From: Burkholderia cepacia ATCC 25416
GTDB taxonomy: Bacteria > Pseudomonadota > Gammaproteobacteria > Burkholderiales > Burkholderiaceae
Direction of reading: 5' to 3'
Assembly (NCBI RefSeq): GCF_001411495.1
Contig: NZ_CP012983.1
Location: 868,001 to 932,000 of the forward strand
Length of the DNA stretch: 64,000 bases
Positions 1 to 64,000 of this stretch are shown here, piece by piece. The notes under the pieces are model-generated. The model was not told where the DNA came from. It was given only the letters and a program-made list of their open reading frames with translations, and did not search any database. The number at the start of each line of letters is the position of its first letter. The first letter of the stretch is position 1. The translations under genes were made by a program, and so were the position numbers.

Positions 1-1059
1 GTCGTAGGTCGCATGCAGCCGGAACGGCCAGCGGTGCCGCACCAGCAGCCGCACCACCGCGGCCAGTTCGGCCTCCAGCGCCGCCGGCAGATCGGGGCGC
101 GGTTCGAGAAAATTGCCGAAATCGGCGGCCGAATACACCAGCAGCTCGCCGGCGCCGTTCATCCGCAGGAACGCGTCGCCGTCGCCGGGTTTCGCGAGCG
201 TCACCCAGCGCGCGTAGTCGTCGAGCTCCCGCCCCGCATGCTGCACGAACAGGCTGTACGCGACGCGCACGGTCATTTCGCCGCGCCGCGCGAGTGCCAG
301 GATCGCGCCGTAGTCGTCCGGAAAGGCCTGGAAATCGCCGCCCGCGTCGATCGCGCTCGTCACGCCGAGCCGGTTCAGCTCGCGCATGAAATGCCGCATC
401 GAATTCATCTGGTCGTCGTGGCCGAGCTTCGGGGCCCGTTCGAGCGCCTCGTGCAGCACGGCCATGTCCGGGCGCGCGATCAGCAGGCCGGTCGGCCGGC
501 CGAGGCGATCGCGCTGGATCTCGCCGCCGGGCGGGTTCGACGTGTCGCGGCCGTAGCCGATCGCGCGCAGCGCGGCCGCGTTCAGCAGCGCGCTGTCGCC
601 CAGGTGCATGATGAAGACCGGCGTGTCGGGCGCGATCTCGTTCAGTTCGGCCGCCGTCGGCCCGCGCTTTTCGGCGAACTGGAATTCGGTCCAGCCGCCG
701 ACCACGCGCACCCAGTGCGGCGCGGGCGTGCGCAGCACCTGGCGACGCAGCATCGCGAGCGCGTCGGCCAGCGTCGGCACGCCGTCCCAGCGCAGTTCCA
801 GGTTGAAGTTCAGGCCGCCGCGGATCATGTGCAGGTGCGAATCGTTCAGCCCCGGGATCACGGTGCGGCCGTTCAGGTCGATGCACTGCGTGCCGGCATG
901 CGCATGCCGCATCACGTCGTGCCCGCTGCCGGCCGCGAGGATCCGGCCGTCCTTCACGGCGAGCGCGGTCACGAACGACTGCCGGTCGTCCTGCGTCGCG
1001 ATCTTGCCGTTGCATACGATGAGGTCCGCCGCCGCGGCGGATGCCGTCGCCCTAAGCAC
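1..1059 (-). CDS. Amidohydrolase family 3 protein (YtcJ-like), C-terminus cut by window
   Basis: Metal-dependent hydrolase of the amidohydrolase 3 family, which hydrolyses amide or C-N bonds; the substrate cannot be told. The reading frame is open to base 1, so about the last third is missing. The N-terminal beta-sandwich strand (DLIVCNGKIAT) leads to the metal motif DSHLH at residues 73-77, and the frame reaches WPFRLHATYD at the window edge, a hallmark of YtcJ-type proteins. I chose the GTG at 1059; a GTG at 1131 in the same frame, behind a GGGGGAG run, would add 24 residues and is a real alternative. No convincing signal peptide. Family confident, substrate unknown. Confidence 0.85.
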   Translation of the reverse strand, partial: MLRATASAAAADLIVCNGKIATQDDRQSFVTALAVKDGRILAAGSGHDVMRHAHAGTQCIDLNGRTVIPGLNDSHLHMIRGGLNFNLELRWDGVPTLADALAMLRRQVLRTPAPHWVRVVGGWTEFQFAEKRGPTAAELNEIAPDTPVFIMHLGDSALLNAAALRAIGYGRDTSNPPGGEIQRDRLGRPTGLLIARPDMAVLHEALERAPKLGHDDQMNSMRHFMRELNRLGVTSAIDAGGDFQAFPDDYGAILALARRGEMTVRVAYSLFVQHAGRELDDYARWVTLAKPGDGDAFLRMNGAGELLVYSAADFGNFLEPRPDLPAALEAELAAVVRLLVRHRWPFRLHATYD

Positions 1060-1223
1060 CGTCAGGCCCTCCGCTTGCGCCGTGAGCCGGCACGCGGCCG
1101 CATGCCGCCTGCCTCCGGTTCGACGATACACGGACCATCCACTCCCCCTTGAACATTGAACGATCGGACCGACGGGCCGCGGCGCGATGGCGCGGTGTCG
1201 TCCTGCGCGAACCGGGCATGCCG

Positions 1224-4130
1224 TTACGCCACCTGCTGCATCGCATCCGCCGCCTCGTGCCGCATGCGCGACCGGCCCGCCGGCAGCGCCGGCTCCGGGC
1301 GCACGAAGTTCTGCAGGCGCGCGAGCCGGCGCACGTCGAACGCGCGCGATTGCGGATCGAAATGCCCCGACAGGTTCGCCACCAGCGACGACGCCTGGCC
1401 CGTCCGCCCGCGCTCGATCAGGTGATCGGCGAGATCGAGCGTGCCGCGCAGCGCCCACATCGCGGCGCCTTGCCCGTTCGCGGTATGGATCCCGGTCAGC
1501 AGATGCCGGTGCCCTTCGACTTCGTACGCGAGCGCGGCATCGGGCTCCGCGGTGCGGGCCTGCTCGAGCATCGCGAGCCCCCGGACGCGCAGCAGTTCCG
1601 GCACGAACAGGTGCTCGCCGTGCGCGCGGCAGCGCGCGAGCGTCGCGTCGAGTTTCGCGCATGCCTCGGCCGCGCGGCCGGTGCGCGTCAGCCCTTCCGC
1701 GTACGCGACGACCAGCGGCGCGAGCAGGCGCCGGAACCCGCTCGCCTCGATGCGCCGCAGCGCGGGTTCGAGCCGCGCGAGACCGGCGCCGGGATGCCCG
1801 GCCTGCATGTCGAACTGCCCGGCGAGGCCTTCCGCGTGGCTGAGCCAGATGTCGAACCCGTTCGCCTCCGCGGTCGAGCGCAGCGTACCGAGATAGTCGG
1901 AAATCACGTCGTGATCGCCGTAGCGCAGCGCGATCGGCACGGCCGCCGCGCCGAGCACGACGCACAGCGCCAGCCCCGACCCGGTGCGGCGCGCGGATTC
2001 GACCGCCTGCGCGGCCAGCCGCATCGCGTATTCCGGATCGCCCTGCATCCAGACGAGCCGCATCAGCATCGTGCGGCCGAGCGTCGCGACGTCGACCCCG
2101 AGCGCGGCTTCCGCGCAGGACGGCTCGCCGGCCACGGCCAGCCCGGCGGTCGCGGCCTCCAGCCGCTCGCGGGCCTGCGCGTGTTCGCCGAAGTAATGCA
2201 GCGACGTCGCGACCATCGCGTTCGCCAGCAGCCGCTGCGGCCGGTCGCCGCGCCGTTCGGCCGCGCGCTCGAAGCGCGTCGCGTAGCGCAGCGATTCGTG
2301 GATGTCGGAGCGCGTCAGCATCGTGTTCCACAGCCCGACCAGCGCGCACGCGTCGAACGCCTCGTCGCCGATCCGGCCCGCGAGCACGAGCGTCCGGTCC
2401 CACATCGCGGCCGCCGCGTGCGTATCGCCGTCGGTATGCAGCAGCGCCGTCGCGTAAGCGGCGCGCAGGCGCAGCTCGCGTGCCGCGTCGATGCCGCCGG
2501 TATCGCCGGTTCCAGCGGCCTCGATCGCGTCGAGCGCCCGCCGCGCCGGATGCGCGCATTCGCGCATCCGCGCCGGTTCCAGCAACGCGAGCGCCAGTGC
2601 GTCCGCTTCGTGCCCTCGCGGCTCGACCGCGACGGGCTCGCGCGGCGCCGGCGCCGGTGCGTCCGCGGCGACACGCGGGCTCGCGAGATCCGCGGCCGGC
2701 GCCGGCGCCTGCATCCGCGCCTCCCCCTGCTCGCGCTCGTAGCACGCATGACGCTCGGCGACGAGGTCGAATTCGCCTTCGTTGCGCAGTTTCTCGAGCG
2801 CGTACGCGCGCGTCGATTCCGTCAACCGGTAACGCGCGTGCGCGCCGTGGAACTCGACGGTCACCAGCGACTTCGCGACCAGTTCGCCGAGCACCGCGAT
2901 CGTCTCGGCGGCCGACATCCCGGGATCCATCGCGACCTCGCGCGCGGCATCGAACGTGAACGGGCCGATGAAGCACCCCATGCGGCGAAACAGCGAGCGC
3001 GCGGCCGCATCCAGCAGCACGTAGCTCCAGTCGAACGTCGCCCGCAACGTCTGGTGGCGCGGCAGCGCCGAGCGCAGCCCGCCGGTCAGCAGGTTCAGCC
3101 GGTCGTCCAGACGCGCGGCGACGGCCTCGAGCCCGAGCGTCGCGACGCGCGCGGCAGCCAGCTCGATCGCGAGCGGCAGCCCGTCCAGGCGCCGGCAGAT
3201 GTCGCCGATCAGCCTGATGCCGGCCGCATCGACCGCGCAGTCGGGCGTGGCGGCGCGGATCCGCGCGAGGAACAGCTCGACGGCCGAATGACGCACGATT
3301 TCGTCGAGCGGCGCGTCGCTGTCCGGCACCGCCAGCGGGCTCACGCGAAACACGGCTTCGGCCGAGATATGCAGGGGTTCGCGGCTCGTCGCGAGCACGC
3401 GCAGCGACGGCGCGCGCGACGTCAGCGTATCGACGAGATCGGCCACCAGATCGACGACGTGTTCCGCGTTGTCGAGCACGATCAGGGCCGGCGACGCGGC
3501 GAACGCTCCGGCGATCCGGTCGATGCCCGGCACGCCGTCGGTCTCGAGGCCGAGTTCCGCGGCGATCGCGAGCAGCACGTCGTCGCGCGTCGCGGCGCTC
3601 GCGAGCGCGACGAACAGCACGCGTTCGCCGGACCGCTCGCGCAGCTCGTGGGCGACGCGGCCGGCCAGGCTCGTCTTGCCGATGCCGCCCGCCCCGACGA
3701 GCGTGACGACCGGTGCGCGCTCGATCATGTCGACGATCTGTCCGATCTCAGCCTGACGCCCGACGAGCGAAACCGGGCGGGCCGCCGCGACGGGATCGGC
3801 CGGCAACGCGGCCGTGCGCGGCGCGGCCTCGTGCGCGACGGCGGGAGGCGCGATCAGCAGGTAGCCGCGGCCCGGCACCGTCTTGATCAGGTCGCGGTCC
3901 GCGCCCAGCGCCTTGCGCAGCGTCGCGACGTGAACCTGCAACCGGTTTTCCTCGACGATCAGGCCCGGCCACACGGCATCCATGATGTCGTCCTTCGACA
4001 CGACGGAACCGTTGGCGCGATGCAGCACTTCAAGTATGTCAAGCGCGCGTGCGCCGATACGCAGCGACGCGCCGTGGTGGCGAATGTCACGCTGCTCGAA
4101 ATCCACCGACAACGTCCCGATCTGGATCAT
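1224..4130 (-). CDS. Winged-helix DNA-binding ATPase regulator (968 aa)
   Basis: Large one-component transcriptional regulator. Residues 1-95 form an OmpR-type winged helix ending in the typical KTVPGRGYLL wing. Residues 120-420 are an NB-ARC/AAA-like ATPase with Walker A GAGGIGKT (146-153) and Walker B LIVLD (216-220), then LATSREPL and GLPLAIELAAARV motifs. From about 500 to the end the protein is alpha-helical and TPR-like, presumably the signal-sensing part. The ATG at 4130 has GGAGG eight bases upstream; an ATG at 4163 is possible. It is divergent from the AraC gene at 4542. Target unknown. The family is common in Burkholderia and usually controls an adjacent gene. Confidence 0.88.
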   Translation of the reverse strand: MIQIGTLSVDFEQRDIRHHGASLRIGARALDILEVLHRANGSVVSKDDIMDAVWPGLIVEENRLQVHVATLRKALGADRDLIKTVPGRGYLLIAPPAVAHEAAPRTAALPADPVAAARPVSLVGRQAEIGQIVDMIERAPVVTLVGAGGIGKTSLAGRVAHELRERSGERVLFVALASAATRDDVLLAIAAELGLETDGVPGIDRIAGAFAASPALIVLDNAEHVVDLVADLVDTLTSRAPSLRVLATSREPLHISAEAVFRVSPLAVPDSDAPLDEIVRHSAVELFLARIRAATPDCAVDAAGIRLIGDICRRLDGLPLAIELAAARVATLGLEAVAARLDDRLNLLTGGLRSALPRHQTLRATFDWSYVLLDAAARSLFRRMGCFIGPFTFDAAREVAMDPGMSAAETIAVLGELVAKSLVTVEFHGAHARYRLTESTRAYALEKLRNEGEFDLVAERHACYEREQGEARMQAPAPAADLASPRVAADAPAPAPREPVAVEPRGHEADALALALLEPARMRECAHPARRALDAIEAAGTGDTGGIDAARELRLRAAYATALLHTDGDTHAAAAMWDRTLVLAGRIGDEAFDACALVGLWNTMLTRSDIHESLRYATRFERAAERRGDRPQRLLANAMVATSLHYFGEHAQARERLEAATAGLAVAGEPSCAEAALGVDVATLGRTMLMRLVWMQGDPEYAMRLAAQAVESARRTGSGLALCVVLGAAAVPIALRYGDHDVISDYLGTLRSTAEANGFDIWLSHAEGLAGQFDMQAGHPGAGLARLEPALRRIEASGFRRLLAPLVVAYAEGLTRTGRAAEACAKLDATLARCRAHGEHLFVPELLRVRGLAMLEQARTAEPDAALAYEVEGHRHLLTGIHTANGQGAAMWALRGTLDLADHLIERGRTGQASSLVANLSGHFDPQSRAFDVRRLARLQNFVRPEPALPAGRSRMRHEAADAMQQVA

Positions 4131-4541
4131 GGCCGCCTCCAGGTTCCCCACGATGACCGCCATGTGAACACGGCCGTTCACCAGGGCGGGAATGCACACC
4201 CGTCCAGCGCTGCCGGCCGGGCGCAAAGTCTCAAAATGTGGACTGAGTGTAAACACGGAATTAACAAAAATCTTGAAGGAAAATGCGCTGGCCTCCCGCA
4301 CACCGGCGCGCCCGCGGGCGGGCGCCGCGCCGAACGAAAATGGGGTGGCATCGGCCCCGCGTTGGCCATGGCGGCGCGCTCGCGTGCCCGTCGAGGCCGG
4401 CGCGGCGCGGGTCGGGCCGCTGGCAAGCATTTCGTCAGCAAGTGGACATTTATTCAAGTTAACTTGGGCCGGTCGAGTGCACCGTTTAAACTTCGCGTAA
4501 ATATGTTCGCGCGCCGCCCCCCATCGAAGGATTGTTCCGCC
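4131..4541. other. Divergent intergenic region, no gene
   Basis: About 410 bases separating two divergent regulators. It is AT-richer than its surroundings near 4250-4290 and 4440-4500. It contains the perfect 12-bp palindrome CAAGTTAACTTG (4455-4466) and a plausible plus-strand promoter for the AraC gene. I see no credible coding sequence here. Confidence 0.6.
4464..4492 (+). promoter_or_regulatory. Candidate sigma-70 promoter of the AraC gene with overlapping palindrome
   Basis: TTGGGC (4464-4469), a 17-base spacer, then TAAACT (4487-4492), 50 bases upstream of the start at 4542. The -35 overlaps the palindrome CAAGTTAACTTG (4455-4466), as expected for a repressor or autoregulator site. 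The -35 is weak (3 of 6), so the call is tentative. Confidence 0.35.
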
Positions 4542-5456
4542 ATGCCAGATTCCCTCGTCGCGTCCCCGGCCGCACGGCCGAAAGACACGCTCGGCTGCCT
4601 GTCGAGCCTGCTGTCCAAGGACATCGAACGCCCGGTCGGCGGGCTCACGCTCCATCGCAAATGCATGCGCGACGAGCACTTCGAGCGCATCGAGATGGCG
4701 GCCAGCGATCGCGGCTTCCTGATCGGCGTGTCGCTCAACGGCGGACACCGGCGCACGATCTACGGCGGCACCGGCCAATCCCGCTCCGAGCGGCGGTTCC
4801 AGCACAACTCGATCTACATTCGCGACTTCTCCCGGAATTTTCGTGCCGACCTGTACGGCAAGTTCGACTTCCTGCTGGTCGAGCTGTCGCACGCGTATCT
4901 CGACGGCCTCGGCCGCGAGCACGACGGCACCGAAATCGGCGGCCTGACCTGCGCGCCCGACGTACAGGACGAGGTGCTGGGCCATCTCGCGCACGCGGTG
5001 GCCGACAGCCTCGACGAGCCCGGCGTGCTGAACGCGCTGTTCGTCGAGCAGATGGGGCTCGCGATCGGCGCGCATCTCGCGCGCCAGTACGGCAACGCGG
5101 ACGCGCGCGACCTGCAGCACAAGGGCCTGCTGTCGCCGGCGAAGACGGCGCTCGCGAAAGAGCTGCTGATGGAGAAGGCCGATCTCGGCGTGTCGATCGA
5201 GGAAGTCGCGCGCGAGTGCGATCTGTCGCGCGGCTATTTCATCCGTGCGTTCTCGCGCACGACGGGGCGCACGCCGCATCAATGGCTGCTCGAACAGCGC
5301 GTGATCCGCGCGCGGCAACTGATCGAGACGACCGACATGTCGCTCGCGGAAATCGCGGCCGCCTGCGGCTTCGCGGACCAGAGCCACCTGAACCGCGTGT
5401 TCGCGCGCATCGTCGGCCATCCGCCCGGCGCCTGGCGGCGCGAACTGACGCGCTGA
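4542..5456 (+). CDS. AraC-family transcriptional regulator (304 aa)
   Basis: DNA-binding regulator with the paired helix-turn-helix of the AraC/XylS family in the last 100 residues: SIEEVARECDLSRGYFIRAF for the first helix-turn-helix and LAEIAAACGFADQSHLNRVF for the second, followed by the PxxWR signature (PPGAWRREL). The N-terminal 200 residues are an unassigned sensory domain. Start at the ATG at 4542 (MPDSLV), with GAAGGA about 10 bases upstream; an in-frame ATG at 4503 has no ribosome binding site. Ligand and targets unknown; the divergent ATPase regulator is the only adjacent candidate partner. Confidence 0.88.
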   Translation: MPDSLVASPAARPKDTLGCLSSLLSKDIERPVGGLTLHRKCMRDEHFERIEMAASDRGFLIGVSLNGGHRRTIYGGTGQSRSERRFQHNSIYIRDFSRNFRADLYGKFDFLLVELSHAYLDGLGREHDGTEIGGLTCAPDVQDEVLGHLAHAVADSLDEPGVLNALFVEQMGLAIGAHLARQYGNADARDLQHKGLLSPAKTALAKELLMEKADLGVSIEEVARECDLSRGYFIRAFSRTTGRTPHQWLLEQRVIRARQLIETTDMSLAEIAAACGFADQSHLNRVFARIVGHPPGAWRRELTR

Positions 5457-5537
5457 CGCGGCCGCGCGCCACCGCTACGCGCGTGCCCCGCACCTCACTG
5501 CACGACACGGCACGGCACGGCGCGCATCGCCCGTCGC

Positions 5538-6509
5538 TCACCGGAGCGGCGTCGCGTCGTAATTGACCGGCACCCAGTCGTACTGCTCCCCGTCCCTGCG
5601 CAAATGCCCGAACCCGGGAAACGCGATGTGCGCGGCGCCGACGAGGTAACGCTTGTCCGCGACGCGCTTCAGCGTATCGCGCCGGGTGCGGCGCGCCGCG
5701 TCCGCATCGCTGTCGTACTGGACCGTCGCGTCCGGATCCTGCAGCTGGATCGCCGCGACGTGCACGATGTCGCCCCACGCGAGCAGCCCGGCGTCGCCGC
5801 TCTCGATCAGGTACGCGGTATGGCCCGGCGTATGGCCAGGCATCGGCACCGCGCGAATGCCGGGCGCGAGCGTCGCTTCGCCGCGAAACGTCTTGAAGCG
5901 GCCCGCCGCGACGTACGGCGCGACCGACGCGGCAGCCGCATCGAAGAACGACGCGAGGAACGCCGGCGCCTGTGCCTTGTTGTCCGGATCGAGCCAGTAG
6001 TTCGCTTCGATCTCGTTCACGCGCACCACCGCGTTCGGGAAGGTCATCCTGCCGTTCGTCACGATGCCGCCGACATGATCCTTGTGCAGGTGCGTGAGCA
6101 GCACCTCGTCGATCTGCTCCGGCGCATAACCGGCCGCACGCAGGTTCGCGAGCAGCTTGCCGCAGCAATCGCCGTACAGCACGCCGGCCCCCGAATCGAC
6201 GAGGATCCGCTTCGTGCCGGTATCGACGAGGAACGCGTTGATCGAGCCCTGCACGGGCGGCTCGAGAAACGCGCGGTCGAGATCGCGCCGGATGTCGTCC
6301 TTCGAGATGCCGCGGAACACCGTATCGACCGGAAACGGATGCGTGCCGTCGGACAGCGCGACGATCCGCAGGCTGCCGAGCTGCTGCCGATAGAAGCCGG
6401 GCGCCTGATCCGCGCCGCCCGGTCCGGCCGCACACGCGGCCGATGCGAGGATGCCGAAGCACCACGCGATGACCAGCATGCCGCCGGTACGCCAGTTCAG
6501 GTTCTTCAT
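5538..6509 (-). CDS. Exported metallo-beta-lactamase-fold hydrolase (323 aa)
   Basis: Zinc hydrolase of the MBL fold. Residues 1-28 form a signal peptide ending ASAACAAG. The metal motif HLHKDH is at 140-145, a further His lies in PGHTPGH (H226), the bridging Asp in WGDIVH (D247) and a late His in HIAFPG (H294), so the site is complete. The TPGHT pattern and length resemble periplasmic quorum-quenching or glyoxalase-II-like MBL proteins, but the substrate cannot be named. It ends toward the AraC gene (convergent, 81 bases). Upstream lies a separate minus-strand gene starting at 7311. Confidence 0.87.
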   Translation of the reverse strand: MKNLNWRTGGMLVIAWCFGILASAACAAGPGGADQAPGFYRQQLGSLRIVALSDGTHPFPVDTVFRGISKDDIRRDLDRAFLEPPVQGSINAFLVDTGTKRILVDSGAGVLYGDCCGKLLANLRAAGYAPEQIDEVLLTHLHKDHVGGIVTNGRMTFPNAVVRVNEIEANYWLDPDNKAQAPAFLASFFDAAAASVAPYVAAGRFKTFRGEATLAPGIRAVPMPGHTPGHTAYLIESGDAGLLAWGDIVHVAAIQLQDPDATVQYDSDADAARRTRRDTLKRVADKRYLVGAAHIAFPGFGHLRRDGEQYDWVPVNYDATPLR

Positions 6510-6660
6510 GTCCGCTCCCCGGTTGCGTATCGAGATATCGCGCGCGGTGCCGGCCCGGCCGGTCAGGCGCGCGACACCGAGCTTACCGGCCGGTTTCGCA
6601 ATAATCCTGAGCGCGACATGAATCGTTCTGAAAGCCGGCACCCGCCGGCGCCGGCCCGGC

Positions 6661-7311
6661 TTACGCGGCCCGATCCCGCGCGCGCTGCGCGTCGAGCAAT
6701 GCGGCGCGAAACACGTCGGCCGGCTGCGCGCCGCTGACGACCGTCGACCCGATGCGCGTCGACGGCACCGACGCGATGCCGTCGCGCACCGCCGCCTCCT
6801 CGAGCGCGACCACCGCGTCGAGCCCTTCGCCGGATGCGAGGAATGCACGCACCGCATCGCCGGCCAGGCCGGCGCCGGCCGCGATCTCGACCAGCACGTC
6901 CGCATCGCCGATATCGCGGCCGTCGCGGAAATACGCGGCAAACAGCGCATCGACGAGCGCGACCGCGCTGCCGTGCTGCTGCGCGAACCAGACGAGCCGG
7001 TGCGCGAGCCGCGTGTTCGGCGTGCGCGCGATCCGTGCGTGGTCGAACACGAGGCCCGCCGCGCGGCCGGCGTCGGCCACATGCGCGTCGAGCGCCTGCG
7101 AACGCGCCCAGCTGCCGAACTTCGCGCTCCGGTACGCCTTGCGGTCGATGCCGCCGGCCGGCATCGTCGGGTTCAGTTCGAACGGCACGAACCGCACGTT
7201 CACGGCGCCGGCCAGGCCGGCTGCTTCGATCGCCTCCGCGAGCCGGTGCTCCGCGATCCAGCACCACGGGCAGATCAGGTCGTAGGTCACGGTTACTTCG
7301 ACGGGTTTCAT
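6661..7311 (-). CDS. DsbA-family oxidoreductase (FrnE-like, 216 aa)
   Basis: Thioredoxin-fold protein of the DsbA/2-hydroxychromene-2-carboxylate isomerase group. The active-site motif CPWC lies at residues 14-17, followed by the helical insertion usual for FrnE/YwbO-type proteins; IASVPSTRIG near the C-terminus contains the conserved cis-proline loop (VPS). There is no signal peptide, so it should act in the cytoplasm. Of two ATGs at 7317 and 7311, the second is placed correctly behind AGGAG (6 bases). It is divergent from the LysR regulator at 7432, 120 bases away, its likely controller. Confidence 0.87.
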   Translation of the reverse strand: MKPVEVTVTYDLICPWCWIAEHRLAEAIEAAGLAGAVNVRFVPFELNPTMPAGGIDRKAYRSAKFGSWARSQALDAHVADAGRAAGLVFDHARIARTPNTRLAHRLVWFAQQHGSAVALVDALFAAYFRDGRDIGDADVLVEIAAGAGLAGDAVRAFLASGEGLDAVVALEEAAVRDGIASVPSTRIGSTVVSGAQPADVFRAALLDAQRARDRAA

Positions 7312-7431
7312 CGTCATCTCCTGTACATTGCAGTCCGGAAGATAACGCTTGCGCGCCGGCGATAGAATGCGAACGGCACGCAACGCATCGTTGCGGCCTG
7401 CACAAAGGCACAAAGACTCGAAGAGCACGAC

Positions 7432-8337
7432 ATGGACAAATTCTCCGCGCTGCGCGCGTTCGTCGAAGTAGCGGAAGCCGGCGGTTTCTCGAGCGCGGGG
7501 CGCCGCCTCGACCTCGCGGCATCGTCGGTGGTACGCGCGGTGGATGCGCTCGAGGCGTCGCTCGGCACCGTGCTGCTGAACCGCACGACGCGCCAGGTCA
7601 CGCTGTCCGACGCGGGTGCCATGTACTACGCACGCGCGAAGCAGCTGCTCGAGGAACTCGCGGAAGCCGACGCGCTGGTGTCCGATCGCGGCGACGAGCC
7701 GTCCGGGCCGCTGCGCGTGTCGGTGCCGGTCGCGTACGGCGTGCGCCGCATCGCGCCGCACGTCGCGGCGTTCCTCGCGCGCCACCCGAAGCTCGATCTC
7801 GACCTGCAGCTCACCGACGAACGCGTCGATCTCGTCGCGGGCCGCATCGACGTCGCGATCCGGCTCGGCGAAGCGGCGCCGTCCGCCGAAGTCGTCGCGC
7901 GGACGCTCGGCACGTTCCACCGCTACGTCGTCGCGAGCCACGACTACCTCGCCGCGCACGGCACGCCGGCCGAGCCGGGCGAGCTCGTCGATCACGCGTG
8001 CCTGCGCTTTCACTTCGGCGGCGACCAGCAGGCGTGGTCGTTCGTCGACGCGCACGGCACGGCGCAGGTGCGCGTTACCGGGCGCCTGAAATCGAACCAC
8101 AGCGAAGTGCTTCGCGATGCGGCGCTCGACGGCGCCGGCATCGCGCTGCTGCCCGACTGGCTGGTCGAGGCCGACGTCCAGTCGGGCCGCCTGCGCCGGC
8201 TCTTCGAGCAATACGACGTGACGCCCGGCACGGCCCGCTCGGTCGTCACCGCGCTCTACCTGCCGACGCAGCGCGGCTCGAAACGCGTGACCGCGTTCAT
8301 CGATTTCGTCGAAACGCTGGTGCGCGCGCCGCACTGA
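7432..8337 (+). CDS. LysR-family transcriptional regulator (301 aa)
   Basis: Typical LysR protein: N-terminal winged helix (MDKFSALRAFVEVAEAGGFS, then ASSVVRAVDALEASLGTVLL) and a periplasmic-binding-protein-like effector domain from about residue 90. It belongs to the large group of DsdC/CrgA-like regulators that act on a divergent neighbour, here the DsbA-family gene. The effector is unknown. It converges on the channel gene ending at 8376, with a GC hairpin between them. Confidence 0.9.
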   Translation: MDKFSALRAFVEVAEAGGFSSAGRRLDLAASSVVRAVDALEASLGTVLLNRTTRQVTLSDAGAMYYARAKQLLEELAEADALVSDRGDEPSGPLRVSVPVAYGVRRIAPHVAAFLARHPKLDLDLQLTDERVDLVAGRIDVAIRLGEAAPSAEVVARTLGTFHRYVVASHDYLAAHGTPAEPGELVDHACLRFHFGGDQQAWSFVDAHGTAQVRVTGRLKSNHSEVLRDAALDGAGIALLPDWLVEADVQSGRLRRLFEQYDVTPGTARSVVTALYLPTQRGSKRVTAFIDFVETLVRAPH

Positions 8338-8352
8338 GCCGTCCGGCGGCGT

Positions 8353-8369
8353 GCCGCGCGACGCGCGGC
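8353..8369. terminator. GC hairpin between convergent genes
   Basis: Perfect 7-bp stem GCCGCGC-GAC-GCGCGGC in the 38 bases separating the LysR gene and the minus-strand channel gene. There is no T-run, so it would be a weak or Rho-assisted bidirectional terminator. Confidence 0.4.
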
Positions 8370-8375
8370 GCCGCG

Positions 8376-9860
8376 CTACCAGCCGAACTTCGCTTCGACG
8401 CCTACGTAGTCGGCATTGCGCGCGCCGAGCGCGCGGATCGAGTCGGCGATCTGGAAGTGCACGGCCTCGACGGCCAGCGCCATGTTCGGATTGACGAGCC
8501 AGTCCACGCGGGCCTGCGCATACATCCCCGTGTACGAACCGCCCTTGCCGGCCGTGCCGGGCACCGCCGACATCCCCTGCCCGTAGATCGCGTCGGCCGT
8601 CGTCTCGCGCCACTGGAAACCGACCGCGGTCAGCACCGTCACGCTGCTCGACGGCTTGAACGTCAGCGACGGCTTCACGTGAATCAGGTTGCTGTAGCCG
8701 GTGTAGCCCGCGAGCGTGAAGTAATAACCGTTCGGGAACAGCGGGTTGAAGGTGCCCATGCGTCCGTCGCCGGGATGCTTGTCGCCCGATGCGCCGTCGA
8801 CCTGGATGCCGACGCGCGGCGTGCCCGGCGTCTTCGCGAACGTGTAGCCGCCCAGCGCGCCGAATGCCCACGCGCCGATCGTGTCCTGGCCGATGTGCCC
8901 GGTCTGGAGCATCGCCTCGACGTCCCAGTCGAACCCGCTGGACTTGCCCGCGTAGCGCATGTCGAACACGTCGCGCCGCTCGGTGCCGGCCCCCGCGACA
9001 TAGCGCGCGTTGTCGCGCGTATAACGCGACCAGTACGCCGACAGGTCGCCGGGGCCCGTGTTGGTGCGCTCGACACGCACGCCGTCGAACCGCAGGTGCC
9101 GGTTCGACACGTCGTCGAACGCCGCGTCGTTGCGATACTGCACCGGGCGCGTCACATAGCCGATCAGCCGCCACTTGCCGATTTCGTAATCCGCCCACAG
9201 CGCGTCGAACGCCTGGCGCACGTTCGGGCCGTCGCGCACCGACACGAACCGCTGCAGGTCGTACGCCATCTCCTGCCGGCCGATCCGCGCCTTGAACGTG
9301 CCGCCGCCGATCTGGTCGACATACGCGACGAACGCCTGCTCGATGTCGAACTGATCCTTGTCGACGGGCGACACCGTGTCCTTGCCGAACGGCCGCGCAT
9401 CGACGAACTGGACGAATGCCTGGAAATGCCCGGCGTAACGCAGGTCCGCATGCACCGTCGCACGCTGGATCACGTAGTTGTCGTCGTGCGCGGCGCCGAG
9501 CCCGAACAGCGGCGCGTTGTTCAGCTCGAAGCGCTCGCGCAGGTTCGCGCCGAGCGACAGGTAGGTCGACGGGTCGCCGCCGAGCGGGATGTACTTCAGC
9601 GCATCGCCCGGCTGGCGCGGCACGCACGGGTTCGCGAGCACCGACCAGTCCTCCTGCCAGCGGTTGAACAGCACCGTGGGCCGCTTCGCGGTACACGTCG
9701 TGCCGGCGGCCGGGGCCGGCGAAGCTGTCGAAGCTGTCGAAGCCGCCGAAGCGGCATCCTCGGCCCCGGCCGCCGTACCCGCATAGCCCGCGACGCCGCC
9801 CGCCAGCACGGCGGCCGGCAGCACGCGGCGCCAGGCGCGCCCCATCGACCCGCGCTCCAT
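8376..9860 (-). CDS. AlgE/alginate-export-type outer membrane channel (494 aa)
   Basis: Outer membrane beta-barrel with a signal peptide (RVLPAAVLAGGVAGYAG...GAEDA, cleavage near residue 35) and the alginate export domain: YLSLGANLRERFE near residue 100, FKARIGRQEMAYDLQRFVS (a QELxYGxxR-type motif), repeated alternating strands and a terminal aromatic residue (KFGW). A short Ala/Ser/Thr-rich linker with repeated GTCGAAGC units lies just after the signal. The ATG at 9860 overlaps the stop of the upstream gene (TGATG), implying translational coupling; an in-frame GTG sits at 9863. It probably admits a small organic substrate handled with the upstream glyoxalase-fold protein. Substrate unknown. 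Confidence 0.83.
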   Translation of the reverse strand: MERGSMGRAWRRVLPAAVLAGGVAGYAGTAAGAEDAASAASTASTASPAPAAGTTCTAKRPTVLFNRWQEDWSVLANPCVPRQPGDALKYIPLGGDPSTYLSLGANLRERFELNNAPLFGLGAAHDDNYVIQRATVHADLRYAGHFQAFVQFVDARPFGKDTVSPVDKDQFDIEQAFVAYVDQIGGGTFKARIGRQEMAYDLQRFVSVRDGPNVRQAFDALWADYEIGKWRLIGYVTRPVQYRNDAAFDDVSNRHLRFDGVRVERTNTGPGDLSAYWSRYTRDNARYVAGAGTERRDVFDMRYAGKSSGFDWDVEAMLQTGHIGQDTIGAWAFGALGGYTFAKTPGTPRVGIQVDGASGDKHPGDGRMGTFNPLFPNGYYFTLAGYTGYSNLIHVKPSLTFKPSSSVTVLTAVGFQWRETTADAIYGQGMSAVPGTAGKGGSYTGMYAQARVDWLVNPNMALAVEAVHFQIADSIRALGARNADYVGVEAKFGW

Positions 9861-10801
9861 CACTTCGACCGCGCGTGGATCTCGGCGACGTAGCCGCCCG
9901 GGAACTGCACGAGCGCCGCATCGCGCCCGTCCGACGTGAACGTCGGCACCAGCACGGTCACGCCCGCGGCCTGCGCCTGCTTCAGCGTCGCGGCCAGGTC
10001 CGGCACTTCATAGCCGGTCATCTCGCGGCCGAACGGGTAAGGCAGATGGCCGTCGGTGGCGAGCACGGTCATCTTGCCGAAACCCGATTCGATGCGGATG
10101 CGGCGATACGTATCGTTCGGCCGGCCGATCTCGATGCCCGGCGCCTTGCGCACGTCGGACACCACCTTGCCGCGCGAGAACGCGACGAAGTCGTGCACCA
10201 GCTTGCTCGCGCTTTCCGGCGACACGTACACGCGGTTTTCCGGCACCGTCTGCAGCGGGTCGTATTTCGGCGCTTGCGTGTGCCAGTAGAGCTGCATGTT
10301 CACGCCGCCCGGCCAGCGGATGATCGCGTCGCGGCCGATCGGGTCAGGGAACGTGTCGACGACGACGTCCGCGCCGTGCGCGCGCGCCGATTTCATCGCG
10401 ACGTCCATGTCGGTGACGAGGTAGCCGGTACGCTCCTCGCAGAACGGATAGGGGATCGGCGTCTTGAAGCCGAACACCGAGATCGTGCCGGCCGGCGTGA
10501 ACACGAGCTGCGACATCGTCTGGCTCGGCGTCGGCGTGACCTGGAACACGCCCTGCTTCGACTTGCTGCCGCCGAACGTCGCGACGAAGCTGTCGGTGAA
10601 GCGGTCGAAATCCTCCGGCGCGACGCACACGTGCGTCGTGTCGTACTGCGGGCCGACCGCGACAGCCGGCACCTTCGCGGACGTCGTCTCGAGCAGGCGC
10701 GTCTCGTCGGCATGGGCCGGCGCGGTGGCCAGCAATGCGCCGAGCACGGCCGCCGACGCGGCCGTCAGCCGCCATGCCTGTTGCAATTTCAGTGCGATCA
10801 T
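9860..10801 (-). CDS. Exported glyoxalase/VOC-fold protein (313 aa)
   Basis: Two-repeat vicinal-oxygen-chelate protein with a signal peptide (residues 1-31, ending TAPAHA). The repeats begin YDTTHVCVAPEDFDRF near residue 55 and DTYRRIRIESGFGKM near residue 220; each has a late strand with GRDAIIRWPGG / GRDAALVQFPGG. Metal-binding residues are not clear. The ATG at 10801 has AAGGAG six to eight bases upstream. The stop overlaps the start of the AlgE-like gene, so the two are almost certainly made together: a periplasmic protein coupled to an outer membrane channel. Function unknown. Confidence 0.8.
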   Translation of the reverse strand: MIALKLQQAWRLTAASAAVLGALLATAPAHADETRLLETTSAKVPAVAVGPQYDTTHVCVAPEDFDRFTDSFVATFGGSKSKQGVFQVTPTPSQTMSQLVFTPAGTISVFGFKTPIPYPFCEERTGYLVTDMDVAMKSARAHGADVVVDTFPDPIGRDAIIRWPGGVNMQLYWHTQAPKYDPLQTVPENRVYVSPESASKLVHDFVAFSRGKVVSDVRKAPGIEIGRPNDTYRRIRIESGFGKMTVLATDGHLPYPFGREMTGYEVPDLAATLKQAQAAGVTVLVPTFTSDGRDAALVQFPGGYVAEIHARSK

Positions 10802-10849
10802 CGGGTTCTCCTTGAAAGTGGCACGCGCGGCCACATGCCGCGCGCGCAT

Positions 10850-11581
10850 TCAGCGTGACGTCGGCCGCTCGTCGGGCCGACCGGATTGATAGGCGAGGAA
10901 GCACAGCACCGCGAGCGGCAGCGCGAGCGCCCAGAACGCCGCGAACAGATAGGCCATCGCACCCGCGCCGGCGCCGAGCGCGAAGCCCGCGACCGGCGGC
11001 AGCGTGCGCCGCAGCCGCACGCGCGCGGCTTCGCGTTCGGCCGGCGCGGCGAGCGGCACCAGCCAGTCGAATGCATCGATCACCGCCTGCGTGACGTTGC
11101 CCGTCATCACCGTGTTGGCGACGACCGAGCGGGCCGTCAACCGCGCGTGCGCGTTCTGGACGCCCATCGCCGCGGCGCCGAGGAGACCGCACAGGATCGT
11201 CCTCGGCGCGTCGGCATCGGCGATCGGCGAGGCCATCACGCCGGCCAGCATGAAGCCGGCCAGCAGCACGGCCTGCAGCGCATACAGCGAACGCGCACGC
11301 ACGCCGTGGCCCAGCTGGCGCATCCGGTGGTCGAGCACGCGCGCGACGACGATGCCCGCGATGAAGGACGGAAACGCGAGCCACTTGATCGCGAGCCCTT
11401 GCCCGACGCCGGCCAGGCCCGAGCCGATCAGGATGAAGTTGCCGGTGACGTGCGCGGTGAACAGGCCGAACAGCGCGACGAAGCCGAGCGTGTCGACATA
11501 TCCCGCGATCGACGCGAGAAACACGTCCTCGCCGCGCACGCGGTCGGGCACGGCGCCCGCGGTTACCGGCTGCGACGGCAT
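10850..11581 (-). CDS. YoaK/DUF1275 family membrane protein (243 aa)
   Basis: Integral inner membrane protein of the DUF1275 (YoaK) family, molecular function unknown. It shows about six hydrophobic segments and the family signatures AGYVDTLGFVALFGLFTAHVTGN near residue 30 and GVQNAHARLTARSVVANTVMTGNVTQ near residue 140. Start at the ATG at 11581 (MPSQPV) with AGGAAA upstream. It lies 48 bases upstream of the glyoxalase-fold gene on the same strand, so an operon of three genes is possible. It is divergent from a TetR regulator at 11926. A second member of this family is at 47154. Confidence 0.87.
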   Translation of the reverse strand: MPSQPVTAGAVPDRVRGEDVFLASIAGYVDTLGFVALFGLFTAHVTGNFILIGSGLAGVGQGLAIKWLAFPSFIAGIVVARVLDHRMRQLGHGVRARSLYALQAVLLAGFMLAGVMASPIADADAPRTILCGLLGAAAMGVQNAHARLTARSVVANTVMTGNVTQAVIDAFDWLVPLAAPAEREAARVRLRRTLPPVAGFALGAGAGAMAYLFAAFWALALPLAVLCFLAYQSGRPDERPTSR

Positions 11582-11925
11582 GACCCGGTTTCCTGGATGG
11601 TGGCGCCGGCGCCCGGCGAGATCTGATAACGCATGTTCCGCTCCGGTTGCGCCGACCGGCCCGGCTTGCCGACTGGCATCCGGCCCGTGCGGCGGTTCGG
11701 AAGCCAGACTAGTGAAGGCTGACCTTAATGTCATGGCGGCCGCCTGAATTTTTCTGAATCGGCGGCGGGCTCGCGTGGCCGGGGAGCCGGGCCGGCACGA
11801 CGCGGTTTGCGCCCCGCACCGGCCCTGCAGCGCGCCGAAAGCCCCGCCGCGCACGGCATGCGGCGCGTCAATCGTGCTATTTTTCGATCGATAGTTAACG
11901 CAGGCGCACCATCGGGAGCCGATGC
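11582..11925. other. Divergent intergenic region, no gene
   Basis: 344 bases between the YoaK gene (minus) and the TetR gene (plus). Near its right end is CTAT-N10-ATAG (11877-11894) with CGATCGAT in the centre, followed by AGTTAACG, a candidate TetR operator. GGGAG precedes the TetR start. I see no coding potential. Confidence 0.5.
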
Positions 11926-12645
11926 ATGACCGAAAGAAAACGCAGCACGCCGGCCCGCGAGCGCGGGACGGACGCCGACGGCAACGCCGTCACGCCGGGC
12001 CGCCGGCTCGCGCCGGAAGCGCGCGAGCGGCAGATCGTCGAGAAGGCGATCGAGCACTTCGCGACGCACGGCTTTTCCGGCAGCACCCGCGAGCTCGCGC
12101 GGCAGATCGGCGTCACCCAGCCGCTGCTGTACCGCTACTTCCCGAGCAAGGAAGCGCTGATCGACCGCGTGTACGACGAGATCTACACGTGGAACCCCGA
12201 CTGGGAAAAACTGATCGGCGACCGCACGGTGTCGCTGCAGGAGCGGCTCGTCGCGTTTTATCGCGACTATGCGCAAACCATCCTGCGGCGCGAATGGATC
12301 CGCACGTTCATCTTCGCGGGGCTCAGCCGCGAGGGGTTCAACACGCGTTACCTGTCGCGGCTGCGCGAACGCGTGTTCCTGCCGGTGCTGCGCGAGCTGC
12401 GGCACGAATACGACATCGCGACGCCCACCACCGAGGCCCAGCGCAATGCGGAAGTCGAGCTGGTCTGGAGCCTGCACGCGAGCATCTTCTATTTCGGCGT
12501 GCGCAAGTGGGTCTACGGCCTGCCGGTGCCCGACGATCTCGACACCGAGATCGAACGGCTGATCGACGCGTTCCTGCACGGCACGCCCGCCGCGCTGAAG
12601 CAGCTCACGTCGGACGCACCCGCGCGGCGGCGCCGGCGCGGCTGA
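11926..12645 (+). CDS. TetR-family transcriptional regulator (239 aa)
   Basis: TetR repressor with the N-terminal three-helix DNA-binding unit: ARERQIVEKAIEHFATHGF, STRELARQIGVTQPLLYRYF, then SKEALIDRVYDEIY (residues 26-85). The C-terminal ligand domain is all-helical. Residues 1-25 are an arginine-rich extension. The ATG at 11926 is preceded by GGGAG. It is divergent from the YoaK membrane gene, its most obvious target. Ligand unknown. A strong hairpin follows the stop. Confidence 0.9.
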   Translation: MTERKRSTPARERGTDADGNAVTPGRRLAPEARERQIVEKAIEHFATHGFSGSTRELARQIGVTQPLLYRYFPSKEALIDRVYDEIYTWNPDWEKLIGDRTVSLQERLVAFYRDYAQTILRREWIRTFIFAGLSREGFNTRYLSRLRERVFLPVLRELRHEYDIATPTTEAQRNAEVELVWSLHASIFYFGVRKWVYGLPVPDDLDTEIERLIDAFLHGTPAALKQLTSDAPARRRRRG

Positions 12646-12658
12646 CACGGATGGCAGG

Positions 12659-12696
12659 CATGCCGGACGACGACGGTCGCATCGTCGTCCGGCATG
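12659..12696 (+). terminator. 15-bp perfect hairpin after the TetR gene
   Basis: CATGCCGGACGACGA, an 8-base loop, then its exact reverse complement, 14 bases after the TetR stop. The stem is very stable, but TTCACG follows rather than a T-run. It most likely ends the tetR transcript and insulates the downstream hydrolase operon. Confidence 0.6.
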
Positions 12697-12939
12697 TTCA
12701 CGTTCGTGCCTCTTCGTCAGGCCCGCACGCGACGGGACGCCACCGGCCGAGCGAATCACACGGGGATCGGCAACCGCCTGCCACGGCCGGCCCGTGACCA
12801 GGCAAGCCGGTTCCGGCCGTGCGCGCAATCACGCGAATTCAGAACAATTTATCCGGCGCGCCGCACGATTCGCCTATTCTCGAAAGGCATTTGCGGCCGC
12901 GCCGGTTTCGCGCGGGCCGAACCGAACAGCGACCGACCC

Positions 12940-13815
12940 ATGACCCTCTCCATGCCCTCGATCACCCATCACACCGTCACCGCGAACGGCATCCGCCAGC
13001 ACTACATCGACGCCGGCAGCGGGCCTGCCGTCGTGCTGCTGCACGGCTTCCCCGAGACCAGCTTCGCGTGGCGCTTCCAGATTCCCGCGCTCGCGCAGCG
13101 CTACCGCGTGATTGCGCCCGACCTGCGCGGTTACGGCGAAACCGACAAGCCGGCCGCCGGTTACGACAAGCGCAACATGGCGCGCGACGTCGCCGGGCTG
13201 CTCGACGCGCTCGGCATCGGCCGCATCGCGCTCGTCGGGCACGACCGCGGCGCGCGCGTCGCGACGCGTTTCGCGAAGGACTTCCCCGAGCGCGTCGACC
13301 GGCTCGTCGTGATGGACAACGTGCCGACGCGCATCGTCGCGCAGAACATGACCGCGCAAACGGCGCGCGCGTACTGGTTCTTCCTGTTCCACCAGGTGCC
13401 GGATCTGCCCGAGGCGCTGATCGCCGGCAAGGAAGCCGAGTGGCTCAGCCACTTCTTCTCCGACTGGTGCTACAACCCGCACGCGATCTCCGGCGACGCG
13501 TTCGACACCTACGTGCGCGCGTACCGGCGCCCGGGCGCCGTGCGCGGCGCGCTGGCCGACTATCGCGCGAACGCCGAGGACGTGCAGCAGGATCTCGTCG
13601 ACGCGGACGTCAAGATCGCGTGCCCGACGATGGCGCTCTGGGGCGAGGATTTCTACGCGGTCGGCAAGATGTTCGACATGAAATCCGTGTGGGAAAGCAT
13701 GGCGACGGACCTGCGCGCCGAGCCGATCGCACAGTGCGGGCACCTGCCGCAAGAGGAGCAGCCGGAGCGCGTGAACGCGCTGCTGCTCGACTTCCTGCAG
13801 CACTGGGAAGGCTGA
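12940..13815 (+). CDS. Alpha/beta hydrolase, haloacetate dehalogenase-like (291 aa)
   Basis: Alpha/beta-hydrolase-fold enzyme with HGFPET as oxyanion loop (35-40), an aspartate nucleophile in GHDRG (D102), an acidic residue in ALWGEDF (D237) and His in QCGHLPQEE (H268). Asp instead of Ser as nucleophile, DLRGYGETDKP and the RGARVATRFA helix match haloacetate/fluoroacetate dehalogenases and epoxide hydrolases; which of the two cannot be decided by eye. Start at the ATG at 12940; an internal ATG at 12952 is possible. It lies 39 bases before a flavin monooxygenase, likely one operon for an aromatic or halogenated substrate. Confidence 0.85.
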   Translation: MTLSMPSITHHTVTANGIRQHYIDAGSGPAVVLLHGFPETSFAWRFQIPALAQRYRVIAPDLRGYGETDKPAAGYDKRNMARDVAGLLDALGIGRIALVGHDRGARVATRFAKDFPERVDRLVVMDNVPTRIVAQNMTAQTARAYWFFLFHQVPDLPEALIAGKEAEWLSHFFSDWCYNPHAISGDAFDTYVRAYRRPGAVRGALADYRANAEDVQQDLVDADVKIACPTMALWGEDFYAVGKMFDMKSVWESMATDLRAEPIAQCGHLPQEEQPERVNALLLDFLQHWEG

Positions 13816-13854
13816 TTCGATGCGCGCGCAACGAACCATCGGGAGGCTGGCAGC

Positions 13855-14997
13855 ATGAGCGACGTTTCGGGCCCGCTGGCGGTCGTGATCGGCGGATCGG
13901 TGGGCGGGCTGTTCACCGCCACCTCACTGCGGGCGGCCGGCTGGCGCGTCAAGGTCTTCGAGCAATCGCCGAACGAGCTCGACAGCCGCGGCGGCGGCAT
14001 CGTGCTGCAAGCGCCGATCGAACGCGCGTTCGCGTTCGGCGGCGTGCCCGTGCCGCACGATGCGGGTGTCGATTCGGGTGACCGGATCTATCTCGACGAG
14101 CACGACCGGATCGTGCAGCGCCTGACCATGCCGCAGACGCAGACCGCGTGGAACGTGATCTACACGGCGCTGAAGCGCGCGCTGCCCGCCGGCGTCGTGC
14201 ACGGCGGCGTGTCGTTCGAGCGCTTCGAGCAGGAGGGCGACCGCGTGATCGCGCACTTCGCGGACGGCCGGGTCGAGCCGGCCGACCTGCTGGTCGGCGC
14301 CGACGGCGGCCGCTCGAACGTGCGCGCGCAACTGCTGCCCGATGCGCGGCCCGCGTATGCGGGTTATGTCGCGTGGCGCGGGCTCGTCGACGAGCACTTG
14401 CTGCCGGCCCCGGTGCTCGACGTGCTGCGCGACCGCTTCACGTTCCAGCAAGGCGACGCGCACCTGTTCCTCACCTATCTGGTCCCCGGCCGCGACGGCG
14501 CGATCGAGCCGGGCAAGCGGCGCGTGAACTGGGTCTGGTACCGGCGGCTCGCACCGGCGAGCCTGCCGTCGCTGTTTCTCGAGCGGGACGGCACGCAGCG
14601 CGACGGTTCGCTGCCGCCCGGCGCGATGCGCGACGACAACCGGCTCGAACTCGTGGACGCGGGCCGCCGGATGCTGGCGCCCACGCTCGCCGCGCTCGTC
14701 GACGCGACGCAGGCGCCGTTCGCGCAGGCGATCCTCGATCTCTCGGTCGAGCGCATGGCGTTCGGCCGCGCGGTGCTGCTCGGCGACGCGGCCTGCCTCG
14801 TGCGGCCGCATACGGCCGCGGGCGTCGCGAAAGCGGCGGAGAATGCGGTCGGGCTCGCCGAGGCGCTGCGCGGCGTCGTGCACGGCCCCGCGTTCGACGC
14901 CGCGCTGGCGGGCTGGGAAAGCCGTCAGCTCGCGACCAACGCAGCGCTGTCCGACCTCGGCATCTCGCTCGGTACGCGGATCATGGGGCGCGCGTGA
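13855..14997 (+). CDS. FAD-dependent monooxygenase (380 aa)
   Basis: Class A flavoprotein hydroxylase. The dinucleotide motif is GGSVGG (13-18) with the acidic strand end VFEQ (35-38), the DG motif is GADGGRSNVR (148-157), and LLGDAACLVRPHTAAGVAKA near residue 300 is the second FAD motif. The order and the YAGYVAWRGLVDE segment resemble 2,6-dihydroxypyridine 3-hydroxylase and salicylate hydroxylase-like enzymes. It would insert one oxygen atom using NAD(P)H and O2; substrate unknown. The ATG at 13855 has GGGAGG upstream. Probably co-transcribed with the preceding hydrolase. Confidence 0.87.
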   Translation: MSDVSGPLAVVIGGSVGGLFTATSLRAAGWRVKVFEQSPNELDSRGGGIVLQAPIERAFAFGGVPVPHDAGVDSGDRIYLDEHDRIVQRLTMPQTQTAWNVIYTALKRALPAGVVHGGVSFERFEQEGDRVIAHFADGRVEPADLLVGADGGRSNVRAQLLPDARPAYAGYVAWRGLVDEHLLPAPVLDVLRDRFTFQQGDAHLFLTYLVPGRDGAIEPGKRRVNWVWYRRLAPASLPSLFLERDGTQRDGSLPPGAMRDDNRLELVDAGRRMLAPTLAALVDATQAPFAQAILDLSVERMAFGRAVLLGDAACLVRPHTAAGVAKAAENAVGLAEALRGVVHGPAFDAALAGWESRQLATNAALSDLGISLGTRIMGRA

Positions 14998-15048
14998 CCG
15001 TCCGGCGGTGCGCGCCGCTCCGGTCGATCGCGCATGCGGGCCGGGCCG

Positions 15049-16323
15049 TCACGCGTGGCGCACGACGATATCCCACGCGGTATGACACGCCTGCCCCGGC
15101 AGCGTCAGCGCGCGCAGCACCACCCGATCGCCCTGCTGCGTCGCGACGCTGAACTTATGCGGCGCCAGCAGCGCGACCGTCGCGCCGTTGTGCTCCAGTT
15201 GCAAGCCCGGCGCCGCAGGCTGGCCGCTCAGATGCGACAGCCAGATGTCCAGCACCATCCGGTCGCGCGTCACCGCGAATTCGACCGTGTGCGCCGCCCA
15301 CGCATTCAGTGCATGGCCCTGCGGGTTGCGGAACGACGGCCCCGCGGCCAGACGCGGCACGTTCGCCAGTACGTCCTCGTGCGCGGCCAGCACCGACAAC
15401 CCGCTCGCGACGAAGCGTTCGGGCTGAAGCAGGCCGGGATCGGCCGGCTGCGCGCGCTTGCCGGCTTCGGGCGCCAGCGCGAACGCCTGCCCGAGCGCGA
15501 TCGCATGCTCGGCATGACGCGCCAGGTAGCGCCAGTGATTCAGGAAGCGCACGTCGCCCGTCATGTGCAGGCCACGGATCGGTTTGCCCTGATGCTCGAG
15601 CACGATGCGGACCGCGTCGAAATCGTGCCGCTCGTGCAGCCCCCATTTCGTGACGAAATTCTGCTCGCAGCCCACGAGCCGCACGTGGCCGCGGCCGCCC
15701 CACAGATGCAGGAAGGTCGTGTCCAGCCCGTAGATCGCCGCGAAGTCCCGGCCGATCCTGCCGGCCTGTTCGCGGACAAACCGCGCGAATCGCGCCCAGG
15801 GCTCGCGGCCGCCGACCACGAGCCCCGCCTGTAGCGGCTGCCCCAGCCGCTCGAGCACGTCCTGCACGCACTGGTGGATCAGCGCGTCGCGCCGTTCGCC
15901 GATGAGCGGCGTCATCACGAACGCGCAGAAGTGCGCATCCGGCGCGACGTGAAGGGCGTCGTCGTGCGGCACGACGTCGAAGATGTCGAACCGCGGCCCC
16001 GGGAACCAGATGTCGGCATCGTAGAGCGCGAGCGTCTGCAACGCCGGATCGGTGTCGAAGATCGCGGCCGCGGAGATGTAGCGGTCCCAGGCAAGGTCGC
16101 CGACGCCCGCCGCCGCGTACACCTCGATCCCGTTCGCGCGCAGCCGCTGCTGCTTCTCGTCGGACAACCCGTAGCCGATGACGCCGATGCGCCCCCGGTA
16201 GTCCGTCGCGCGCAGCGAGACGATGAACGGGATGACCATTTCGTACCAGGCCTGCGCGTTGTCGTCGATCGCGAACGCGACGAGTTGATGGCGGTCGGTC
16301 TCGTTGTTGTCGGACGTGTTCAT
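15049..16323 (-). CDS. Glycosyltransferase-like protein of unknown function (424 aa)
   Basis: Not a named family to me. The first 270 residues look like a GT-A nucleotide-sugar transferase core: HQLVAFAIDDNAQAWYEMVIPFIVSLR, then DYRGRIGVIGYGLS, and a DxD-like metal motif in LALYDADIWFPG near residue 107, followed by HLWGGRGHVRLVG. The last 120 residues are beta-rich and may be a separate domain. No signal or membrane segment. Single gene, convergent with the monooxygenase, followed upstream by a 400-base gap. Glycosyltransferase activity is an inference from the fold pattern. Confidence 0.7.
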   Translation of the reverse strand: MNTSDNNETDRHQLVAFAIDDNAQAWYEMVIPFIVSLRATDYRGRIGVIGYGLSDEKQQRLRANGIEVYAAAGVGDLAWDRYISAAAIFDTDPALQTLALYDADIWFPGPRFDIFDVVPHDDALHVAPDAHFCAFVMTPLIGERRDALIHQCVQDVLERLGQPLQAGLVVGGREPWARFARFVREQAGRIGRDFAAIYGLDTTFLHLWGGRGHVRLVGCEQNFVTKWGLHERHDFDAVRIVLEHQGKPIRGLHMTGDVRFLNHWRYLARHAEHAIALGQAFALAPEAGKRAQPADPGLLQPERFVASGLSVLAAHEDVLANVPRLAAGPSFRNPQGHALNAWAAHTVEFAVTRDRMVLDIWLSHLSGQPAAPGLQLEHNGATVALLAPHKFSVATQQGDRVVLRALTLPGQACHTAWDIVVRHA

Positions 16324-16729
16324 GCGTGTGATGAGATTGGTCAGTCCGTCGTTCCGATCGGTCTGGCTGCCGGTGTTCCTTTACACGCGACGCCGATTAT
16401 CGGAAGGCAGTCGAATACCCGTTATCGTCATACGATTGCGAGCGATATCCATTCGGCGGCGGCCCGTTCGCCGGGGCCGTTCGCCGGAAAATGGATGCTC
16501 GATTTTTACCACGGCGCGATATTCCCGCGCGACCTGAAAATGCGTCGCGATCCGGAACATTTGTTAAATAGCTTGAATGACCGACAACCGGCCGGCAATT
16601 TGCCTTAACATCCGGCCGTCATCTCGACTGACGCCGATCACGGTTGACCGACCCTGGACTCCGGCCGTGGCTTTCATTTTTCAGGTGCCCGAACGCGGCG
16701 CCGATTTCATCCGGACGCTACGACCGATC
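16324..16729. other. Intergenic region, no clear gene
   Basis: About 400 bases with noticeably lower GC than either side, especially 16490-16600 (GATTTTTACC, ATTTGTTAAATAG). It separates the minus-strand glycosyltransferase-like gene from a small plus-strand membrane protein. I find neither a coding frame with Burkholderia codon bias nor a clear promoter pair. Confidence 0.5.
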
Positions 16730-17050
16730 ATGTTCCAAACCCCGGGAGATTCATTCGTCAACGGCTCGTTGCTGGGCCTGTGCGTCGAGGTGCCGCTCGC
16801 CGCGCTGGTGTCGCTCGCCATGCACGGCGTCGACTGGAACGGGCAGCGCATCGCGATGCTGATCGCCACGCCGGTGCTGCTCGCCTGCATTGCGCTGCTG
16901 ACCCGCCCGGTCGCATTCAGCACGGTATGGAAGCACAAGCGCTCGCCGTTCGTGCTCGACGACAACGTGCGTGCGTCGATCTACGGCCGGCTCTGCGGGA
17001 TCGCGCTCGGGCTCGTGTTCGGCATCATGGTCGCGACGACGTTCGCCTGA
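16730..17050 (+). CDS. Small membrane protein of unknown function (106 aa)
   Basis: Hypothetical protein with three hydrophobic helices: LLGLCVEVPLAALVSLAMHG (about 14-33), IAMLIATPVLLACIALLT (about 41-58) and GRLCGIALGLVFGIMVATTF (about 86-105). The linker HKRSPFVLDDNVRAS is charged. Codon bias supports the frame. The ATG at 16730 lacks a strong ribosome binding site and an upstream start in the same frame at 16577 cannot be excluded. No family recognised. Confidence 0.65.
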   Translation: MFQTPGDSFVNGSLLGLCVEVPLAALVSLAMHGVDWNGQRIAMLIATPVLLACIALLTRPVAFSTVWKHKRSPFVLDDNVRASIYGRLCGIALGLVFGIMVATTFA

Positions 17051-17067
17051 TCCCGCCGAGCCGGCGC

Positions 17068-17090
17068 GCCCGACGAAACCTGCGTCGGGC
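17068..17090. terminator. Hairpin terminator between convergent genes
   Basis: Perfect 8-bp stem GCCCGACG, loop AAACCTG, CGTCGGGC in the 83-base gap between the small membrane protein and the binding-protein gene. It can serve both strands; no long T-run. Confidence 0.55.
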
Positions 17091-17133
17091 CTGAAGCCGC
17101 CGGCTCACGAGCAAGTCTTCCCGGCGCATCGCG

Positions 17134-18135
17134 TCACGCCGATGCCACCAGCGTGTTGAACGACGTATCCCACAACGGCGCGACATTCGCCGGCCCGTCG
17201 AGCACGCCGATCCGCGCGAACACATCCGCGACCTGCTGATGCTGCGCCACCACGTCGGGCGTCACCGGCAGCAACGCATAGTCTTCGCTGCGCTGGTCGA
17301 ACATCGCGACGAGATCGGCCACCGGCACGCGCGTCTCCTGGTTCTGCACCCGCGCGTAGTCGCCGAAATGCCCGTTCGCCCACGCATACGCGCGCCGGAA
17401 CCGCAGCAGCAGATCGCCCGTCGCCGCACGACGGCGCGCATCGTCGAGCGTGCGCGGGTTCGCGTACACCGGGAAATTGCCCGACAGATAACCCTTCCCC
17501 GTCTTCAGCACGCGCGCCCCGTAACGATTGCGCGCGAGCTGGCCGTTGTAGCCGTAGATCGCCCACGCGTCGATGTCGCCGCGATCGTAGGCCGACAACC
17601 CGTCGGTCGGCGACAGGTGGTTGATCGGCTGGATGTCGTCGAAGCCCAGGCCAGCTTCCGTAAGCTGGCGATACAGGAAGTAGTGCGACGTCGTCGCGCG
17701 CACGTAGCCGACGCGCTTGCCCTTCAGGTCCGCGATGCTGCGGATCGGCGTGTCCTTGCGTGCGAGCGTGACCTGGTTGTTCAGGTCTTCGCGCACGCGG
17801 GTGATGAGCCGGACGCTGGCCTTCTGGCGCGCGGCGAACACGGCCGGAATTTCGCTGCCCGAACCGATATCGAGCGCATCTGCATTGAGCGCCTCGATGT
17901 GCAGCACGCCGTTGTTCAGCTCGCGCCAGTCGATCCGGTACGGTGTGTCGCCGAGGCCGGCCGCCTGCAGCAGTGCGCGCCAGCCGCCCTTGTAGGTCGC
18001 GACGCGCAACGTCGTGCCGGCGAGATCGGCGTTGACGGCCGGCGTGGCGAACGCGGCCTTTGCGGCGAACGGCGCCGCCACGGCCGCGGCGCCGGCAAGA
18101 ATCAGGCGGCGGCGCGCCGCCGACGTTGACGCCAT
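17134..18135 (-). CDS. ABC transporter substrate-binding protein, sulfonate/nitrate type (333 aa)
   Basis: Periplasmic binding protein of the SsuA/TauA class. A twin-arginine-like signal RRRLILAGAAAVAAPFAAKAAFA occupies residues 8-30. The mature domain opens TTLRVATYKGGWRALLQAAG, then ALDIGSGSEIPAVFAARQ near residue 90 and DLKGKRVGYVRATTSHYFLYRQL near residue 135, all typical of aliphatic-sulfonate binders. No permease or ATPase gene is in the window. It is 52 bases downstream of a DUF3088 gene on the same strand and close to SfnG/SfnB-like genes, supporting a sulfur-scavenging role; the ligand itself is inferred. Confidence 0.83.
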   Translation of the reverse strand: MASTSAARRRLILAGAAAVAAPFAAKAAFATPAVNADLAGTTLRVATYKGGWRALLQAAGLGDTPYRIDWRELNNGVLHIEALNADALDIGSGSEIPAVFAARQKASVRLITRVREDLNNQVTLARKDTPIRSIADLKGKRVGYVRATTSHYFLYRQLTEAGLGFDDIQPINHLSPTDGLSAYDRGDIDAWAIYGYNGQLARNRYGARVLKTGKGYLSGNFPVYANPRTLDDARRRAATGDLLLRFRRAYAWANGHFGDYARVQNQETRVPVADLVAMFDQRSEDYALLPVTPDVVAQHQQVADVFARIGVLDGPANVAPLWDTSFNTLVASA

Positions 18136-18187
18136 CGAATCCTCCTGTCGATCGGTTGCGAATTGAGCGGAAGCCTGCGCGGCTGCA

Positions 18188-18532
18188 TCAATGCAGCACC
18201 GGGAACCCGTGGCGCTCGGCCAGCAGCTCGAGGATGCGGCGCGCGTCGGTGACGAACCGCACGTCGCCGAGCGTCTGCGCGTCGTCCGGCGCCGGCTGGT
18301 CGCGACCGAGCACGAGGACCGGCAAGCCCTGGTGCGCATCGTCGAGCGCCTCGATCACCGCGTGGCGCGGCCGCTCGAAGCCGACGCGCTTCACGTCGAT
18401 GCGGCCGGCATGCTCGGGCGCGCTCGCCAGCAGCCCCTCGATCGACAAACCGTGCGGACAGACGAAACGCTGGCCCGGATGCTTCGGGTCGGCAAAACCC
18501 GGTTCCAGCAAAAACAGTACATCGCGACTCAT
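18188..18532 (-). CDS. DUF3088 family protein (114 aa)
   Basis: Small cytoplasmic protein of the DUF3088 family, function unknown. It begins MSRDVLFLLEPGF, has a CPHG motif near residue 27, the segment DVKRVGFERPRHAVIE, then LPVLVLGRDQPAPDD and ends FLAERHG-type sequence: a thioredoxin-like arrangement with a single cysteine. Start at the ATG at 18532; the longer frame to 18592 has no ribosome binding site. It precedes the sulfonate-type binding protein gene by 52 bases and is probably in its operon. Confidence 0.78.
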   Translation of the reverse strand: MSRDVLFLLEPGFADPKHPGQRFVCPHGLSIEGLLASAPEHAGRIDVKRVGFERPRHAVIEALDDAHQGLPVLVLGRDQPAPDDAQTLGDVRFVTDARRILELLAERHGFPVLH

Positions 18533-19019
18533 GTCAAACGGCTCCCGTGTTCGTTGTTCAGCCGGGACGCATGCGCACGTCGGCGCCGTCATGGTCCCGG
18601 AGCAGGCCGGCCCGCGGCCGGATGCCCGACTCTACCGTTGCGCGTCGCACCGCCCTACCAACGTTTTGAGAAATCGATATGCCGGCGCGCATAGCGCATC
18701 GATCGTGCGCCGCACAGACGGCCGTTGCGTAAATGCATCGCCCGTTGCATCGCGGACATTGCGGATATCGAACCATTTCATCGATCGATATGACGGCGGC
18801 CGCGGGTAGCCGGCGCCCGACGTTCGCCGTTCGAGCGATGCGTTCGCCGCAGCAGGGGTGCCGGACGCGATCGCGACGCACATGCCGGACTTGCAGCAAT
18901 GCACATTACAAATCGGCCGCGCAGCGATTTACAAACCACGGATCGACCGTTCGCCGGTTCAACCCGCGTCAATAGCATCGTGCTCCTTACAGTCTTACTC
19001 ATAAAAACAGAGGAAAGTC
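18533..19019. other. Upstream region of the porin gene, no gene
   Basis: 487 bases between the divergent DUF3088 and porin genes. It has several CGATCGAT/ATCGATAT-type self-complementary words (around 18670-18700 and 18779-18790) and AT-rich TTACAAA words at 18906 and 18930, but no clear -35/-10 pair. GAGGAAAG before 19020 is the porin ribosome binding site. Confidence 0.45.
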
Positions 19020-20204
19020 ATGATCAAAAAAACGATAGTCCTGGGTTTGGTTTCGATCGGTTCGGTCAGCGCGCATGCGCAGAGTTCGGTCACGTTGTAC
19101 GGCGTCGTCGATGCCGGTTTCGCCTATACGAACAACCAGGGCGGCGCGAGCAACATCCAGCAGACGAGCGGCAAGCTGAGCGGCAGCCGCTGGGGCCTGA
19201 AAGGCGTGGAAGATCTCGGTGGCGGCCTGCAGGCGGTCTTCACGCTCGAAAGCGGGTTCCGGCCGAGCGACGGCGGGCTCGGCCAGGGCGGCCGGCTGTT
19301 CGGCCGTTCCGCGTACGTGGGCCTGGCCAAGTCCGGCATCGGCACGCTGACCTTCGGCCGCCAGTACGAGCCGATCACCGATCTCGTCGCGCAGTACTCG
19401 GGGTCCGGCTTCTGGTCGCCGGCCACGCACGTGGGCGACAACGACAACATGAACCAGAGCTTCCGCCTGAACAACGCGGTGAAGTTCCGCAGCGACACGA
19501 TCGCCGGCTTCACGGCCGACCTGCTCTATGCGTTCAGCAACCAGGCGAACGGCGGCGCCGGCACCGGCTTCTCGAACAACAATGCGTGGGGCGTGTCGGC
19601 GAACTACGTGAACGGGCCGCTGTCGGTCGGCGGCGGTTACGTGCGACTCAATCACCCGAATGCGACGTCGAATACGACCGGCGCGGTGGGCGGCGCGACC
19701 TCGACCACCGGCAACGACTACAGCGGCGCGTTCTTCTACGGGCTGAACGGCGGTGTGCTCAAGCAGCAGATCGGCGTGGCGGGCGCGAACTACGCGCTCG
19801 GCCGCGCGACGCTCGGCTTCGCGTGGAGCCACACGCAGCTCAACTATCTCGACGGCTCGTCGCGCAAGTTCAACAACTACGACGTGAACGCGCGTTACCA
19901 GATCACGCCGGCGGCTACGCTGATCGGCGTCTATACGTTCACCGACGGGCGCGCGAGCGGCCTGCCGGGCACCGGCGGCCAGACGCTGAAGCCGCGCTGG
20001 CACCAGTTCACGCTCGGGTTCGACTATGCGCTGTCGAAGCGTACCGATATCTACGTGTCGGGCATCTACCAGCTCGCGGCCGGCGATGCGAGCACGGCGA
20101 CGGCGGGCGGTTATCGCAGGATCGCGGCGATCTCGAACATCGGCAGCGCGTCGTCGACGAACCGCCAGGTCGCGCTCGTCAGCGGGCTGCGCGTGAAGTT
20201 CTGA
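19020..20204 (+). CDS. Gram-negative porin, OmpC/Omp32 type (394 aa)
   Basis: Trimeric general-diffusion porin of the beta-proteobacterial family. A signal peptide (residues 1-20, ending SAHA) is followed by the canonical QSSVTLYGVVDAGFAY first strand, SRWGLKGVEDLGGGLQAVFTLESGF near residue 55, the FGRSAYVGLAKSGIGTLTFGRQY segment and a terminal strand ending GLRVKF with Phe last, as the assembly machinery requires. It sits between a sulfonate-type binding protein and an SfnG-like gene, so it may be the entry pore for organosulfur compounds; that is context only. Confidence 0.92.
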   Translation: MIKKTIVLGLVSIGSVSAHAQSSVTLYGVVDAGFAYTNNQGGASNIQQTSGKLSGSRWGLKGVEDLGGGLQAVFTLESGFRPSDGGLGQGGRLFGRSAYVGLAKSGIGTLTFGRQYEPITDLVAQYSGSGFWSPATHVGDNDNMNQSFRLNNAVKFRSDTIAGFTADLLYAFSNQANGGAGTGFSNNNAWGVSANYVNGPLSVGGGYVRLNHPNATSNTTGAVGGATSTTGNDYSGAFFYGLNGGVLKQQIGVAGANYALGRATLGFAWSHTQLNYLDGSSRKFNNYDVNARYQITPAATLIGVYTFTDGRASGLPGTGGQTLKPRWHQFTLGFDYALSKRTDIYVSGIYQLAAGDASTATAGGYRRIAAISNIGSASSTNRQVALVSGLRVKF

Positions 20205-20477
20205 CGGCGTGCGCAGCGGGTGTGGTGCGATAAGCAAAGCGGGAATTGTTGTTTGCCGCGCCGTGCCCGGTTGCCGAGAATGTGCGTTTCCCGTGCGCTG
20301 CCCGCAGGCGCGATACGCGTTCGACGATGACCGACTCCCTCCCCGCGTGCCGCGCAGCAGCCGGCGTGCGGCACTGCGTCGGCACGCCGGCGCATCGGGC
20401 ATCGCACCCGGGCGATTCGCCGCCGCACGTACCCGCCGTTGTCGCGCGGTGCGTGCCCAACCCGCAAGGAAGCCATC

Positions 20478-21665
20478 ATGAGCGCCCCCTCCGTCGCCGC
20501 TCCGGTTGCGACGTCACCGTTCGTCGACGTCCGCTCGCCGGCGGACTTCCCCGACAGCCCCGTGTCGCGCGTGCTCGCACAGCCGCTGATGCTCGGGCTG
20601 TTCCTGCCGATCCAGGCCGGCGGCTGGAGCGCGTCGACGCTGCCGCGCACGACCGACTGGACGTTCGACTACAACGCCGAGCTGGTCGCGCGCGCGGAAG
20701 CGCTCGGCTTCGATCTCGTGTTCGCGCTGTCGCAATGGCTGCCGAAAGGCGGTTACGGCGGCGTGTTCGACGGCCACGCGCTCGACTCGTTCATGACGCT
20801 GGCCGCGCTGACCGCGCGCACCGAGCGGATCATCCTGGTCGCGACGAGCCATGTGCTGTACGGGCCGTGGCATCCGCTGCATTTCGCGAAGTTCACCGCG
20901 ACGCTCGATCACATCTCGCGCGGGCGCTGGGGCATCAACGTCGTGACCGGTCATCGCGCCATCGAGCACGAGATGTTCGGCTGGAACCGGATCGAGCACG
21001 ACCGGCGCTACGAGATGGCCGCCGAATTCGTCGACGCGGTGCAGCAGTTGTGGGCGCAACCGGACAATTTCAGCTACACGCCCGCGCTGTCGGGCTGGCG
21101 GCTGGGCGGCGCGTTCGTCACGCCGAAGCCACGCTACGGCCGCCCGCTGCTGATCAACGCGACCGGCTCCGACGCGGGCATCGAGTTCGCGGCGCGCTAT
21201 TCGGACATCGTGTTCGTCACGAGCCCGGCCGGCCCCGACGCCGAACGCGCGATCGACGCCCTGCCCGCGCATACCGCGCGCGTGAAGGCGGCCGCCGCCG
21301 CGCGCGGCCGGACGATCCGCACGCTGCTCAACCCGCTCGTGATCTGCCGCGAAACGGCAGCCGAAGCGCGCGCGTATCGCGACGCGATCGTCGCGCATGC
21401 GGACGAAGGCAGCTTCCACCGTTTCGACAGCGACGCGCATGCGTGGCGAGGCGGCTTCGAACAACGCGCGCAGGCCGACGCGCGCGCGATCGGCGGCAAC
21501 ATCTCGATCACGGGTTCGCCGGAGGAAGTGGCGGACACCATCGTGCGGCTGCACCGCGCAGGCATCGACGGCATCCAGTTGAGCTTCTACGATTTCAAGC
21601 CCGATCTCGACTTCTTCGGCGAGCGCGTGCTGCCGCTGCTGCGCGACGCCGGCTTGCGGCGCTGA
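20478..21665 (+). CDS. LLM-class flavin-dependent monooxygenase, SfnG-like (395 aa)
   Basis: Luciferase-like FMNH2-dependent monooxygenase. LMLGLFLPIQAGGWS opens the barrel, and GRWGINVVTGHRAIEHEMFGW with HDRRYEMAAEFVDAVQQLW is the signature shared by alkanesulfonate (SsuD), dimethylsulfone (SfnG) and related enzymes; ISITGSPEEVADTIVRLH near the C-terminus matches the family. Start at the ATG at 20478 behind AAGGAAG. It faces an SfnB-like flavoenzyme (convergent, 55 bases). Together they suggest oxidative release of sulfite from sulfones or sulfonates. The exact substrate is not determined. Confidence 0.87.
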   Translation: MSAPSVAAPVATSPFVDVRSPADFPDSPVSRVLAQPLMLGLFLPIQAGGWSASTLPRTTDWTFDYNAELVARAEALGFDLVFALSQWLPKGGYGGVFDGHALDSFMTLAALTARTERIILVATSHVLYGPWHPLHFAKFTATLDHISRGRWGINVVTGHRAIEHEMFGWNRIEHDRRYEMAAEFVDAVQQLWAQPDNFSYTPALSGWRLGGAFVTPKPRYGRPLLINATGSDAGIEFAARYSDIVFVTSPAGPDAERAIDALPAHTARVKAAAAARGRTIRTLLNPLVICRETAAEARAYRDAIVAHADEGSFHRFDSDAHAWRGGFEQRAQADARAIGGNISITGSPEEVADTIVRLHRAGIDGIQLSFYDFKPDLDFFGERVLPLLRDAGLRR

Positions 21666-21666
21666 C

Positions 21667-21690
21667 GCGGGCGGCGGACGTGTCGCCCGC
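21667..21690. terminator. GC stem-loop between convergent sulfur genes
   Basis: GCGGGCG and CGCCCGC form a 7-bp stem around a 10-base loop in the 55-base convergent gap. It lacks a T-run and may serve both genes. Confidence 0.4.
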
Positions 21691-21720
21691 CGCGGCGTTC
21701 ACCGTTTCGACACGGCCGGG

Positions 21721-22938
21721 TCAGAACACGCGGCCTTCGGTGAGGTGCGTCGTCACGCCGTTCAGGTCGTAGTCGCCGATCACGCGCGCCTTGTGCAGCA
21801 GCGGGTTGTGGCTGAAGATCGTGCGCAGGTTGCGCCAGTGCCGGTCGAAGTTGTGTTCGCGCGCCGTCGCCGATGCCCCGCCGACTTCGAACAGCCGCTC
21901 GGCCGCGTGCAGCGCGAGCTTGCTGACGATGAGCTGCGTACGCGCGGTTGCGAGCGCGCTGTCGAGCACGCGTGCATCCGCATCGGCGTCGCCGGCCTCG
22001 ATCGCGTCGGCGGAACGGTCGAGCGCCCGCGCGTTTTCGCGCACGAGCGCGTCGATCGCGTGACTGTGCGCGGACAGTTCGCCGACGACCTGCTGGATGA
22101 AGTGATCGTCGCGCGCGGTCGGCGCCGGGCTGTGCAGCACCGGGCGGCCGTGCGCGAGCACGTAACGGCGCGCATCGGCAACCACGTTGCGCACGATGCC
22201 CGCGCCCGTCGCGACGAGATGCAGCTGGCGCAGCGCGCCGCAATGGCGGCCGACGAGCGTCGAGCCGTCGCGCGGGGCCACTTCGTCCGCGAACACCTGC
22301 ACGTCGTCGAGCAGCAGGCTGCCGCTCGCGGTCATGCGCTGGCCCATGCCGTCCCAGTCGTCGAGCACCTGCACGCCGTCGCGCGCGACGGGAATGATCA
22401 CGGCGACCGCGTCGCCCTGCTCGTTCTCCACGTTGATGCGCGCGAAATCGGCGAACGCGGTGCCGGTCGAATAGTATTTGCGCCCCGTCACGCGATAGTG
22501 CTCGCCGTCCCGGCGCAGCACGGTGGTGTTCTCGCCCGGCCGCGACGTGCCGCGCTCGGTCGACGCACCGCCGAAGATCGCGCCGGCCAGTGCCCGCTCG
22601 AGCTGCACGTCGTTGAACGGCGTGCGCGGCGACAGCCGCAGCGTCTCGGTCTGGTCGTAGTGGATTCGCAGCGCGTGCGCGAGATTCGAATCGGCGGCGG
22701 CCAGCGTCGCGATCGTGTCGAACAGGTCGACCAGCGTGCCGCCGAGGCCGCCACGCGCGACCGGAATCCGCAGCACACCCAGCGCCGAGCGCCGGAAGCG
22801 TGCGAAGCCGTCGAACGGCAACTCGCGACGCGCCTCGCGTTGCGCGGCATCCTGCCCGATCGCGGTCGCGAGATCGGGCAGTGCGGCGAGCGCGTCGCGC
22901 AACGCGTCGCGCGGATCGACGGCATCACGGGCGGTCAT
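21721..22938 (-). CDS. SfnB-like acyl-CoA-dehydrogenase-fold flavoenzyme (405 aa)
   Basis: Acyl-CoA dehydrogenase-fold protein of the SfnB/DszC group, flavin-dependent oxygenases used in sulfur acquisition. Segments seen: RIPVARGGLGGTLVDLFDTIATLAAADSNLA near residue 60, the substrate/flavin loop YRVTGRKYYSTGTAFADF near residue 150, and VGGASATAREHNFDRHWRN near the C-terminus in place of the usual glutamate-containing ACAD motif, as in oxygenase members. A good promoter with an overlapping inverted repeat lies upstream. Paired with the SfnG-like gene, it fits sulfone/sulfonate desulfurisation during sulfur limitation. Confidence 0.86.
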   Translation of the reverse strand: MTARDAVDPRDALRDALAALPDLATAIGQDAAQREARRELPFDGFARFRRSALGVLRIPVARGGLGGTLVDLFDTIATLAAADSNLAHALRIHYDQTETLRLSPRTPFNDVQLERALAGAIFGGASTERGTSRPGENTTVLRRDGEHYRVTGRKYYSTGTAFADFARINVENEQGDAVAVIIPVARDGVQVLDDWDGMGQRMTASGSLLLDDVQVFADEVAPRDGSTLVGRHCGALRQLHLVATGAGIVRNVVADARRYVLAHGRPVLHSPAPTARDDHFIQQVVGELSAHSHAIDALVRENARALDRSADAIEAGDADADARVLDSALATARTQLIVSKLALHAAERLFEVGGASATAREHNFDRHWRNLRTIFSHNPLLHKARVIGDYDLNGVTTHLTEGRVF

Positions 22939-23026
22939 TCTGCGGTTCCTTGTACGAGAAGTTCGGGAATGCCGCTGCGCGGTGCGATCGCGGCATCCGC
23001 GAACCGGCGCACATACGGCACCGCAA

Positions 23027-23055
23027 AGTATAGGGACGCCCCCGGTGTGCGTGAA
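23027..23055 (-). promoter_or_regulatory. Sigma-70-like promoter of the SfnB-like gene
   Basis: On the minus strand TTCACG (23055-23050), a 17-base spacer, then TATACT (23032-23027), 89 bases upstream of the start at 22938. The -10 matches 5 of 6. The imperfect inverted repeat AAAAGC-N8-GCTTTT (23054-23073, 9-bp arms with one mismatch) abuts the -35 and is a candidate operator. Confidence 0.55.
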
Positions 23056-23163
23056 AAGCCGATTTCAGCTTTTGTTATGCGTGTGCCGGGAATGGTCGAG
23101 CGACATCGCAGCGTCGCGCCATCGCGCGATACCCCGGCGCGGCGCGGTCGTGCGTGGCGACCG

Positions 23164-24405
23164 TCACGATTCCGTCGACGGGTCGGGTACGCGCACGATG
23201 CCCTCCGGATACCGGATGTCGATCAGCCCGTGCTTGTCGCGGATGCGGATCGGCGGCACGACCTCCACGCTCGCACGGTCGACGCCCTCGCACACGGCCA
23301 GGTTCGTATTGGTGCGGTAGTACACGCGCTGGTCGTCGACCGCAAAGGCCCAGTTCAGAAAGCGCAGGCTTCGTGCGTCGATTCCCGGCAACGGCTTGCG
23401 GTAGTTCTTCCCCCACAGCACGTGACCGTCGGCGTCGATCAGCATGTCGTGAAAGACGCCGCGCGCGGTCTCGACGTCGACGCGCCCCGGCTTCGTCACG
23501 ATCTTGCCGTCGTAAAGGATCTGCGCGCCGAGCCGCGCATACCGGTAGCCGAGGCTCACCACGCCGGCCGGATCGTCGATGCCGCGCTTGCGCACACCGG
23601 CGCAGAACAGGTGCTTCGCATCCCGCGCGTACGCGCCGCCGATATGCGTCAGGCTGGCCACGTCGGCCTTGACGACGGTCAGGCGGCATGGGCCGCGATC
23701 GGGATCGTGGATGTCGCGCTCGACGTGGTAAGCCTGCCGTGCATCGCGATACCAGCCGCCGCCCAGGGGTTCCAGCGTGGCGGCATCGCCGTCGGCAACG
23801 AGCCCTTCGCCGGCATCGTCGTAGCTGAACGCGGCGCCGCCCGCGTAGTAGCGCAGCCCCGACGCATCGACGGCAAAGTGGTCGACCAGGTGCCGGAAGC
23901 TGCCCAGATCGAAGTTGTTGAGCGCGCGATACTGATGCCCGCTGCCGGTGCGGGCCCAGACGCGTTCGCCATCGCTGTGGAACGGCCCGCCGAGCGGGGC
24001 AAGCGGCTCGTTGCGCGTGTCGCGCCGCCGCCGCGCTTCCGCCTCCTCACGGCGCTGTGCCTCCTCGGCGTCGTAGATGGCCTGCTGCTCCGGCGTGACC
24101 CGCGCCGCATCCTCGTACTGCTGCATGTGGCGCGCATGCAGCGACTGCACGGTCGCGATGCAGTACACCGAATGCGGAACCGAGCGCAGATACAGCGCCC
24201 AGTCCTCGTCGTCGCACCGGTAGAACCAGTGGATTGCCTCACCGTCCCATCCGGCCGGGTCGGTGCGCGCGAGCAGCGCGGCCTTGACGTCCCGGACCTT
24301 GCCGGGCACGACGAAGGAAAGGCTGTAGCCGGTGTCACGGACGATGTCGAGGCTCTCATCCTCGAACAGGCTTCGCATCAGTTTTTCGAGTTCTTGCAAG
24401 GTCAT
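23164..24405 (-). CDS. DKNYY-repeat protein (413 aa)
   Basis: Protein of the DKNYY family, function unknown. The N-terminal 125 residues are a separate domain (MTLQELEKLMRSLFEDESLD, with an acidic/Arg-rich helix EEAQRREEAEARRRRD around 114-129). From about residue 150 come repeated short beta units in which an Asp precedes a Tyr/Phe: GLRYYAGGAAFSYDD, WYRDARQAYHV, YARDAKHLFCAG, ILYDGKIVTKP and AVDDQRVYYRTN. No signal peptide. It is divergent from hipBA, its start 115 bases from the first hip operator. Any link to that toxin system is unproven. Confidence 0.75.
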   Translation of the reverse strand: MTLQELEKLMRSLFEDESLDIVRDTGYSLSFVVPGKVRDVKAALLARTDPAGWDGEAIHWFYRCDDEDWALYLRSVPHSVYCIATVQSLHARHMQQYEDAARVTPEQQAIYDAEEAQRREEAEARRRRDTRNEPLAPLGGPFHSDGERVWARTGSGHQYRALNNFDLGSFRHLVDHFAVDASGLRYYAGGAAFSYDDAGEGLVADGDAATLEPLGGGWYRDARQAYHVERDIHDPDRGPCRLTVVKADVASLTHIGGAYARDAKHLFCAGVRKRGIDDPAGVVSLGYRYARLGAQILYDGKIVTKPGRVDVETARGVFHDMLIDADGHVLWGKNYRKPLPGIDARSLRFLNWAFAVDDQRVYYRTNTNLAVCEGVDRASVEVVPPIRIRDKHGLIDIRYPEGIVRVPDPSTES

Positions 24406-24520
24406 GGGCGCGTGTCGACCCGGTGACGGGCCACGGAATGAACGGACGTGCGGCGGTCATTCTAACCATGGCGACGTGCGCTGCCCCGGCCTCCTTCGGG
24501 ACATTCGGTCGATCCATCGC

Positions 24521-24690
24521 GTATCCGCCCGGATACGAACACGTCGACGGTCGTCATTTCGCCGCATCCGGTTCCCGATCGGGAACGAAACGAGCATTCC
24601 GTTGCCGGCACGGTCAATTCGTTTCCGTTCGGATACGAATTGATGCCTGCGCCAACGAGTTGTGCAATACTGTTCCCGATCAGATACGAA
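24521..24690. promoter_or_regulatory. Four phased hip operator-like palindromes
   Basis: Four 19-20-bp related sites: 24521-24540, 24571-24590, 24621-24640 and 24672-24690. The reading GT(A/T)(T/C)CC-N4-(G/A)G(A/G)(T/A)ACGAA is shared, and the second is a perfect TTCCCGATCGGGAA palindrome. Start-to-start spacing is 50, 50 and 51 bases. Escherichia coli HipB is known to bind repeated TATCC-N8-GGATA operators; here the half-sites are the same but the spacer is 4. They lie directly upstream of hipB (24705). Confidence 0.75.
24640..24668 (+). promoter_or_regulatory. Candidate hipBA promoter
   Basis: TTGATG (24640-24645), a 17-base spacer, then TGCAAT (24663-24668), lying between the third and fourth operators, 36 bases before the hipB start. 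Weak match but well placed for repression by bound HipB. GGAGG precedes the ATG. Confidence 0.35.
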
Positions 24691-24704
24691 GCACGGAGGA
24701 CGTC

Positions 24705-24989
24705 ATGCACGAGATCCTGCCCGTCGGCACGATCGGCGCACTCGCCAACCTTATCCGCGCGGCACGGCTCCAGCAGGGATTTACGCGGGACGAACTCGCG
24801 AACGCCACGGGGCTTTCGCCGAAATTCATCAGCCAGGTGGAGGCCGGGAAACCCACCGCGCAGGTCGGCAAGATCCTGCTGCTGCTCGGCGAACTGGGCA
24901 TCACTCTGCTCGCGCAATCGTCCATCGAGATTTCGGCGGCAAACGTGCTGAAGGCCGCGCAACGCCGCAGGAGCCGCCATGGCGAGTAG
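24705..24989 (+). CDS. hipB: HipB-like antitoxin, Xre-family regulator (94 aa)
   Basis: Antitoxin and autorepressor of a hipBA module. The Xre helix-turn-helix is LANLIRAARLQQGFTRDELANATGLSPKFISQVEAGKP (about 13-50), followed by the HipB-type KILLLLGELGITLLAQ segment. The C-terminal tail is Arg/Lys-rich (LKAAQRRRSRHGE). The ATG at 24705 has CGGAGG six bases upstream. It overlaps the kinase gene by 11 bases, as usual in these operons. The four palindromes immediately upstream are its likely binding sites. Confidence 0.87.
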   Translation: MHEILPVGTIGALANLIRAARLQQGFTRDELANATGLSPKFISQVEAGKPTAQVGKILLLLGELGITLLAQSSIEISAANVLKAAQRRRSRHGE

Positions 24990-26283
24990 AACGCTGATCG
25001 CCTCCGCGAACGGGTTGCGCATGGGCGCGCTGACCGACGACAAAGGCGTCTGGTCGTTCACGTACGACGCGCAGTGGCCGGCATCGCCACGCGCGTACCC
25101 GCTGTCCCCCGCTTTCCCGCTGCGCGCCGGCACCTTCACCGACACCTCGACCGATCGCCCGGTCCAGTGGTTCTTCGACAACCTGCTGCCGGAAGAAGGC
25201 ATGCGCACGTCGCTTGCGCGCGAGGCCAGGGTCGACGCCGCCGACGCGTGGGGCCTGCTCGCGTACTTCGGGCGCGAATCGGCCGGCGCGCTCACGCTGC
25301 TCGCGCAAGGCGAACAGGAAGCGGCCGGCAGCATGCAGCCGCTCCCGCTCGACGAACTCGAACGCCGCATCCAGGCGATGCCCGAGCGAGCGCTGACGGC
25401 CACCGCGCCCAAGCGCATGTCGGCGGCCGGCGCGCAGCAGAAGCTGCTGCTGATCCTGCGCGGCGACGCGCCGGACTACACGCTGTTCGAGCCGGTCGGC
25501 AGCGAACCGTCGATGCATCTGCTGAAACCGGACATGCGCGCCGCCGGCTATCCGCATTCGGCGATCAACGAGTTCTTCTGCATGAAGCTCGCGAAGCGGA
25601 TGGGCCTCGACGTGCCCGACGTGCACTTTCTGCGCGCGCCGTCCGCATGCTACGTGATCGACCGTTTCGACCGCGATACCGCGTCGGAGCCGGCCGCACG
25701 GCTGCATACGATCGATGCGATGCAGTTGCTGAACTACGATCGCGGCTTCAAGTACCAGCGCGCGAACGCGGAAGAACTCGGCCGCGCGATCGGGCAGACC
25801 AGCACGCGCGCGCTGGCGCGCCTGTCGGTGTTCCGCTGGACGATCTTCAACGTGGTGGTCGGCAACGGCGACGCGCACCTGAAGAACCTGTCGTTCTTCG
25901 TCGACGCGCGCGGCTACCGGCTCGCGCCGTTTTACGACATCGTCAGCACGGTCGTCTATCACACGCCCACGCACCGGCCCGATCATCGCGGCGATCATTG
26001 GCCGCACTGCGAGCTGACGATGCCGCTCGGCGCGGCGGCGCGCTTCGCCGACATCGACCTGGGCGCGCTGGTCGCGTTCGGCCACGCGCTCGGGCTCAGG
26101 GAGAAGGCAGCCGAAAACGAGCTGCGGCGCTTTCTCGAACCGCTCGATCGCAGCGTCGCGCAGACGCTCGACGAAGTGCGCGAGGTCGCGCGCCCCGACG
26201 CCGGGGAAATGCGCCTGCTGAACTCGATCGTCTCGATGCCGATCGCGGAGATGGGCCGCGCGCTGCGGCAGGGGCGCGGGTAA
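24979..26283 (+). CDS. hipA: HipA-like serine/threonine kinase toxin (434 aa)
   Basis: Kinase toxin; Escherichia coli HipA phosphorylates glutamyl-tRNA synthetase and causes growth arrest. All key elements are visible: the N-subdomain PVQWFFDNLLPEEGMR (61-76), the autophosphorylation/glycine loop SAAGAQQK (148-155), HLLKPD with the ATP lysine (K183), the catalytic loop NGDAHLKN (296-303, D298) and the metal Asp in FYDIVS (D320). The toxin therefore looks intact rather than decayed. Full-length, overlapping hipB by 11 bases. Convergent with a LysR gene 92 bases downstream. Confidence 0.88.
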   Translation: MASRTLIASANGLRMGALTDDKGVWSFTYDAQWPASPRAYPLSPAFPLRAGTFTDTSTDRPVQWFFDNLLPEEGMRTSLAREARVDAADAWGLLAYFGRESAGALTLLAQGEQEAAGSMQPLPLDELERRIQAMPERALTATAPKRMSAAGAQQKLLLILRGDAPDYTLFEPVGSEPSMHLLKPDMRAAGYPHSAINEFFCMKLAKRMGLDVPDVHFLRAPSACYVIDRFDRDTASEPAARLHTIDAMQLLNYDRGFKYQRANAEELGRAIGQTSTRALARLSVFRWTIFNVVVGNGDAHLKNLSFFVDARGYRLAPFYDIVSTVVYHTPTHRPDHRGDHWPHCELTMPLGAAARFADIDLGALVAFGHALGLREKAAENELRRFLEPLDRSVAQTLDEVREVARPDAGEMRLLNSIVSMPIAEMGRALRQGRG

Positions 26284-26375
26284 GCGGCCGCGCACGGGTC
26301 GCGTGCCGTCCGCTCACCGCGGCCGATGCCTGACGAACCGGCCCCGGCCCGTGGTGAATGCCCTTCACAGGCTCG

Positions 26376-27413
26376 TCACGCCGCGAGTCCGGTCGGCGAC
26401 GCAACCGCGACATCCGGATTGAACCGGGTCATGCAGTTCAGGTCGAGTGCGCGTATCTGCTCGGTCATGAAGTCGACGAAGATACGAATGCGCGTCGGAA
26501 GATGCTGCCGGCTGAGATAGCAGATATAGTGGCCGCGATCTTCCGGCACATGCTGCGCCAGCGCGACGACGAGTTCGCTCGAAGCGATATGGTCGCGGAT
26601 CTGGTAACCCGCCATCTGCGCGATGCCCGAACCGTTCAGGACCGCACGCAGCACCAGGTCCGCGTCGTTGAACGTCAGCCGCGACTTCGGCAGGTATTTC
26701 TGCACGCGGCCGTCGACGTTGAACTCCCATTCGAATATGCGGCCGCTCGCAAAACGAAAGTTGATGCACTCGTGCCGGCCCAGATCCTCCAGACTCTGCG
26801 GAAGCCCGTGCGCGGCCACATACGACGGCGACGCGCAGAGCGCCATCTGCATCGGGATCAGTTGCCGGGCGATGATGCTCGAATCCTCGATGCGTCCATT
26901 GCGGAACGACACGTCGATTCGTTCGGATACCAGATCGACCGGCCGATCGTCGAGCAGCAGATCGATGACGATGTCGGGGTAGGCTTTCGCAAACGTTTCC
27001 AGCAGCGGCGCAACGATCTTCCGGCCGAAACCCACCGCCGAGCTGATCCGGATGAGGCCGCGCGGCGGCCCCTCCCGCAGTTCCAGCATGTCGTTCATGG
27101 CTTCGACGATCTGCGCCACGCCCTGGTGGCAGTTCTCGAAGAATCGCTGGCCTTCGCAGGTCAGTTCCGTCATGCGCGTGGTCCGCTGGAACAGCCGCGT
27201 ACTCAACTGCGCCTCCAGCTTCTGGACGTTGCGGCTCACGGCCGGCCGACCGACGCCGAGACGTTCGGCGGCCTTGGTAAAGCTCCCCTCGCTCGCCACC
27301 GCGACGAACGCAAGGATGCCCGCGTAGCTTGCACCGAAGCTGGCCGACAATGCGTCGGCGCGCCCTGGCAAGTCGCGACGAACGCCGTGCTCCGACGTAT
27401 CCGATCGATTCAT
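26376..27413 (-). CDS. LysR-family transcriptional regulator (345 aa)
   Basis: LysR protein with an unusually long N-terminal lead of about 28 residues before the winged helix (YAGILAFVAVASEGSFTKAAERLGVGRPAVSRNVQKLEAQLSTRLF). The effector domain starts near residue 115 (GLIRISSAVGFGRKIVAPLL). It lies 79 bases downstream of the NmrA-like gene on the same strand, so it may regulate or be co-transcribed with that gene. The lead could mean that a later start is used, but no better ribosome binding site is apparent. Confidence 0.85.
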   Translation of the reverse strand: MNRSDTSEHGVRRDLPGRADALSASFGASYAGILAFVAVASEGSFTKAAERLGVGRPAVSRNVQKLEAQLSTRLFQRTTRMTELTCEGQRFFENCHQGVAQIVEAMNDMLELREGPPRGLIRISSAVGFGRKIVAPLLETFAKAYPDIVIDLLLDDRPVDLVSERIDVSFRNGRIEDSSIIARQLIPMQMALCASPSYVAAHGLPQSLEDLGRHECINFRFASGRIFEWEFNVDGRVQKYLPKSRLTFNDADLVLRAVLNGSGIAQMAGYQIRDHIASSELVVALAQHVPEDRGHYICYLSRQHLPTRIRIFVDFMTEQIRALDLNCMTRFNPDVAVASPTGLAA

Positions 27414-27492
27414 TTCCGCTGCCCCCAGACATCCCGCCCATCCCGATTGCCCGTCGCAGGCGTACGCCTGCCCCCCACCTTCGACACGCGAA

Positions 27493-28236
27493 TCAGCTTC
27501 CTGCGAGCCACCGGTCCAGGCCGATGGTGCCGAGTCGCGCTGCCCCGAGCGGCACGAGCGATCGTTCCTCGACGCGGCCGCCGTAATAGCGGGCCTCGCG
27601 ATCGGTCACCACCGCACGCGTGTCGCCGACCGACTTCAGGTAGCGCGCGACGATCTCCGCGAACGGCGCGCGATCCGGGCCCGCGATCTCGACCGTGCCG
27701 TTCAGCGGCCCGGCCAGCGCGATCTGCGCGAGCAGCGCCGCGACGTCTTCCGCGGCAATCGGCTGAAACAGTCCGTCGCCGATGCGCACGGTCCCGTCTT
27801 CGGTGCCGGAATCCGCAATGCCGCCGATGAACTCCATGAATTGCGTGGCACGCACGATCGTGTACGGCACGCCGGCCGCCTCGATCGCCTGTTCCTGCGC
27901 GACCTTGGCCGCGAAATAGCCGTTCTCCGGCATCCGGTCGCAGCCGACGATCGACAGCGCGACGTGATGGCGCACGCCTGCGGCCACTTCGGCCTTGCCG
28001 AGATTGCGGGCCGACGTGCGGAAGAAATCCAGCACCGCCTGCGGTTCCCATGACGGCGCGTTCGCGACGTCCACGACGACGTCGGCGTCCGTCAATGCGT
28101 CGGTCAGGCCTTCGCCCGTGATGGAATTGACGCCGGTGCGCGGCGACGCCGCAAGCGCCTGGTGCCCTGCCTCGCCGAGCAACGTGACGACGCGTGAGCC
28201 GATCAGGCCCGAACCACCGATGACAACGATCTTCAT
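27493..28236 (-). CDS. NmrA-like NAD(P)-binding oxidoreductase (247 aa)
   Basis: Atypical short-chain dehydrogenase of the NmrA/NAD(P)H-azoreductase-like group. The glycine motif is VIGGSGLIGSRVV (residues 4-16), followed by DADVVVDVANAPSW near residue 55, and AGVPYTIVRATQFMEFI near residue 125 in place of a catalytic YxxxK. Such proteins sense or use NAD(P)H. Start at the ATG at 28236 behind AGGAG. It is divergent from the MocR-type regulator at 28396, which may control it. Confidence 0.83.
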   Translation of the reverse strand: MKIVVIGGSGLIGSRVVTLLGEAGHQALAASPRTGVNSITGEGLTDALTDADVVVDVANAPSWEPQAVLDFFRTSARNLGKAEVAAGVRHHVALSIVGCDRMPENGYFAAKVAQEQAIEAAGVPYTIVRATQFMEFIGGIADSGTEDGTVRIGDGLFQPIAAEDVAALLAQIALAGPLNGTVEIAGPDRAPFAEIVARYLKSVGDTRAVVTDREARYYGGRVEERSLVPLGAARLGTIGLDRWLAGS

Positions 28237-28395
28237 CGCAAAATCTCCTGACGAAAGGGTTTTCCTGGAACGCGCGCGGCGTGTGACGCTCGCCGCCTCC
28301 GATGAAAACGGTCATGACCGTCGCATCGCATGGCGCAATTGTGGAAGAATCATGTCCTATCCATCAGTGCCAAGAATCGTCGATCGGACTGGTCC

Positions 28396-29946
28396 ATGCC
28401 GTCCGCTCCCGTCGCCCACGAGACCGTGATGCCCGCCCAAACGCCCGCCCTGACCATCGAAATCGACCGGCACCATCAGTTGCCGATCTACCTGCAGATC
28501 TGCGAGCGATTCAGAACCGCGATCGCGGCGGGCCATCTGCGCCCCGGCGATCGCGTGCCCGCGCTGCGCGGCCTCGCGACGCAGCTGAACACGGCGCGCG
28601 GCACCGTCGAGCAGGCGTACACGATCCTGGTCGACGAGGGCTATCTGCAAATGCGCGGCGCGGCCGGCACGTTCGTCTCGCCGTCCCTGCCGAAATCGCT
28701 GACGCGGCCGACGCCCGCGCGCGGCGACGAGCAGGCATGGCGCCCCGACGACGCCCATCTCCGGATGCCGGGCAAGTCGCGCGAGCTTCCGCCTCCGCGC
28801 CGCCCACAGCCGATCGCGGTCGCGCTGAGCGGCGAGCCGCGCCCGTTGCAACCGGGGCTCCCCGCACTGGACGCGTTTCCGCGCAAGGTGTGGCACCGGC
28901 TCGTGTCTCAACGTGCACGCAGCGCCGAACGCGCGTTGCTCGGCTACCCGAATCCGGCCGGCTACCGGCCGCTACGCGAGCACATCGCCACCTATCTCGG
29001 CTTGTCGCGCGGCGTCACCTGCGTGCCGGAACAGGTGTTCATCACCGGCGGTTATCGCGCCACGCTGGAACTCGTGCTGCGCAGCCTCGCGCGGCCGAAC
29101 GATCGCGTATGGTTCGAGGATCCCGGCTACCTGCTGGCCCGCACCTTCCTGTCCGAGACCGGTGTGCAGCTCGTTCCGGTACCGGTGGACGCCGAGGGCA
29201 TCGACGTCGAGCGCGGCAAGCAGCTCGACGCGCACGCGCGCTTCGCGCTGGTGACGCCGTCGCATCAGAGCCCGCTCGGGCACACCCTGTCGCTTGCCCG
29301 GCGCATCGCGCTGCTGGACTGGGCGGAAAAGACGTCGGGCTGGATCGTCGAGGACGACTACGACAGCGAGTTTCGCTATCTCGGCCGCCCGCTGCAGGCG
29401 CTGAAGAGTCTCGACCGCCGGGATCACGTGATCTATTGCAGTACCTTCAGCAAGGCGATGTATCCCGGTTTGCGGCTCGCCTACGCGGTCGTGCCCGAGC
29501 GCGCGGTAGAGCGTGTCGATCGCGTCGCATGCAGCATGAATGCCGGCTCGCCGACCCTGCTGCAGGCCGCCCTGGCGGATTTCATCGAACAGGGGCACTT
29601 TGCCCGGCACCTGAAGCGCATGCGTGCGTTGTACGGCGAGCGGCGCACGCTGATCGTGAACGCATTGCGGCAGGCATTCGGCGAGCGGCTGATCGTCGAG
29701 CTGCCGCCCGGCGGAATCCAGTTCGCGGTGCAGTTCCCGGACGGGCCCGACGGGCCGGTCGACGACGTCGCCGTCGCCGCGCGCGCCCGCGAAGCGGGCC
29801 TTGCGATCCTGCCGCTCTCGATCTGGTATACGAACAGCCACACGCGGCAGACGCCGCGCGGGCTCGTCATCGGGTTCGCGAACATCGTCGATGCGGCCGA
29901 AGCGCACCGTCACGCGCACACGCTGCGCGCGTGCCTGGACCGCTGA
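28396..29946 (+). CDS. MocR/PdxR-type regulator: GntR domain fused to aminotransferase (516 aa)
   Basis: Transcriptional regulator with an N-terminal GntR winged helix (LPIYLQICERFRTAIAAGHLRPGDRVP...LNTARGTVEQAY, about residues 30-90) and a class I aminotransferase-like domain from about 140. The PLP lysine is in CSTFSKAMYPG and the phosphate-binding/aromatic segments GGYRATLEL and WIVEDDYDSEFRY are present, so PLP should bind. Starts at 28330, 28396 and 28432 are possible; none has a strong ribosome binding site. MocR proteins usually control a neighbouring vitamin B6, amino acid or transport gene; here the divergent NmrA-like gene is nearest. Confidence 0.85.
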   Translation: MPSAPVAHETVMPAQTPALTIEIDRHHQLPIYLQICERFRTAIAAGHLRPGDRVPALRGLATQLNTARGTVEQAYTILVDEGYLQMRGAAGTFVSPSLPKSLTRPTPARGDEQAWRPDDAHLRMPGKSRELPPPRRPQPIAVALSGEPRPLQPGLPALDAFPRKVWHRLVSQRARSAERALLGYPNPAGYRPLREHIATYLGLSRGVTCVPEQVFITGGYRATLELVLRSLARPNDRVWFEDPGYLLARTFLSETGVQLVPVPVDAEGIDVERGKQLDAHARFALVTPSHQSPLGHTLSLARRIALLDWAEKTSGWIVEDDYDSEFRYLGRPLQALKSLDRRDHVIYCSTFSKAMYPGLRLAYAVVPERAVERVDRVACSMNAGSPTLLQAALADFIEQGHFARHLKRMRALYGERRTLIVNALRQAFGERLIVELPPGGIQFAVQFPDGPDGPVDDVAVAARAREAGLAILPLSIWYTNSHTRQTPRGLVIGFANIVDAAEAHRHAHTLRACLDR

Positions 29947-30236
29947 CGCACGAATTCGCGGCTGCGCCCGTCGCGCCGGGTTCCGGATTGGTGTCCGACG
30001 GGAAACAGACAATCGCCCTGAACGGCTATACCGCCGCCATGTGCACGCCTCTAGCATGGAAACGTCGTTCTTTCGTGGACGAACCAGGAATCAGGCTGCA
30101 CCGGGCGATTGCCGTATTCGTCATACGATCGCTCGACACCCACCATTCGCGGCAGACGCAATTCGCGTGGGGCGTGCAGCCCCCTTCGCAAGACGTTTCG
30201 ACCGTCGAAGCGCGTCGCTGAACTCGAGCAAGCATC

Positions 30237-30737
30237 ATGGATGACAAGAAGCTGCAGGCCCCCTCGCTGTCTCTCCTCGACAGGTATCGGGGCCGTGACT
30301 TTCAACCCCTTTACACGACGACCGTCACCGTTTCCGGCGGTGAGACGGGACACGGCCGCGCATCCGGCGTGGCCCGCTCCGACGACGGCAATCTCGCGGT
30401 CGACCTGCGCCTGCCCGCCGAGTTCGGCGGGCCCGGCAACGGGACCAATCCGGAGCAGTTGTTCGCGGCAGGGTTCGCCGCGTGCTTCCACGGCGCGCTC
30501 AATCTGCTCGGGAAACGCGCCGAAATGGAGGCCCCCGATACGGCCGTGGAAGTGCAGGTGTCGTTCGGCCGCGACCCGATGGACGGTGGCTTTGCATTGC
30601 TCGTCGACGTTCGGGTGCGGATGCCTGGCGTCGATCGCAGCCTCGCGGAGGAAATGGTCCGCACCGCCGAGCGCCTGTGCCCGTATGCAAAGATGGCGCG
30701 GCAAGGCACCGTCAACATCATGACCGTCGTCGACTGA
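30237..30737 (+). CDS. Organic hydroperoxide resistance (Ohr/OsmC) protein, copy 1 (166 aa)
   Basis: Thiol peroxidase of the Ohr/OsmC family that reduces organic hydroperoxides with lipoylated partners. Both catalytic cysteines are present, in AACFHGAL (C83) and ERLCPYAK (C148), as are TTTVTVSGG and NPEQLFAAGFAACF. At 166 residues it is about 25 longer at the N-terminus than classical Ohr. It is gap-free alignable to the copy at 39564. No ohrR-type MarR regulator is adjacent. The ATG at 30237 lies behind CGAGCAAG. A GC inverted repeat follows. Confidence 0.88.
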   Translation: MDDKKLQAPSLSLLDRYRGRDFQPLYTTTVTVSGGETGHGRASGVARSDDGNLAVDLRLPAEFGGPGNGTNPEQLFAAGFAACFHGALNLLGKRAEMEAPDTAVEVQVSFGRDPMDGGFALLVDVRVRMPGVDRSLAEEMVRTAERLCPYAKMARQGTVNIMTVVD

Positions 30738-30807
30738 ATCGACGCCTTGCGTGCCGCGGCGGCGTCTTGTTCGCCGACACCCTTCAGCCGCCGCCGCGTG
30801 ACTGCAC

Positions 30808-30840
30808 GCCCCGCCGCGCATCTCGTGACACGCGCGGGGC
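30808..30840. terminator. GC inverted repeat between convergent genes
   Basis: GCCCCGC and GCGGGGC arms (7 bp, with further bulged CG pairs inside) in the gap between the Ohr gene and the minus-strand flavoprotein. Bidirectional terminator candidate; no T-run. Confidence 0.4.
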
Positions 30841-30849
30841 GCCGACCGA

Positions 30850-32064
30850 TCAGCCGAACGATGCCAGCGGATTGCCCGCTGCCAGCGCGTCGGCGCGATT
30901 CGGCGCCGGCGGGTAGATCCACTGCGTGTTGATCATCTGCTTGCGCGCCTTTCCTTCCGCGTGCGTCAGTTTGATCTGCCGATCCCAGCCTTCCGAGTAG
31001 ACAGCGCCCCACTCGCCAAGGTCGACGCATGTCGCATAGAACGGCTGGCGGTACGTCAGCGTCGGCACACCGATCAGATCCGCGGCAACGTTGTGTCCGC
31101 CGAATTGCCCCATCACGATCGCGTGCTGACACGACATCAATGCATCGTGCCCGTCGTCGTCGCACCGTGCCCGCGCCACGTCTCCCGCCACGAACACGTG
31201 CGGTGCGTCGGCGACCCGAAGATCGGCCGTGACCGCGACACGTCCGAGCGCATCGAGATGCGACGAGACTTGCGCCGCGAGCGGGCTGGCACGCATTCCG
31301 CCCGCCCAGATCACGGTCATCGCCTCGATATGCGTGCCCGACGCGGTGCGAACACCGTCGGCCGCGATCGACACGACACGCGAACCGAGCACGGCTTCGA
31401 CGCCCAGCGAATCGAAGGCTTCAGCGACGTACGGGCGAGGATTGGGCCCGAGATCGGGACCGATGTCGTCCTGCGCGCCGATCACGACGACTCGGCTCTT
31501 CGCATCCGGGCCAAACCACTCGCGCAATCGCTTGGGCAACTCGGTCGCGACCTCGATACCCGTGAAGCCGCAGCCGACCACCGCGACCGTATTGCGTGCC
31601 GGCGATTCCGGCAGTTTCGCGAGCGCCGCGAAGTGCGCGTCGAGTGCGACCGCGTCCTCGATGCAGTCGACGGAGAACGCGTGTTCCGCGAGCCCCGGCA
31701 CCGGCGGCCTGCTCAGCTTGCTGCCGCTGGTCAGCAACAGCCGGTCATACGCGATCAGGCGCTTCTCGCCGTCGGCGCAAGCAACACCGACCGTCTTCTC
31801 GCGAACGTCGATCTCCTCGACACTGCCCTCGATAAATTTCACGCCGACGGCATCGAGCAGCGGCAGCAGCGGCGCGGCCATTTGCTGCGGCCCGCTTTCG
31901 TACAACCGCGGCCGGATCTGCAATTCCGGCTTCGGGGAAACCAGCGTGATTTCAACGTCACTGCCCGTGACGCCGGCACTGTTCAGCACGCGAGCCGCGC
32001 CCAGTGCGCCCCACACGCCGGCAAAACCGGCACCCACTATCAGGATTTTCTGCGACATGATCAT
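30850..32064 (-). CDS. NDH-2-like FAD/NAD(P)-dependent oxidoreductase (404 aa)
   Basis: Pyridine nucleotide-disulfide-family flavoprotein resembling type II NADH dehydrogenase. FAD motif ILIVGAGFAGVWGALGAAR (residues 6-24) and NAD(P) motif VAVVGCGFTGIEVATELPKRL near residue 170; the third motif HVFVAGDVARARCDD lies near 300 and PQQMAAPLLPLLDAVG near 75. No redox-active CxxC is visible, which argues against a disulfide reductase. No membrane segment, so it would attach peripherally. Starts at 32064 or 32058 (MSQKIL) are equally plausible behind GAGGG. Confidence 0.83.
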   Translation of the reverse strand: MIMSQKILIVGAGFAGVWGALGAARVLNSAGVTGSDVEITLVSPKPELQIRPRLYESGPQQMAAPLLPLLDAVGVKFIEGSVEEIDVREKTVGVACADGEKRLIAYDRLLLTSGSKLSRPPVPGLAEHAFSVDCIEDAVALDAHFAALAKLPESPARNTVAVVGCGFTGIEVATELPKRLREWFGPDAKSRVVVIGAQDDIGPDLGPNPRPYVAEAFDSLGVEAVLGSRVVSIAADGVRTASGTHIEAMTVIWAGGMRASPLAAQVSSHLDALGRVAVTADLRVADAPHVFVAGDVARARCDDDGHDALMSCQHAIVMGQFGGHNVAADLIGVPTLTYRQPFYATCVDLGEWGAVYSEGWDRQIKLTHAEGKARKQMINTQWIYPPAPNRADALAAGNPLASFG

Positions 32065-32284
32065 TGCCCTCGGTTGATGTCGACCGCGGCCATCCGCCGC
32101 GCGAAATCATCGTAGGGGGATGCTGCCGCGTGCAGTAGATCCGCAACCGTGCTCACGATGTTGCCTCTGCGGCACCAATCGATCGCATGTCACCGGAATC
32201 GATCGCAGGCATGATGTGCGGCGAAGTTCGTGCGTTGCTGCCCCCCCTTCGTCACCCACCTGAATCGTCGATGAGGCAAATGAA

Positions 32285-33286
32285 ATGCATCTCGGAAGAT
32301 CGTACAAGCTATCGGAATTCCTGATCTGGACGCGCTGGAAGATCTACGAGCTGCTCATTTTCGGTTCCGTTCCGGTCGTGCTGTACAAGTTCTTTTCGAT
32401 CACGTGGCTGTCGATCCCCCTGACGATCGTGGTGCTCCTCGGCACCGCGACGTCGTTCATCGTCGGCTTCAAGAACGTCCAGACGTACAACCGTGCAGCG
32501 GACGCGCTCGAAATCTGGACCGGCATCCTGAGCAAGAGCCGCCGCTGGGGACAAATTGCGCGCGACTTCGTCGCGGATGAAGAGGTTGCCCGAAAGCTGG
32601 TATACCGCCACCTCGCCTGGCTGACCGCGCTGCGATACGACCTGCGTCGCCCGCGGGTCTGGGAAAGCACGACCAAACGCTACAACGCGGAGTACCGCCG
32701 CTTCTATCGTGTTCCCGAATGGGAAAAGGACATCAGGGAACTGCTGCCCCAATACCTGTCTCCCGCGGAAACGGCGCAGGCGCTGTCGTCCTCCTCCATC
32801 ACGACATGCGTGCTGAGCCTTCAAGGTACGTCGCTCAAGACGCTTTACCTGGCCGGCCAGCTGAATTCGGGTTTTTACATGGAGCTTCAAAAGACGATCG
32901 GGGACTTCGTCGATCTCCAGTCGAGGTCGGAGCGATTCAAGAACTTCCCCTATCCGCGCCAGTACGCGACCGTCAGCTCGCTGTTCGTGCGGTTCTTCTG
33001 CCTTTCGCTTCCGTTCGGTCTTCTGAACGAATTCAATCGATTGAACGACAGCGTGAGCGGCTTCATGCACGGCAACATGGTATGGCTGGTTGTACCGTGC
33101 AGCGTCGCCGTTTCGTGGATGTATACGTCGCTCGAACAGGTAGGCGAAAGCACCGAGAATCCGTTTGAAGGCGGCGCGAACGATGTGCCCATTTCAACGC
33201 TGTGCAGCACGATCGAACGCGACCTGAAGGCGATGCTCGGAGAACACGAAAGCGAATCGTCGAGCCGCACGATCATCGCGCTATAG
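32285..33286 (+). CDS. Bestrophin-like (UPF0187) membrane protein (333 aa)
   Basis: Bacterial bestrophin homologue, a putative anion channel of the inner membrane. It begins [18 protein letters not shown], then two hydrophobic helices ([18 protein letters not shown] and [21 protein letters not shown], about 20-60), the family signature [17 protein letters not shown] (62-78), a cytoplasmic helical part, two more helices near 235-285 and [24 protein letters not shown], the conserved calcium-clasp-like segment, at about 288-311. Codon use is less GC-biased than the neighbours. Standalone gene. Confidence 0.85.
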
Positions 33287-33656
33287 GGCGTTCAGCGCCT
33301 TTCCGACGCCGCTCGGCACGAATTCACGCTGCACGTGCCGCCGTCGATGCCGTCGTTCGGGCCGCACCGCGTGCCCTGCCGGGCAATCCTCCTTTCGTCG
33401 ATTGTTGTCGCCGAGACAACATGGTGAGGTCCTTCGCGGCGCTACTGCCGCGCGACCACATCGCCTACGCTTGGCGCTGACGGTGGCCGTACATGCTGCC
33501 CGATGCGTTCCGGAGCACAGGGACGACACCGCAAGCACAACGCGCGAAACCACGCGGCGAATCTGCGCCGCGTCGCGTCTTCACGCGTCATTGGTCGCGC
33601 CGGCAAACGCCGTCGCGACGGGTGCCCCCGGCACCTCACCTACCGAGGAACGATCC
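33287..33656. other. Intergenic region upstream of acetoacetate decarboxylase
   Basis: 370 bases between the bestrophin-like gene and the adc operon. It holds GAGGAA in front of the GTG start at 33657. I see no hairpin with a T-run and no coding frame of native bias. Presumably the operon promoter lies here. Confidence 0.45.
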
Positions 33657-34436
33657 GTGACAGAAGAAGATATCCGCAGCAAAGCGTTCGCGATGCCCGT
33701 CCCCAACCCGGCGTATCCGCGTCCGCCCTTCCGCTTCGTCAATCGGGAGTACTTCATCATCTCGTATGAGACGGACCTGGATGCCCTCCGTGCCGCCGTG
33801 CCGGCACCGCTGACGGTCGACCATGCCGTCGTTCACTACGAGTTCATCCGCATGCCCGATTCGTCGGGATTCGGCGACTACACGGAAAGCGGTCAGGTGA
33901 TCTCCGTTCTGGATGCGGACGGCAACCGGGCCAACTTCACGCACTCGATGTACCTCGACGACGAAGGCCCGATCGCAGCCGGACGGGAGATCTGGGGATT
34001 TCCGAAGAAACTGGCCTCGCCCAGGCTCTGCATCGACGGCAAGGACACGCTGCTCGGCACGCTCGACTACGGCACGCAGCGCATCGCCACCGGCACGATG
34101 GGCTACAAGTACCGCGCGCTCGACACGGCAGCGGAGCGCCGCAAGCTCGCCGACACGCCCAACTATCTGCTCAAGGTCATTCCGCACGTCGACGGCTCGG
34201 CGCGCATCTGCGAACTGGTGCGTTTCTTCCTGCGCGACGTCGACGTGATCGGCGCATGGGAGGGGCCCGCCGCGCTCGAGCTGCGTCCGCATGCGCTCGC
34301 ATCGGTTGCCGAACTGCCGGTTCGCAAGGTGATCGGCGCGCGTCACGTCATTGCGAATCTCACACTCGATATCGGCGAAGTCGCCCATGACTACCTCGCC
34401 CCCGCCGAGCCGTTGAAGCTCGCGGTCAACCAGTAA
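33657..34436 (+). CDS. adc: Acetoacetate decarboxylase (259 aa)
   Basis: Decarboxylates acetoacetate to acetone and CO2 through a Schiff base. The catalytic lysine pair is in [14 protein letters not shown] (K117, K118), the family fingerprint, with [15 protein letters not shown] near residue 24 and IWGFPKK preceded by the usual GR. Start is GTG at 33657 with GAGGAA seven bases upstream; no ATG fits. First gene of a tight operon with 3-hydroxybutyrate dehydrogenase (15 bases) and a patatin-like hydrolase (10 bases), a set used for ketone-body and polyhydroxybutyrate turnover. Confidence 0.92.
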
Positions 34437-34451
34437 GCTCCCGGAGGACAT

Positions 34452-35234
34452 ATGGCACTGAATGACAAGGTCGCGCTCGTAACGGGCGCAGCAAGCGGTA
34501 TCGGCGAAATGTGCGCGCGCAAGCTCGCGGCGGACGGCGCGACGGTCGTGATCGCCGACCTCAATCTCGCGGCAGCACGACAGGTCGCCGACGACATCGT
34601 CGCCGGCGGCGGGAAAGCATCGGCGGTCGCAATGGACGTCACCAGCGAGGAAGCCGTCGATGCGGGCGTGGCCGACACCGTGAACCGGCTGGGCGGCATC
34701 GACGTGCTCGTGTCGAATGCGGGCATCCAGATCGTCAACCGGATCGAGGACTACACGTTCTCCGACTGGAAGAAAATGCTGGCCATTCACCTCGACGGGG
34801 CATTCCTGACGACCCGCGCCGCGCTGCGGCACATGTACGCGTCGAACAAGGGCGGCTCGGTGATCTACATGGGCTCGGTGCATTCGCACGAAGCGTCGCC
34901 GCTGAAGTCCGCCTATGTGACCGCGAAGCACGGGTTGCTCGGCCTCGCGCGCGTCGTCGCGAAAGAAGGCGGGGCGCGCGGCATCCGCGCGAACGTCGTG
35001 TGCCCGGGCTTCGTCAGGACCCCGCTGGTCGACAAGCAGATTCCCGAGCAGGCGAAAGTCCTGGGCATCTCGGAACAGCAGGTCGTCAAGGACGTGATGT
35101 TGAAGGAAACGGTCGACGGCGAATTCACGTCGGTGGCCGACGTCGCGAACACGGTTGCGTTCCTGGCCGGCTTCGAGTCGAACGCACTCACCGGACAATC
35201 GATCGTGGTCAGCCACGGCTGGTTCATGCAGTAA
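34452..35234 (+). CDS. bdhA: 3-Hydroxybutyrate dehydrogenase (260 aa)
   Basis: Classical short-chain dehydrogenase converting D-3-hydroxybutyrate to acetoacetate with NAD. Cofactor motif TGAASGIG (11-18), NAG (89-91), catalytic S142, Y155 and K159 (YVTAK), and the 3-hydroxybutyrate-dehydrogenase-specific [19 protein letters not shown] segment near residue 187. The ATG at 34452 has GGAGG. Its product is the substrate of the preceding adc gene, so the operon can take 3-hydroxybutyrate to acetone or feed acetoacetate back. Confidence 0.92.
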
Positions 35235-35244
35235 GGAGAACACC

Positions 35245-36516
35245 ATGCAACCGAGCCAGCGAAACAAGCTGAAGCAGTCCCATCGGATCGAGCTCCCCGC
35301 CTATGACGAAATCGGGCTCGTGCTGCAGGGCGGCGGCGCCCTGGGTGCATACCAGGCCGGCGTCTATGAAGGCATGGCCGAGGTCGGCGTGGAACCGACG
35401 CAAATCGCCGGCGTCTCGATCGGCGCGCTGAATACCGCGATCATCGCGGGCAACGCGCCTGCCGATCGCACGGAAGCGTTGCGCGGCTTCTGGAACACCG
35501 TCAGCCAGCCGACCGACCCGCTCTCGCACGTCGGCGCGTACCTGTCGGCTTGGCCGGGGCTTGAAGACGTGGGGCGCAGGTGGTCGAGCGCATGGGCCGC
35601 CACGCGCACACTGATCGAAGGCCAGGGCGGATTCTTCGCTCCGCGCATGCATGCGCCTTTCGGCGGATTCGGCAGGAAGCGTCCCGACCAGGTCAGCTAT
35701 TACGACACGTCGGCTTTGCGCGACACGCTTCTGAGGTACGCGAACTTCGATCGCATCAACGACGGGAACATTCGCGTCTCCGTCGGCGCGGTCAACGTGC
35801 GAACAGGCAATCTCGTCTATTTCGACAATTCGAAAATGCGTCTGGCGCCGGAGCATTTCATCGCGTCGGGCGCATTGCCGCCGGGCTTTCCCGCCGTCGA
35901 GATCGACGGCGAGTTTTACTGGGACGGCGGCCTGGTGTCCAACACGCCGCTCACCGAGATCATCCGGGAAAGCCAGCACAAGGACACGCTCGTGTTCCAG
36001 CTCGACCTGTGGAGCGCGCGAGGCAAGCTGCCGGGCGACTTTCTCGACGTCAGCGAGCGCACCAAGGACATTCAGTATTCGAGCCGCACGCGCGCCATCA
36101 CCGCGTTCATGTCGCAGAACCAAAAGCACGCCCAGATGATCAAGGCGTTGCTCGAACATATTCCCGAACACGTTCGGCTTGCCCACCCGCTGCTGCGCGA
36201 CGCGCAGAAAACGGCGGACGGCAGCGCCGTGAACGTCGTGCACCTGATCTACAAGAACAAGACGTTCGAGGGGCACTACAAGGACTACGAGTTCAGCAAG
36301 GACACGATGCGCGAGCATTGGGCAAGCGGCCTCGAGGATATTCGCCGTACCTTCGGCCACCCGGAGTGGTTCGAGATTCCGAGCCGGGAAATCGGCTTCG
36401 TCACGCGGGACGTGCACCGCTATCGGCAGGACGTCGACGAACCCGGCTGGTCGGGCAAGGATGCGTTGCCGGCACGGCAACATTCGCCGGAGCAGGAATC
36501 GTCCGTCGCCAGGTAA
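35245..36516 (+). CDS. Patatin-like phospholipase/esterase with DUF3734 tail (423 aa)
   Basis: Serine hydrolase with a Ser-Asp dyad: oxyanion loop GGGALG (29-34), nucleophile elbow GVSIG (S58) and DGG aspartate (D227). The C-terminal third (about 290-400, VHLIYKNKTFEGHYKDYEFS) corresponds to the DUF3734 extension common in Burkholderia adc operons. No signal peptide. It may release 3-hydroxy acids from intracellular polyester or act on lipids; the operon position with bdhA and adc suggests the former. The ATG at 35245 has AAGGAG. Confidence 0.88.
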   Translation: MQPSQRNKLKQSHRIELPAYDEIGLVLQGGGALGAYQAGVYEGMAEVGVEPTQIAGVSIGALNTAIIAGNAPADRTEALRGFWNTVSQPTDPLSHVGAYLSAWPGLEDVGRRWSSAWAATRTLIEGQGGFFAPRMHAPFGGFGRKRPDQVSYYDTSALRDTLLRYANFDRINDGNIRVSVGAVNVRTGNLVYFDNSKMRLAPEHFIASGALPPGFPAVEIDGEFYWDGGLVSNTPLTEIIRESQHKDTLVFQLDLWSARGKLPGDFLDVSERTKDIQYSSRTRAITAFMSQNQKHAQMIKALLEHIPEHVRLAHPLLRDAQKTADGSAVNVVHLIYKNKTFEGHYKDYEFSKDTMREHWASGLEDIRRTFGHPEWFEIPSREIGFVTRDVHRYRQDVDEPGWSGKDALPARQHSPEQESSVAR

Positions 36517-36692
36517 CGCGCGTCGACACCTGCCACGGGGCAGCAAGGCGGTCGTTCAAGCGCCCGCATCGCGTGACGAGCGGCCCGGCCGGTACTGCCC
36601 CCGACTCGACGTATCCGCCCTGCAAGACCGGATCAGGCGGCGCCGCGGCCGGCCTTCGGAACAGGCTACGCGGCAGCCTCAAGGAGAGCATC

Positions 36693-37697
36693 ATGATGTC
36701 GCATGAATTGATCGCGCGGTACGGCACATGGGTCGTATTCCTGAACGTGCTCGGGTCTTCGCTCGGCCTCCCGTTGCCGGCCATACCGACGTTGATCACG
36801 GTAGGCGCGGGCGCCGCGCTCGTCACGCATGTCGGGTCGTCGACGCTGCTGCATTTCCTGACGATACTGGGTGCCGCCGTGGTCGGCGGCCTGCTCGGCG
36901 ATCTGGTCTGGTTCCAGGGAGGCAAACGGTACGGCAAGCGCACGCTTCACACCGTCTGCGGCCTGTCGCCGTCGCGCGAAGCGTGCGTCACGACGACCGA
37001 GCGCTTTTTCGGACGCTGGGGCGTTCGCGTGCTCGTCGTTGCGCGGTTCGTACCCGGCCTTTCGCTCGTTGCCGTTCCGCTCTGCGGTGCGATGGCCGTC
37101 CGGGTGCGCGCCTTCGTCCTGCACGATTGCGCCGGCATTGCACTGTGGGCGTCGATCGGCCTCGCCATCGGCACGCTGTTCGCGTCGCAGATCGATGCGA
37201 TCTTCGCGACTGTCGCCCGGCTCGGCTGGCAAGCGCTCGTCGTGATCGGCATCGCCCCGGTGCTGTACTTTCTGTATGGCTACTGCCGCAGGCAGATGAT
37301 GGCAAATGCGCTCGGGAAGGCGCGGATCAGCGCGGGCGAATTGCATGCGCTGCTCGCGAACAAGCCGCGGCCGGCCGTGATCGATATCCGCTCCGCCGAA
37401 TGGAGAACGCGCGATCCGTTTGTCATTCCGGGCGCGCTGATCGCCGATGGACGCCAGCCCCGCCAGATCATGGAGCGTTATGGAACGAACCGGACGCTGG
37501 TCATCTATTGCGCGTGTCCGCACGAAGCGTCTGCTGCGTCGGTGGCCAGGCAGCTGCGGCTGTCCGGCGTCAAGCTCGCATTGCCGCTCACCGGCGGCAT
37601 CGATGCATGGCGTGTCGCGGGCTTCGACGTGGAACCGATGATCGCGATGAACGACACGGCAATCGGCGCCGCCGGGCAGCAGCTTTTCACGCAATGA
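36693..37697 (+). CDS. DedA/VTT membrane protein fused to a rhodanese domain (334 aa)
   Basis: Residues 1-205 are a DedA (SNARE-associated/VTT) inner membrane protein: SSLGLPLPAIPTLI near residue 22, GDLVWFQGGKRYGKRTL near 70, the signature FFGRWGVRVLVVARFVPGLS near 105 and several hydrophobic helices. Residues 225-320 are a cytoplasmic rhodanese-like domain (AVIDIRSAEWRTRDPFVIPGAL) with VIYCACPHEAS as the active loop, Cys at 273 and 275. DedA proteins include undecaprenyl-phosphate translocases. The start has AAGGAGAGC. An Amj-type flippase gene follows on the same strand. The fusion partner's role is unknown. Confidence 0.86.
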   Translation: MMSHELIARYGTWVVFLNVLGSSLGLPLPAIPTLITVGAGAALVTHVGSSTLLHFLTILGAAVVGGLLGDLVWFQGGKRYGKRTLHTVCGLSPSREACVTTTERFFGRWGVRVLVVARFVPGLSLVAVPLCGAMAVRVRAFVLHDCAGIALWASIGLAIGTLFASQIDAIFATVARLGWQALVVIGIAPVLYFLYGYCRRQMMANALGKARISAGELHALLANKPRPAVIDIRSAEWRTRDPFVIPGALIADGRQPRQIMERYGTNRTLVIYCACPHEASAASVARQLRLSGVKLALPLTGGIDAWRVAGFDVEPMIAMNDTAIGAAGQQLFTQ

Positions 37698-37918
37698 CTG
37701 CCATGGCGCCTTCATGCGCCGAAGCAGCGCGTATCGCCCGGCTCGTGCGGCGGATGACCGAATCGGCATCACGACTCTTGCTGCCCCGGCTTCGCGCGTC
37801 CCCCGCCCCGATCCTCGGCGAACCGGGCCTCGCGCTCCCGCGACTGCGCGCCTCGCGACAACCGGGCCGGTACTTTGCTCGGGTACACTCATGCCTCCGC
37901 CACACGCGCCGTCACAGC

Positions 37919-38722
37919 ATGGACAGTCAGCTTTGGATCATTTGCGGGCTTACATTCGTCATCCATGTGATCGCGACACTGGCCTATGCGGTGCGGATCG
38001 CCGGCGTTCGAACGCGCCGGATCGCCCTGTCGTTTTCCTTGTTCGGGATCATCGCGCTGGTTTCCCGGACGGCCAACTCCTTTCAGGGGCCGTTCATCGC
38101 GAAACGGGTCGAAATGGATATTGCGCATCGGATGGGCAGCGGGCTGCTCACCGATTTTCGGCTCTTCCTGCTGAGCGCCACCGTGGCGAGCATTGCCGGC
38201 GCATTCCTGATCCCGACTTTCCAGCGTTATTTCAGCCGCGCCGTCGAACACTTTCAGGTGAACCGTTCGATTCCGCGGCTGCTGGTGGACGCCTGCAGTC
38301 GCGCCGGCGTCAACTATCTTCGCGTGGGCGCACGACTGCCTTCCCGCCACAACGTCACGCAACTGACCGCGAGCACCGGCGTGTCCTGGAAAGTCATCGT
38401 GCTGAACGTGGCAGCCATGGCGATCTGGACGGTCGGTGTGTTCGCGTCGCTGTATGCGGGTTACCTGAAACCCGACCTGAGGGTGACATGCGCGAACCTG
38501 TCGTCCGTCATCAACGGCTTCGCGACCGTGGTGCTGGCCGTCGTCATCGACCCGCAGGTTTCTGTCATGACCGACGATGTCATCGAAGGCCGGATATCGG
38601 AAAACAGCTTCCGGCGGGCCATCACGACGCTCGCCGGTGCGCGGGTTCTCGGCACGCTGTGCGCTCAGGCGGCGCTCGTTCCGGCGGCGTTGGTCATTGT
38701 CCGTGTCGCGGAAATCATTTAA
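37919..38722 (+). CDS. Amj-type lipid II flippase (267 aa)
   Basis: Polytopic membrane protein of the Amj family (DUF2837), which in Bacillus subtilis substitutes for MurJ in moving lipid II across the membrane. Signatures: FVIHVIATLAYAVRIAGVRTRRIALSF near residue 14, LVSRTANSFQGP near 50, and NLSSVINGFATVVLAVVIDP near 195, with about six transmembrane helices. The ATG at 37919 lies 221 bases after the DedA-rhodanese gene. Both handle or are suspected of handling polyprenyl-linked envelope precursors, so the pairing is suggestive. Confidence 0.83.
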   Translation: MDSQLWIICGLTFVIHVIATLAYAVRIAGVRTRRIALSFSLFGIIALVSRTANSFQGPFIAKRVEMDIAHRMGSGLLTDFRLFLLSATVASIAGAFLIPTFQRYFSRAVEHFQVNRSIPRLLVDACSRAGVNYLRVGARLPSRHNVTQLTASTGVSWKVIVLNVAAMAIWTVGVFASLYAGYLKPDLRVTCANLSSVINGFATVVLAVVIDPQVSVMTDDVIEGRISENSFRRAITTLAGARVLGTLCAQAALVPAALVIVRVAEII

Positions 38723-38800
38723 CCAGGAATAGTCGTCTGCAGATGCAGTATCGTAAGCACCCTCGCAGTCGCGCAGACAAGCCCCACGATCTCCGCCGAG

Positions 38801-39268
38801 ATGTCCCAGATGATTCCACTCCACCGCGATCCAGCGTTCTATCAGCTCCTTGCCGACAGCTACGCCCGGCTGCTTGGCCGCCCCCTGGTGCCTCAAGCCA
38901 TGCCCGTGGACGAAGCTACCGAATGGCTCTATGAGCGTGCGCCGTTCGCGGTACTCGCGCACAACACCGATCCCGACCCGGTCTTCATTTACGGCAACAA
39001 GGCCGCGCAGCGCCGGTTCGGGTACAGCTGGGATGAAATCACCCGACTGCCGTCCCGGCTTTCAGCAGAAGCCCCGAATCGCGAGGAGCGGCAGCAATTC
39101 CTCGCACGCGTACAGCGGCTCGGCTACGAGGCGGGCTACAAGGGCGTGCGGGTCACCAAGTCAGGCCAGCGCTTCATGATCGAGGAAGCCACGCTGTGGC
39201 AACTGCTCGACGCCGACGGCACACTGCACGGCCAGGCGGTTGTCATCCCGCGCACGCGTGACATCTGA
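38801..39268 (+). CDS. MEKHLA-domain protein (155 aa)
   Basis: Small PAS-related protein of the MEKHLA family. The domain spans most of the chain: ALLADSYARLLGR-like N-terminal helix near residue 17, PFAVLAHNTDPDPVFIYGNKAAQRRFGYSWDEITRLPSRLSAE (49-90), EERQQFLARVQRLGYEAGYKGVRVTKSGQRFMIEEATLW (92-130). Presumably a ligand- or redox-sensing module without an output domain; function unknown. Starts at 38801 or 38810 possible, both with weak ribosome binding sites. Confidence 0.78.
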   Translation: MSQMIPLHRDPAFYQLLADSYARLLGRPLVPQAMPVDEATEWLYERAPFAVLAHNTDPDPVFIYGNKAAQRRFGYSWDEITRLPSRLSAEAPNREERQQFLARVQRLGYEAGYKGVRVTKSGQRFMIEEATLWQLLDADGTLHGQAVVIPRTRDI

Positions 39269-39563
39269 TCGGACGACCCGGTGTCTGGACCAGGGTCTGG
39301 CCGCCCTGCACGCCCTACCCTTCCATCGACTGCATTGGTGCGGACCGGGCAACACCATGCATCCCGAGTCGATCTGGTGCGTCGGCTCGTCTTTGCCTAG
39401 CATGCAAGTACGTGTGGTCCATCGACGGGATGGCACTCGTGGGGATTGACTGGCAGGCAAGCGCTGCGCCGTTGCGCTGATTCGCTTCGAAGAACAACGC
39501 ATCGCCTCGATACCCAAGGTTCGAGAGCCGCTCGCGTTGGCCATACCGGCAACCGGGAGGCAT

Positions 39564-40064
39564 ATGGAGAACGAGAGGTTGCAACCTCCGCCGCTGACAC
39601 TGCTCGACAAATACCGCGGGAAGGAATTCGCCCCGCTCTACACGACCACGGTCACGGTCTCTGGCGGCACATCCAGGCACGGCCGTGCATCGGGCGTCGC
39701 GAAATCCGACGACGGCAGTCTCGTCCTCGATCTGCGCGTGCCCGCCGAACTGGGCGGCCCGGGCGGCGGCACCAATCCCGAGCAGCTTTTTGCCGCCGGT
39801 TACGCCGCGTGCTTTCACGGCGCGCTGAGCCTGCTGGCGCAACGCGCAAGGGTCGATATCCGGGAGACGGCCGTCACCGTCGAAGTCTCGTTCGGCCGCG
39901 ATCCGGTAGATGGCGGATATGCGCTGGTTGCCAACGTCACCGTCCGCATGCCGGGTGTCGAGTTGCCCGTCGCGGAAGGTCTCGTACGCGACACGGAACG
40001 TCTCTGCCCTTATACGAAGATGGCACGACAAGGCATATGCGGCTTCATCGCCGTGTCGGCATGA
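39564..40064 (+). CDS. Organic hydroperoxide resistance (Ohr/OsmC) protein, copy 2 (166 aa)
   Basis: Second long-form Ohr protein, the same length as the copy at 30237 and aligning without gaps. Catalytic cysteines in AACFHGAL (C83) and ERLCPYTK (C148). Divergence is concentrated in 93-102 and the last 10 residues. The ATG at 39564 follows GGGAGG. It starts a peroxide-stress-like cluster with an AhpD-like protein and an exported cupin, ending at a clear terminator (41122-41144). Function as thiol peroxidase inferred from the family. Confidence 0.88.
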   Translation: MENERLQPPPLTLLDKYRGKEFAPLYTTTVTVSGGTSRHGRASGVAKSDDGSLVLDLRVPAELGGPGGGTNPEQLFAAGYAACFHGALSLLAQRARVDIRETAVTVEVSFGRDPVDGGYALVANVTVRMPGVELPVAEGLVRDTERLCPYTKMARQGICGFIAVSA

Positions 40065-40219
40065 TGGGCGATTGGTTCGGAAGCGGCAACAGAGTGCGCA
40101 CCTTGCCGGCACTACTAGCTCCCGGGACGCACGATTACGATGGTTGCCGGGCAGGTGCTGCGGCGAATCGCCATCCGACGCGCCCATGGCACCGCTTCAA
40201 CCGATCAGGAGAACAGATC

Positions 40220-40699
40220 ATGACGCAACGTATCAACTACTTTCAGCAATCGCCGGAACTGGTCAGGAAGCTCATCGAGCTGGACGGCTTGTTTCAGAAG
40301 ACGACGATCGAGGCGCCGGTCCGCGAGCTCGTCGAGATCCGGGCATCGCAGCTCAACGGCTGCGCATTCTGCGTCGACATGCACATCAAGATGGCAAAGA
40401 TTCATGGCGAGCGTGAATTGCGCCTGCATCACGTCGCGATCTGGCTCGAATCGACGCTGTTTTCACCCCGCGAGCGCGCCGCGCTGGAATGGACCGAGGT
40501 ACTGACCCGCCTCCCTGCGCATGGCGTGCCGGACGATCTCTACGCACGCGTACGGGAACACTATTCCGAGCAGGAATTGTCGGATCTCACCGTCCTCGTG
40601 GGCGCCATCAATAGCTGGAACCGGCTGAATGTCGCATTCCGCATCGCGCCGGGATCGTTCGACAAGATGTTCGGGCTCGACAAGGCCAACCTGGAGTGA
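40220..40699 (+). CDS. Carboxymuconolactone decarboxylase/AhpD-family protein (159 aa)
   Basis: AhpD-like helical protein with the redox motif CAFC (about 53-56) followed by HIKMAKIHG, the arrangement of alkylhydroperoxidase AhpD partners rather than of true carboxymuconolactone decarboxylase. Begins MTQRINYFQQSPELVRKL. The ATG at 40220 has AGGAG. It lies between the Ohr gene (155 bases upstream) and the cupin gene (4 bases downstream), which supports a role in peroxide or electrophile detoxification. Confidence 0.86.
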   Translation: MTQRINYFQQSPELVRKLIELDGLFQKTTIEAPVRELVEIRASQLNGCAFCVDMHIKMAKIHGERELRLHHVAIWLESTLFSPRERAALEWTEVLTRLPAHGVPDDLYARVREHYSEQELSDLTVLVGAINSWNRLNVAFRIAPGSFDKMFGLDKANLE

Positions 40700-40703
40700 C
40701 GAC

Positions 40704-41108
40704 ATGAAACGCATCATGCTCGTACTCGCGCCGCTGGTATCGTCGCTGCTGATGGCCGTTCAGCCGGCCGTCGCCGCACCGCAAGCGAAGGTCACGCCGC
40801 TGACCACGGAGCCGTTGCCCGAGTATCCGGGCAAGGAAGTCCAGATGATCGTCGTGGACTATCCGCCCGGCAGCGTCGACCCCGTTCATCGTCACGACGC
40901 GCACGCGTTCGTCTACGTGCTCGACGGCAGCATCGTGATGGGCCTGAACGGCGGCAAGGAGGTCACGCTCCACGCCGGCGACACGTTCCACGAAGGCCCG
41001 GAGGACGTCCACACGGTCGGGCGGAATGCCAGCAGCACGAAGCCGGCAAAATTCGTCGTGTTCCTGATCAAGAACAAAGGCGCGCCGGTCCTCACCCCCG
41101 TGAAGTAA
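40704..41108 (+). CDS. Exported cupin-domain protein (134 aa)
   Basis: Single-domain cupin with a signal peptide (residues 1-24, ending AVAA). Cupin motif 1 is PGSVDPVHRHDAHAFVYVLDG (two His and a Glu-equivalent position) and motif 2 HAGDTFHEGPEDVHTVGRN, so a metal site is likely. Four bases downstream of the AhpD-like gene and last of that operon. Periplasmic; substrate unknown. Confidence 0.85.
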   Translation: MKRIMLVLAPLVSSLLMAVQPAVAAPQAKVTPLTTEPLPEYPGKEVQMIVVDYPPGSVDPVHRHDAHAFVYVLDGSIVMGLNGGKEVTLHAGDTFHEGPEDVHTVGRNASSTKPAKFVVFLIKNKGAPVLTPVK

Positions 41109-41121
41109 GGTAATCGTCGTC

Positions 41122-41144
41122 GCGGCCCGGCAATGCCGGGCCGC
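41122..41144 (+). terminator. Rho-independent terminator after the cupin gene
   Basis: Perfect 10-bp stem GCGGCCCGGC-AAT-GCCGGGCCGC followed by TTCTCC, 13 bases after the cupin stop. The best terminator in the window. Confidence 0.8.
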
Positions 41145-41671
41145 TTCTCCGGTTTCAATCGCGACAGTACGTCGAACCCATGTGATTCGCGTACGGCGAC
41201 GACTCGATCCACTTCGGATCGGCAGCCAGCAGCGGATTGATTCGTGTTCGAGGCCACGCTGAGGCGATCGGGCGACTTGAACGGATACGCGACGGGCGAT
41301 CGCCCGATCGGGCGCCGGCGCACCGCGGTGGCGTCGGAACCTGACCCAGTTGACACGGCGGATGCGACCACCGGCCCGATCTTGCTTACCGCCCCCTGAT
41401 ATATGCACTGTGTTCTCGGCGGCAATCGGCCGCCGTGAACTGCCCCCTCTCGATTGGAATCAATCGCCCTCTCAAGCTTCGCGATCAGCCAACTCGCATC
41501 AACCTTCGATGCACTTGCCTCGAACCCCGACTCGCTTTCCGCGATACCGATCGCGGAGATGAGCCGCGCGCTTCGCGCGACGCGTGACCAAGTGGCCGCG
41601 CGCGGATCTCGCGCCGGCCGCATGCCCTGTCTTCGCCGGTGCCTGTGCCCTCCTTCGTACGCGCTCGGGCG
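41145..41671. other. Gene-poor stretch with possible gene remnants
   Basis: 527 bases between the terminator and the convergent SDR gene. On the minus strand 41156-41240 reads as a protein-like C-terminus (NPLLAADPKWIESSPYANHM...) ending in a stop, but the frame has no start upstream. On the plus strand 41543-41576 matches the 3' end of hipA (26283 region) in 31 of 34 bases. Everything else is non-coding by codon bias. Confidence 0.45.
41156..41240 (-). pseudogene. Possible C-terminal remnant of an unidentified protein
   Basis: Minus-strand frame with amino-acid composition like a real protein tail (NPLLAADPKWIESSPYANHM then GSTYCRD and TGA). Upstream, the more protein-like frame shifts (VAYPFKSPDRLSVASN), which suggests a frameshifted relic. 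Neither part is recognised. It could be chance. Confidence 0.3.
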
Positions 41672-42637
41672 TCAGCGGCTCGCCGCAAAGGCATCGATTC
41701 CGGTCACCTTCGCGGACCACGCCCACAGACGCGCCGCCTCATCCGGATCGATCGCATGCGGCCGCACGCCGGATTCCTCGTTTCCCTGCGTGACGACCGC
41801 GACGTCGCAATCCTCGCAATAGACACCGCCGATCGCCGCAAGACGCGGCGACGTTGCCGCCCATACCTGGGTTGCGGCACCCTGGGCCGGCGTCTTGAAA
41901 GTCGGATCGACCGGCACACCGTGCTCGTCCACCCAGCCCTGCGCCATCATCTCTTCACGTGTCAGATGACGCTGCAGCGGCGTCGCGATCTTGCCCGGAT
42001 GCAGCGAATAGGCGCGGACGCCGAACGGGGCGCCCAGCGCGTCGAGCTGCACCGCGAACAGCGCGTTGGCGGTCTTCGACTGCGCATACGCGAGCCATTT
42101 GTCGTAGCCGTGTGCGAACTGGACGTCATCCCAACGAATCGGCGACAGCCGGTGCCCGAGCGACGACACCGCGACCACGCGGGCGCCGCCGCCATGCGCG
42201 AGCACGGGCCACAGCCCGTTGACGAGCGCGTAATGGCCAAGATGATTGACGACCATCTGCGCTTCCCGGCCATCGCCGACGCGTGTCTCCGGGCACGCCA
42301 TGATGCCCGCGCTGTTGATGACGATGTCCACGTCGCGCCGCCCATCGACGAACCGCGCCACGAACGTGGCCACGCTCGCGAGATCGGCGAGGTCGAGTGC
42401 CGCAATCTCCACACCGTCGATGCCGCGCGTTGCTTCGCGCGCGGCATCGACGTGCCGTGCGCCGACGAAGACGGTCGCACCGGCTTGCGCCAGTGCGCGC
42501 GTCGTTTCCAGGCCGAGACCAGAATGGCCGCCCGTGACGATGGCGGTCTTGCCACGAAGGTCGAGATCGGCCAGTACGTCGCTTGCCGTCGATGCTGCGC
42601 CGAATCCGGAATGAAGGGGGTGTTGCCTGCTCGTCAT
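41672..42637 (-). CDS. Short-chain dehydrogenase/retinol-dehydrogenase-like (321 aa)
   Basis: SDR of the WW-oxidoreductase/retinol dehydrogenase-like type. Cofactor motif TGGHSGLG near residue 36, NSAG near 106, catalytic Tyr and Lys in YAQSKTANALFA near 185, and a C-terminal extension. Start at the ATG at 42637 behind AGGAG-like AGGAGC. Divergent from an AraC regulator at 42777 with 139 bases between, the classic arrangement of a regulator and its target. Substrate unknown. Confidence 0.87.
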   Translation of the reverse strand: MTSRQHPLHSGFGAASTASDVLADLDLRGKTAIVTGGHSGLGLETTRALAQAGATVFVGARHVDAAREATRGIDGVEIAALDLADLASVATFVARFVDGRRDVDIVINSAGIMACPETRVGDGREAQMVVNHLGHYALVNGLWPVLAHGGGARVVAVSSLGHRLSPIRWDDVQFAHGYDKWLAYAQSKTANALFAVQLDALGAPFGVRAYSLHPGKIATPLQRHLTREEMMAQGWVDEHGVPVDPTFKTPAQGAATQVWAATSPRLAAIGGVYCEDCDVAVVTQGNEESGVRPHAIDPDEAARLWAWSAKVTGIDAFAASR

Positions 42638-42776
42638 CGAAAGCTCCTGGAACGATGCGTGAAGCACGCGCCCGCCTGTCGGTCGCGTCACTGCACGAGG
42701 CCATTTTCCGGCGGCGCCCCCGGACTGTGAATGCAATAGAATCCGATTTTTCGTCGAGATCGTCCGGAGCTTGAAC

Positions 42777-43697
42777 GTGGATCCCCTGTCGGAAGTGCTG
42801 TCGCTGCTGGAAACGCGCGACTCGTATTTCACCGGCCTGAGAGCAGGCGGCCAGTGGGCGGTTGCCATTCCCCCGCCCGAGGGAATCAAGTTCAATGCGG
42901 TTGTCGAGGGAAGTTGCTGGCTGACCGTCGACGGCGCCGGGGCGCCGATCCGGCTGCGCACGGGAGACTGCTTCCTGCTCGCATCGCCGCGGGCATTTTC
43001 ACTGGCGAGCGATCCATCGGTTACGCCGGTCCCTGCCGCCGACGTGTACCGGAACGTCGAACACGGCATCGCGCACTATGGCGAACCGGCGAACTGCTTT
43101 CTGATCGGCGGCCGCTTCTCGTACGAGGAAGGCATGCCGCTGCTGCTTGGCAGCCTGCCGCCCGTGGTGATCGTGAGCGGCGACTCCGAGCAGGCGGCGG
43201 TGTTGCGCTGGGCGCTGCAGCGGCTCGCACATGAATTCGGCAAGCCATCGCCGGGGGCGTCGCTGATGGTTCGGCATCTCGGCCACATGATGCTGGTCGA
43301 GATCCTGCGCCGCTACGTGGACGACGGCGCGAACAGCGATGTCGGATGGCTTGCCGGGTTCGCGGACTCCCGGGTGAGCACGGCGCTTGTCGCCATTCAT
43401 GCGGAGCCCGCACGACGCTGGACAGTCGACGAACTCGCGACCTGCTGCCACGTATCGCGTTCGACGTTCGCGCTGCACTTCAAGCGGCGGCTGGGATTCG
43501 GGCCGCTCGAGTACGTACTGCGCTGGCGCGTGCAACTCGCGATGCGGGAACTGCGACGCTCGAACGCATCGATATCGGCAATCGCGCAAATGCTCGGCTA
43601 CGACTCGGATAGCGCGTTCGGACATGCGTTCAAGCGCATCGTGGGTTGCTCTCCTCGTGCCTATCGACATGACATCACGGGCGGGGCGGGCGGCTAG
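42777..43697 (+). CDS. AraC-family regulator with cupin-type sensor (306 aa)
   Basis: AraC regulator with the cupin_6 N-terminal domain common in Burkholderia (MDPLSEVLSLLE, then LRTGDCFLLASPRAFSLA near residue 60) and a C-terminal double helix-turn-helix (WTVDELATCCHVSRSTFALHFKRRLGFGPLEYVL and ISAIAQMLGYDSDSAFGHAFKRIVG). Start chosen at GTG 42777 behind GGAGC; TTG at 42771 would add two residues. It probably controls the divergent SDR gene. Confidence 0.88.
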   Translation: MDPLSEVLSLLETRDSYFTGLRAGGQWAVAIPPPEGIKFNAVVEGSCWLTVDGAGAPIRLRTGDCFLLASPRAFSLASDPSVTPVPAADVYRNVEHGIAHYGEPANCFLIGGRFSYEEGMPLLLGSLPPVVIVSGDSEQAAVLRWALQRLAHEFGKPSPGASLMVRHLGHMMLVEILRRYVDDGANSDVGWLAGFADSRVSTALVAIHAEPARRWTVDELATCCHVSRSTFALHFKRRLGFGPLEYVLRWRVQLAMRELRRSNASISAIAQMLGYDSDSAFGHAFKRIVGCSPRAYRHDITGGAGG

Positions 43698-44490
43698 CGT
43701 CATCGCCCGGCACGCTACCGCCTCTGTTGGCGCCCCAGAACCCGTTTCAGTCACGCCATCGATGCTGCCATCCTCCGATGGGATTCATTCCGATCAACAT
43801 CATCGGGATAAGTTTTCTTATCACAACACTACTATAGTCAGATCAAACTTGCGATCCGGACAACATGCGACCACGAGCGTCCCCGTCGTGACGGCCCTGT
43901 CGAAAGTTGGCAGAAGCCTTTGCGCAGCCTCGCCGGTGACAACGTCCTTTCTGTCTACGCCCGGCTGCGAGTGCATGCGCGCTTCGTGCCGAATCCCGTT
44001 TCGTGGAACACCAATCGAATAATCGCGCCGGCTCACCGCGCGCATCACGGAATGGCGTGCATCGGCTGGCGACTGACGCCGCCTTCGCACTGACGTCCAG
44101 ACGCGGGCTCCCTGTCGATTCGACGGCTGTCACAATTTCGGCAAGCAACGTCAGGTGCATGCCCCCCTGCCCCATGTCGCGGAATCGGGAGAGGTGTCGT
44201 TTTCCGTATAAGGCATGAATGGTCGGCGTCGACTGGTTGTCGAGACAGTTGCCTCGTCGCGGTCGAAATAAGATGGACACCCGATCGACGATGCGCGTAT
44301 GATGGTTTCATTCGAGCGCCCGTTTGCTGTTTGCCCGCTCGCCCTCCACTCGCCACCGTGTTGCGTCGCGTACCGCCTCGCTCGCAACGTTTGTCCCTTT
44401 CACACCGACCCGCCGCGCCATGCATCAGGCGATGCTGGCAGCATACGCTCGTCCTTGCGAGTCGCCGCAATCGATCGCCAGGAGTTCATG
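43698..44490. other. Long AT-richer non-coding stretch before the small-gene cluster
   Basis: 793 bases without a convincing gene. It contains the inverted repeat GATAAG-TTTT-CTTATC (43807-43822), a TATAGT word at 43832 and scattered AT-rich patches. A minus-strand frame at 43821-44090 is open but has poor codon bias. The region may hold a promoter or a small RNA for the cluster that follows. Confidence 0.4.
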
Positions 44491-44775
44491 ATGAGCATGC
44501 ATATTTACCGTGGATTCGAGATCTATCCACTGATTTACCCACACGTGCCTGCGTTGGATGGCAACCCGCATAACTACGATGCCGGCTTCGACGCAGCGGT
44601 CAAGATTTGTCTTCGCGGCACCACCGATACGCTGACGCAGAGCCAGACTTTCAGGCTTCTCGACGACAGTCCGTTCGATACCGCCGGTGACGCACGTCGT
44701 GCGTCATTGCGCTATGCCGAAAGTGTCATCGACGAAAATCGCGAAAAGCAGGGCTTCTTTTCGAGCGCCGTCTGA
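44491..44775 (+). CDS. Hypothetical small protein (94 aa)
   Basis: Unrecognised soluble protein starting MSMHIYRGFEIYPLIYPH, rich in aromatic residues in the first 30 positions, then a DAAVKICLRG strand and a DARRASLRYAESVIDENREKQG helix near the end. AGGAG lies six bases before the ATG at 44491 (an adjacent ATG is at 44488). First gene of a run of five small genes on the plus strand. Codon use is less GC-biased than typical neighbours. Confidence 0.65.
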   Translation: MSMHIYRGFEIYPLIYPHVPALDGNPHNYDAGFDAAVKICLRGTTDTLTQSQTFRLLDDSPFDTAGDARRASLRYAESVIDENREKQGFFSSAV

Positions 44776-44822
44776 CGCGACTCACGATGGCAAAGTAACT
44801 TTCCAGCAATTTGGAGGACGAA

Positions 44823-45032
44823 ATGATCGTCGACGAACTTCTTGACCTGATCAGAGGGTGCAAGGTCACTCGGAGCGACGCTGTCCTGCCCGCAGGAATG
44901 ACCCGTTCCGCGCTATGTCATCAACAGGAGCTGCAGATGTTCGCGGCTGTGCGCGCATTTTCAATCGGAGCCGGGTATTCGGAATTCGAATCTGACGAGA
45001 TCGCAAGCACCGTCATGACACGACTCGGCTAG
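44823..45032 (+). CDS. Hypothetical small protein (69 aa)
   Basis: Mostly helical acidic protein (MIVDELLDLIRGCKVTRSD...FESDEIASTVMTRLG). An excellent ribosome binding site (TTGGAGGACGAA) precedes the ATG at 44823. It lies 47 bases after the 94-aa gene and 33 before the bS21 gene, so co-transcription is likely. No family recognised. Confidence 0.65.
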   Translation: MIVDELLDLIRGCKVTRSDAVLPAGMTRSALCHQQELQMFAAVRAFSIGAGYSEFESDEIASTVMTRLG

Positions 45033-45065
45033 TTTTCCCGTCGACCGTTTTCAACCAGGAGTTAC

Positions 45066-45278
45066 ATGACAACCATCACACTGAAGATCAACGAACCAAT
45101 CGATGTCGCGCTGCGACGATTCCGGCGCAGTATCGAGAAGACCGGGTTGATTCGCGAGTTGCGCAGTCGCACCAGCTACGAAAAGCCCACGACGGAGCGC
45201 AAGCGGAAAAAGGCCAGTGCCGTTGCCAGGCAGCGCTTGCGGACGAAGCGCCTGATGCCGCCCCGCAAAATGTTCTAG
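45066..45278 (+). CDS. rpsU: Ribosomal protein bS21 paralogue (70 aa)
   Basis: Small-subunit ribosomal protein bS21, which promotes translation initiation and mRNA base-pairing with 16S rRNA. The chain matches the family throughout: [40 protein letters not shown], then the basic [19 protein letters not shown] tail. It is embedded among unknown small genes rather than beside dnaG/rpoD, so it is probably an accessory copy used in a particular condition. CAGGAG lies before the ATG at 45066. Confidence 0.9.
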
Positions 45279-45534
45279 GAACATCGTGCACGCCGTGCCG
45301 GCCGGGGGCCCGCTTGCGTCGCCATCTCGTCCCCCGGCGTGAATTACCGTGGCCGGACGACGCAGGCGGCAAGCCGGCCGCCTCGCAGCCGCAAGAAGGA
45401 TGATCAGTACGCTCGTCACGCCGTGCAGCCGTGGTGCTGCCCGAAATTGACTCCAGCATCGCCTTTCGAGCGAGCGCACGTGCGCTCGCCGTGCAGCAAG
45501 TCAAAATGAAAACCATAATCAGAAGGCGAAAAAC

Positions 45535-45771
45535 ATGAGCTGGTACTGCGACGCGGAACGGGAGTTGGCCCATATCAGACGATCAATCGGGCTGCTTGAG
45601 CAAGCGCAACACGCGTTCATCAACAGATCGACCGTCAACGATCCAGCGTACTGGAGAGTCAAGCTCAACAAGCTCCGCACGCAATCCGAGCGCAACAAGG
45701 TTCTCTCACTCCAGGTGGACGAACTCCTGGCCCGCCTCGAACGCATTCAGGATTCACGCTCCCGAAGATAG
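45535..45771 (+). CDS. Hypothetical coiled-coil small protein (78 aa)
   Basis: Highly helical, charged protein: RELAHIRRSIGLLEQAQHAF near residue 10 and VLSLQVDELLARLERIQDSRSRR at the end look like a coiled coil. ATG at 45535 (MSWYCDAE) with AAGGCGAAA upstream. A 256-base gap separates it from the bS21 gene. No recognised family. Confidence 0.6.
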   Translation: MSWYCDAERELAHIRRSIGLLEQAQHAFINRSTVNDPAYWRVKLNKLRTQSERNKVLSLQVDELLARLERIQDSRSRR

Positions 45772-45846
45772 GAGCCGACTCCTTCTTCGCCCCCCTCTTT
45801 TTCCGGGTGCACGCGCATTGCAGGGAGCAATCCCAGGAGCACCATC

Positions 45847-46164
45847 ATGATCGACGCCAACCCAGGCAACACGTTTCGACACCTTCCACTCTCGCCCGAG
45901 CAGGACGCGGAAATCCGGCACTATATAAAGAAAAAGGCGCAAAAGGGCGAAGCGTGGGACACCCCTGAGTTGGCGATGATGCTCGGAGACATGCTTTCCC
46001 CTCCGCCAAGCGACGACCAGACGCCGGAGGCTACCGTCGAAGAAGTGAAACTGGCCTGCGAATATGCATTGGCCTCGATCGACGAAGCCATGGAGTCCGT
46101 ATCCGCACGTGAGGAACGACTCGCCGCGATGGAAGCCGAGGAAATGAAGCACCCCAGGCAGTAA
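45847..46164 (+). CDS. Hypothetical acidic protein (105 aa)
   Basis: Acidic protein (LPLSPEQDAEIRHYIKKKAQKGEAWDTPELAMML...EERLAAMEAEEMKHPRQ) with a central proline-rich hinge (SPPPSDDQTPEA). AGGAGCACC precedes the ATG at 45847. Last of the five small genes. Unrecognised. It faces the minus-strand gene ending at 46343. Confidence 0.62.
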   Translation: MIDANPGNTFRHLPLSPEQDAEIRHYIKKKAQKGEAWDTPELAMMLGDMLSPPPSDDQTPEATVEEVKLACEYALASIDEAMESVSAREERLAAMEAEEMKHPRQ

Positions 46165-46342
46165 CGCATCCACGATGCCCGAAGCTCGAGCCGCAGTTGT
46201 GCCGCCGCCCCTTTGCCTTCAGCCGGATTGAACGACCCGGCCATCCCTCCGCCCGTTACGTCGCGTACGCAATCCCATCGTCACTCGCCTCGAAAAACGC
46301 GAATTTCCGCGAACGCCCCGGCTGCAACGGGGCACCCGTCGT

Positions 46343-46555
46343 TCAGCGGCCGATCGGCAACCCCGTCGGCTCGATCCAGCCCAGCTTGTAAGCGATCAGC
46401 AGCGACAGGAACAGCGTGACCGACAGCCCGACGCGTGCCGCGAGCGACCATGCCATCCGCTTGGACTTGCCGCGATCGTGATTCATGAAATACAGCGCGA
46501 AGATCAGGCTCGCGATGATCATCGCGAATGCCACGGAAACCAGCAGAGTTTTCAT
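46343..46555 (-). CDS. Twin-transmembrane DUF2909 protein (70 aa)
   Basis: Small inner membrane protein of the DUF2909 (twin transmembrane) family. Two helices, MKTLLVSVAFAMIIASLIFALYF and LSVTLFLSLLIAYKLG, joined by NHDRGKSKRMAWSLAAR. In other proteobacteria this family sits by cytochrome oxidase/SURF1 genes; here it is linked only to the gene at 46552, which it overlaps by four bases (ATGA). Confidence 0.8.
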   Translation of the reverse strand: MKTLLVSVAFAMIIASLIFALYFMNHDRGKSKRMAWSLAARVGLSVTLFLSLLIAYKLGWIEPTGLPIGR

Positions 46556-46902
46556 TGGTGATGCCCTTGAAGATCTGAATCGGCCTGAATCAGTTCGGCC
46601 AGTTTTTGCCGCTCGTCGGCGAGCGCGCCGACGCCCGACGCCGGCCAGTCCAGCGCGACGCCGTTGCCCAGCGAATCGCGCACGAGCGCCTGGTAGCGCC
46701 GGTCGTTGATCCGGCCGTGGTCCATCGTTTCCGAGATCTCGCGCCGGAACGGCAGCGGGAAACTCGCGTACGCGCGCGACAGCGCCGCATATTGTCTCGC
46801 ATCGATCTCTTTCGACGATGGTATGACTGTCCAGATCACCACGGCCACGATGGCCGTGAACGGGATCGCAGTGTAGCGAAGGATGAACTTGATCGGGGTC
46901 AT
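46552..46902 (-). CDS. Membrane-anchored hypothetical protein (116 aa)
   Basis: A single N-terminal hydrophobic segment (FILRYTAIPFTAIVAVVIWTVIP, 6-28) is followed by a soluble helical domain (ARQYAALSRAYASFPLPFRREISETM...RINDRRYQALVRD). Its stop overlaps the start of the DUF2909 gene (ATGA), so the two are translationally coupled. Upstream in-frame starts exist but the ATG at 46902 fits the membrane segment best. Family unknown. Confidence 0.68.
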   Translation of the reverse strand: MTPIKFILRYTAIPFTAIVAVVIWTVIPSSKEIDARQYAALSRAYASFPLPFRREISETMDHGRINDRRYQALVRDSLGNGVALDWPASGVGALADERQKLAELIQADSDLQGHHQ

Positions 46903-46991
46903 GAAACGGTGGGCAGAAGTGATCGCGAATGCGGGCGGCACGGCAATGCGGCAGCGAAGCCGCGGCCGGTCCGCGCAGCACGACATTGTAC

Positions 46992-47015
46992 TGTCAGCCC
47001 CATACGGCTGACAGA
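46992..47015. promoter_or_regulatory. Perfect inverted repeat, 9-bp arms
   Basis: CTGTCAGCC, 6 bases, GGCTGACAG in the divergent gap before the second YoaK gene. It may be an operator or an RNA hairpin; an AT-rich palindrome follows 4 bases later. Confidence 0.5.
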
Positions 47016-47018
47016 GTA

Positions 47019-47037
47019 TGATAATGACATTATCATG
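47019..47037. promoter_or_regulatory. Perfect AT-rich palindrome (candidate Fur-type or other operator)
   Basis: ATGATAATG-A-CATTATCAT: 9-bp arms around one base, upstream of the YoaK gene at 47154. The half-site TGATAAT recalls Fur boxes, but the spacer is 3 instead of 1, so a different metalloregulator or repressor is possible. Confidence 0.55.
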
Positions 47038-47153
47038 TTCATCACATGATTCAAGAGACCCGGCGCCCGTACGCATGCGGCGTTCCCGCCCTGCCGCCCG
47101 GCGCCGGCTTTCATGTCCGTGCCCGCGATCCGCGGCGATTGAGCGAAGCCACC

Positions 47154-47912
47154 ATGCCAGCGCAGTACTTTCGAAACCTGACGGGAAAACACCGCAGCGC
47201 GAACGCAAACCGTCAGCTCGGGTTTTCGTTGGCGTTCGTCGCCGGCGCGGCCAATGCCGGCGGCTTCCTCGCGGTCAAGCAATACACGTCGCACATGAGC
47301 GGCATCGTATCGGCGATCGCCGACCAGACGGCGCTCGGCGACGTGCGGCTCGCGCTGGCCGGCATCAGCTCGCTGGGGTCGTTCCTGATCGGTGCCAGCT
47401 GCTCGGCGATCCTCGTCAACTGGGGGCGCCGTCGCGGCCTGCACAGCCAGTTCATGCTGCCGCTGCTGGTCGAGGCCGCGCTGCTGCTTCTGTTCGGGCT
47501 GCTCGGCAGCCATCTCGCGCTGTGGGAAACCTTCTTCGTACCGGTGACCGTGACGCTGCTGTGTTTCATCATGGGGCTTCAGAACGCGACGATCACGAAG
47601 CTGTCGGGCGCGGAGATCCGCACCACCCACATGACCGGCATCGTGACCGACCTCGGCATCGAACTCGGGAAGCTGTTCTACTGGAACCGGTCGGCGATCG
47701 ACGTCGACGCGCATGCGGTGGTCGCCAACCGCTCGAAGCTGCGGATTCATGCAACGATGCTTTCGTCGTTCTTCATCGGCGGCCTGGCCGGCGCAATCGG
47801 CTTCAAGCATGTCGGCTACGTATCGACCGTGCCGCTCGCCGCGGTGCTCGTCACGCTGGCGATCGTACCGGTGATCGACGACCTGCTCGCGTTGGTCCGC
47901 AGCAAGCGTTGA
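47154..47912 (+). CDS. YoaK/DUF1275 family membrane protein, copy 2 (252 aa)
   Basis: Second DUF1275 protein of the window, distantly related to the one at 10850. Signatures LAFVAGAANAGGFLAVKQYTSHMSGIVSAIAD near residue 25 and GLQNATITKLSGAEIRTTHMTGIVTDLGIELGKL near residue 140, about six hydrophobic helices. The family member type is unknown in function. It is divergent from the 46552-46902 gene; two perfect palindromes lie in the gap. Start at 47154 (MPAQYFRN); ribosome binding site weak (GAGCGAAGC). Confidence 0.85.
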   Translation: MPAQYFRNLTGKHRSANANRQLGFSLAFVAGAANAGGFLAVKQYTSHMSGIVSAIADQTALGDVRLALAGISSLGSFLIGASCSAILVNWGRRRGLHSQFMLPLLVEAALLLLFGLLGSHLALWETFFVPVTVTLLCFIMGLQNATITKLSGAEIRTTHMTGIVTDLGIELGKLFYWNRSAIDVDAHAVVANRSKLRIHATMLSSFFIGGLAGAIGFKHVGYVSTVPLAAVLVTLAIVPVIDDLLALVRSKR

Positions 47913-48008
47913 GCGCGCACCCGGCCGCGTTTCCCCGCGTGCCCGGTAGTAGCGCCGAAGGCTCATCGATTATAATTTGATTAACATACCGACCATCCTC
48001 GCCCCGCA

Positions 48009-48194
48009 ATGGAAACAAAGACCGCCCGCCTGACCGTCCTGATCGATCCCGCGAAGAAGGAAGCATTCGAGATGCTCTGCGCAGAGCAGGACCTCACGCC
48101 TTCGCAAGTCGTGCGGCAACTGATCCGCGAGTATCTCGACCGTCACGGCGTGACGTACAAGACCAAGAGCGCGCTCGGCAAGCGCGTGAAGTAA
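48009..48194 (+). CDS. Ribbon-helix-helix (CopG-like) small protein (61 aa)
   Basis: Looks like a ribbon-helix-helix DNA-binding protein: strand TARLTVLIDPAKKEAFEMLCAEQ, helix DLTPSQVVRQLIREYLDRHG, basic tail YKTKSALGKRVK. Such proteins are often antitoxins or autoregulators, but no toxin gene is adjacent. A TATAAT word (47971-47976) 38 bases upstream of the ATG at 48009 is a likely -10. Single gene. Confidence 0.75.
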   Translation: METKTARLTVLIDPAKKEAFEMLCAEQDLTPSQVVRQLIREYLDRHGVTYKTKSALGKRVK

Positions 48195-48238
48195 GCGCGG
48201 CCGCGCACGCGGCGGCGCTTGACGCCGCTTGACGCCAC

Positions 48239-49075
48239 TTACGCGCCAATCTCCCACCGCCCCGGAGGCTGCGTACGCTGCACCAGCCGCTGCGGCTCGA
48301 TGCACTCCCCGGCCTTCATGCGTCTCGCCGTGGCCGCCAGCTTGAGCTCGCCGGCCTGTGTGCACGCAAGTGCGCGTTCGAGCAGGATGCGGAGTGACGG
48401 CAGCCGCTGGCCGCCCTTCCACGCAAATGCGATGTAGTTGTTGTCGTCGCCGCACGGCACCAGCGTATACGACGCACCGAACACCGCTCGCAGTTGCTCG
48501 AGATGTTGCGGCAATGCCGGATCGTCGTCCATGAAGTTGATCGCCAGTACGCCGGTATCACTCAGGCGCGCCCGGCATGCCGCGAGGAATGCCGCACCCG
48601 TGCACCGGCCACGCATGCCGTCCGCGACGAACGCGTCGTGCAGGATCACGTCCGTCCGGACATCCGCCCTTTCCAGGTGATCCGCGGCGTCGGCGCACAC
48701 CACCGTGAACCGGCCCTCGTCGGCAGGAATCCTGAATACGTCCCGCAGCGCGATCACGTCCGGGTTGATCTCGACCGCGTCGATCGCCGCACCGGGCAGG
48801 TGCCGGTAGCAGTACTTCGCCAACGAACCGCCGCCGAGCCCGAGCATGCAGATGTGCGCAGGCTCCGGCTGCAGCAGCAGAAAGCCCATCATCACGCGTG
48901 TATAGCCGAGTTCGAGCCGGCCCGGATCCCGGAGCGACATGAAGCTCTGCGTGCCGATATGATCGAAATGGAGCGAAAGTGCGTGCTGCGTCTCCAGCAC
49001 GAAAGGTCGGCCGTCGTTCAGCGGCGTCGCCAGGAACCTGACGAACGCATCGTAGGAAAATCGTTCCTCGGCCAT
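48239..49075 (-). CDS. Spermidine synthase-like methyltransferase-fold protein (278 aa)
   Basis: Spermine/spermidine-synthase-family protein: the nucleotide motif MLGLGGGSLAKYC near residue 77, IDAVEINPDVIALRD near 97, VVCADAADHLE near 122 and DVILHDAFVADGMRG near 140. The catalytic DAFxxDG pattern is of the polyamine synthase type, but a polyamine role is not proven and many such proteins have other substrates. Start at the ATG at 49075. It lies 40 bases downstream of the YjdM gene on the same strand. Confidence 0.82.
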   Translation of the reverse strand: MAEERFSYDAFVRFLATPLNDGRPFVLETQHALSLHFDHIGTQSFMSLRDPGRLELGYTRVMMGFLLLQPEPAHICMLGLGGGSLAKYCYRHLPGAAIDAVEINPDVIALRDVFRIPADEGRFTVVCADAADHLERADVRTDVILHDAFVADGMRGRCTGAAFLAACRARLSDTGVLAINFMDDDPALPQHLEQLRAVFGASYTLVPCGDDNNYIAFAWKGGQRLPSLRILLERALACTQAGELKLAATARRMKAGECIEPQRLVQRTQPPGRWEIGA

Positions 49076-49115
49076 GGTGGGCAGTCGATCAAGCAGTCGA
49101 TTGGCGCGGGTGCAC

Positions 49116-49460
49116 TCAGACCTTCTTCAGGTAGCAGGCTTTCAGCATGAAGCCGCCCATGTCGGTCTTGCAGTCGACCTCGTGATCGCCGCCGACGAGC
49201 CGGATGCTCTTGACCTTGGTACCCATCTTCAGCGTGATCGACGAGCCCTTCACGCGCAAGTCCTTGATCAGCACGACCGAATCGCCATCCGACAGCACGT
49301 TGCCGTTCGCGTCCTTGACGACGTCGCCGGCCGGCTCGTCACCGGTTTCGGCGCCGGCACCGGCCGACCATTCATGGCCGCAGTCCGCGCATACGGTCAG
49401 CGTGCCGTCCGGGTAAGTGTTTTCCATCGCGCATTGCGGGCAGGCGGGGGCGGCGTTCAT
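49116..49460 (-). CDS. yjdM: YjdM/PhnA-type zinc ribbon protein (114 aa)
   Basis: Zinc-ribbon protein once called alkylphosphonate utilisation protein PhnA. Four cysteines of the ribbon are in CPQC and CADC (about 7-30), followed by the beta-barrel PhnA domain (VVKDANGNVLSDGDSVVLIKDLRVKG, then MGTKVKSIRLV). Start at the ATG at 49460 with GGAAGC upstream; the ATG at 49472 is an alternative. Physiological role unclear. Confidence 0.87.
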   Translation of the reverse strand: MNAAPACPQCAMENTYPDGTLTVCADCGHEWSAGAGAETGDEPAGDVVKDANGNVLSDGDSVVLIKDLRVKGSSITLKMGTKVKSIRLVGGDHEVDCKTDMGGFMLKACYLKKV

Positions 49461-49472
49461 TGCAGCTTCCAT

Positions 49473-49817
49473 TCAGGAGGAGTTGGGTCGTCGATAAAAA
49501 TGCCGGGCGCGCTGGCAGCGTCGCCCGGCCGGCCTGACGGCACGCGCCGACGGATCGGCGGACCGCCGTCGGCGCACACGGCATTATAATGCAATTCACA
49601 TATCTTGACCGCTGTATTATAATCACCGCTTTCGCGCCGTTCGCCGGATTTGCAACCCGTTTCCACGAGAATGCCGGCACATCCAAGCAGGATGCACACA
49701 CCCCGGCCTCGCCGACGGCTGCTCCGGGTTTCGCGGGAAAGCGTGTTTCACGCGCGCCAGGCGCACCGCCGGCCTGGCACCGCACACCGATTCTCCGTTC
49801 AGAGGCTTTCCGACATC
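49473..49817. other. Divergent intergenic region with a strong promoter
   Basis: 345 bases between yjdM and the HPr-like gene. It contains the perfect palindrome GCATTATAATGC (49581-49592), a second ATTATAAT at 49616-49623 exactly 33 bases on, and a near-consensus promoter. The last 190 bases are an untranslated leader or an unused upstream frame. Confidence 0.55.
49595..49623 (+). promoter_or_regulatory. Near-consensus sigma-70 promoter for the HPr-like gene
   Basis: TTCACA (49595-49600), a 17-base spacer and TATAAT (49618-49623): 5 of 6 and 6 of 6 matches. It is the strongest promoter found in the window, about 195 bases before the GTG start at 49818. Confidence 0.65.
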
Positions 49818-50081
49818 GTGGCAACCGTCGTGTACGTTGAAATCGGCCCCGCCTGGAACCGCAACCGCGGCGGCGCCGCACGAAAAGCAGCCGTCGACGC
49901 GGCGCGCGGCTTCGAAAGCGACATCCTGCTGATCGCGAACGGGATCAGCAGCAACGCGAAGGACAGCGCCGCCATCGCAGCGCTGCAGGTGCACGGCGGC
50001 GCGGCCGCGCAAGTGCTGGCCACCGGCCCCGACGAGGAGGCGGCGCTGCAGGCGCTGCTGCCCGTGCTGCAAGCGCGCTGA
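49818..50081 (+). CDS. HPr-like protein lacking the phosphorylatable histidine (87 aa)
   Basis: Matches the PTS phosphocarrier HPr in length and pattern: strand ATVVYVEIGPAWN, helix RKAAVDAARGFESDILL, the NG-turn ANGISSNAKD and a C-terminal GPDEEAALQALLPVLQ helix. In HPr the active loop is G-L-H-A-R-P-A; here it reads G-G-A-A-R-K-A, so the catalytic His is Ala (A20). The regulatory Ser of N-A-K-S is Asp (D49). It cannot carry phosphate from enzyme I. Start chosen at GTG 49818 behind AGAGG because it gives the normal HPr length. Role probably regulatory, unproven. Confidence 0.72.
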   Translation: MATVVYVEIGPAWNRNRGGAARKAAVDAARGFESDILLIANGISSNAKDSAAIAALQVHGGAAAQVLATGPDEEAALQALLPVLQAR

Positions 50082-50143
50082 TTTGCGCACCACCCGGCGT
50101 CACGGCATCCCGCCCACCCCGAATCCCCTTTTCACGAGAAGCG

Positions 50144-50365
50144 ATGAGCGACAACTTCACGTCCAACACCCCGAACCTGTCGGCCTCCGCCATCTGGGCG
50201 CTCGAGCGCCTCGCCGACGTCCGCTACGGGCGCGATGCGCCCGCGCTCGGCTGGTCGATCGCGCGGGAACTCGTCAGCGCGGGCTTCGTCAGCCATTCCG
50301 CGCACGGCCGCTCCGGCGCGTCGATCACGGCCGAAGGGCGGACCTTCCTGAAAAGCCGGAAGTAG
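50144..50365 (+). CDS. Hypothetical small protein (73 aa)
   Basis: Compact protein (MSDNFTSNTPNLSASAIWALERLADVRYG...SGASITAEGRTFLKSRK) with the layout of a small winged-helix domain: two helices, LGWSIARELVSAGFVSH and a beta-hairpin GASITAEGRTFL. DNA binding is a guess from this pattern. The ATG at 50144 has GAGAAGCG upstream; 62 bases after the HPr-like gene. Confidence 0.6.
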   Translation: MSDNFTSNTPNLSASAIWALERLADVRYGRDAPALGWSIARELVSAGFVSHSAHGRSGASITAEGRTFLKSRK

Positions 50366-50504
50366 ACCGCCAGCGGCGGCGAATCGACTTGATCCTTTTG
50401 AGCATCACAATGGCGATTTTGCGCCTTATGAGGATCGCCCTGCGCTTCTAAAGTGGAGTCACCCCGAACGAACGGGCGTCAACTTTCCGATCAAGGAGCC
50501 AGTC

Positions 50505-51047
50505 ATGAGCCGCATCTCCATCCCCGCCATCGAAACCGCCACCGGCGCAACCGCCGACGTGTACGCACAAGTCCGCAAGGTCGCCGGTGGCACTGTCCCC
50601 AACCTGTTCGCCGCCGTCGGCCATCTCGCGCCGAACGCGCTCGCGGCCGTGCTCGACGCCGAAGGCGTGCTCGCCGGCGGCACGCTGACCAGGCAGGATC
50701 TCGAAACGATCAAGCTGCTCGTCAGCGCCGATACCGGGTGTGACTACTGCGTCGCCGCGCACAACCTGCTCGGCAAGATGACCGGCCTGTCGGCCGACGC
50801 ACTGCGCGCGATCCGTTCGCGCGAGCCGAACACCGGCGACGCGAAGCGCGACGCACTGATCCGTTTCGTGCTGAACCTGCAACAGACGAGCGGCACGATC
50901 ACCGACGACGAATTCGCGGCGATCCGCGAAGCCGGCTACACGGACACGCAACTCGCGGAAATCTCGCTCGCGATCGCACTGACGATCTTCACCAACACGT
51001 TCAACCGCATCAACGACACGGTCGTCGATTTCCCGCCTGTGAAGTAA
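50505..51047 (+). CDS. Carboxymuconolactone decarboxylase/AhpD-family protein (180 aa)
   Basis: AhpD-fold peroxidase-like protein with the redox motif CDYCVAAHN near residue 77 preceded by LETIKLLVSADTG, and IFTNTFNRINDTVVDFP at the C-terminus. It acts on a reactive small molecule by family, not on carboxymuconolactone. The ATG at 50505 follows AAGGAG. The adjacent AraC gene (convergent, 51322) is a probable regulator; inverted-repeat words GATCCT/AGGATC (50391, 50431) lie upstream. Confidence 0.86.
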   Translation: MSRISIPAIETATGATADVYAQVRKVAGGTVPNLFAAVGHLAPNALAAVLDAEGVLAGGTLTRQDLETIKLLVSADTGCDYCVAAHNLLGKMTGLSADALRAIRSREPNTGDAKRDALIRFVLNLQQTSGTITDDEFAAIREAGYTDTQLAEISLAIALTIFTNTFNRINDTVVDFPPVK

Positions 51048-51321
51048 GTCGCGCAGCTGCAAGAGCATCGGGACGGCATGCGGTGCCGCTGCCGTTTCGA
51101 TCGCGCCCGTCGCCGGCTCCATTGCTGCGGCGGGCGTGCCGTCTGGATGACGGTCACGGCGCTGCTTGGGGGATCGAAAAAACCGAGGTGCCGCGCTGTC
51201 GTCGAGTTGTTCGTCGAGCCGGACAACCGTAGCGACGGGCCCGGCATCGAACCGTGCGCCGACATCTGACCGATCCGTCTGCGATTGCATCGAACCGCAG
51301 CAAGCGCCGCCTCCTTCGCAT

Positions 51322-52323
51322 TTACTCCGCATCGCCGGCCACGCCGTCGTCCGATGCCGCCGCATCGCGCGGACCACCGAACGACTGGCGCCGCCATTCA
51401 CCTGGCGTCATCCCCGCCCAGCGCGTGAACACGCGTCGAAACGCAGCCACCGACTGATAACCGACGTCGGCCGACACGGCCTCCGCGCTGGCCGACGGCC
51501 GGCGCAGCGCATTCGCGGCGAGGCTCATCCGGATATCCGTCAGCAGATCGGCGGCCGAGTGCCCGAGTTTCGACTGGAAATGACGCATGAAGGTCGCGCG
51601 CGACATGCTGCACAGCGCGGCCAGTTCGGGCAGCGTCCACGGCCTTGCCGGATCGTCGAGCATCGCGACGATCGCGGGCGCGAGACGTGGTTGGCCGGCC
51701 AGCGCCAGCAGGCCGGTCGGCGCCTGCCCCGATTCGCTGATCGCGCGCAGCGCGAGCGCGAACAGCGCCGCCGACAGCGCGTCGAGGATCGCGAGACCGC
51801 CGAGTTGCTGCTCGAGCGATTCCGCGCGCATCAGCTCCACGAGGGCGGTCAGCCGCGCGGTGGCGGCCAGCGCGTCCGCCGTGCGGCTGTCCGCTACCGC
51901 GCGCACGACGAGATCGGCCGGCAGGTGGCGCCGGATCAGCCGGTCGTGCGGCGGCGCGACCACGAAACGTCCGCACAGCATGTCCAGCCGCTCGCCGGTG
52001 CCCGCGTTCTCGCCGATGAAGACGTGACCGCCGGGCCGCTTGACCGCCGGCACCGGCGGCAACCCGCTGCCGTCGTGGAGCACATGCGGGGAGCCGTGCG
52101 GCAACAGCACGAGATCGCCGCCGCCGAGTTCGCGCACGGAGCCGTCGTCGGGATTCTCGAGGATCGCGCGGCCACGCAGCACCACGTGATACGGGATCTC
52201 GCACGCAGGCGATCGTTCATACGTGACCGCCCACGGCGCGCCGAACGCGCAGCGGATTTCGAATTTCCCGGTAACCGTGACGAGCGCCATGAAGCGGCTC
52301 AGCCAGTCGGATTCGAGTGTCAT
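51322..52323 (-). CDS. AraC-family regulator with cupin-type sensor (333 aa)
   Basis: Same cupin_6-AraC architecture as the gene at 42777. The N-terminal part holds FEIRCAFGAPWAVTYERSPACEIPYHVVLRG and LGGGDLVLLPHGSPHVLHDG; the C-terminal helix-turn-helix pair is WTLPELAALCSMSRATFMRHFQSKLGHSA and AEAVSADVGYQSVAAFRRVFTRWAG. Start at the ATG at 52323. Convergent with the AhpD-like gene at 50505, which is often the target of this regulator type. Confidence 0.88.
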   Translation of the reverse strand: MTLESDWLSRFMALVTVTGKFEIRCAFGAPWAVTYERSPACEIPYHVVLRGRAILENPDDGSVRELGGGDLVLLPHGSPHVLHDGSGLPPVPAVKRPGGHVFIGENAGTGERLDMLCGRFVVAPPHDRLIRRHLPADLVVRAVADSRTADALAATARLTALVELMRAESLEQQLGGLAILDALSAALFALALRAISESGQAPTGLLALAGQPRLAPAIVAMLDDPARPWTLPELAALCSMSRATFMRHFQSKLGHSAADLLTDIRMSLAANALRRPSASAEAVSADVGYQSVAAFRRVFTRWAGMTPGEWRRQSFGGPRDAAASDDGVAGDAE

Positions 52324-52694
52324 GTCGAGGGGTGAACGCACATCGGAAGTGCGGCGTGCGCCGCATGAAAGTCCGATTATCGCGCGGCCAGCCGCTGCAA
52401 TCGCGCACGTTTCCGGTTCGACGCCGTCGATGCACCGGCGTCACTCGCGGCCGCCGGACGCGACGCCCGCCGCGACAAGGGTTTTGCTATCATTCCCGCG
52501 CCCTGTCTTGCCGAAATGGACATGCCCGCTCGCAGCGTGCCGCGCTCGCGTACCGCCGATCGCACGCCGCCGCTCACCGACCCACACCGCCGCCCGACCT
52601 GCCGGCGAGCGCGTGAACGGGCCCCGACCAGCGCGGCGTCGACGTGCCGACGGCCCGGCCGTCCCATGCTCCCCCTTCTTTCTCGGAAACCACG
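52324..52694. other. Intergenic region, no gene
   Basis: 371 bases between divergent AraC and GNAT genes. It contains a lower-GC patch (52482-52500, GGGTTTTGCTATCATT) that could hold a -10 for the acetyltransferase, but no clear -35. No coding bias. Confidence 0.45.
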
Positions 52695-53234
52695 ATGCCG
52701 CCTGTCTCTTCCCCGCCCGTTCTCGACACGCCGCGCCTCATCCTCGAAGGCCATCCGCTCGGCGACTTCGATGCGCTCGCCACGATGTGGGCCGAGCCCA
52801 AGGTCGTCGAGCACATCTTCAACGGCGAGCCGTCCGCGCCGCGCGACTCGTGGATGCGCATGCTCGCGTATCGCGGGCTGTGGCCGCTGCTGGGCTATGG
52901 CTACTGGGCGATTCGAGAGAAGGCGTCGGGCCGTTATGTCGGCGACCTCGGCTTCGCCGATTTCCACCGGCTCATCGAGCCGTCGATTCGCGGTGTGCCG
53001 GAAGCCGGCTGGGCTCTCGCGACGTGGGCGCACGGCAAGGGCTACGCGACCGAGGCGCTCGCGGCGGCGCTTGCATGGCTCGACGGGCAGCAACGGTTCG
53101 AGCGCAGCGTATGCGTGATCGCGCCGACCAACGTGGCGTCGATTCGCGTCGCGGAGAAGGCGGGTTATGGCGAGCCGCAGCGTATCCGCTTCAACGACGC
53201 CGATTCGTTGCTGTTTTCGCGCAAGCGCCGATAG
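52695..53234 (+). CDS. GNAT-family acetyltransferase (179 aa)
   Basis: N-acetyltransferase of the RimJ/RimL-like class. DTPRLILEGHPLGDFDALATMW opens the fold, YWAIREKASGRYVGDLGFADF is the beta-hairpin, and the acetyl-CoA loop follows as WAHGKGYATEALAAALAWLD (the Q/RxxGxG/A position reads HGKGYA) with TNVASIRVAEKAGY near the end. Acceptor unknown. The ATG at 52695 has GGAAACC upstream. Confidence 0.87.
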   Translation: MPPVSSPPVLDTPRLILEGHPLGDFDALATMWAEPKVVEHIFNGEPSAPRDSWMRMLAYRGLWPLLGYGYWAIREKASGRYVGDLGFADFHRLIEPSIRGVPEAGWALATWAHGKGYATEALAAALAWLDGQQRFERSVCVIAPTNVASIRVAEKAGYGEPQRIRFNDADSLLFSRKRR

Positions 53235-53257
53235 GCGAGCGTGGTTCGTCGGTCACG

Positions 53258-53479
53258 TCAGTCCAAGGCCGGTTCGTAAAAGCGCAGGAAGAGGCCGTTG
53301 TCCATCGGCCAGCAGTTCCCGCTTTCGTCGAGCAGAATCCAGTCGCCCGGCTTCACCGGACGCCAGCCTTCCGGCGTCGCGACTGCCCACGTGTCGTGGC
53401 GCCGCGCCACCCGGTCATGGTCGCCATCGACGAACCATCGTGTGGCATCGACGTAGGCGGTACGTTTTCTGAATCTCAT
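53258..53479 (-). CDS. Hypothetical small protein (73 aa)
   Basis: Short basic-to-acidic protein (MRFRKRTAYVDATRWFVDGDHDRV...WRPVKPGDWILLDESGNCWPMDNGLFLRFYEPALD). The VKPGDWILLDESGNCWPM segment resembles small proteins found in prophages, but nothing else phage-like is near. It follows the 53515-53883 gene by 35 bases on the same strand. Confidence 0.65.
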   Translation of the reverse strand: MRFRKRTAYVDATRWFVDGDHDRVARRHDTWAVATPEGWRPVKPGDWILLDESGNCWPMDNGLFLRFYEPALD

Positions 53480-53514
53480 CCTGCCACCCAAGAAAGCGGA
53501 TATCAGCGTCGCGC

Positions 53515-53883
53515 TCAATGACGAAGCGCGAATCGCGTGTCGGCGCGGGGCGCGCATCGCGATGCCGCAGCGTCCGCGTCGAGCGCGCGCTGCCGGGCCT
53601 TCAACGCATGCGTCGCCGCCCGCGTTTCGTGCAACGCCGCCCAGCTCTCGGCAACGAGCGCCTGCAACGTGTCGCGAGCGACGATGGAGATCCGGACATC
53701 GGTCTCCTGCATTCTCCTGAGCGCCGACACGACCTCGTCCGGCTGATCGGGCGCCAGCGCAAGCACGAACCGCGAACGCGTCTCGGCGGCCCGGACGGCC
53801 CCGGCCCAGTCGGCCCGCGCCACCGCGGCTTCGATCGCGTTCGTGAGCGCTTCGAGACTCTGCACGACTTGCCACGGCATCAT
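53515..53883 (-). CDS. Hypothetical helical protein (122 aa)
   Basis: Entirely alpha-helical, Ala/Arg-rich: LEALTNAIEAAVARADWAGAVRAAETRSRF near residue 10 and two further helices. The layout recalls FliT-like chaperones, but no motif confirms that. GAAGGCGAC precedes the ATG at 53883. A copy of the 34-bp conserved element lies about 120 bases upstream (53994-54027). Confidence 0.6.
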   Translation of the reverse strand: MMPWQVVQSLEALTNAIEAAVARADWAGAVRAAETRSRFVLALAPDQPDEVVSALRRMQETDVRISIVARDTLQALVAESWAALHETRAATHALKARQRALDADAAASRCAPRADTRFALRH

Positions 53884-54341
53884 GTCGCCTTCCCGTCAGT
53901 TGCCTGTCACCGTCCGCATGACGGACGAAATCGCGGCGCATCATGCGCGCGCCTCAGGAAGCGAAATTGTAGGGAACGATACGCGGCGACATCGGTAATA
54001 GTTTGTAATGAAATGTCGAGTAACCTTGTCTGGCGGGGGTTCGACTCACACAGGCGGCGTTCGAGACAGTGGAATTGCGCAAGCGTTTTTGCCGGAAGCA
54101 TGCTCGACTGCACACCGTCGGCAGCGCCGCTGCCGGACATCGCATCGAAGCGCTTCGGCCGCACGCGCGTGCTGGATGCCGCCCGCTTCACGCGTTCCGC
54201 CCGGCAGCGGACGGCACGCCACGATGCGCTCATCGCGCGAATGCGCTGCATGCCGCGCCGCATGGACAGAAATGACAAGCGGTTGAAAAATCGTCCGCCG
54301 GCCGCGAGCCGATCGCGTCCAGCCGTGCAGCGTCACGTCCG
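53884..54341. other. Intergenic region with one copy of the 34-bp element
   Basis: 458 bases upstream of the minus-strand helical protein. Besides the element at 53994-54027 it shows weak reading frames on both strands, none with native codon bias. Confidence 0.45.
53994..54027 (-). promoter_or_regulatory. RstA-box-like element, copy 1
   Basis: 34 bases identical to the copy at 55140 at 29 positions. On the minus strand positions 54017-54004 read GACATTTCATTACA, against the Escherichia coli RstA box TACATNTNGTTACA. On the plus strand it also shows 10-bp repeats (GTAAT/GTAAT/GTCGA), the spacing of OmpR-family sites. Confidence 0.6.
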
Positions 54342-54854
54342 TCAGGATTCCGGCGAAGGCTCCGCCGGCTCGCGGTCACGATCGCCATCCGGATTACCGT
54401 CCCCGGCGGCCACCCGCTTCGCCATGTCGAGGTAGGTCTGCGCCATCGCGCGCAACTCCTCCTCCGACGCGTCCTCGATCCCGATCAGCCGGTCGCTCGC
54501 CGCGTGCGTGACGGCCACGAGTTCGTCGAGCTTCAGGTGCATCGCGACACTGTCGCGGTTCTGGTTTCGCTGCAGCAGGAACACCATCAGGAACGTGACG
54601 ATCGTCGTCCCGGTATTGATGACGAGCTGCCATGCATCCGAATAGTGGAAGAGCGGGCCGGTGACGAGCCACAGCGCCGTGATGGCGACCGCGCTGCCGA
54701 ACGCGACCGGCGAGCCGGCCCACACGGTCACGTGCGACGCGAAGTGTTCGAACGCGCGCGTGACGGGATGCCTGACCGTGACGGCCCGGGGATCGGTCGT
54801 GGCCCGGCCGCCCGGGCCCGTCCTGGCGCGGGATGGATCGTTCGATTCACGCAT
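54342..54854 (-). CDS. Low-affinity iron permease family protein (170 aa)
   Basis: Small membrane protein of the low-affinity iron permease (PF04120-like) family. An N-terminal polar lead of about 45 residues precedes two helices, VAFGSAVAITALWLVTGPLF and LVINTGTTIVTFLMVFLLQ, with the conserved WQLVINTGTTIVTFLMVFLLQRNQNRD signature, then a soluble helical tail. Transport of iron is by family name only. GGAGGCGCC precedes the ATG at 54854. A copy of the RstA-box-like element lies about 290 bases upstream. Confidence 0.83.
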   Translation of the reverse strand: MRESNDPSRARTGPGGRATTDPRAVTVRHPVTRAFEHFASHVTVWAGSPVAFGSAVAITALWLVTGPLFHYSDAWQLVINTGTTIVTFLMVFLLQRNQNRDSVAMHLKLDELVAVTHAASDRLIGIEDASEEELRAMAQTYLDMAKRVAAGDGNPDGDRDREPAEPSPES

Positions 54855-55525
54855 GGCGCCTCCCTGATACGAATGTCGATATCGGCGCACGCGCGGGCCC
54901 GCCGTGCGCAACGGCACGCGGTTCCGCGCCCGCAGGCGGGCGCCGCCCAAAGCCGAGCAACGTGCGTGCCCGACGGTCGCGCCCGCGCGTCGCCATCGGT
55001 GGTCAGGTGTACGCAGCGCGTGAGGCAATCGTGCGGCGCCGGTGTCGGAGCAGGAGGTGTCGCGGTTGCGCAAGGCGACCCGACGGTAGCGCGAAGGCAA
55101 TCTCCCGCGGCGATACGGCGGGCCGCACGCCACCCGGCAGGTAATATTTTGTAATGATATGTAGAGCAATCTTTACCGGTTTTGCTCTGGCGAGCGTGCG
55201 CGATACCCGCATGCGCGGCGCTTTCGCAAACGTTTCCGCACGAACGACATCCCGCCCGGTATTTCAGCCGGTTGCACGCCGGATACCGCTCCGAACGTGT
55301 TGACGCGTACATCGCGTCGTTCGACTAAACACGACGCCGCATCTTCGTGCGTTCGCCTTCCTGCAACGCGGCGACGCGCCGCCCGCGGCGAGGCTCACCG
55401 AACGATGCAGATTTCGCCACATTCTGCCGGAATGTTTCTCAGTATCATGCGCGTCTCTTCGGCTTCCCCATGTTCGGACGGGCCTGAGCGCTCGCCACTT
55501 TCCCGTTTCGCCCCCTCGTTTAGCG
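54855..55525. other. Divergent intergenic region upstream of the RstA-like regulator
   Basis: 671 bases between the iron-permease-family gene and the response regulator gene. It has a copy of the conserved 34-bp element (55140-55173) and low coding potential on both strands. Probably holds promoters for both neighbours. Confidence 0.5.
55140..55173 (-). promoter_or_regulatory. RstA-box-like element, copy 2
   Basis: Minus-strand positions 55163-55150 read TACATATCATTACA, one mismatch from the Escherichia coli RstA box TACATNTNGTTACA. The plus strand shows a 10-bp direct repeat GTAATATTTT / GTAATGATAT / GTAGAGCAAT (55141-55170). It lies between the iron-permease-family gene and the RstA-type regulator gene. 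Confidence 0.65.
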
Positions 55526-56236
55526 ATGCCCATCCGAATCCTGCTCGTCGAAGACGACGTCCCATTGTCCTCGCTGATCGCAGACTATCTGCGCATGCAT
55601 CAGTACGAGGTGGACACGCTGTTCGACGGCACCGACGCCGTGTCCACGATCGTCGCGCGCCGCCCCGACCTGGTGCTGCTCGACATCAACCTGCCGGGCA
55701 AGGACGGCTTCGAGATCTGCCGCGACGCACGCATGCAGTACGACGGCATCGTCATCATGATGACGGCCCGCAACGAGCAGTTCGACGAGTTGCTCGGCCT
55801 GGAATTCGGCGCGGACGACTTTCTCCGCAAGCCGGTCGAGCCGCGCATCCTGCTCGCGCGGATCAAGGCCCACCTGCGACGGATGCGCTTGCGCCCGGTC
55901 GACGGCGCACCGGCATCGCCGCAGCGATTCGAGTTCGGCAAGTTTTCGATCGACCGGGCGGATCGCAAGATTCGCCTTCCCGACGGCAGCGCGCCGCGCC
56001 TGACCTCGACCGAATTCGACCTGCTGTGGGCCCTCGTCTGCCGCGCCGGCGAGGTGGTCAGCCGGGAAGACCTGACGCAGCTGTTACGCGGAATCGAGTT
56101 CGACGGCTTCGACCGCTCGATCGACGGCCGCATCTCCAAGCTGCGCCGCAAGCTGTGCGACGACCTGACGGAACCGAAGCGCATCAAGACGATCCGCTGC
56201 AAGGGCTATCAGTTCAGCAAGCACGCGTGGGAGTGA
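55526..56236 (+). CDS. RstA-type response regulator (OmpR family, 236 aa)
   Basis: Two-component response regulator. The receiver has acidic pair E9-D10-D11, phospho-acceptor D53 (PDLVLLD), T80 and K102; the OmpR winged helix (about 135-232) contains LTSTEFDLLWALVCRAGEVVSREDLTQLLRG, DGFDRSIDGRISKLRRKL and RIKTIRCKGYQF. The last residues SKHAWE and the LRGIEFDGFDRS segment match Escherichia coli RstA from memory. No sensor kinase gene (RstB) is beside it: the next gene is on the other strand. Start at the ATG at 55526. Regulon probably includes the adjacent elements. Confidence 0.88.
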   Translation: MPIRILLVEDDVPLSSLIADYLRMHQYEVDTLFDGTDAVSTIVARRPDLVLLDINLPGKDGFEICRDARMQYDGIVIMMTARNEQFDELLGLEFGADDFLRKPVEPRILLARIKAHLRRMRLRPVDGAPASPQRFEFGKFSIDRADRKIRLPDGSAPRLTSTEFDLLWALVCRAGEVVSREDLTQLLRGIEFDGFDRSIDGRISKLRRKLCDDLTEPKRIKTIRCKGYQFSKHAWE

Positions 56237-56293
56237 TGCACCGCCGGTCGTGACACGCGAACGCACGAACGGGCGCCCTGACCGTCCGCCGCC

Positions 56294-57472
56294 CTACCGC
56301 ATGTTGCCGGTATGGCCCAGCGAATAGCGCCCCGGCTGCGGCCACACCGTCAGGCCGTGCGGCTCCATGCCGACGGGAATCGCTCGAACCGCGCCGCTCG
56401 TGGTGTCGATCGCGTAGACGACGTCATCGAAGCGGCCCGACAGCCACAGCGTCTTGCCGTCCGCGCTGACGTTGCCCATGTCGGGGCTGCCGCCGCCGGG
56501 GATCGGCCAGTTCGCGACCACCTTGCGCGTCGCGAAGTCGAGCACCGATACGCTGCCCTTGCCGTGGCGCGGCCCGTGGACGAGATTGGAGCCGCGATTC
56601 GCGATATAGAGATTCGTGCCGTCGCGGCTCGGATACAGCCCGTGCGTACCGACGCCGGTCGGGATGAAACCAGTCTTCGCGAAGCGCTCGCCGTCGACGA
56701 CGTATATGCCGTCCGCCATCATGTCGGCGACATAGAACACCTTGCCGTCCGGCGACACGCGGATGTCCTGCGGCATCCCTTTCCGGTCGAGTTCGAGGTA
56801 GCCGAGCACCTTGCGATTCACCAGGTCGATCTTCGCGAGCTTGCCGCCGAACTCGCACGTGAAAAGCGCATACCGGCCGTCGATCGAAAAGTCCGCATGG
56901 TTGATGCCCTTGCATTGCGGCACCTCTAGGCTCGATTTCAGCGCCATCGTGCCCGGGTCGTGGAAGTCGAGCCGCGCATGCGCCTCGGCCACGACGATCG
57001 CCTCCTTGCCGTCAGGCGTGAAATACATGTTGTACGGGTCGTCGACGCTCACTGCCGGGCCGGGCTTGCCCGTCTTCGGATCGATCGGCGTCAGGCTGCC
57101 GTCAGTGCGCTCTTCCGCATTGTTGGCGACCCACAGCGTCCGCAGGTCCCATGCCGGCACGACGTGCTGCGGGCCGCGGCCGACGGCAAACCGGTCGACG
57201 ACCTTGTACGTGGCCGGGTCGATCACGTAGACGTCGTTCGATCGCAGGTTCGGCACATAGATGCGCGGCAGCGCGCCCGCCACCGCCGCGCTCATGCGGC
57301 CGGCCCGTGCCTCGCCGTACAGGTTGTCGGGGTTGATCACGGGCGGCATGCCGGGTACGGCCGCGACGGCGGACGCCGCGATCGCACCCTGGGCGCAAAA
57401 GCCGGCCAGCGCAGCCGCGACGACGATCGCGGGACGGGGGAAGCGGATGTGACGGCGAAGGCGCGGTTGCAT
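56294..57472 (-). CDS. Exported YVTN/YncE-type beta-propeller protein (392 aa)
   Basis: Periplasmic seven-bladed propeller. Signal peptide about residues 1-33 (PAIVVAAALAGFCAQGAIAAS). Blades are visible as repeated IYVPNLRSNDVYVIDPATYKVVDRF, MYFTPDGKEAIVVAEAH, YALFTCEFGGKLAKIDLVNRKVLGYLEL, VFYVADMMADGIYVVDGERF, NLYIANRGSNLV and SVSVLDFATRKVVANWPIPGG motifs. Such proteins often accompany periplasmic oxidases or metal handling. It lies 61 bases downstream of an exported creatininase gene, so both are likely in one operon. Confidence 0.85.
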   Translation of the reverse strand: MQPRLRRHIRFPRPAIVVAAALAGFCAQGAIAASAVAAVPGMPPVINPDNLYGEARAGRMSAAVAGALPRIYVPNLRSNDVYVIDPATYKVVDRFAVGRGPQHVVPAWDLRTLWVANNAEERTDGSLTPIDPKTGKPGPAVSVDDPYNMYFTPDGKEAIVVAEAHARLDFHDPGTMALKSSLEVPQCKGINHADFSIDGRYALFTCEFGGKLAKIDLVNRKVLGYLELDRKGMPQDIRVSPDGKVFYVADMMADGIYVVDGERFAKTGFIPTGVGTHGLYPSRDGTNLYIANRGSNLVHGPRHGKGSVSVLDFATRKVVANWPIPGGGSPDMGNVSADGKTLWLSGRFDDVVYAIDTTSGAVRAIPVGMEPHGLTVWPQPGRYSLGHTGNMR

Positions 57473-57533
57473 GACGATGTCCCGGTTCGATGGAATGGAA
57501 CGACGGCAAAGGTGGCGCAATGGCGCGGCGGCG

Positions 57534-58346
57534 TCAGCGGCCGGCGGTGTTCTTTCTGATCGCGTCGACGGTGCGCGACACGATCGCGTCGGTGCCGAGC
57601 CGGCCGAGTTCGACGCTCGCATGACGCGGATCGCCGCCGTAGACGCCGTCAGCGGCGCCGGGCTTCGAGGCGTTGCGCAGCTTGTCGACCCTGACCATGC
57701 CCGGCGCGACCGCCAGCAGCAACGACGTATCGGCCAGCCCAGCGTGCGTGCCGATGTCCGCGGCCGGCACGCCGTGCTCGCGCAGGATCCGGTCGTAACC
57801 GTCGGAACTGGTGCCGTAATACTCGGCCGGCACGAACGCGCGCGCGCCCGTGCCGGCCCACGACTTGTTCAGCCGCGCGACCGACTGCCGGATGTCGTTC
57901 TGGTAACCGCCGTGGTCGCCGAGGAACACGATGTTCGTGAAGCCATGGACCCGAAAGCTGTTGGCTGCGGACTCGAGGGTCTTTTCGAAGACGTCGTCGG
58001 GCACGGTGATCGTGCCGGGAAAGCGCATGTGCGACGTCGGCGGCGCATAACCGCCCTCGGGCACATAGGCGATGACGGGTGCGACGATTGCGTTGCCGAG
58101 GCCTTGCGCGATCCGCTCGGACAGTACCGCGACCCGCGCATTGTGCTTGCCCAGCGCGATGTACGGCCCGCTTTGCTCGGTTGCGCCGACCGGAATCAGG
58201 ATGGTGGTCTTGCCGGCCCGGATGCTGTCGCGCAGCTCGGTCCAGGTCATGTCTTCGAGCCGCACCGTGGCGGGCGCCTGGGCGAACGCGGCTTGCGCGA
58301 CGGTGAAAGCGAGGGCGGCGAAGGCGGCGCGTGGCAGGCATTTCAT
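57534..58346 (-). CDS. Exported creatininase-family amidase (270 aa)
   Basis: Creatininase/MftE-type metal amidase fold with a signal peptide (residues 1-22, ending AAFAQ). The metal motif that reads EQHGPHLPL...D in creatininase is EQSGPYIALGKHN here (E57, S59, H68), then HGGYQND near residue 129, so two classical ligands differ. Exported members with GKHN are a recognisable subgroup. Start at the ATG at 58346. The propeller gene follows on the same strand. Substrate unknown; a periplasmic peptide or cyclic amide is possible. Confidence 0.82.
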   Translation of the reverse strand: MKCLPRAAFAALAFTVAQAAFAQAPATVRLEDMTWTELRDSIRAGKTTILIPVGATEQSGPYIALGKHNARVAVLSERIAQGLGNAIVAPVIAYVPEGGYAPPTSHMRFPGTITVPDDVFEKTLESAANSFRVHGFTNIVFLGDHGGYQNDIRQSVARLNKSWAGTGARAFVPAEYYGTSSDGYDRILREHGVPAADIGTHAGLADTSLLLAVAPGMVRVDKLRNASKPGAADGVYGGDPRHASVELGRLGTDAIVSRTVDAIRKNTAGR

Positions 58347-58582
58347 CGCGGATTCTCGACGGAAGGAAAGAGATGACGCTGCGTTCCCTCGCACCATAAA
58401 CGAACTCGCGCGACTTGTCGCCGACCGCGGCGCAACGACGCACGCCCGACGTCGCGAGAAAGCATTTCGTCAGGATTGCCCGGTGGATCGCGAAGTCTCT
58501 CGTTCCGTGCCGGCACGCGGCGAGTCGGGTCGATTCGATGCGTGCGCTACGTCGCCTCGTGCCGGCCTCCCGCCCGCACGCG

Positions 58583-58981
58583 TCACGCCGGCAACACGGC
58601 CACCGCCTTGATCTCGACGATATAGCCCGGCGCGCCGCCCAGCATGTGCGCGCCGACCGCCGTCCATGCCGGCTTCGGGTGCGCATCGAGGTAGCGGTCG
58701 CGCACCTGCATGAACAACGGCAGGTCGCGCATGTCGGTATGGAAGGTCGTCAGGTCGACCACGTCGCTGAACGATGCACCCGCCGCGTCCAGTACCCGCT
58801 TCAGATTCTCGAACGCCTGCACGATCTGTGCTTCACGATCCTCGACGAGCTGCATCGCCGCATCGCGGCCGATCTGGCCGGATACGTACAGCGTATCGCC
58901 GACCTTCAGGCCGGGCGCATAGCCGATCTTCTCGTACACCGCTTCCATTCCCGCCGGAACGATGGCTTTGCGATCACGCAT
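58583..58981 (-). CDS. RidA-family protein (132 aa)
   Basis: Reactive-intermediate deaminase family (YjgF/YER057c/UK114). Starts MRDRKAIVPAGMEAVYEKIGYAPGLKVGDTLYVSGQIG, with AFENLKRVLDAAGASFSDVVDLTTFHTDM and a C-terminal VEIKAVAVLP strand typical of the trimer. Known RidA deaminates 2-aminoacrylate; whether the substrate here is imine or a ring metabolite is unknown. It lies 114 bases after benD on the same strand, possibly the last gene of the benzoate operon. Confidence 0.88.
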   Translation of the reverse strand: MRDRKAIVPAGMEAVYEKIGYAPGLKVGDTLYVSGQIGRDAAMQLVEDREAQIVQAFENLKRVLDAAGASFSDVVDLTTFHTDMRDLPLFMQVRDRYLDAHPKPAWTAVGAHMLGGAPGYIVEIKAVAVLPA

Positions 58982-59095
58982 GGAAGTCTCCGTGGCCGGC
59001 GTCTTCGCGCCGGCCGGTTGGTTGGTGGGTGAATAGGTGGATGGGTTGTCGACGAACATCCTGAACACGGGCCAGGCGGCGCGACGACGCGCGGC

Positions 59096-59866
59096 TCAAC
59101 CCGTATCGCCTCCCGCGACCGGCAGCACCGTGCCGGTGATATAGCTCGCCTCGTCGGATGCGAGGAACAGGATCGGCGCGATCTGCTCGTCGAGGCTGCC
59201 GTAGCGTTTGAGGTACGTCGATTCCGTGACCTGACGCACGGCTTCGCCCATCCATGCCTGTTCCTGTTCGCTGTCGCCGGCCGCATTGCGCGGCACGCGG
59301 CGCGGCGGTGCGCTGGTGCCGCCCGGCGCGGTGGCCACGACCCGGATGTTGTGTTCCGCATATTCCATCGCGAGCGCCGACGTCAGTGCGTTGACGCCGC
59401 CTTTCGCCGCCGAGTACGGCACCCGGCGAATCCCCCGCGTCGCGTTCGACGAGATGTTGACGATCGTGCCGCCGCCGCGCGCGAGCAGGTGCGGCAGCAC
59501 CGCGTGACACGTATAGAGCGTCGGCATCAGCGAACGGCGGATTTCCGCGTCGATCTGCGCGGGCTCGAATTCGGCGAACGGGCGCATGCGGATCGCGCCG
59601 CCCACGCCGTTGATCAGGATGTCGATGCCGCCGAACGTCCGCACCGCGTGCGCGATCGCCGCATGCGCCCCTTCGTACGTTTCGAGATCGGCGACGAACC
59701 CGGCCGTCTCGCCACCCGTCGCTTCGGCCGCGACCTCGGCGACGAAATCCGCGCGATCGACGAACAGCACCCTGCCGCCTTCGGCCGCCGCGCGCAGCGC
59801 GACGCCGCGGCCGATGCCCTGTGCGGCACCCGTGACGACGATGACCTTGCCTGAGAATCGTTGCAT
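59096..59866 (-). CDS. benD: Benzoate cis-diol dehydrogenase (256 aa)
   Basis: 1,6-Dihydroxycyclohexa-2,4-diene-1-carboxylate dehydrogenase, which turns benzoate cis-diol into catechol with NAD. SDR motifs: TGAAQGIG (12-19), NGVGGAIRMRPF, SSNATRG, and catalytic YSAAKGG near residue 156, with the family-typical GTSAPPRRVPRNAAGDSEQEQAWM near 190. The ATG at 59866 overlaps the region of the benC stop; an ATG at 59872 is an alternative. Part of benABCD. Confidence 0.92.
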   Translation of the reverse strand: MQRFSGKVIVVTGAAQGIGRGVALRAAAEGGRVLFVDRADFVAEVAAEATGGETAGFVADLETYEGAHAAIAHAVRTFGGIDILINGVGGAIRMRPFAEFEPAQIDAEIRRSLMPTLYTCHAVLPHLLARGGGTIVNISSNATRGIRRVPYSAAKGGVNALTSALAMEYAEHNIRVVATAPGGTSAPPRRVPRNAAGDSEQEQAWMGEAVRQVTESTYLKRYGSLDEQIAPILFLASDEASYITGTVLPVAGGDTG

Positions 59867-59868
59867 GA

Positions 59869-60891
59869 TCATGCCGCCTTTGCCGTGACGTTGGGGGTGA
59901 ACTTCTCGTAGTGGAAGCTGTTCGGCTTCACGCCTTCGTCGTCGAAATACTTGCGCACCGCGTCGACCATCGGCGGCGGCCCGCACAGATACACGTCGAC
60001 GTCGCCGTCGTTCAGCGCATCGGCCGGGATGTGCTGCGTGACCCAGCCCTTGCGCGGATGGCTCGACGCCGCGTCGGCCACGACCGTCGCGAAGCTGAAG
60101 TTCGGCAGCTTCGCCGCATACGCCTCGATCGCATCGACGAGCACGAGGTCGAGATCGCGCGTCACGCCGTAGATCAGGTGCACCTTCTGCTGCGAGCCGC
60201 TGCGCGCGAGCACCTCGAGCATCGACAGGAACGGCGCGAGCCCCGTGCCGCCCGCGAGGAACAGCAGCGGCCGCTGCACGTCGCGCAGGTAGAAGCTGCC
60301 GAGCGGCCCGTGCAGTTCCAGCGTGTCGCCGGGCTGCGCCGATTCGAGCCACGTGCTCATCACGCCGCCGGGGATCTTCTTGATCAGGAAACTGACCTTC
60401 GCGTCGGCCGGCGCCGACGAGAACGAATACGAACGGTGCTGGCCGCTCGCCGGCACGTCGATGTTCACGTACTGGCCCGGCAGGAACACCGGCGCGGCCG
60501 CGCCGACGTCGAGTTCGAGCACGACGGCCGCATCGTTGTGCTGCTCGACCTTCGTCACCGTGGCCGCGAACCCGCTCTGGCCCGTCTTGCACGCGACCGA
60601 CGACGTCGGCACCGCGATCACGCAATCGCTTTGCGGCACCATCTGGCAGGTCAGCACGAGGCCGCCGTCCTTTTCGTCTTCGGTGAGCGCGTCGTCGATG
60701 TAGTCGTCGCCGAGATCGTAGCGGCCGCTTTCGGCGCGGCACTTGCAGGTGCCGCACACGCCGTCGGAGCAATCCATCGGCAGGTTGATCTTCGCGCGGA
60801 AGGCCGCGTCGAGAACCTTCTCTCCGGCCTTGCAGTCGATGAAGCGGGTTACCCCGTCCTCGAAGTTCAATGCAATCTTGTAGCTGGACAT
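59869..60891 (-). CDS. benC: Benzoate 1,2-dioxygenase reductase (340 aa)
   Basis: Electron transfer component that passes electrons from NADH to BenAB. N-terminal plant-type 2Fe-2S ferredoxin with C41, C46, C49 and C82 (CSDGVCGTC...LTCQ), then an FAD domain with RSYSFSS near residue 143, and an NAD domain with GGTGLAPFLSMLEVL near 215 and CGPPPMVDAVRKYF near 310. The ATG at 60891 has GGAGG. The stop overlaps the start region of benD. Confidence 0.94.
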   Translation of the reverse strand: MSSYKIALNFEDGVTRFIDCKAGEKVLDAAFRAKINLPMDCSDGVCGTCKCRAESGRYDLGDDYIDDALTEDEKDGGLVLTCQMVPQSDCVIAVPTSSVACKTGQSGFAATVTKVEQHNDAAVVLELDVGAAAPVFLPGQYVNIDVPASGQHRSYSFSSAPADAKVSFLIKKIPGGVMSTWLESAQPGDTLELHGPLGSFYLRDVQRPLLFLAGGTGLAPFLSMLEVLARSGSQQKVHLIYGVTRDLDLVLVDAIEAYAAKLPNFSFATVVADAASSHPRKGWVTQHIPADALNDGDVDVYLCGPPPMVDAVRKYFDDEGVKPNSFHYEKFTPNVTAKAA

Positions 60892-60930
60892 GGTGTCACC
60901 TCCACTTCCTTTCATGACAAAACAACAGCG

Positions 60931-61419
60931 TCAGACGTGATAGACGTCGAGCACCTGCCGGATGTAGTCGTTCTTCAGCACGATCTTCTTGTACGAGATC
61001 AGCAGTTCATCGCCCGCCTTGCGCAACGTGACGAACATCGTGCCGAAGAAGTGATCGGTCACGCGGTAGCGGTGGTTCAGCGTGTGAAAGTTGTAGCGCA
61101 CGTCCACTTCGTTCTCGCGTTCGGCCAGCACCTCGACGTTCGTCACGTTGTGGCTGGTGCGCGGCTCGGGCGTCGATGCGCCGCTGCGTTCGGTCTTGAT
61201 CCGGAACACGCGATCCTCGAGGCCGCCGCGGTCCGCGTAATACATCAGCGAGATCTGGCTTTGCGGATCGTCGGTCGGCCGGTCGTCGTCGTCCCACGCG
61301 GGCATCCAGTACGTGACGTCCTCCGTGTAGCAGGTCAGCCACTCGTCCCACTGGCGATCGTCGAGCAGGCGCGCTTCGCGATACAGCGCGGCGCAGACAG
61401 TCCGGTAATCGAAGCTCAT
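60931..61419 (-). CDS. benB: Benzoate 1,2-dioxygenase beta subunit (162 aa)
   Basis: Small subunit of the ring-hydroxylating dioxygenase, structural in the alpha3-beta3 complex. Recognised by [32 protein letters not shown] near residue 15, [26 protein letters not shown] near 54 and [18 protein letters not shown] near 110. The start ATG overlaps the benA stop (ATGA), so the two subunits are translationally coupled. Confidence 0.94.
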
Positions 61420-62774
61420 GCTGCCACCTCCCCGCGTTCCTTCTTCAGCGCATCGCGCATCACGTTCACCCAGTGTTCGTGCTGGCACACGAACAGCCCT
61501 TCGTCCTCGCTGCGCTCGCCGGAAATGCGCGGGTTCAGCCCCATCTTCCTCGCGTTCTCGTCGGGCCCGTCGACCCACAGCGGCGCGCCGCGCGACAGGT
61601 CGTTCCACATCGCCGTGATGCCCGCATAACCGGCCTGGCACGCGCGAAACTCCTCGAGATCGTCGGCGGTGCCCATGCCCGTCACGTTGAAGAAATCCTC
61701 GTACTGGCGGATGCGGGTCGTGCGGTCGGCCTCGCTCTCGCCCTTCGGCGCGAAGCAGAAGATGCTGACTTCGGTCTTGTCGACGCCGAGCGGCCGCACC
61801 ACGCGGATCTGCGTGCTGAACTGGTCCATCAGGAACACGTTCGGGTACACGCACAGGTTGCGCGTCTGGTTGACGATGAAGTCGGCCTGCACGTCGCCGA
61901 CGCGCGCCTTGATTTCATCGCGATGCTGGTACACGGGCCGCACTTCCGGGTTCATCGTCTGCGTCCACAGCAGGATGTGGCCGTTGTCGAAGCCGTACAC
62001 GCCGGCGACCGACTTGCTCCAGCTGTTCGCGTCGACGGCCTTGGTGCCGTCTTCCTTGCGGCGGCCCATCGTCGCCGCGTAGTTCCAGTGCACGGTACTG
62101 ACGTGGTAGCCGTCGCAGCCGTTCTCCATCTGCATCTTCCAGTTGCCTTCGTAGATGTAGGACGAGTTGCCGCGCAGCACCTCGAGCCCGTTCGGCGCCT
62201 GGTCGACGATCTGGTCGATGATCACGCGCGCCTCGCCGAGGTAGTCCTCGAGCGGCAGCACGTCGGCGCTGAGGCTGCCGAACAGGAAGCCGCGATAGTT
62301 CGCGAAGCGCGCCACCTTCTTCAGGTCGTGCGAACCGTGCGTGTTGAACTGCACCGGGTATTCCGTCGTCTTCTCGTCCTTCACCTTCAGCAGCTTGCCG
62401 GTGTTCGAGAACGTCCAGCCGTGGAACGGGCACGTGAAGCTGCCCTTGTTGCCGTGCTTGCGGCGGCACAGCATCGCGCCCTTGTGCGCGCAGGCATTGA
62501 TGACCGCGTGCAGCTCGCCGGTCTTGTCGCGCGTGATCACGATCGGCTGGCGGCCGATCCACGTCGTGTAGTAATCGTTGTTGTCGGGAATCTGGCTTTC
62601 GTGCGCCAGGTACACCCAGTTGCTTTCGAAGATGTGCTTCATCTCGAGCTCGTACAGCTCGGCGTTCGTGAAGATGTCGCGGCGGCAGCGGAATACGCCG
62701 GCCTCCTTGTCGTCCTGCACGGCGGTGGCGAGCAGGTGATCCAGGTCGGTGGCTTGGTCGATCGTGGCGGACAT
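61416..62774 (-). CDS. benA: Benzoate 1,2-dioxygenase alpha subunit (452 aa)
   Basis: Large, catalytic subunit; adds O2 to benzoate to give the cis-diol. Rieske 2Fe-2S ligands C95, H97, C115, H118 (CAHKGAMLC...CPFHGW) and mononuclear iron ligands H224 and H229 ([10 protein letters not shown]), the third acidic ligand near residue 376. The ATG at 62774 lies behind GGAGG. Order catB-catA-benA-benB-benC-benD on one strand gives a complete benzoate-to-muconate route. No BenR gene lies in the window. Confidence 0.95.
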
Positions 62775-62857
62775 GATGGCTCCTCCCATGCGCGTGCCGC
62801 GTCCTGCAAGCACGCTCGCATCGGTAATCGGTTGAATCTCGCGGGAACCCGGCCGGC

Positions 62858-62877
62858 GGCGGCGCCTGCGCGCCGCC
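62858..62877. terminator. GC hairpin between catA and benA
   Basis: Perfect 8-bp stem GGCGGCGC-CTGC-GCGCCGCC in the 117-base gap. No T-run. It could partly end catBA transcripts or stabilise the mRNA end; benA would then need its own promoter in the gap. Confidence 0.35.
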
Positions 62878-62891
62878 CTGCCGTCGGGCGG

Positions 62892-63836
62892 TTAGGCCGT
62901 GGCGGAAGCGCGCAGGCGTTCGACGATCTGGTTGTCCTTGCCCTCGACGCGCGGCGTCAGGACGAAGTTGAACTCGATGTCCTGGTACGCATCGGCCTTC
63001 AGGCCGAGCGCGGCGCCGCCGGTCTTGCCGGTGACGGGCGGGATCAGCTCCTCGCGGGTCGCATACGCGAAGTCATCCCAGATCAGCGGGTCGCCGTCGA
63101 TGTTGAACTGGGTCGTCAGCTTGCGGTGGCCGTCGCTGGTCACGAAGAAGTGCACGTGCGCCGGGCGGTTGCCGTGGCGGCCGAGGCTGTCCAGCAGCTG
63201 CTGCGTCGCGCCCTGCGGCGGGCAGCCGTAGCCGACCGGCATCAGCGTGCGGAATTCGTACTTGCCGTCGGCGCCCGTCTTCACCGCGCCGCGCAGGTTG
63301 AAGTCGCTCTGCTTGCCGGTCGGGTCGAAGTGCGAGTAGAAGCCGTGCGAGTTCGCATGCCAGCACTCGACCACCGCGCCGGCCACCGGCTTGCCGTCGA
63401 CACCGGTGACCGTGCCGTGGATCACGAGCGGGCCCGCGCCGTCGTCCGCATCGAGGTCGATCTTCGCGACGCCGTCGCGCACCGGCGCGCCGGCGACGTA
63501 CAGCGGCCCTTCGATCGTGCGCGGCGTGCCGCCGTCGAGGCCGAGCGCTTCGTCCTCGGCGTCCATCCGGATGTCGAGAAACTTCTCGAGGCCGAGGCCG
63601 GCCGCGAGCAGCGCCGCTTCGCCGTCCTGGCCGAGCTTGTTCAGGTAGTTCACGCCCGCCCACACTTCGTCGGGCGTGATATCGAGATCGTCGATCGCCT
63701 TGAACAGGTCGCCGAGCAGCCGCAGCACGACCTGCTGCGTGCGCGCGTTGCCGCCCTTCGTGTTGTCCGCGCCCGCGTTCGACGCGGCCTTCAGCAGATC
63801 CTGCACTTCCCGGGTTTCGAAAACTTTGACGCTCAT
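62892..63836 (-). CDS. catA: Catechol 1,2-dioxygenase (314 aa)
   Basis: Intradiol enzyme cleaving catechol to cis,cis-muconate. The non-heme Fe(III) ligands are all visible: Y167 (GFYSHF), Y203 (GYGCPP), H227 and H229 (HVHFF). The N-terminal helical linker dimerises the protein (residues 1-100). Length is typical. It follows catB by 52 bases in transcription order and supplies muconate to it. Confidence 0.95.
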   Translation of the reverse strand: MSVKVFETREVQDLLKAASNAGADNTKGGNARTQQVVLRLLGDLFKAIDDLDITPDEVWAGVNYLNKLGQDGEAALLAAGLGLEKFLDIRMDAEDEALGLDGGTPRTIEGPLYVAGAPVRDGVAKIDLDADDGAGPLVIHGTVTGVDGKPVAGAVVECWHANSHGFYSHFDPTGKQSDFNLRGAVKTGADGKYEFRTLMPVGYGCPPQGATQQLLDSLGRHGNRPAHVHFFVTSDGHRKLTTQFNIDGDPLIWDDFAYATREELIPPVTGKTGGAALGLKADAYQDIEFNFVLTPRVEGKDNQIVERLRASATA

Positions 63837-63888
63837 GATGGTGTCTCCACGTGTATTTGGGGGGAATGACGGCTGTGCCTGACTCGGG

Positions 63889-64000
63889 CTACCGCGCGAC
63901 GCGGGTGAGTCCGTCGCGGGTGAAACGCCTGATCTTGTCCTCGTCGAGTTCGATGCCGAGACCGGGGCCGTCCGGCACGGTCAGTTCGAAGTCGCTGTAA
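63889..64000 (-). CDS. catB: Muconate cycloisomerase family protein, C-terminal end only
   Basis: Only the last 36 codons are in the window (FELTVPDGPGLGIELDEDKIRRF then TRDGLTRVAR and stop). PDGPGLGIELDED is typical of the enolase-superfamily muconate-lactonising enzymes, and the position directly before catA supports CatB, which converts muconate to muconolactone. Assignment rests on context as well as this short piece. Confidence 0.7.
   Translation of the reverse strand, partial: YSDFELTVPDGPGLGIELDEDKIRRFTRDGLTRVAR

Follow-up and report, generated by a model that had tools for sequence, protein, structure and literature searches.

Palindromes at a 50-bp pitch upstream of hipBA in Burkholderia belong to a widespread spacing variant that follows the HipBA clade

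Four palindromes lie 50, 50 and 51 bp apart upstream of the hipBA gene pair of Burkholderia cepacia ATCC 25416. The array is conserved among close relatives, and its pitch is one of two found across the hipBA loci that allowed a pitch call, the other being about 27 bp; pitch changes once on the HipA tree and is independent of operator sequence and host. Autoregulation of hipBA through several operators is already known, and the 50-bp pitch is a widespread variant of it. HipA is the founding persistence kinase, and its restraint at the promoter is best known in E. coli, where HipA-HipA contacts form between neighbouring operator complexes and two of the three operator gaps measure 28 bp. Should many hipBA systems have a different pitch, and with it likely a different contact, the E. 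coli model and the reading of the hipA7 allele would not transfer to them.

The window, by which we mean the whole stretch of 64,000 nucleotides that was analysed, covers contig positions 868001-932000 within the 8.6-Mb genome; the features of interest are collected in Table 1. Besides its HTH_3 match, the hipB product matched the couple_hipB model TIGR03070 (1.3e-13), under the cut-off of that model. The start codon of hipA lies inside the 3' end of hipB, and the HipA_C and Couple_hipA matches are both above cut-off, corresponding to an N-terminal subdomain and a kinase domain in a single HipA chain. Against solved structures this HipA matched those of E. coli (1.8e-34) and Shewanella oneidensis (8e-31), and is about equally distant from both. 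Its structure model (pLDDT 85.3) had HipA structures as top fold matches, with a TM of about 0.8, and fails to discriminate a compact from an extended architecture. Residues S148, D298, H300 and D320 align with E. coli S150, D309, H311 and D332, which we take to be the catalytic and autophosphorylation residues. Among these, S150 is named in the part of PMC10627512 available to us. The pair thus has an Xre-type HTH antitoxin gene in first place, a two-part HipA chain and the key residues of a type II HipBA system. It looks intact, as had been proposed for both antitoxin and kinase; the toxin, antitoxin and autorepression roles are predicted from sequence.

Table 1. Features of the hipBA locus and its upstream region (window coordinates)
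Feature	Position	Strand	Description	Evidence
Palindrome 1	24520..24537	.	likely HipB operator, CGTATCCG-CC-CGGATACG	motif score 21.6
Palindrome 2	24570..24587	.	likely HipB operator, 50 bp after palindrome 1	score 25.0
Palindrome 3	24620..24637	.	likely HipB operator, 50 bp after palindrome 2	score 29.9
Predicted extended -10 element	24663..24671	+	TGC-AATACT	conserved block between sites 3 and 4
Palindrome 4	24671..24688	.	likely HipB operator, 51 bp after palindrome 3	score 25.4
hipB	24705..24989	+	Xre-type antitoxin, likely repressor, 94 aa	HTH_3 2.3e-09
hipA	24979..26283	+	Ser/Thr kinase toxin, 434 aa	HipA_C 1.7e-48, Couple_hipA 9.6e-23

An alternative GTG-started frame (24423-24989, plus strand, 188 aa) runs through the array into hipB. 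We preferred the 94-aa start of hipB, which is preceded by GGAGG, because the spacers between the palindromes vary between relatives. The tRNA scan of the window found none, and PADLOC gave weak matches there, by HTH or kinase likeness only.

The palindromes have 18-bp cores of the form CGTAyCCGnnCGGrTACG, with centres 176, 126, 76 and 25 bases ahead of the hipB start codon, and the array clearly exceeds chance (motif-free palindrome-pair score z = 9.6 against 20 shuffles). Their number and their spacing are exactly as in the original prediction; the starts given there agree with the 18-bp cores to within 1-2 bases and are replaced by those of Table 1. The half-sites proposed there, TATCC-N4-GGATA, occur literally in site 1, and in that site only. 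The likeness to the E. coli HipB operator drawn from them is not supported, as the sequence varies among related loci and E. coli has a spacing of 28/39/28 and another half-site register; the window array shows neither the E. coli-type sequence TATCCN8GGATA nor a pitch of 26-28 bp. It has instead the two features by which we define the 50-bp class, namely a pitch of 49-51 upstream of hipB and a HipA outside the E. coli HipA clade (placed there by the HipA tree with a branch support of 98). Nor does it follow that the sites share nearly the same DNA face, as had been supposed, since with 10.5 bp per turn each 50-bp step makes 4.76 turns, a shift of about -86 degrees.

Between sites 3 and 4 there is a conserved block that we read as an extended -10 element, based on an alignment of 30 Burkholderia loci and eight others; in eight aligned relatives with 66-71% HipA identity the block reads TGg-CATAAT. 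Scans for consensus promoters and terminators found neither, including the predicted -10. Site 4 is the best conserved of the four palindromes (mean majority base 0.99 in a stack of 17 Burkholderia loci) and lies over both the -10 element and the start site that we predict, so a complex on it would cover the transcription start. In a genome-wide search, the pattern CGTAYCCGNNCGGRTACG with 0-1 mismatch occurred in this array alone (sites 1 and 3). With up to three mismatches, the number that sites 2 and 4 each carry, it occurred at 363 places, versus 268 for the reversed control. This search gives a weak indication that HipB may serve autoregulation only.

Of 65 genomes from the genus, 46 encode HipA relatives at E of at most 1e-60. 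A periodic array upstream of hipBA in related strains, which the original prediction had suggested looking for, was widely found. The close set, in which HipA identity to the window protein is 48.5% or more, comprised 51 distinct upstream regions from genera including Burkholderia, Paraburkholderia, Trinickia, Caballeronia and Pandoraea. A refined position weight matrix located sites in 50 of these regions, altogether 196 sites at a threshold of 8 versus 0.25 per shuffled set; the matrix was trained on the same 51 regions, so that this count is no independent test. The sole region without a match (L072) has an unlike palindrome, GGTATTC, with spacings of 50 and 51. Among the 146 spacings of the close set, 139 were 50 (66 cases) or 51 (73 cases); the rest were 52 and 61 (one each), 41 and 141 (one each, involving a weak site) and 101-102 (three cases). 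The last three (L062, L063 and L064) reflect a weak middle site missed by the matrix, which locus-specific matrices place at 50-51. One Pandoraea locus (L070) has five sites, each exactly 50 bp apart. Between Burkholderia and its kin genera, the identity of the spacers is 0.44-0.46 (0.39-0.40 when shuffled) and thus near saturation, while that of the sites stays at 0.74-0.77. In one locus (L058), the first two sites of an otherwise 51-bp array are 61 bp apart, approximately one extra helical turn.

For a motif-free survey we used 219 distinct hipBA loci, left from 243 fetched once identical regions had been dropped and weighted towards Burkholderia and kin. Pairs of palindrome-like 18- or 19-mers at distances of 18-110 were scored by symmetry and likeness, with 50 shuffles each and with regions inside hipA as controls. 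A palindrome pair at z of at least 4 was found in 150 of the 219 loci, versus three of the 219 controls. The best distance was 49-51 in 98 loci (controls, 9), 99-102 in 45 (controls, 8) and 27-28 in 31 (controls, 8), each out of 219. Locus-specific matrices then served to chain the sites of the 150 loci. Of these loci, 33 have a HipA at least 38% identical to that of E. coli, and 77 of their 87 spacings were 26-28. The remaining 117 gave 291 spacings, of which 260 were 49-51, with 49, 50 and 51 interchanging; the rest were scattered, three of them at 42-47 and none at 53-60. Counted among the 117 are two loci (L208 and L220) with spacings of 26-27 that the tree places in the E. coli clade. The non-redundant set gave a similar division (109 of 119 spacings at 49-51 in the 50-bp class, 74 of 82 at 26-28 in the 27-bp class). 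Its spacings within 45-55 were 48 (2), 49 (15), 50 (71) and 51 (23), with a standard deviation of 0.64 bp; that of the distance from the last site to the hipA start, which includes varying hipB lengths, was 47.8 bp.

The 69 loci below z = 4 comprised 50 outside the E. coli-like group, with 31 peaks at 49-51 or 99-102 and two at 26-28 or 53-55, and 19 E. coli-like ones, of which 14 peaked at 26-28 or 53-55 but not one at 49-51 or 99-102; the controls for these two peak sets, in the order 49-51/99-102 and 26-28/53-55, were 17 and 19 of 219. Among the loci with a significant pair, four were left uncalled because their chains suit neither pitch well, with spacings of 27, 22 and 50 (L109), 17 and 69 (L186), 51 and 26 (L197) and 63 (L235). 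Both pitches occur in the window's own genome, which carries two more hipBA loci on another contig (C2, at about 2887325 and 3272110; L002 and L003) whose HipA resembles that of E. coli and whose operator-like spacings are 26 and 27. In L201 the region upstream of hipA holds eleven palindromes, each exactly 27 bp from the next, which look like a tandem expansion of the operator. The E. coli K-12 operator itself, with its spacings of 28, 39 and 28, is not regular. One extra turn would account for the central gap in enterobacteria (39 or 37) and for the 61-bp gap of L058, but such cases are few. A rule of whole-turn differences between 28, 39 and 50 was considered and dropped, as the 27-bp class centres on 27, approximately 70 degrees out of phase with 50.

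Pitch was compared with descent on a HipA tree built by a quick method, whose 134 rows were made non-redundant at 80%, with 53 calls of 50 bp, 30 of 27 bp and 51 rows uncalled. Pitch changes once on this tree, at a branch with SH-aLRT 98, whereas shuffled pitch labels gave a mean of 24.8 changes, with none of 500 shuffles as low as one. The half-sites of hipBA operators fell into 12 classes, and operator class changed 26 times, versus once for pitch (76 rows), a count that is rough and dependent on the greedy rule by which the classes were made; single-linkage clustering, which merged unlike operators, had been set aside in favour of that rule. With one change on the tree and both pitches in one genome, pitch follows the HipBA clade rather than the host or the operator sequence. 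The two classes also differ at the position of E. coli HipA D291, one of the hipA7 sites: all 30 rows with a 27-bp call have aspartate there, as against 17% of the 53 with a 50-bp call, and the window HipA has A280. This difference is at most suggestive and is weak evidence, because the classes are separate clades and many HipA columns differ between them.

Known systems resemble the window array in part. E. coli K-12 likewise has four palindromic operators before hipBA, to which HipB binds cooperatively as a repressor, and HipBA bends the operator by 70 degrees (according to the part of PMC3376134 consulted); it differs in its TATCCN8GGATA sites with half-sites 8 bp apart, whereas the window has another sequence and register at 50, 50 and 51 bp. 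The Legionella hipBST operon also has three evenly spaced upstream HipB sites, bound in vitro, but its kinase is split while the window HipA is one chain, and its '53-bp inter-operator' gap is not equal to a 50-bp centre-to-centre pitch if the 18-bp sites are added (PMC10653801, as far as its accessible text goes). In Caulobacter, the hipBA1 and hipBA2 promoters contain inverted repeats whose intervals resemble those of E. coli complexes; in the accessible part of that paper (PMC7029023) the arrangement is likened to that of E. coli, with no 50-bp class and no rule of two pitches. Our literature search, mostly of open papers seen in part, found no spacing rule across hipBA loci beyond these E. 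coli, Legionella and Caulobacter cases.

The S. oneidensis HipBA-operator complex (4pu3, 4pu4) is linked to the window through the pitch at relatives of its HipA, although the window HipA is only 24-25% identical to that of S. oneidensis. The HipA of one 50-bp locus (L212) scored 318 bits against S. oneidensis HipA versus 90 bits against E. coli HipA. We searched S. oneidensis HipA in 395 genomes of one family, found matches in 83 and took the best 30 loci (41-53% identity; five already among the 219); S. oneidensis itself was not recognised among the matched genomes, the best identity being 53%. In these best 30 loci, the best distance was 49-51 or 99-100 in 27 (controls, 4 of 30), and 14 reached z of at least 4, all at 49-52 (controls, 1). 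This pitch suggests that the 50-bp class may have the extended architecture of the S. oneidensis type. In the text available of PMC10627512, the HipB dimer separates the kinases in the S. oneidensis and HipBST complexes, while the E. coli complex is closely packed; HipA-HipB contacts also differ between these complexes (PMC9438503, seen in part). E. coli HipA is described as dimerising through its N-terminal subdomain on binding DNA, an interaction that the hipA7 substitution G22S is thought to disturb (PMC6581861, PMC7029023, PMC7180214).

On balance we lean towards the view that the window sites are HipB operators with a pitch that the length of an extended HipA-HipB2-HipA complex, packing end to end, would determine. 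A HipB dimer would sit on each palindrome and carry two HipA kinases, and neighbouring complexes would meet through HipA, giving cooperative autorepression of hipBA and keeping HipA on the DNA; at operator 4 such a complex would repress hipBA by covering the transcription start. A compact complex of the E. coli type would correspond to a pitch of approximately 92 A (27 bp), and an extended one of the S. oneidensis type to approximately 170 A (50 bp). The crystal complex of E. coli O127 HipBST spans 135 A according to the portion of PMC10627512 at hand, less than the 170 A of 50 bp, so neighbouring complexes can be expected to touch only with some bending or flexibility. Among the readings offered in the original prediction, that of cooperative oligomer formation would fit best, and its interpretation as a whole is partly supported. 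More tentatively, and with belief a little short of even, we propose a general rule in which pitch reads out the quaternary structure of the repressor (compact at 27 bp, extended at 50 bp), the ruler has outlived about two dozen operator changes and a kinase filament is the general restraint on HipA. If it is true, the architecture of HipBA and its operators would be predictable from promoter sequence alone.

The 50-bp class might also use an E. coli-like HipA-HipA contact over a spacer that is bent or looped, the DNA path being all that differs. The 50-bp class has not kept the hipA7 position D291, and P86 and D88 differ as well, which speaks against this reading, but they are among many columns that separate the clades, and P86 and D88 are unfixed even in the 27-bp class (50% and 53%). 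In its favour, the available parts of the sources report HipA-HipA dimerisation on operators in E. coli (PMC7029023, PMC7180214); the 70-degree bend mentioned above would also suit it. We regard this explanation as unlikely. Since HipB is inherited with HipA, the ruler could lie instead in HipB alone, through a tail or its N-terminus, with HipA taking no part in spacing; the tree result fits this too, and HipB alone binds operators in E. coli (PMC3376134) and Legionella (PMC10653801), as far as these texts were available. A dimer on an 18-21 bp site, however, leaves about 30 bp free before the next site, and the window HipB has 94 residues only, which makes HipB as the sole ruler very unlikely.

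Quite unlikely, too, is passive inheritance, in which a unit of about 50 bp was duplicated once and the spacing has lacked either time or cause to drift. Within single loci the spacers resemble one another slightly more than shuffled sequences do (0.45 vs 0.38), and the 27-bp array with eleven sites does look like a tandem expansion. Yet between genera the spacers have diverged nearly to saturation while the sites have been kept, operator class (by the greedy rule) has changed many times against one change of pitch, and spacings in the 117 loci concentrate at 49-51 with hardly any just outside. Finally, the host, or RNA polymerase and nucleoid proteins, might dictate the spacing instead of HipBA. 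Site 4 lies on the predicted -10, so the geometry must partly suit the promoter; against this, the window's genome alone has hipBA spacings of 50, 26 and 27, and the arrays of five sites at 50 bp and eleven at 27 bp reach far upstream of the promoter. We consider a host-determined spacing highly improbable.

Divergent from the array there is a gene for a DKNYY-like protein (413 aa, 23164-24405, minus strand), whose Pfam match is just under the cut-off, and the gap of about 300 bp between it and hipB houses the array, which might influence its expression. Such a gene occurs near hipBA, within a flank of up to 4 kb, in only five of the 40 loci L033-L072 (L033, L034, L035, L037 and L038), so the array is associated with hipBA and not with the DKNYY neighbour. 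The same hipBA region (93-100% of the query at 86-91% identity) is found on 0.85-1.1 Mb replicons of B. pyrrocinia (two) and B. cenocepacia (one), which are listed as plasmids in PLSDB. Some Burkholderia have broken-looking copies of hipA, with an inner stop or a split frame (locus L049; genomes G036, G063 and G003), and the upstream 50/51-bp array is still present at L049 and at L018, the G036 copy.
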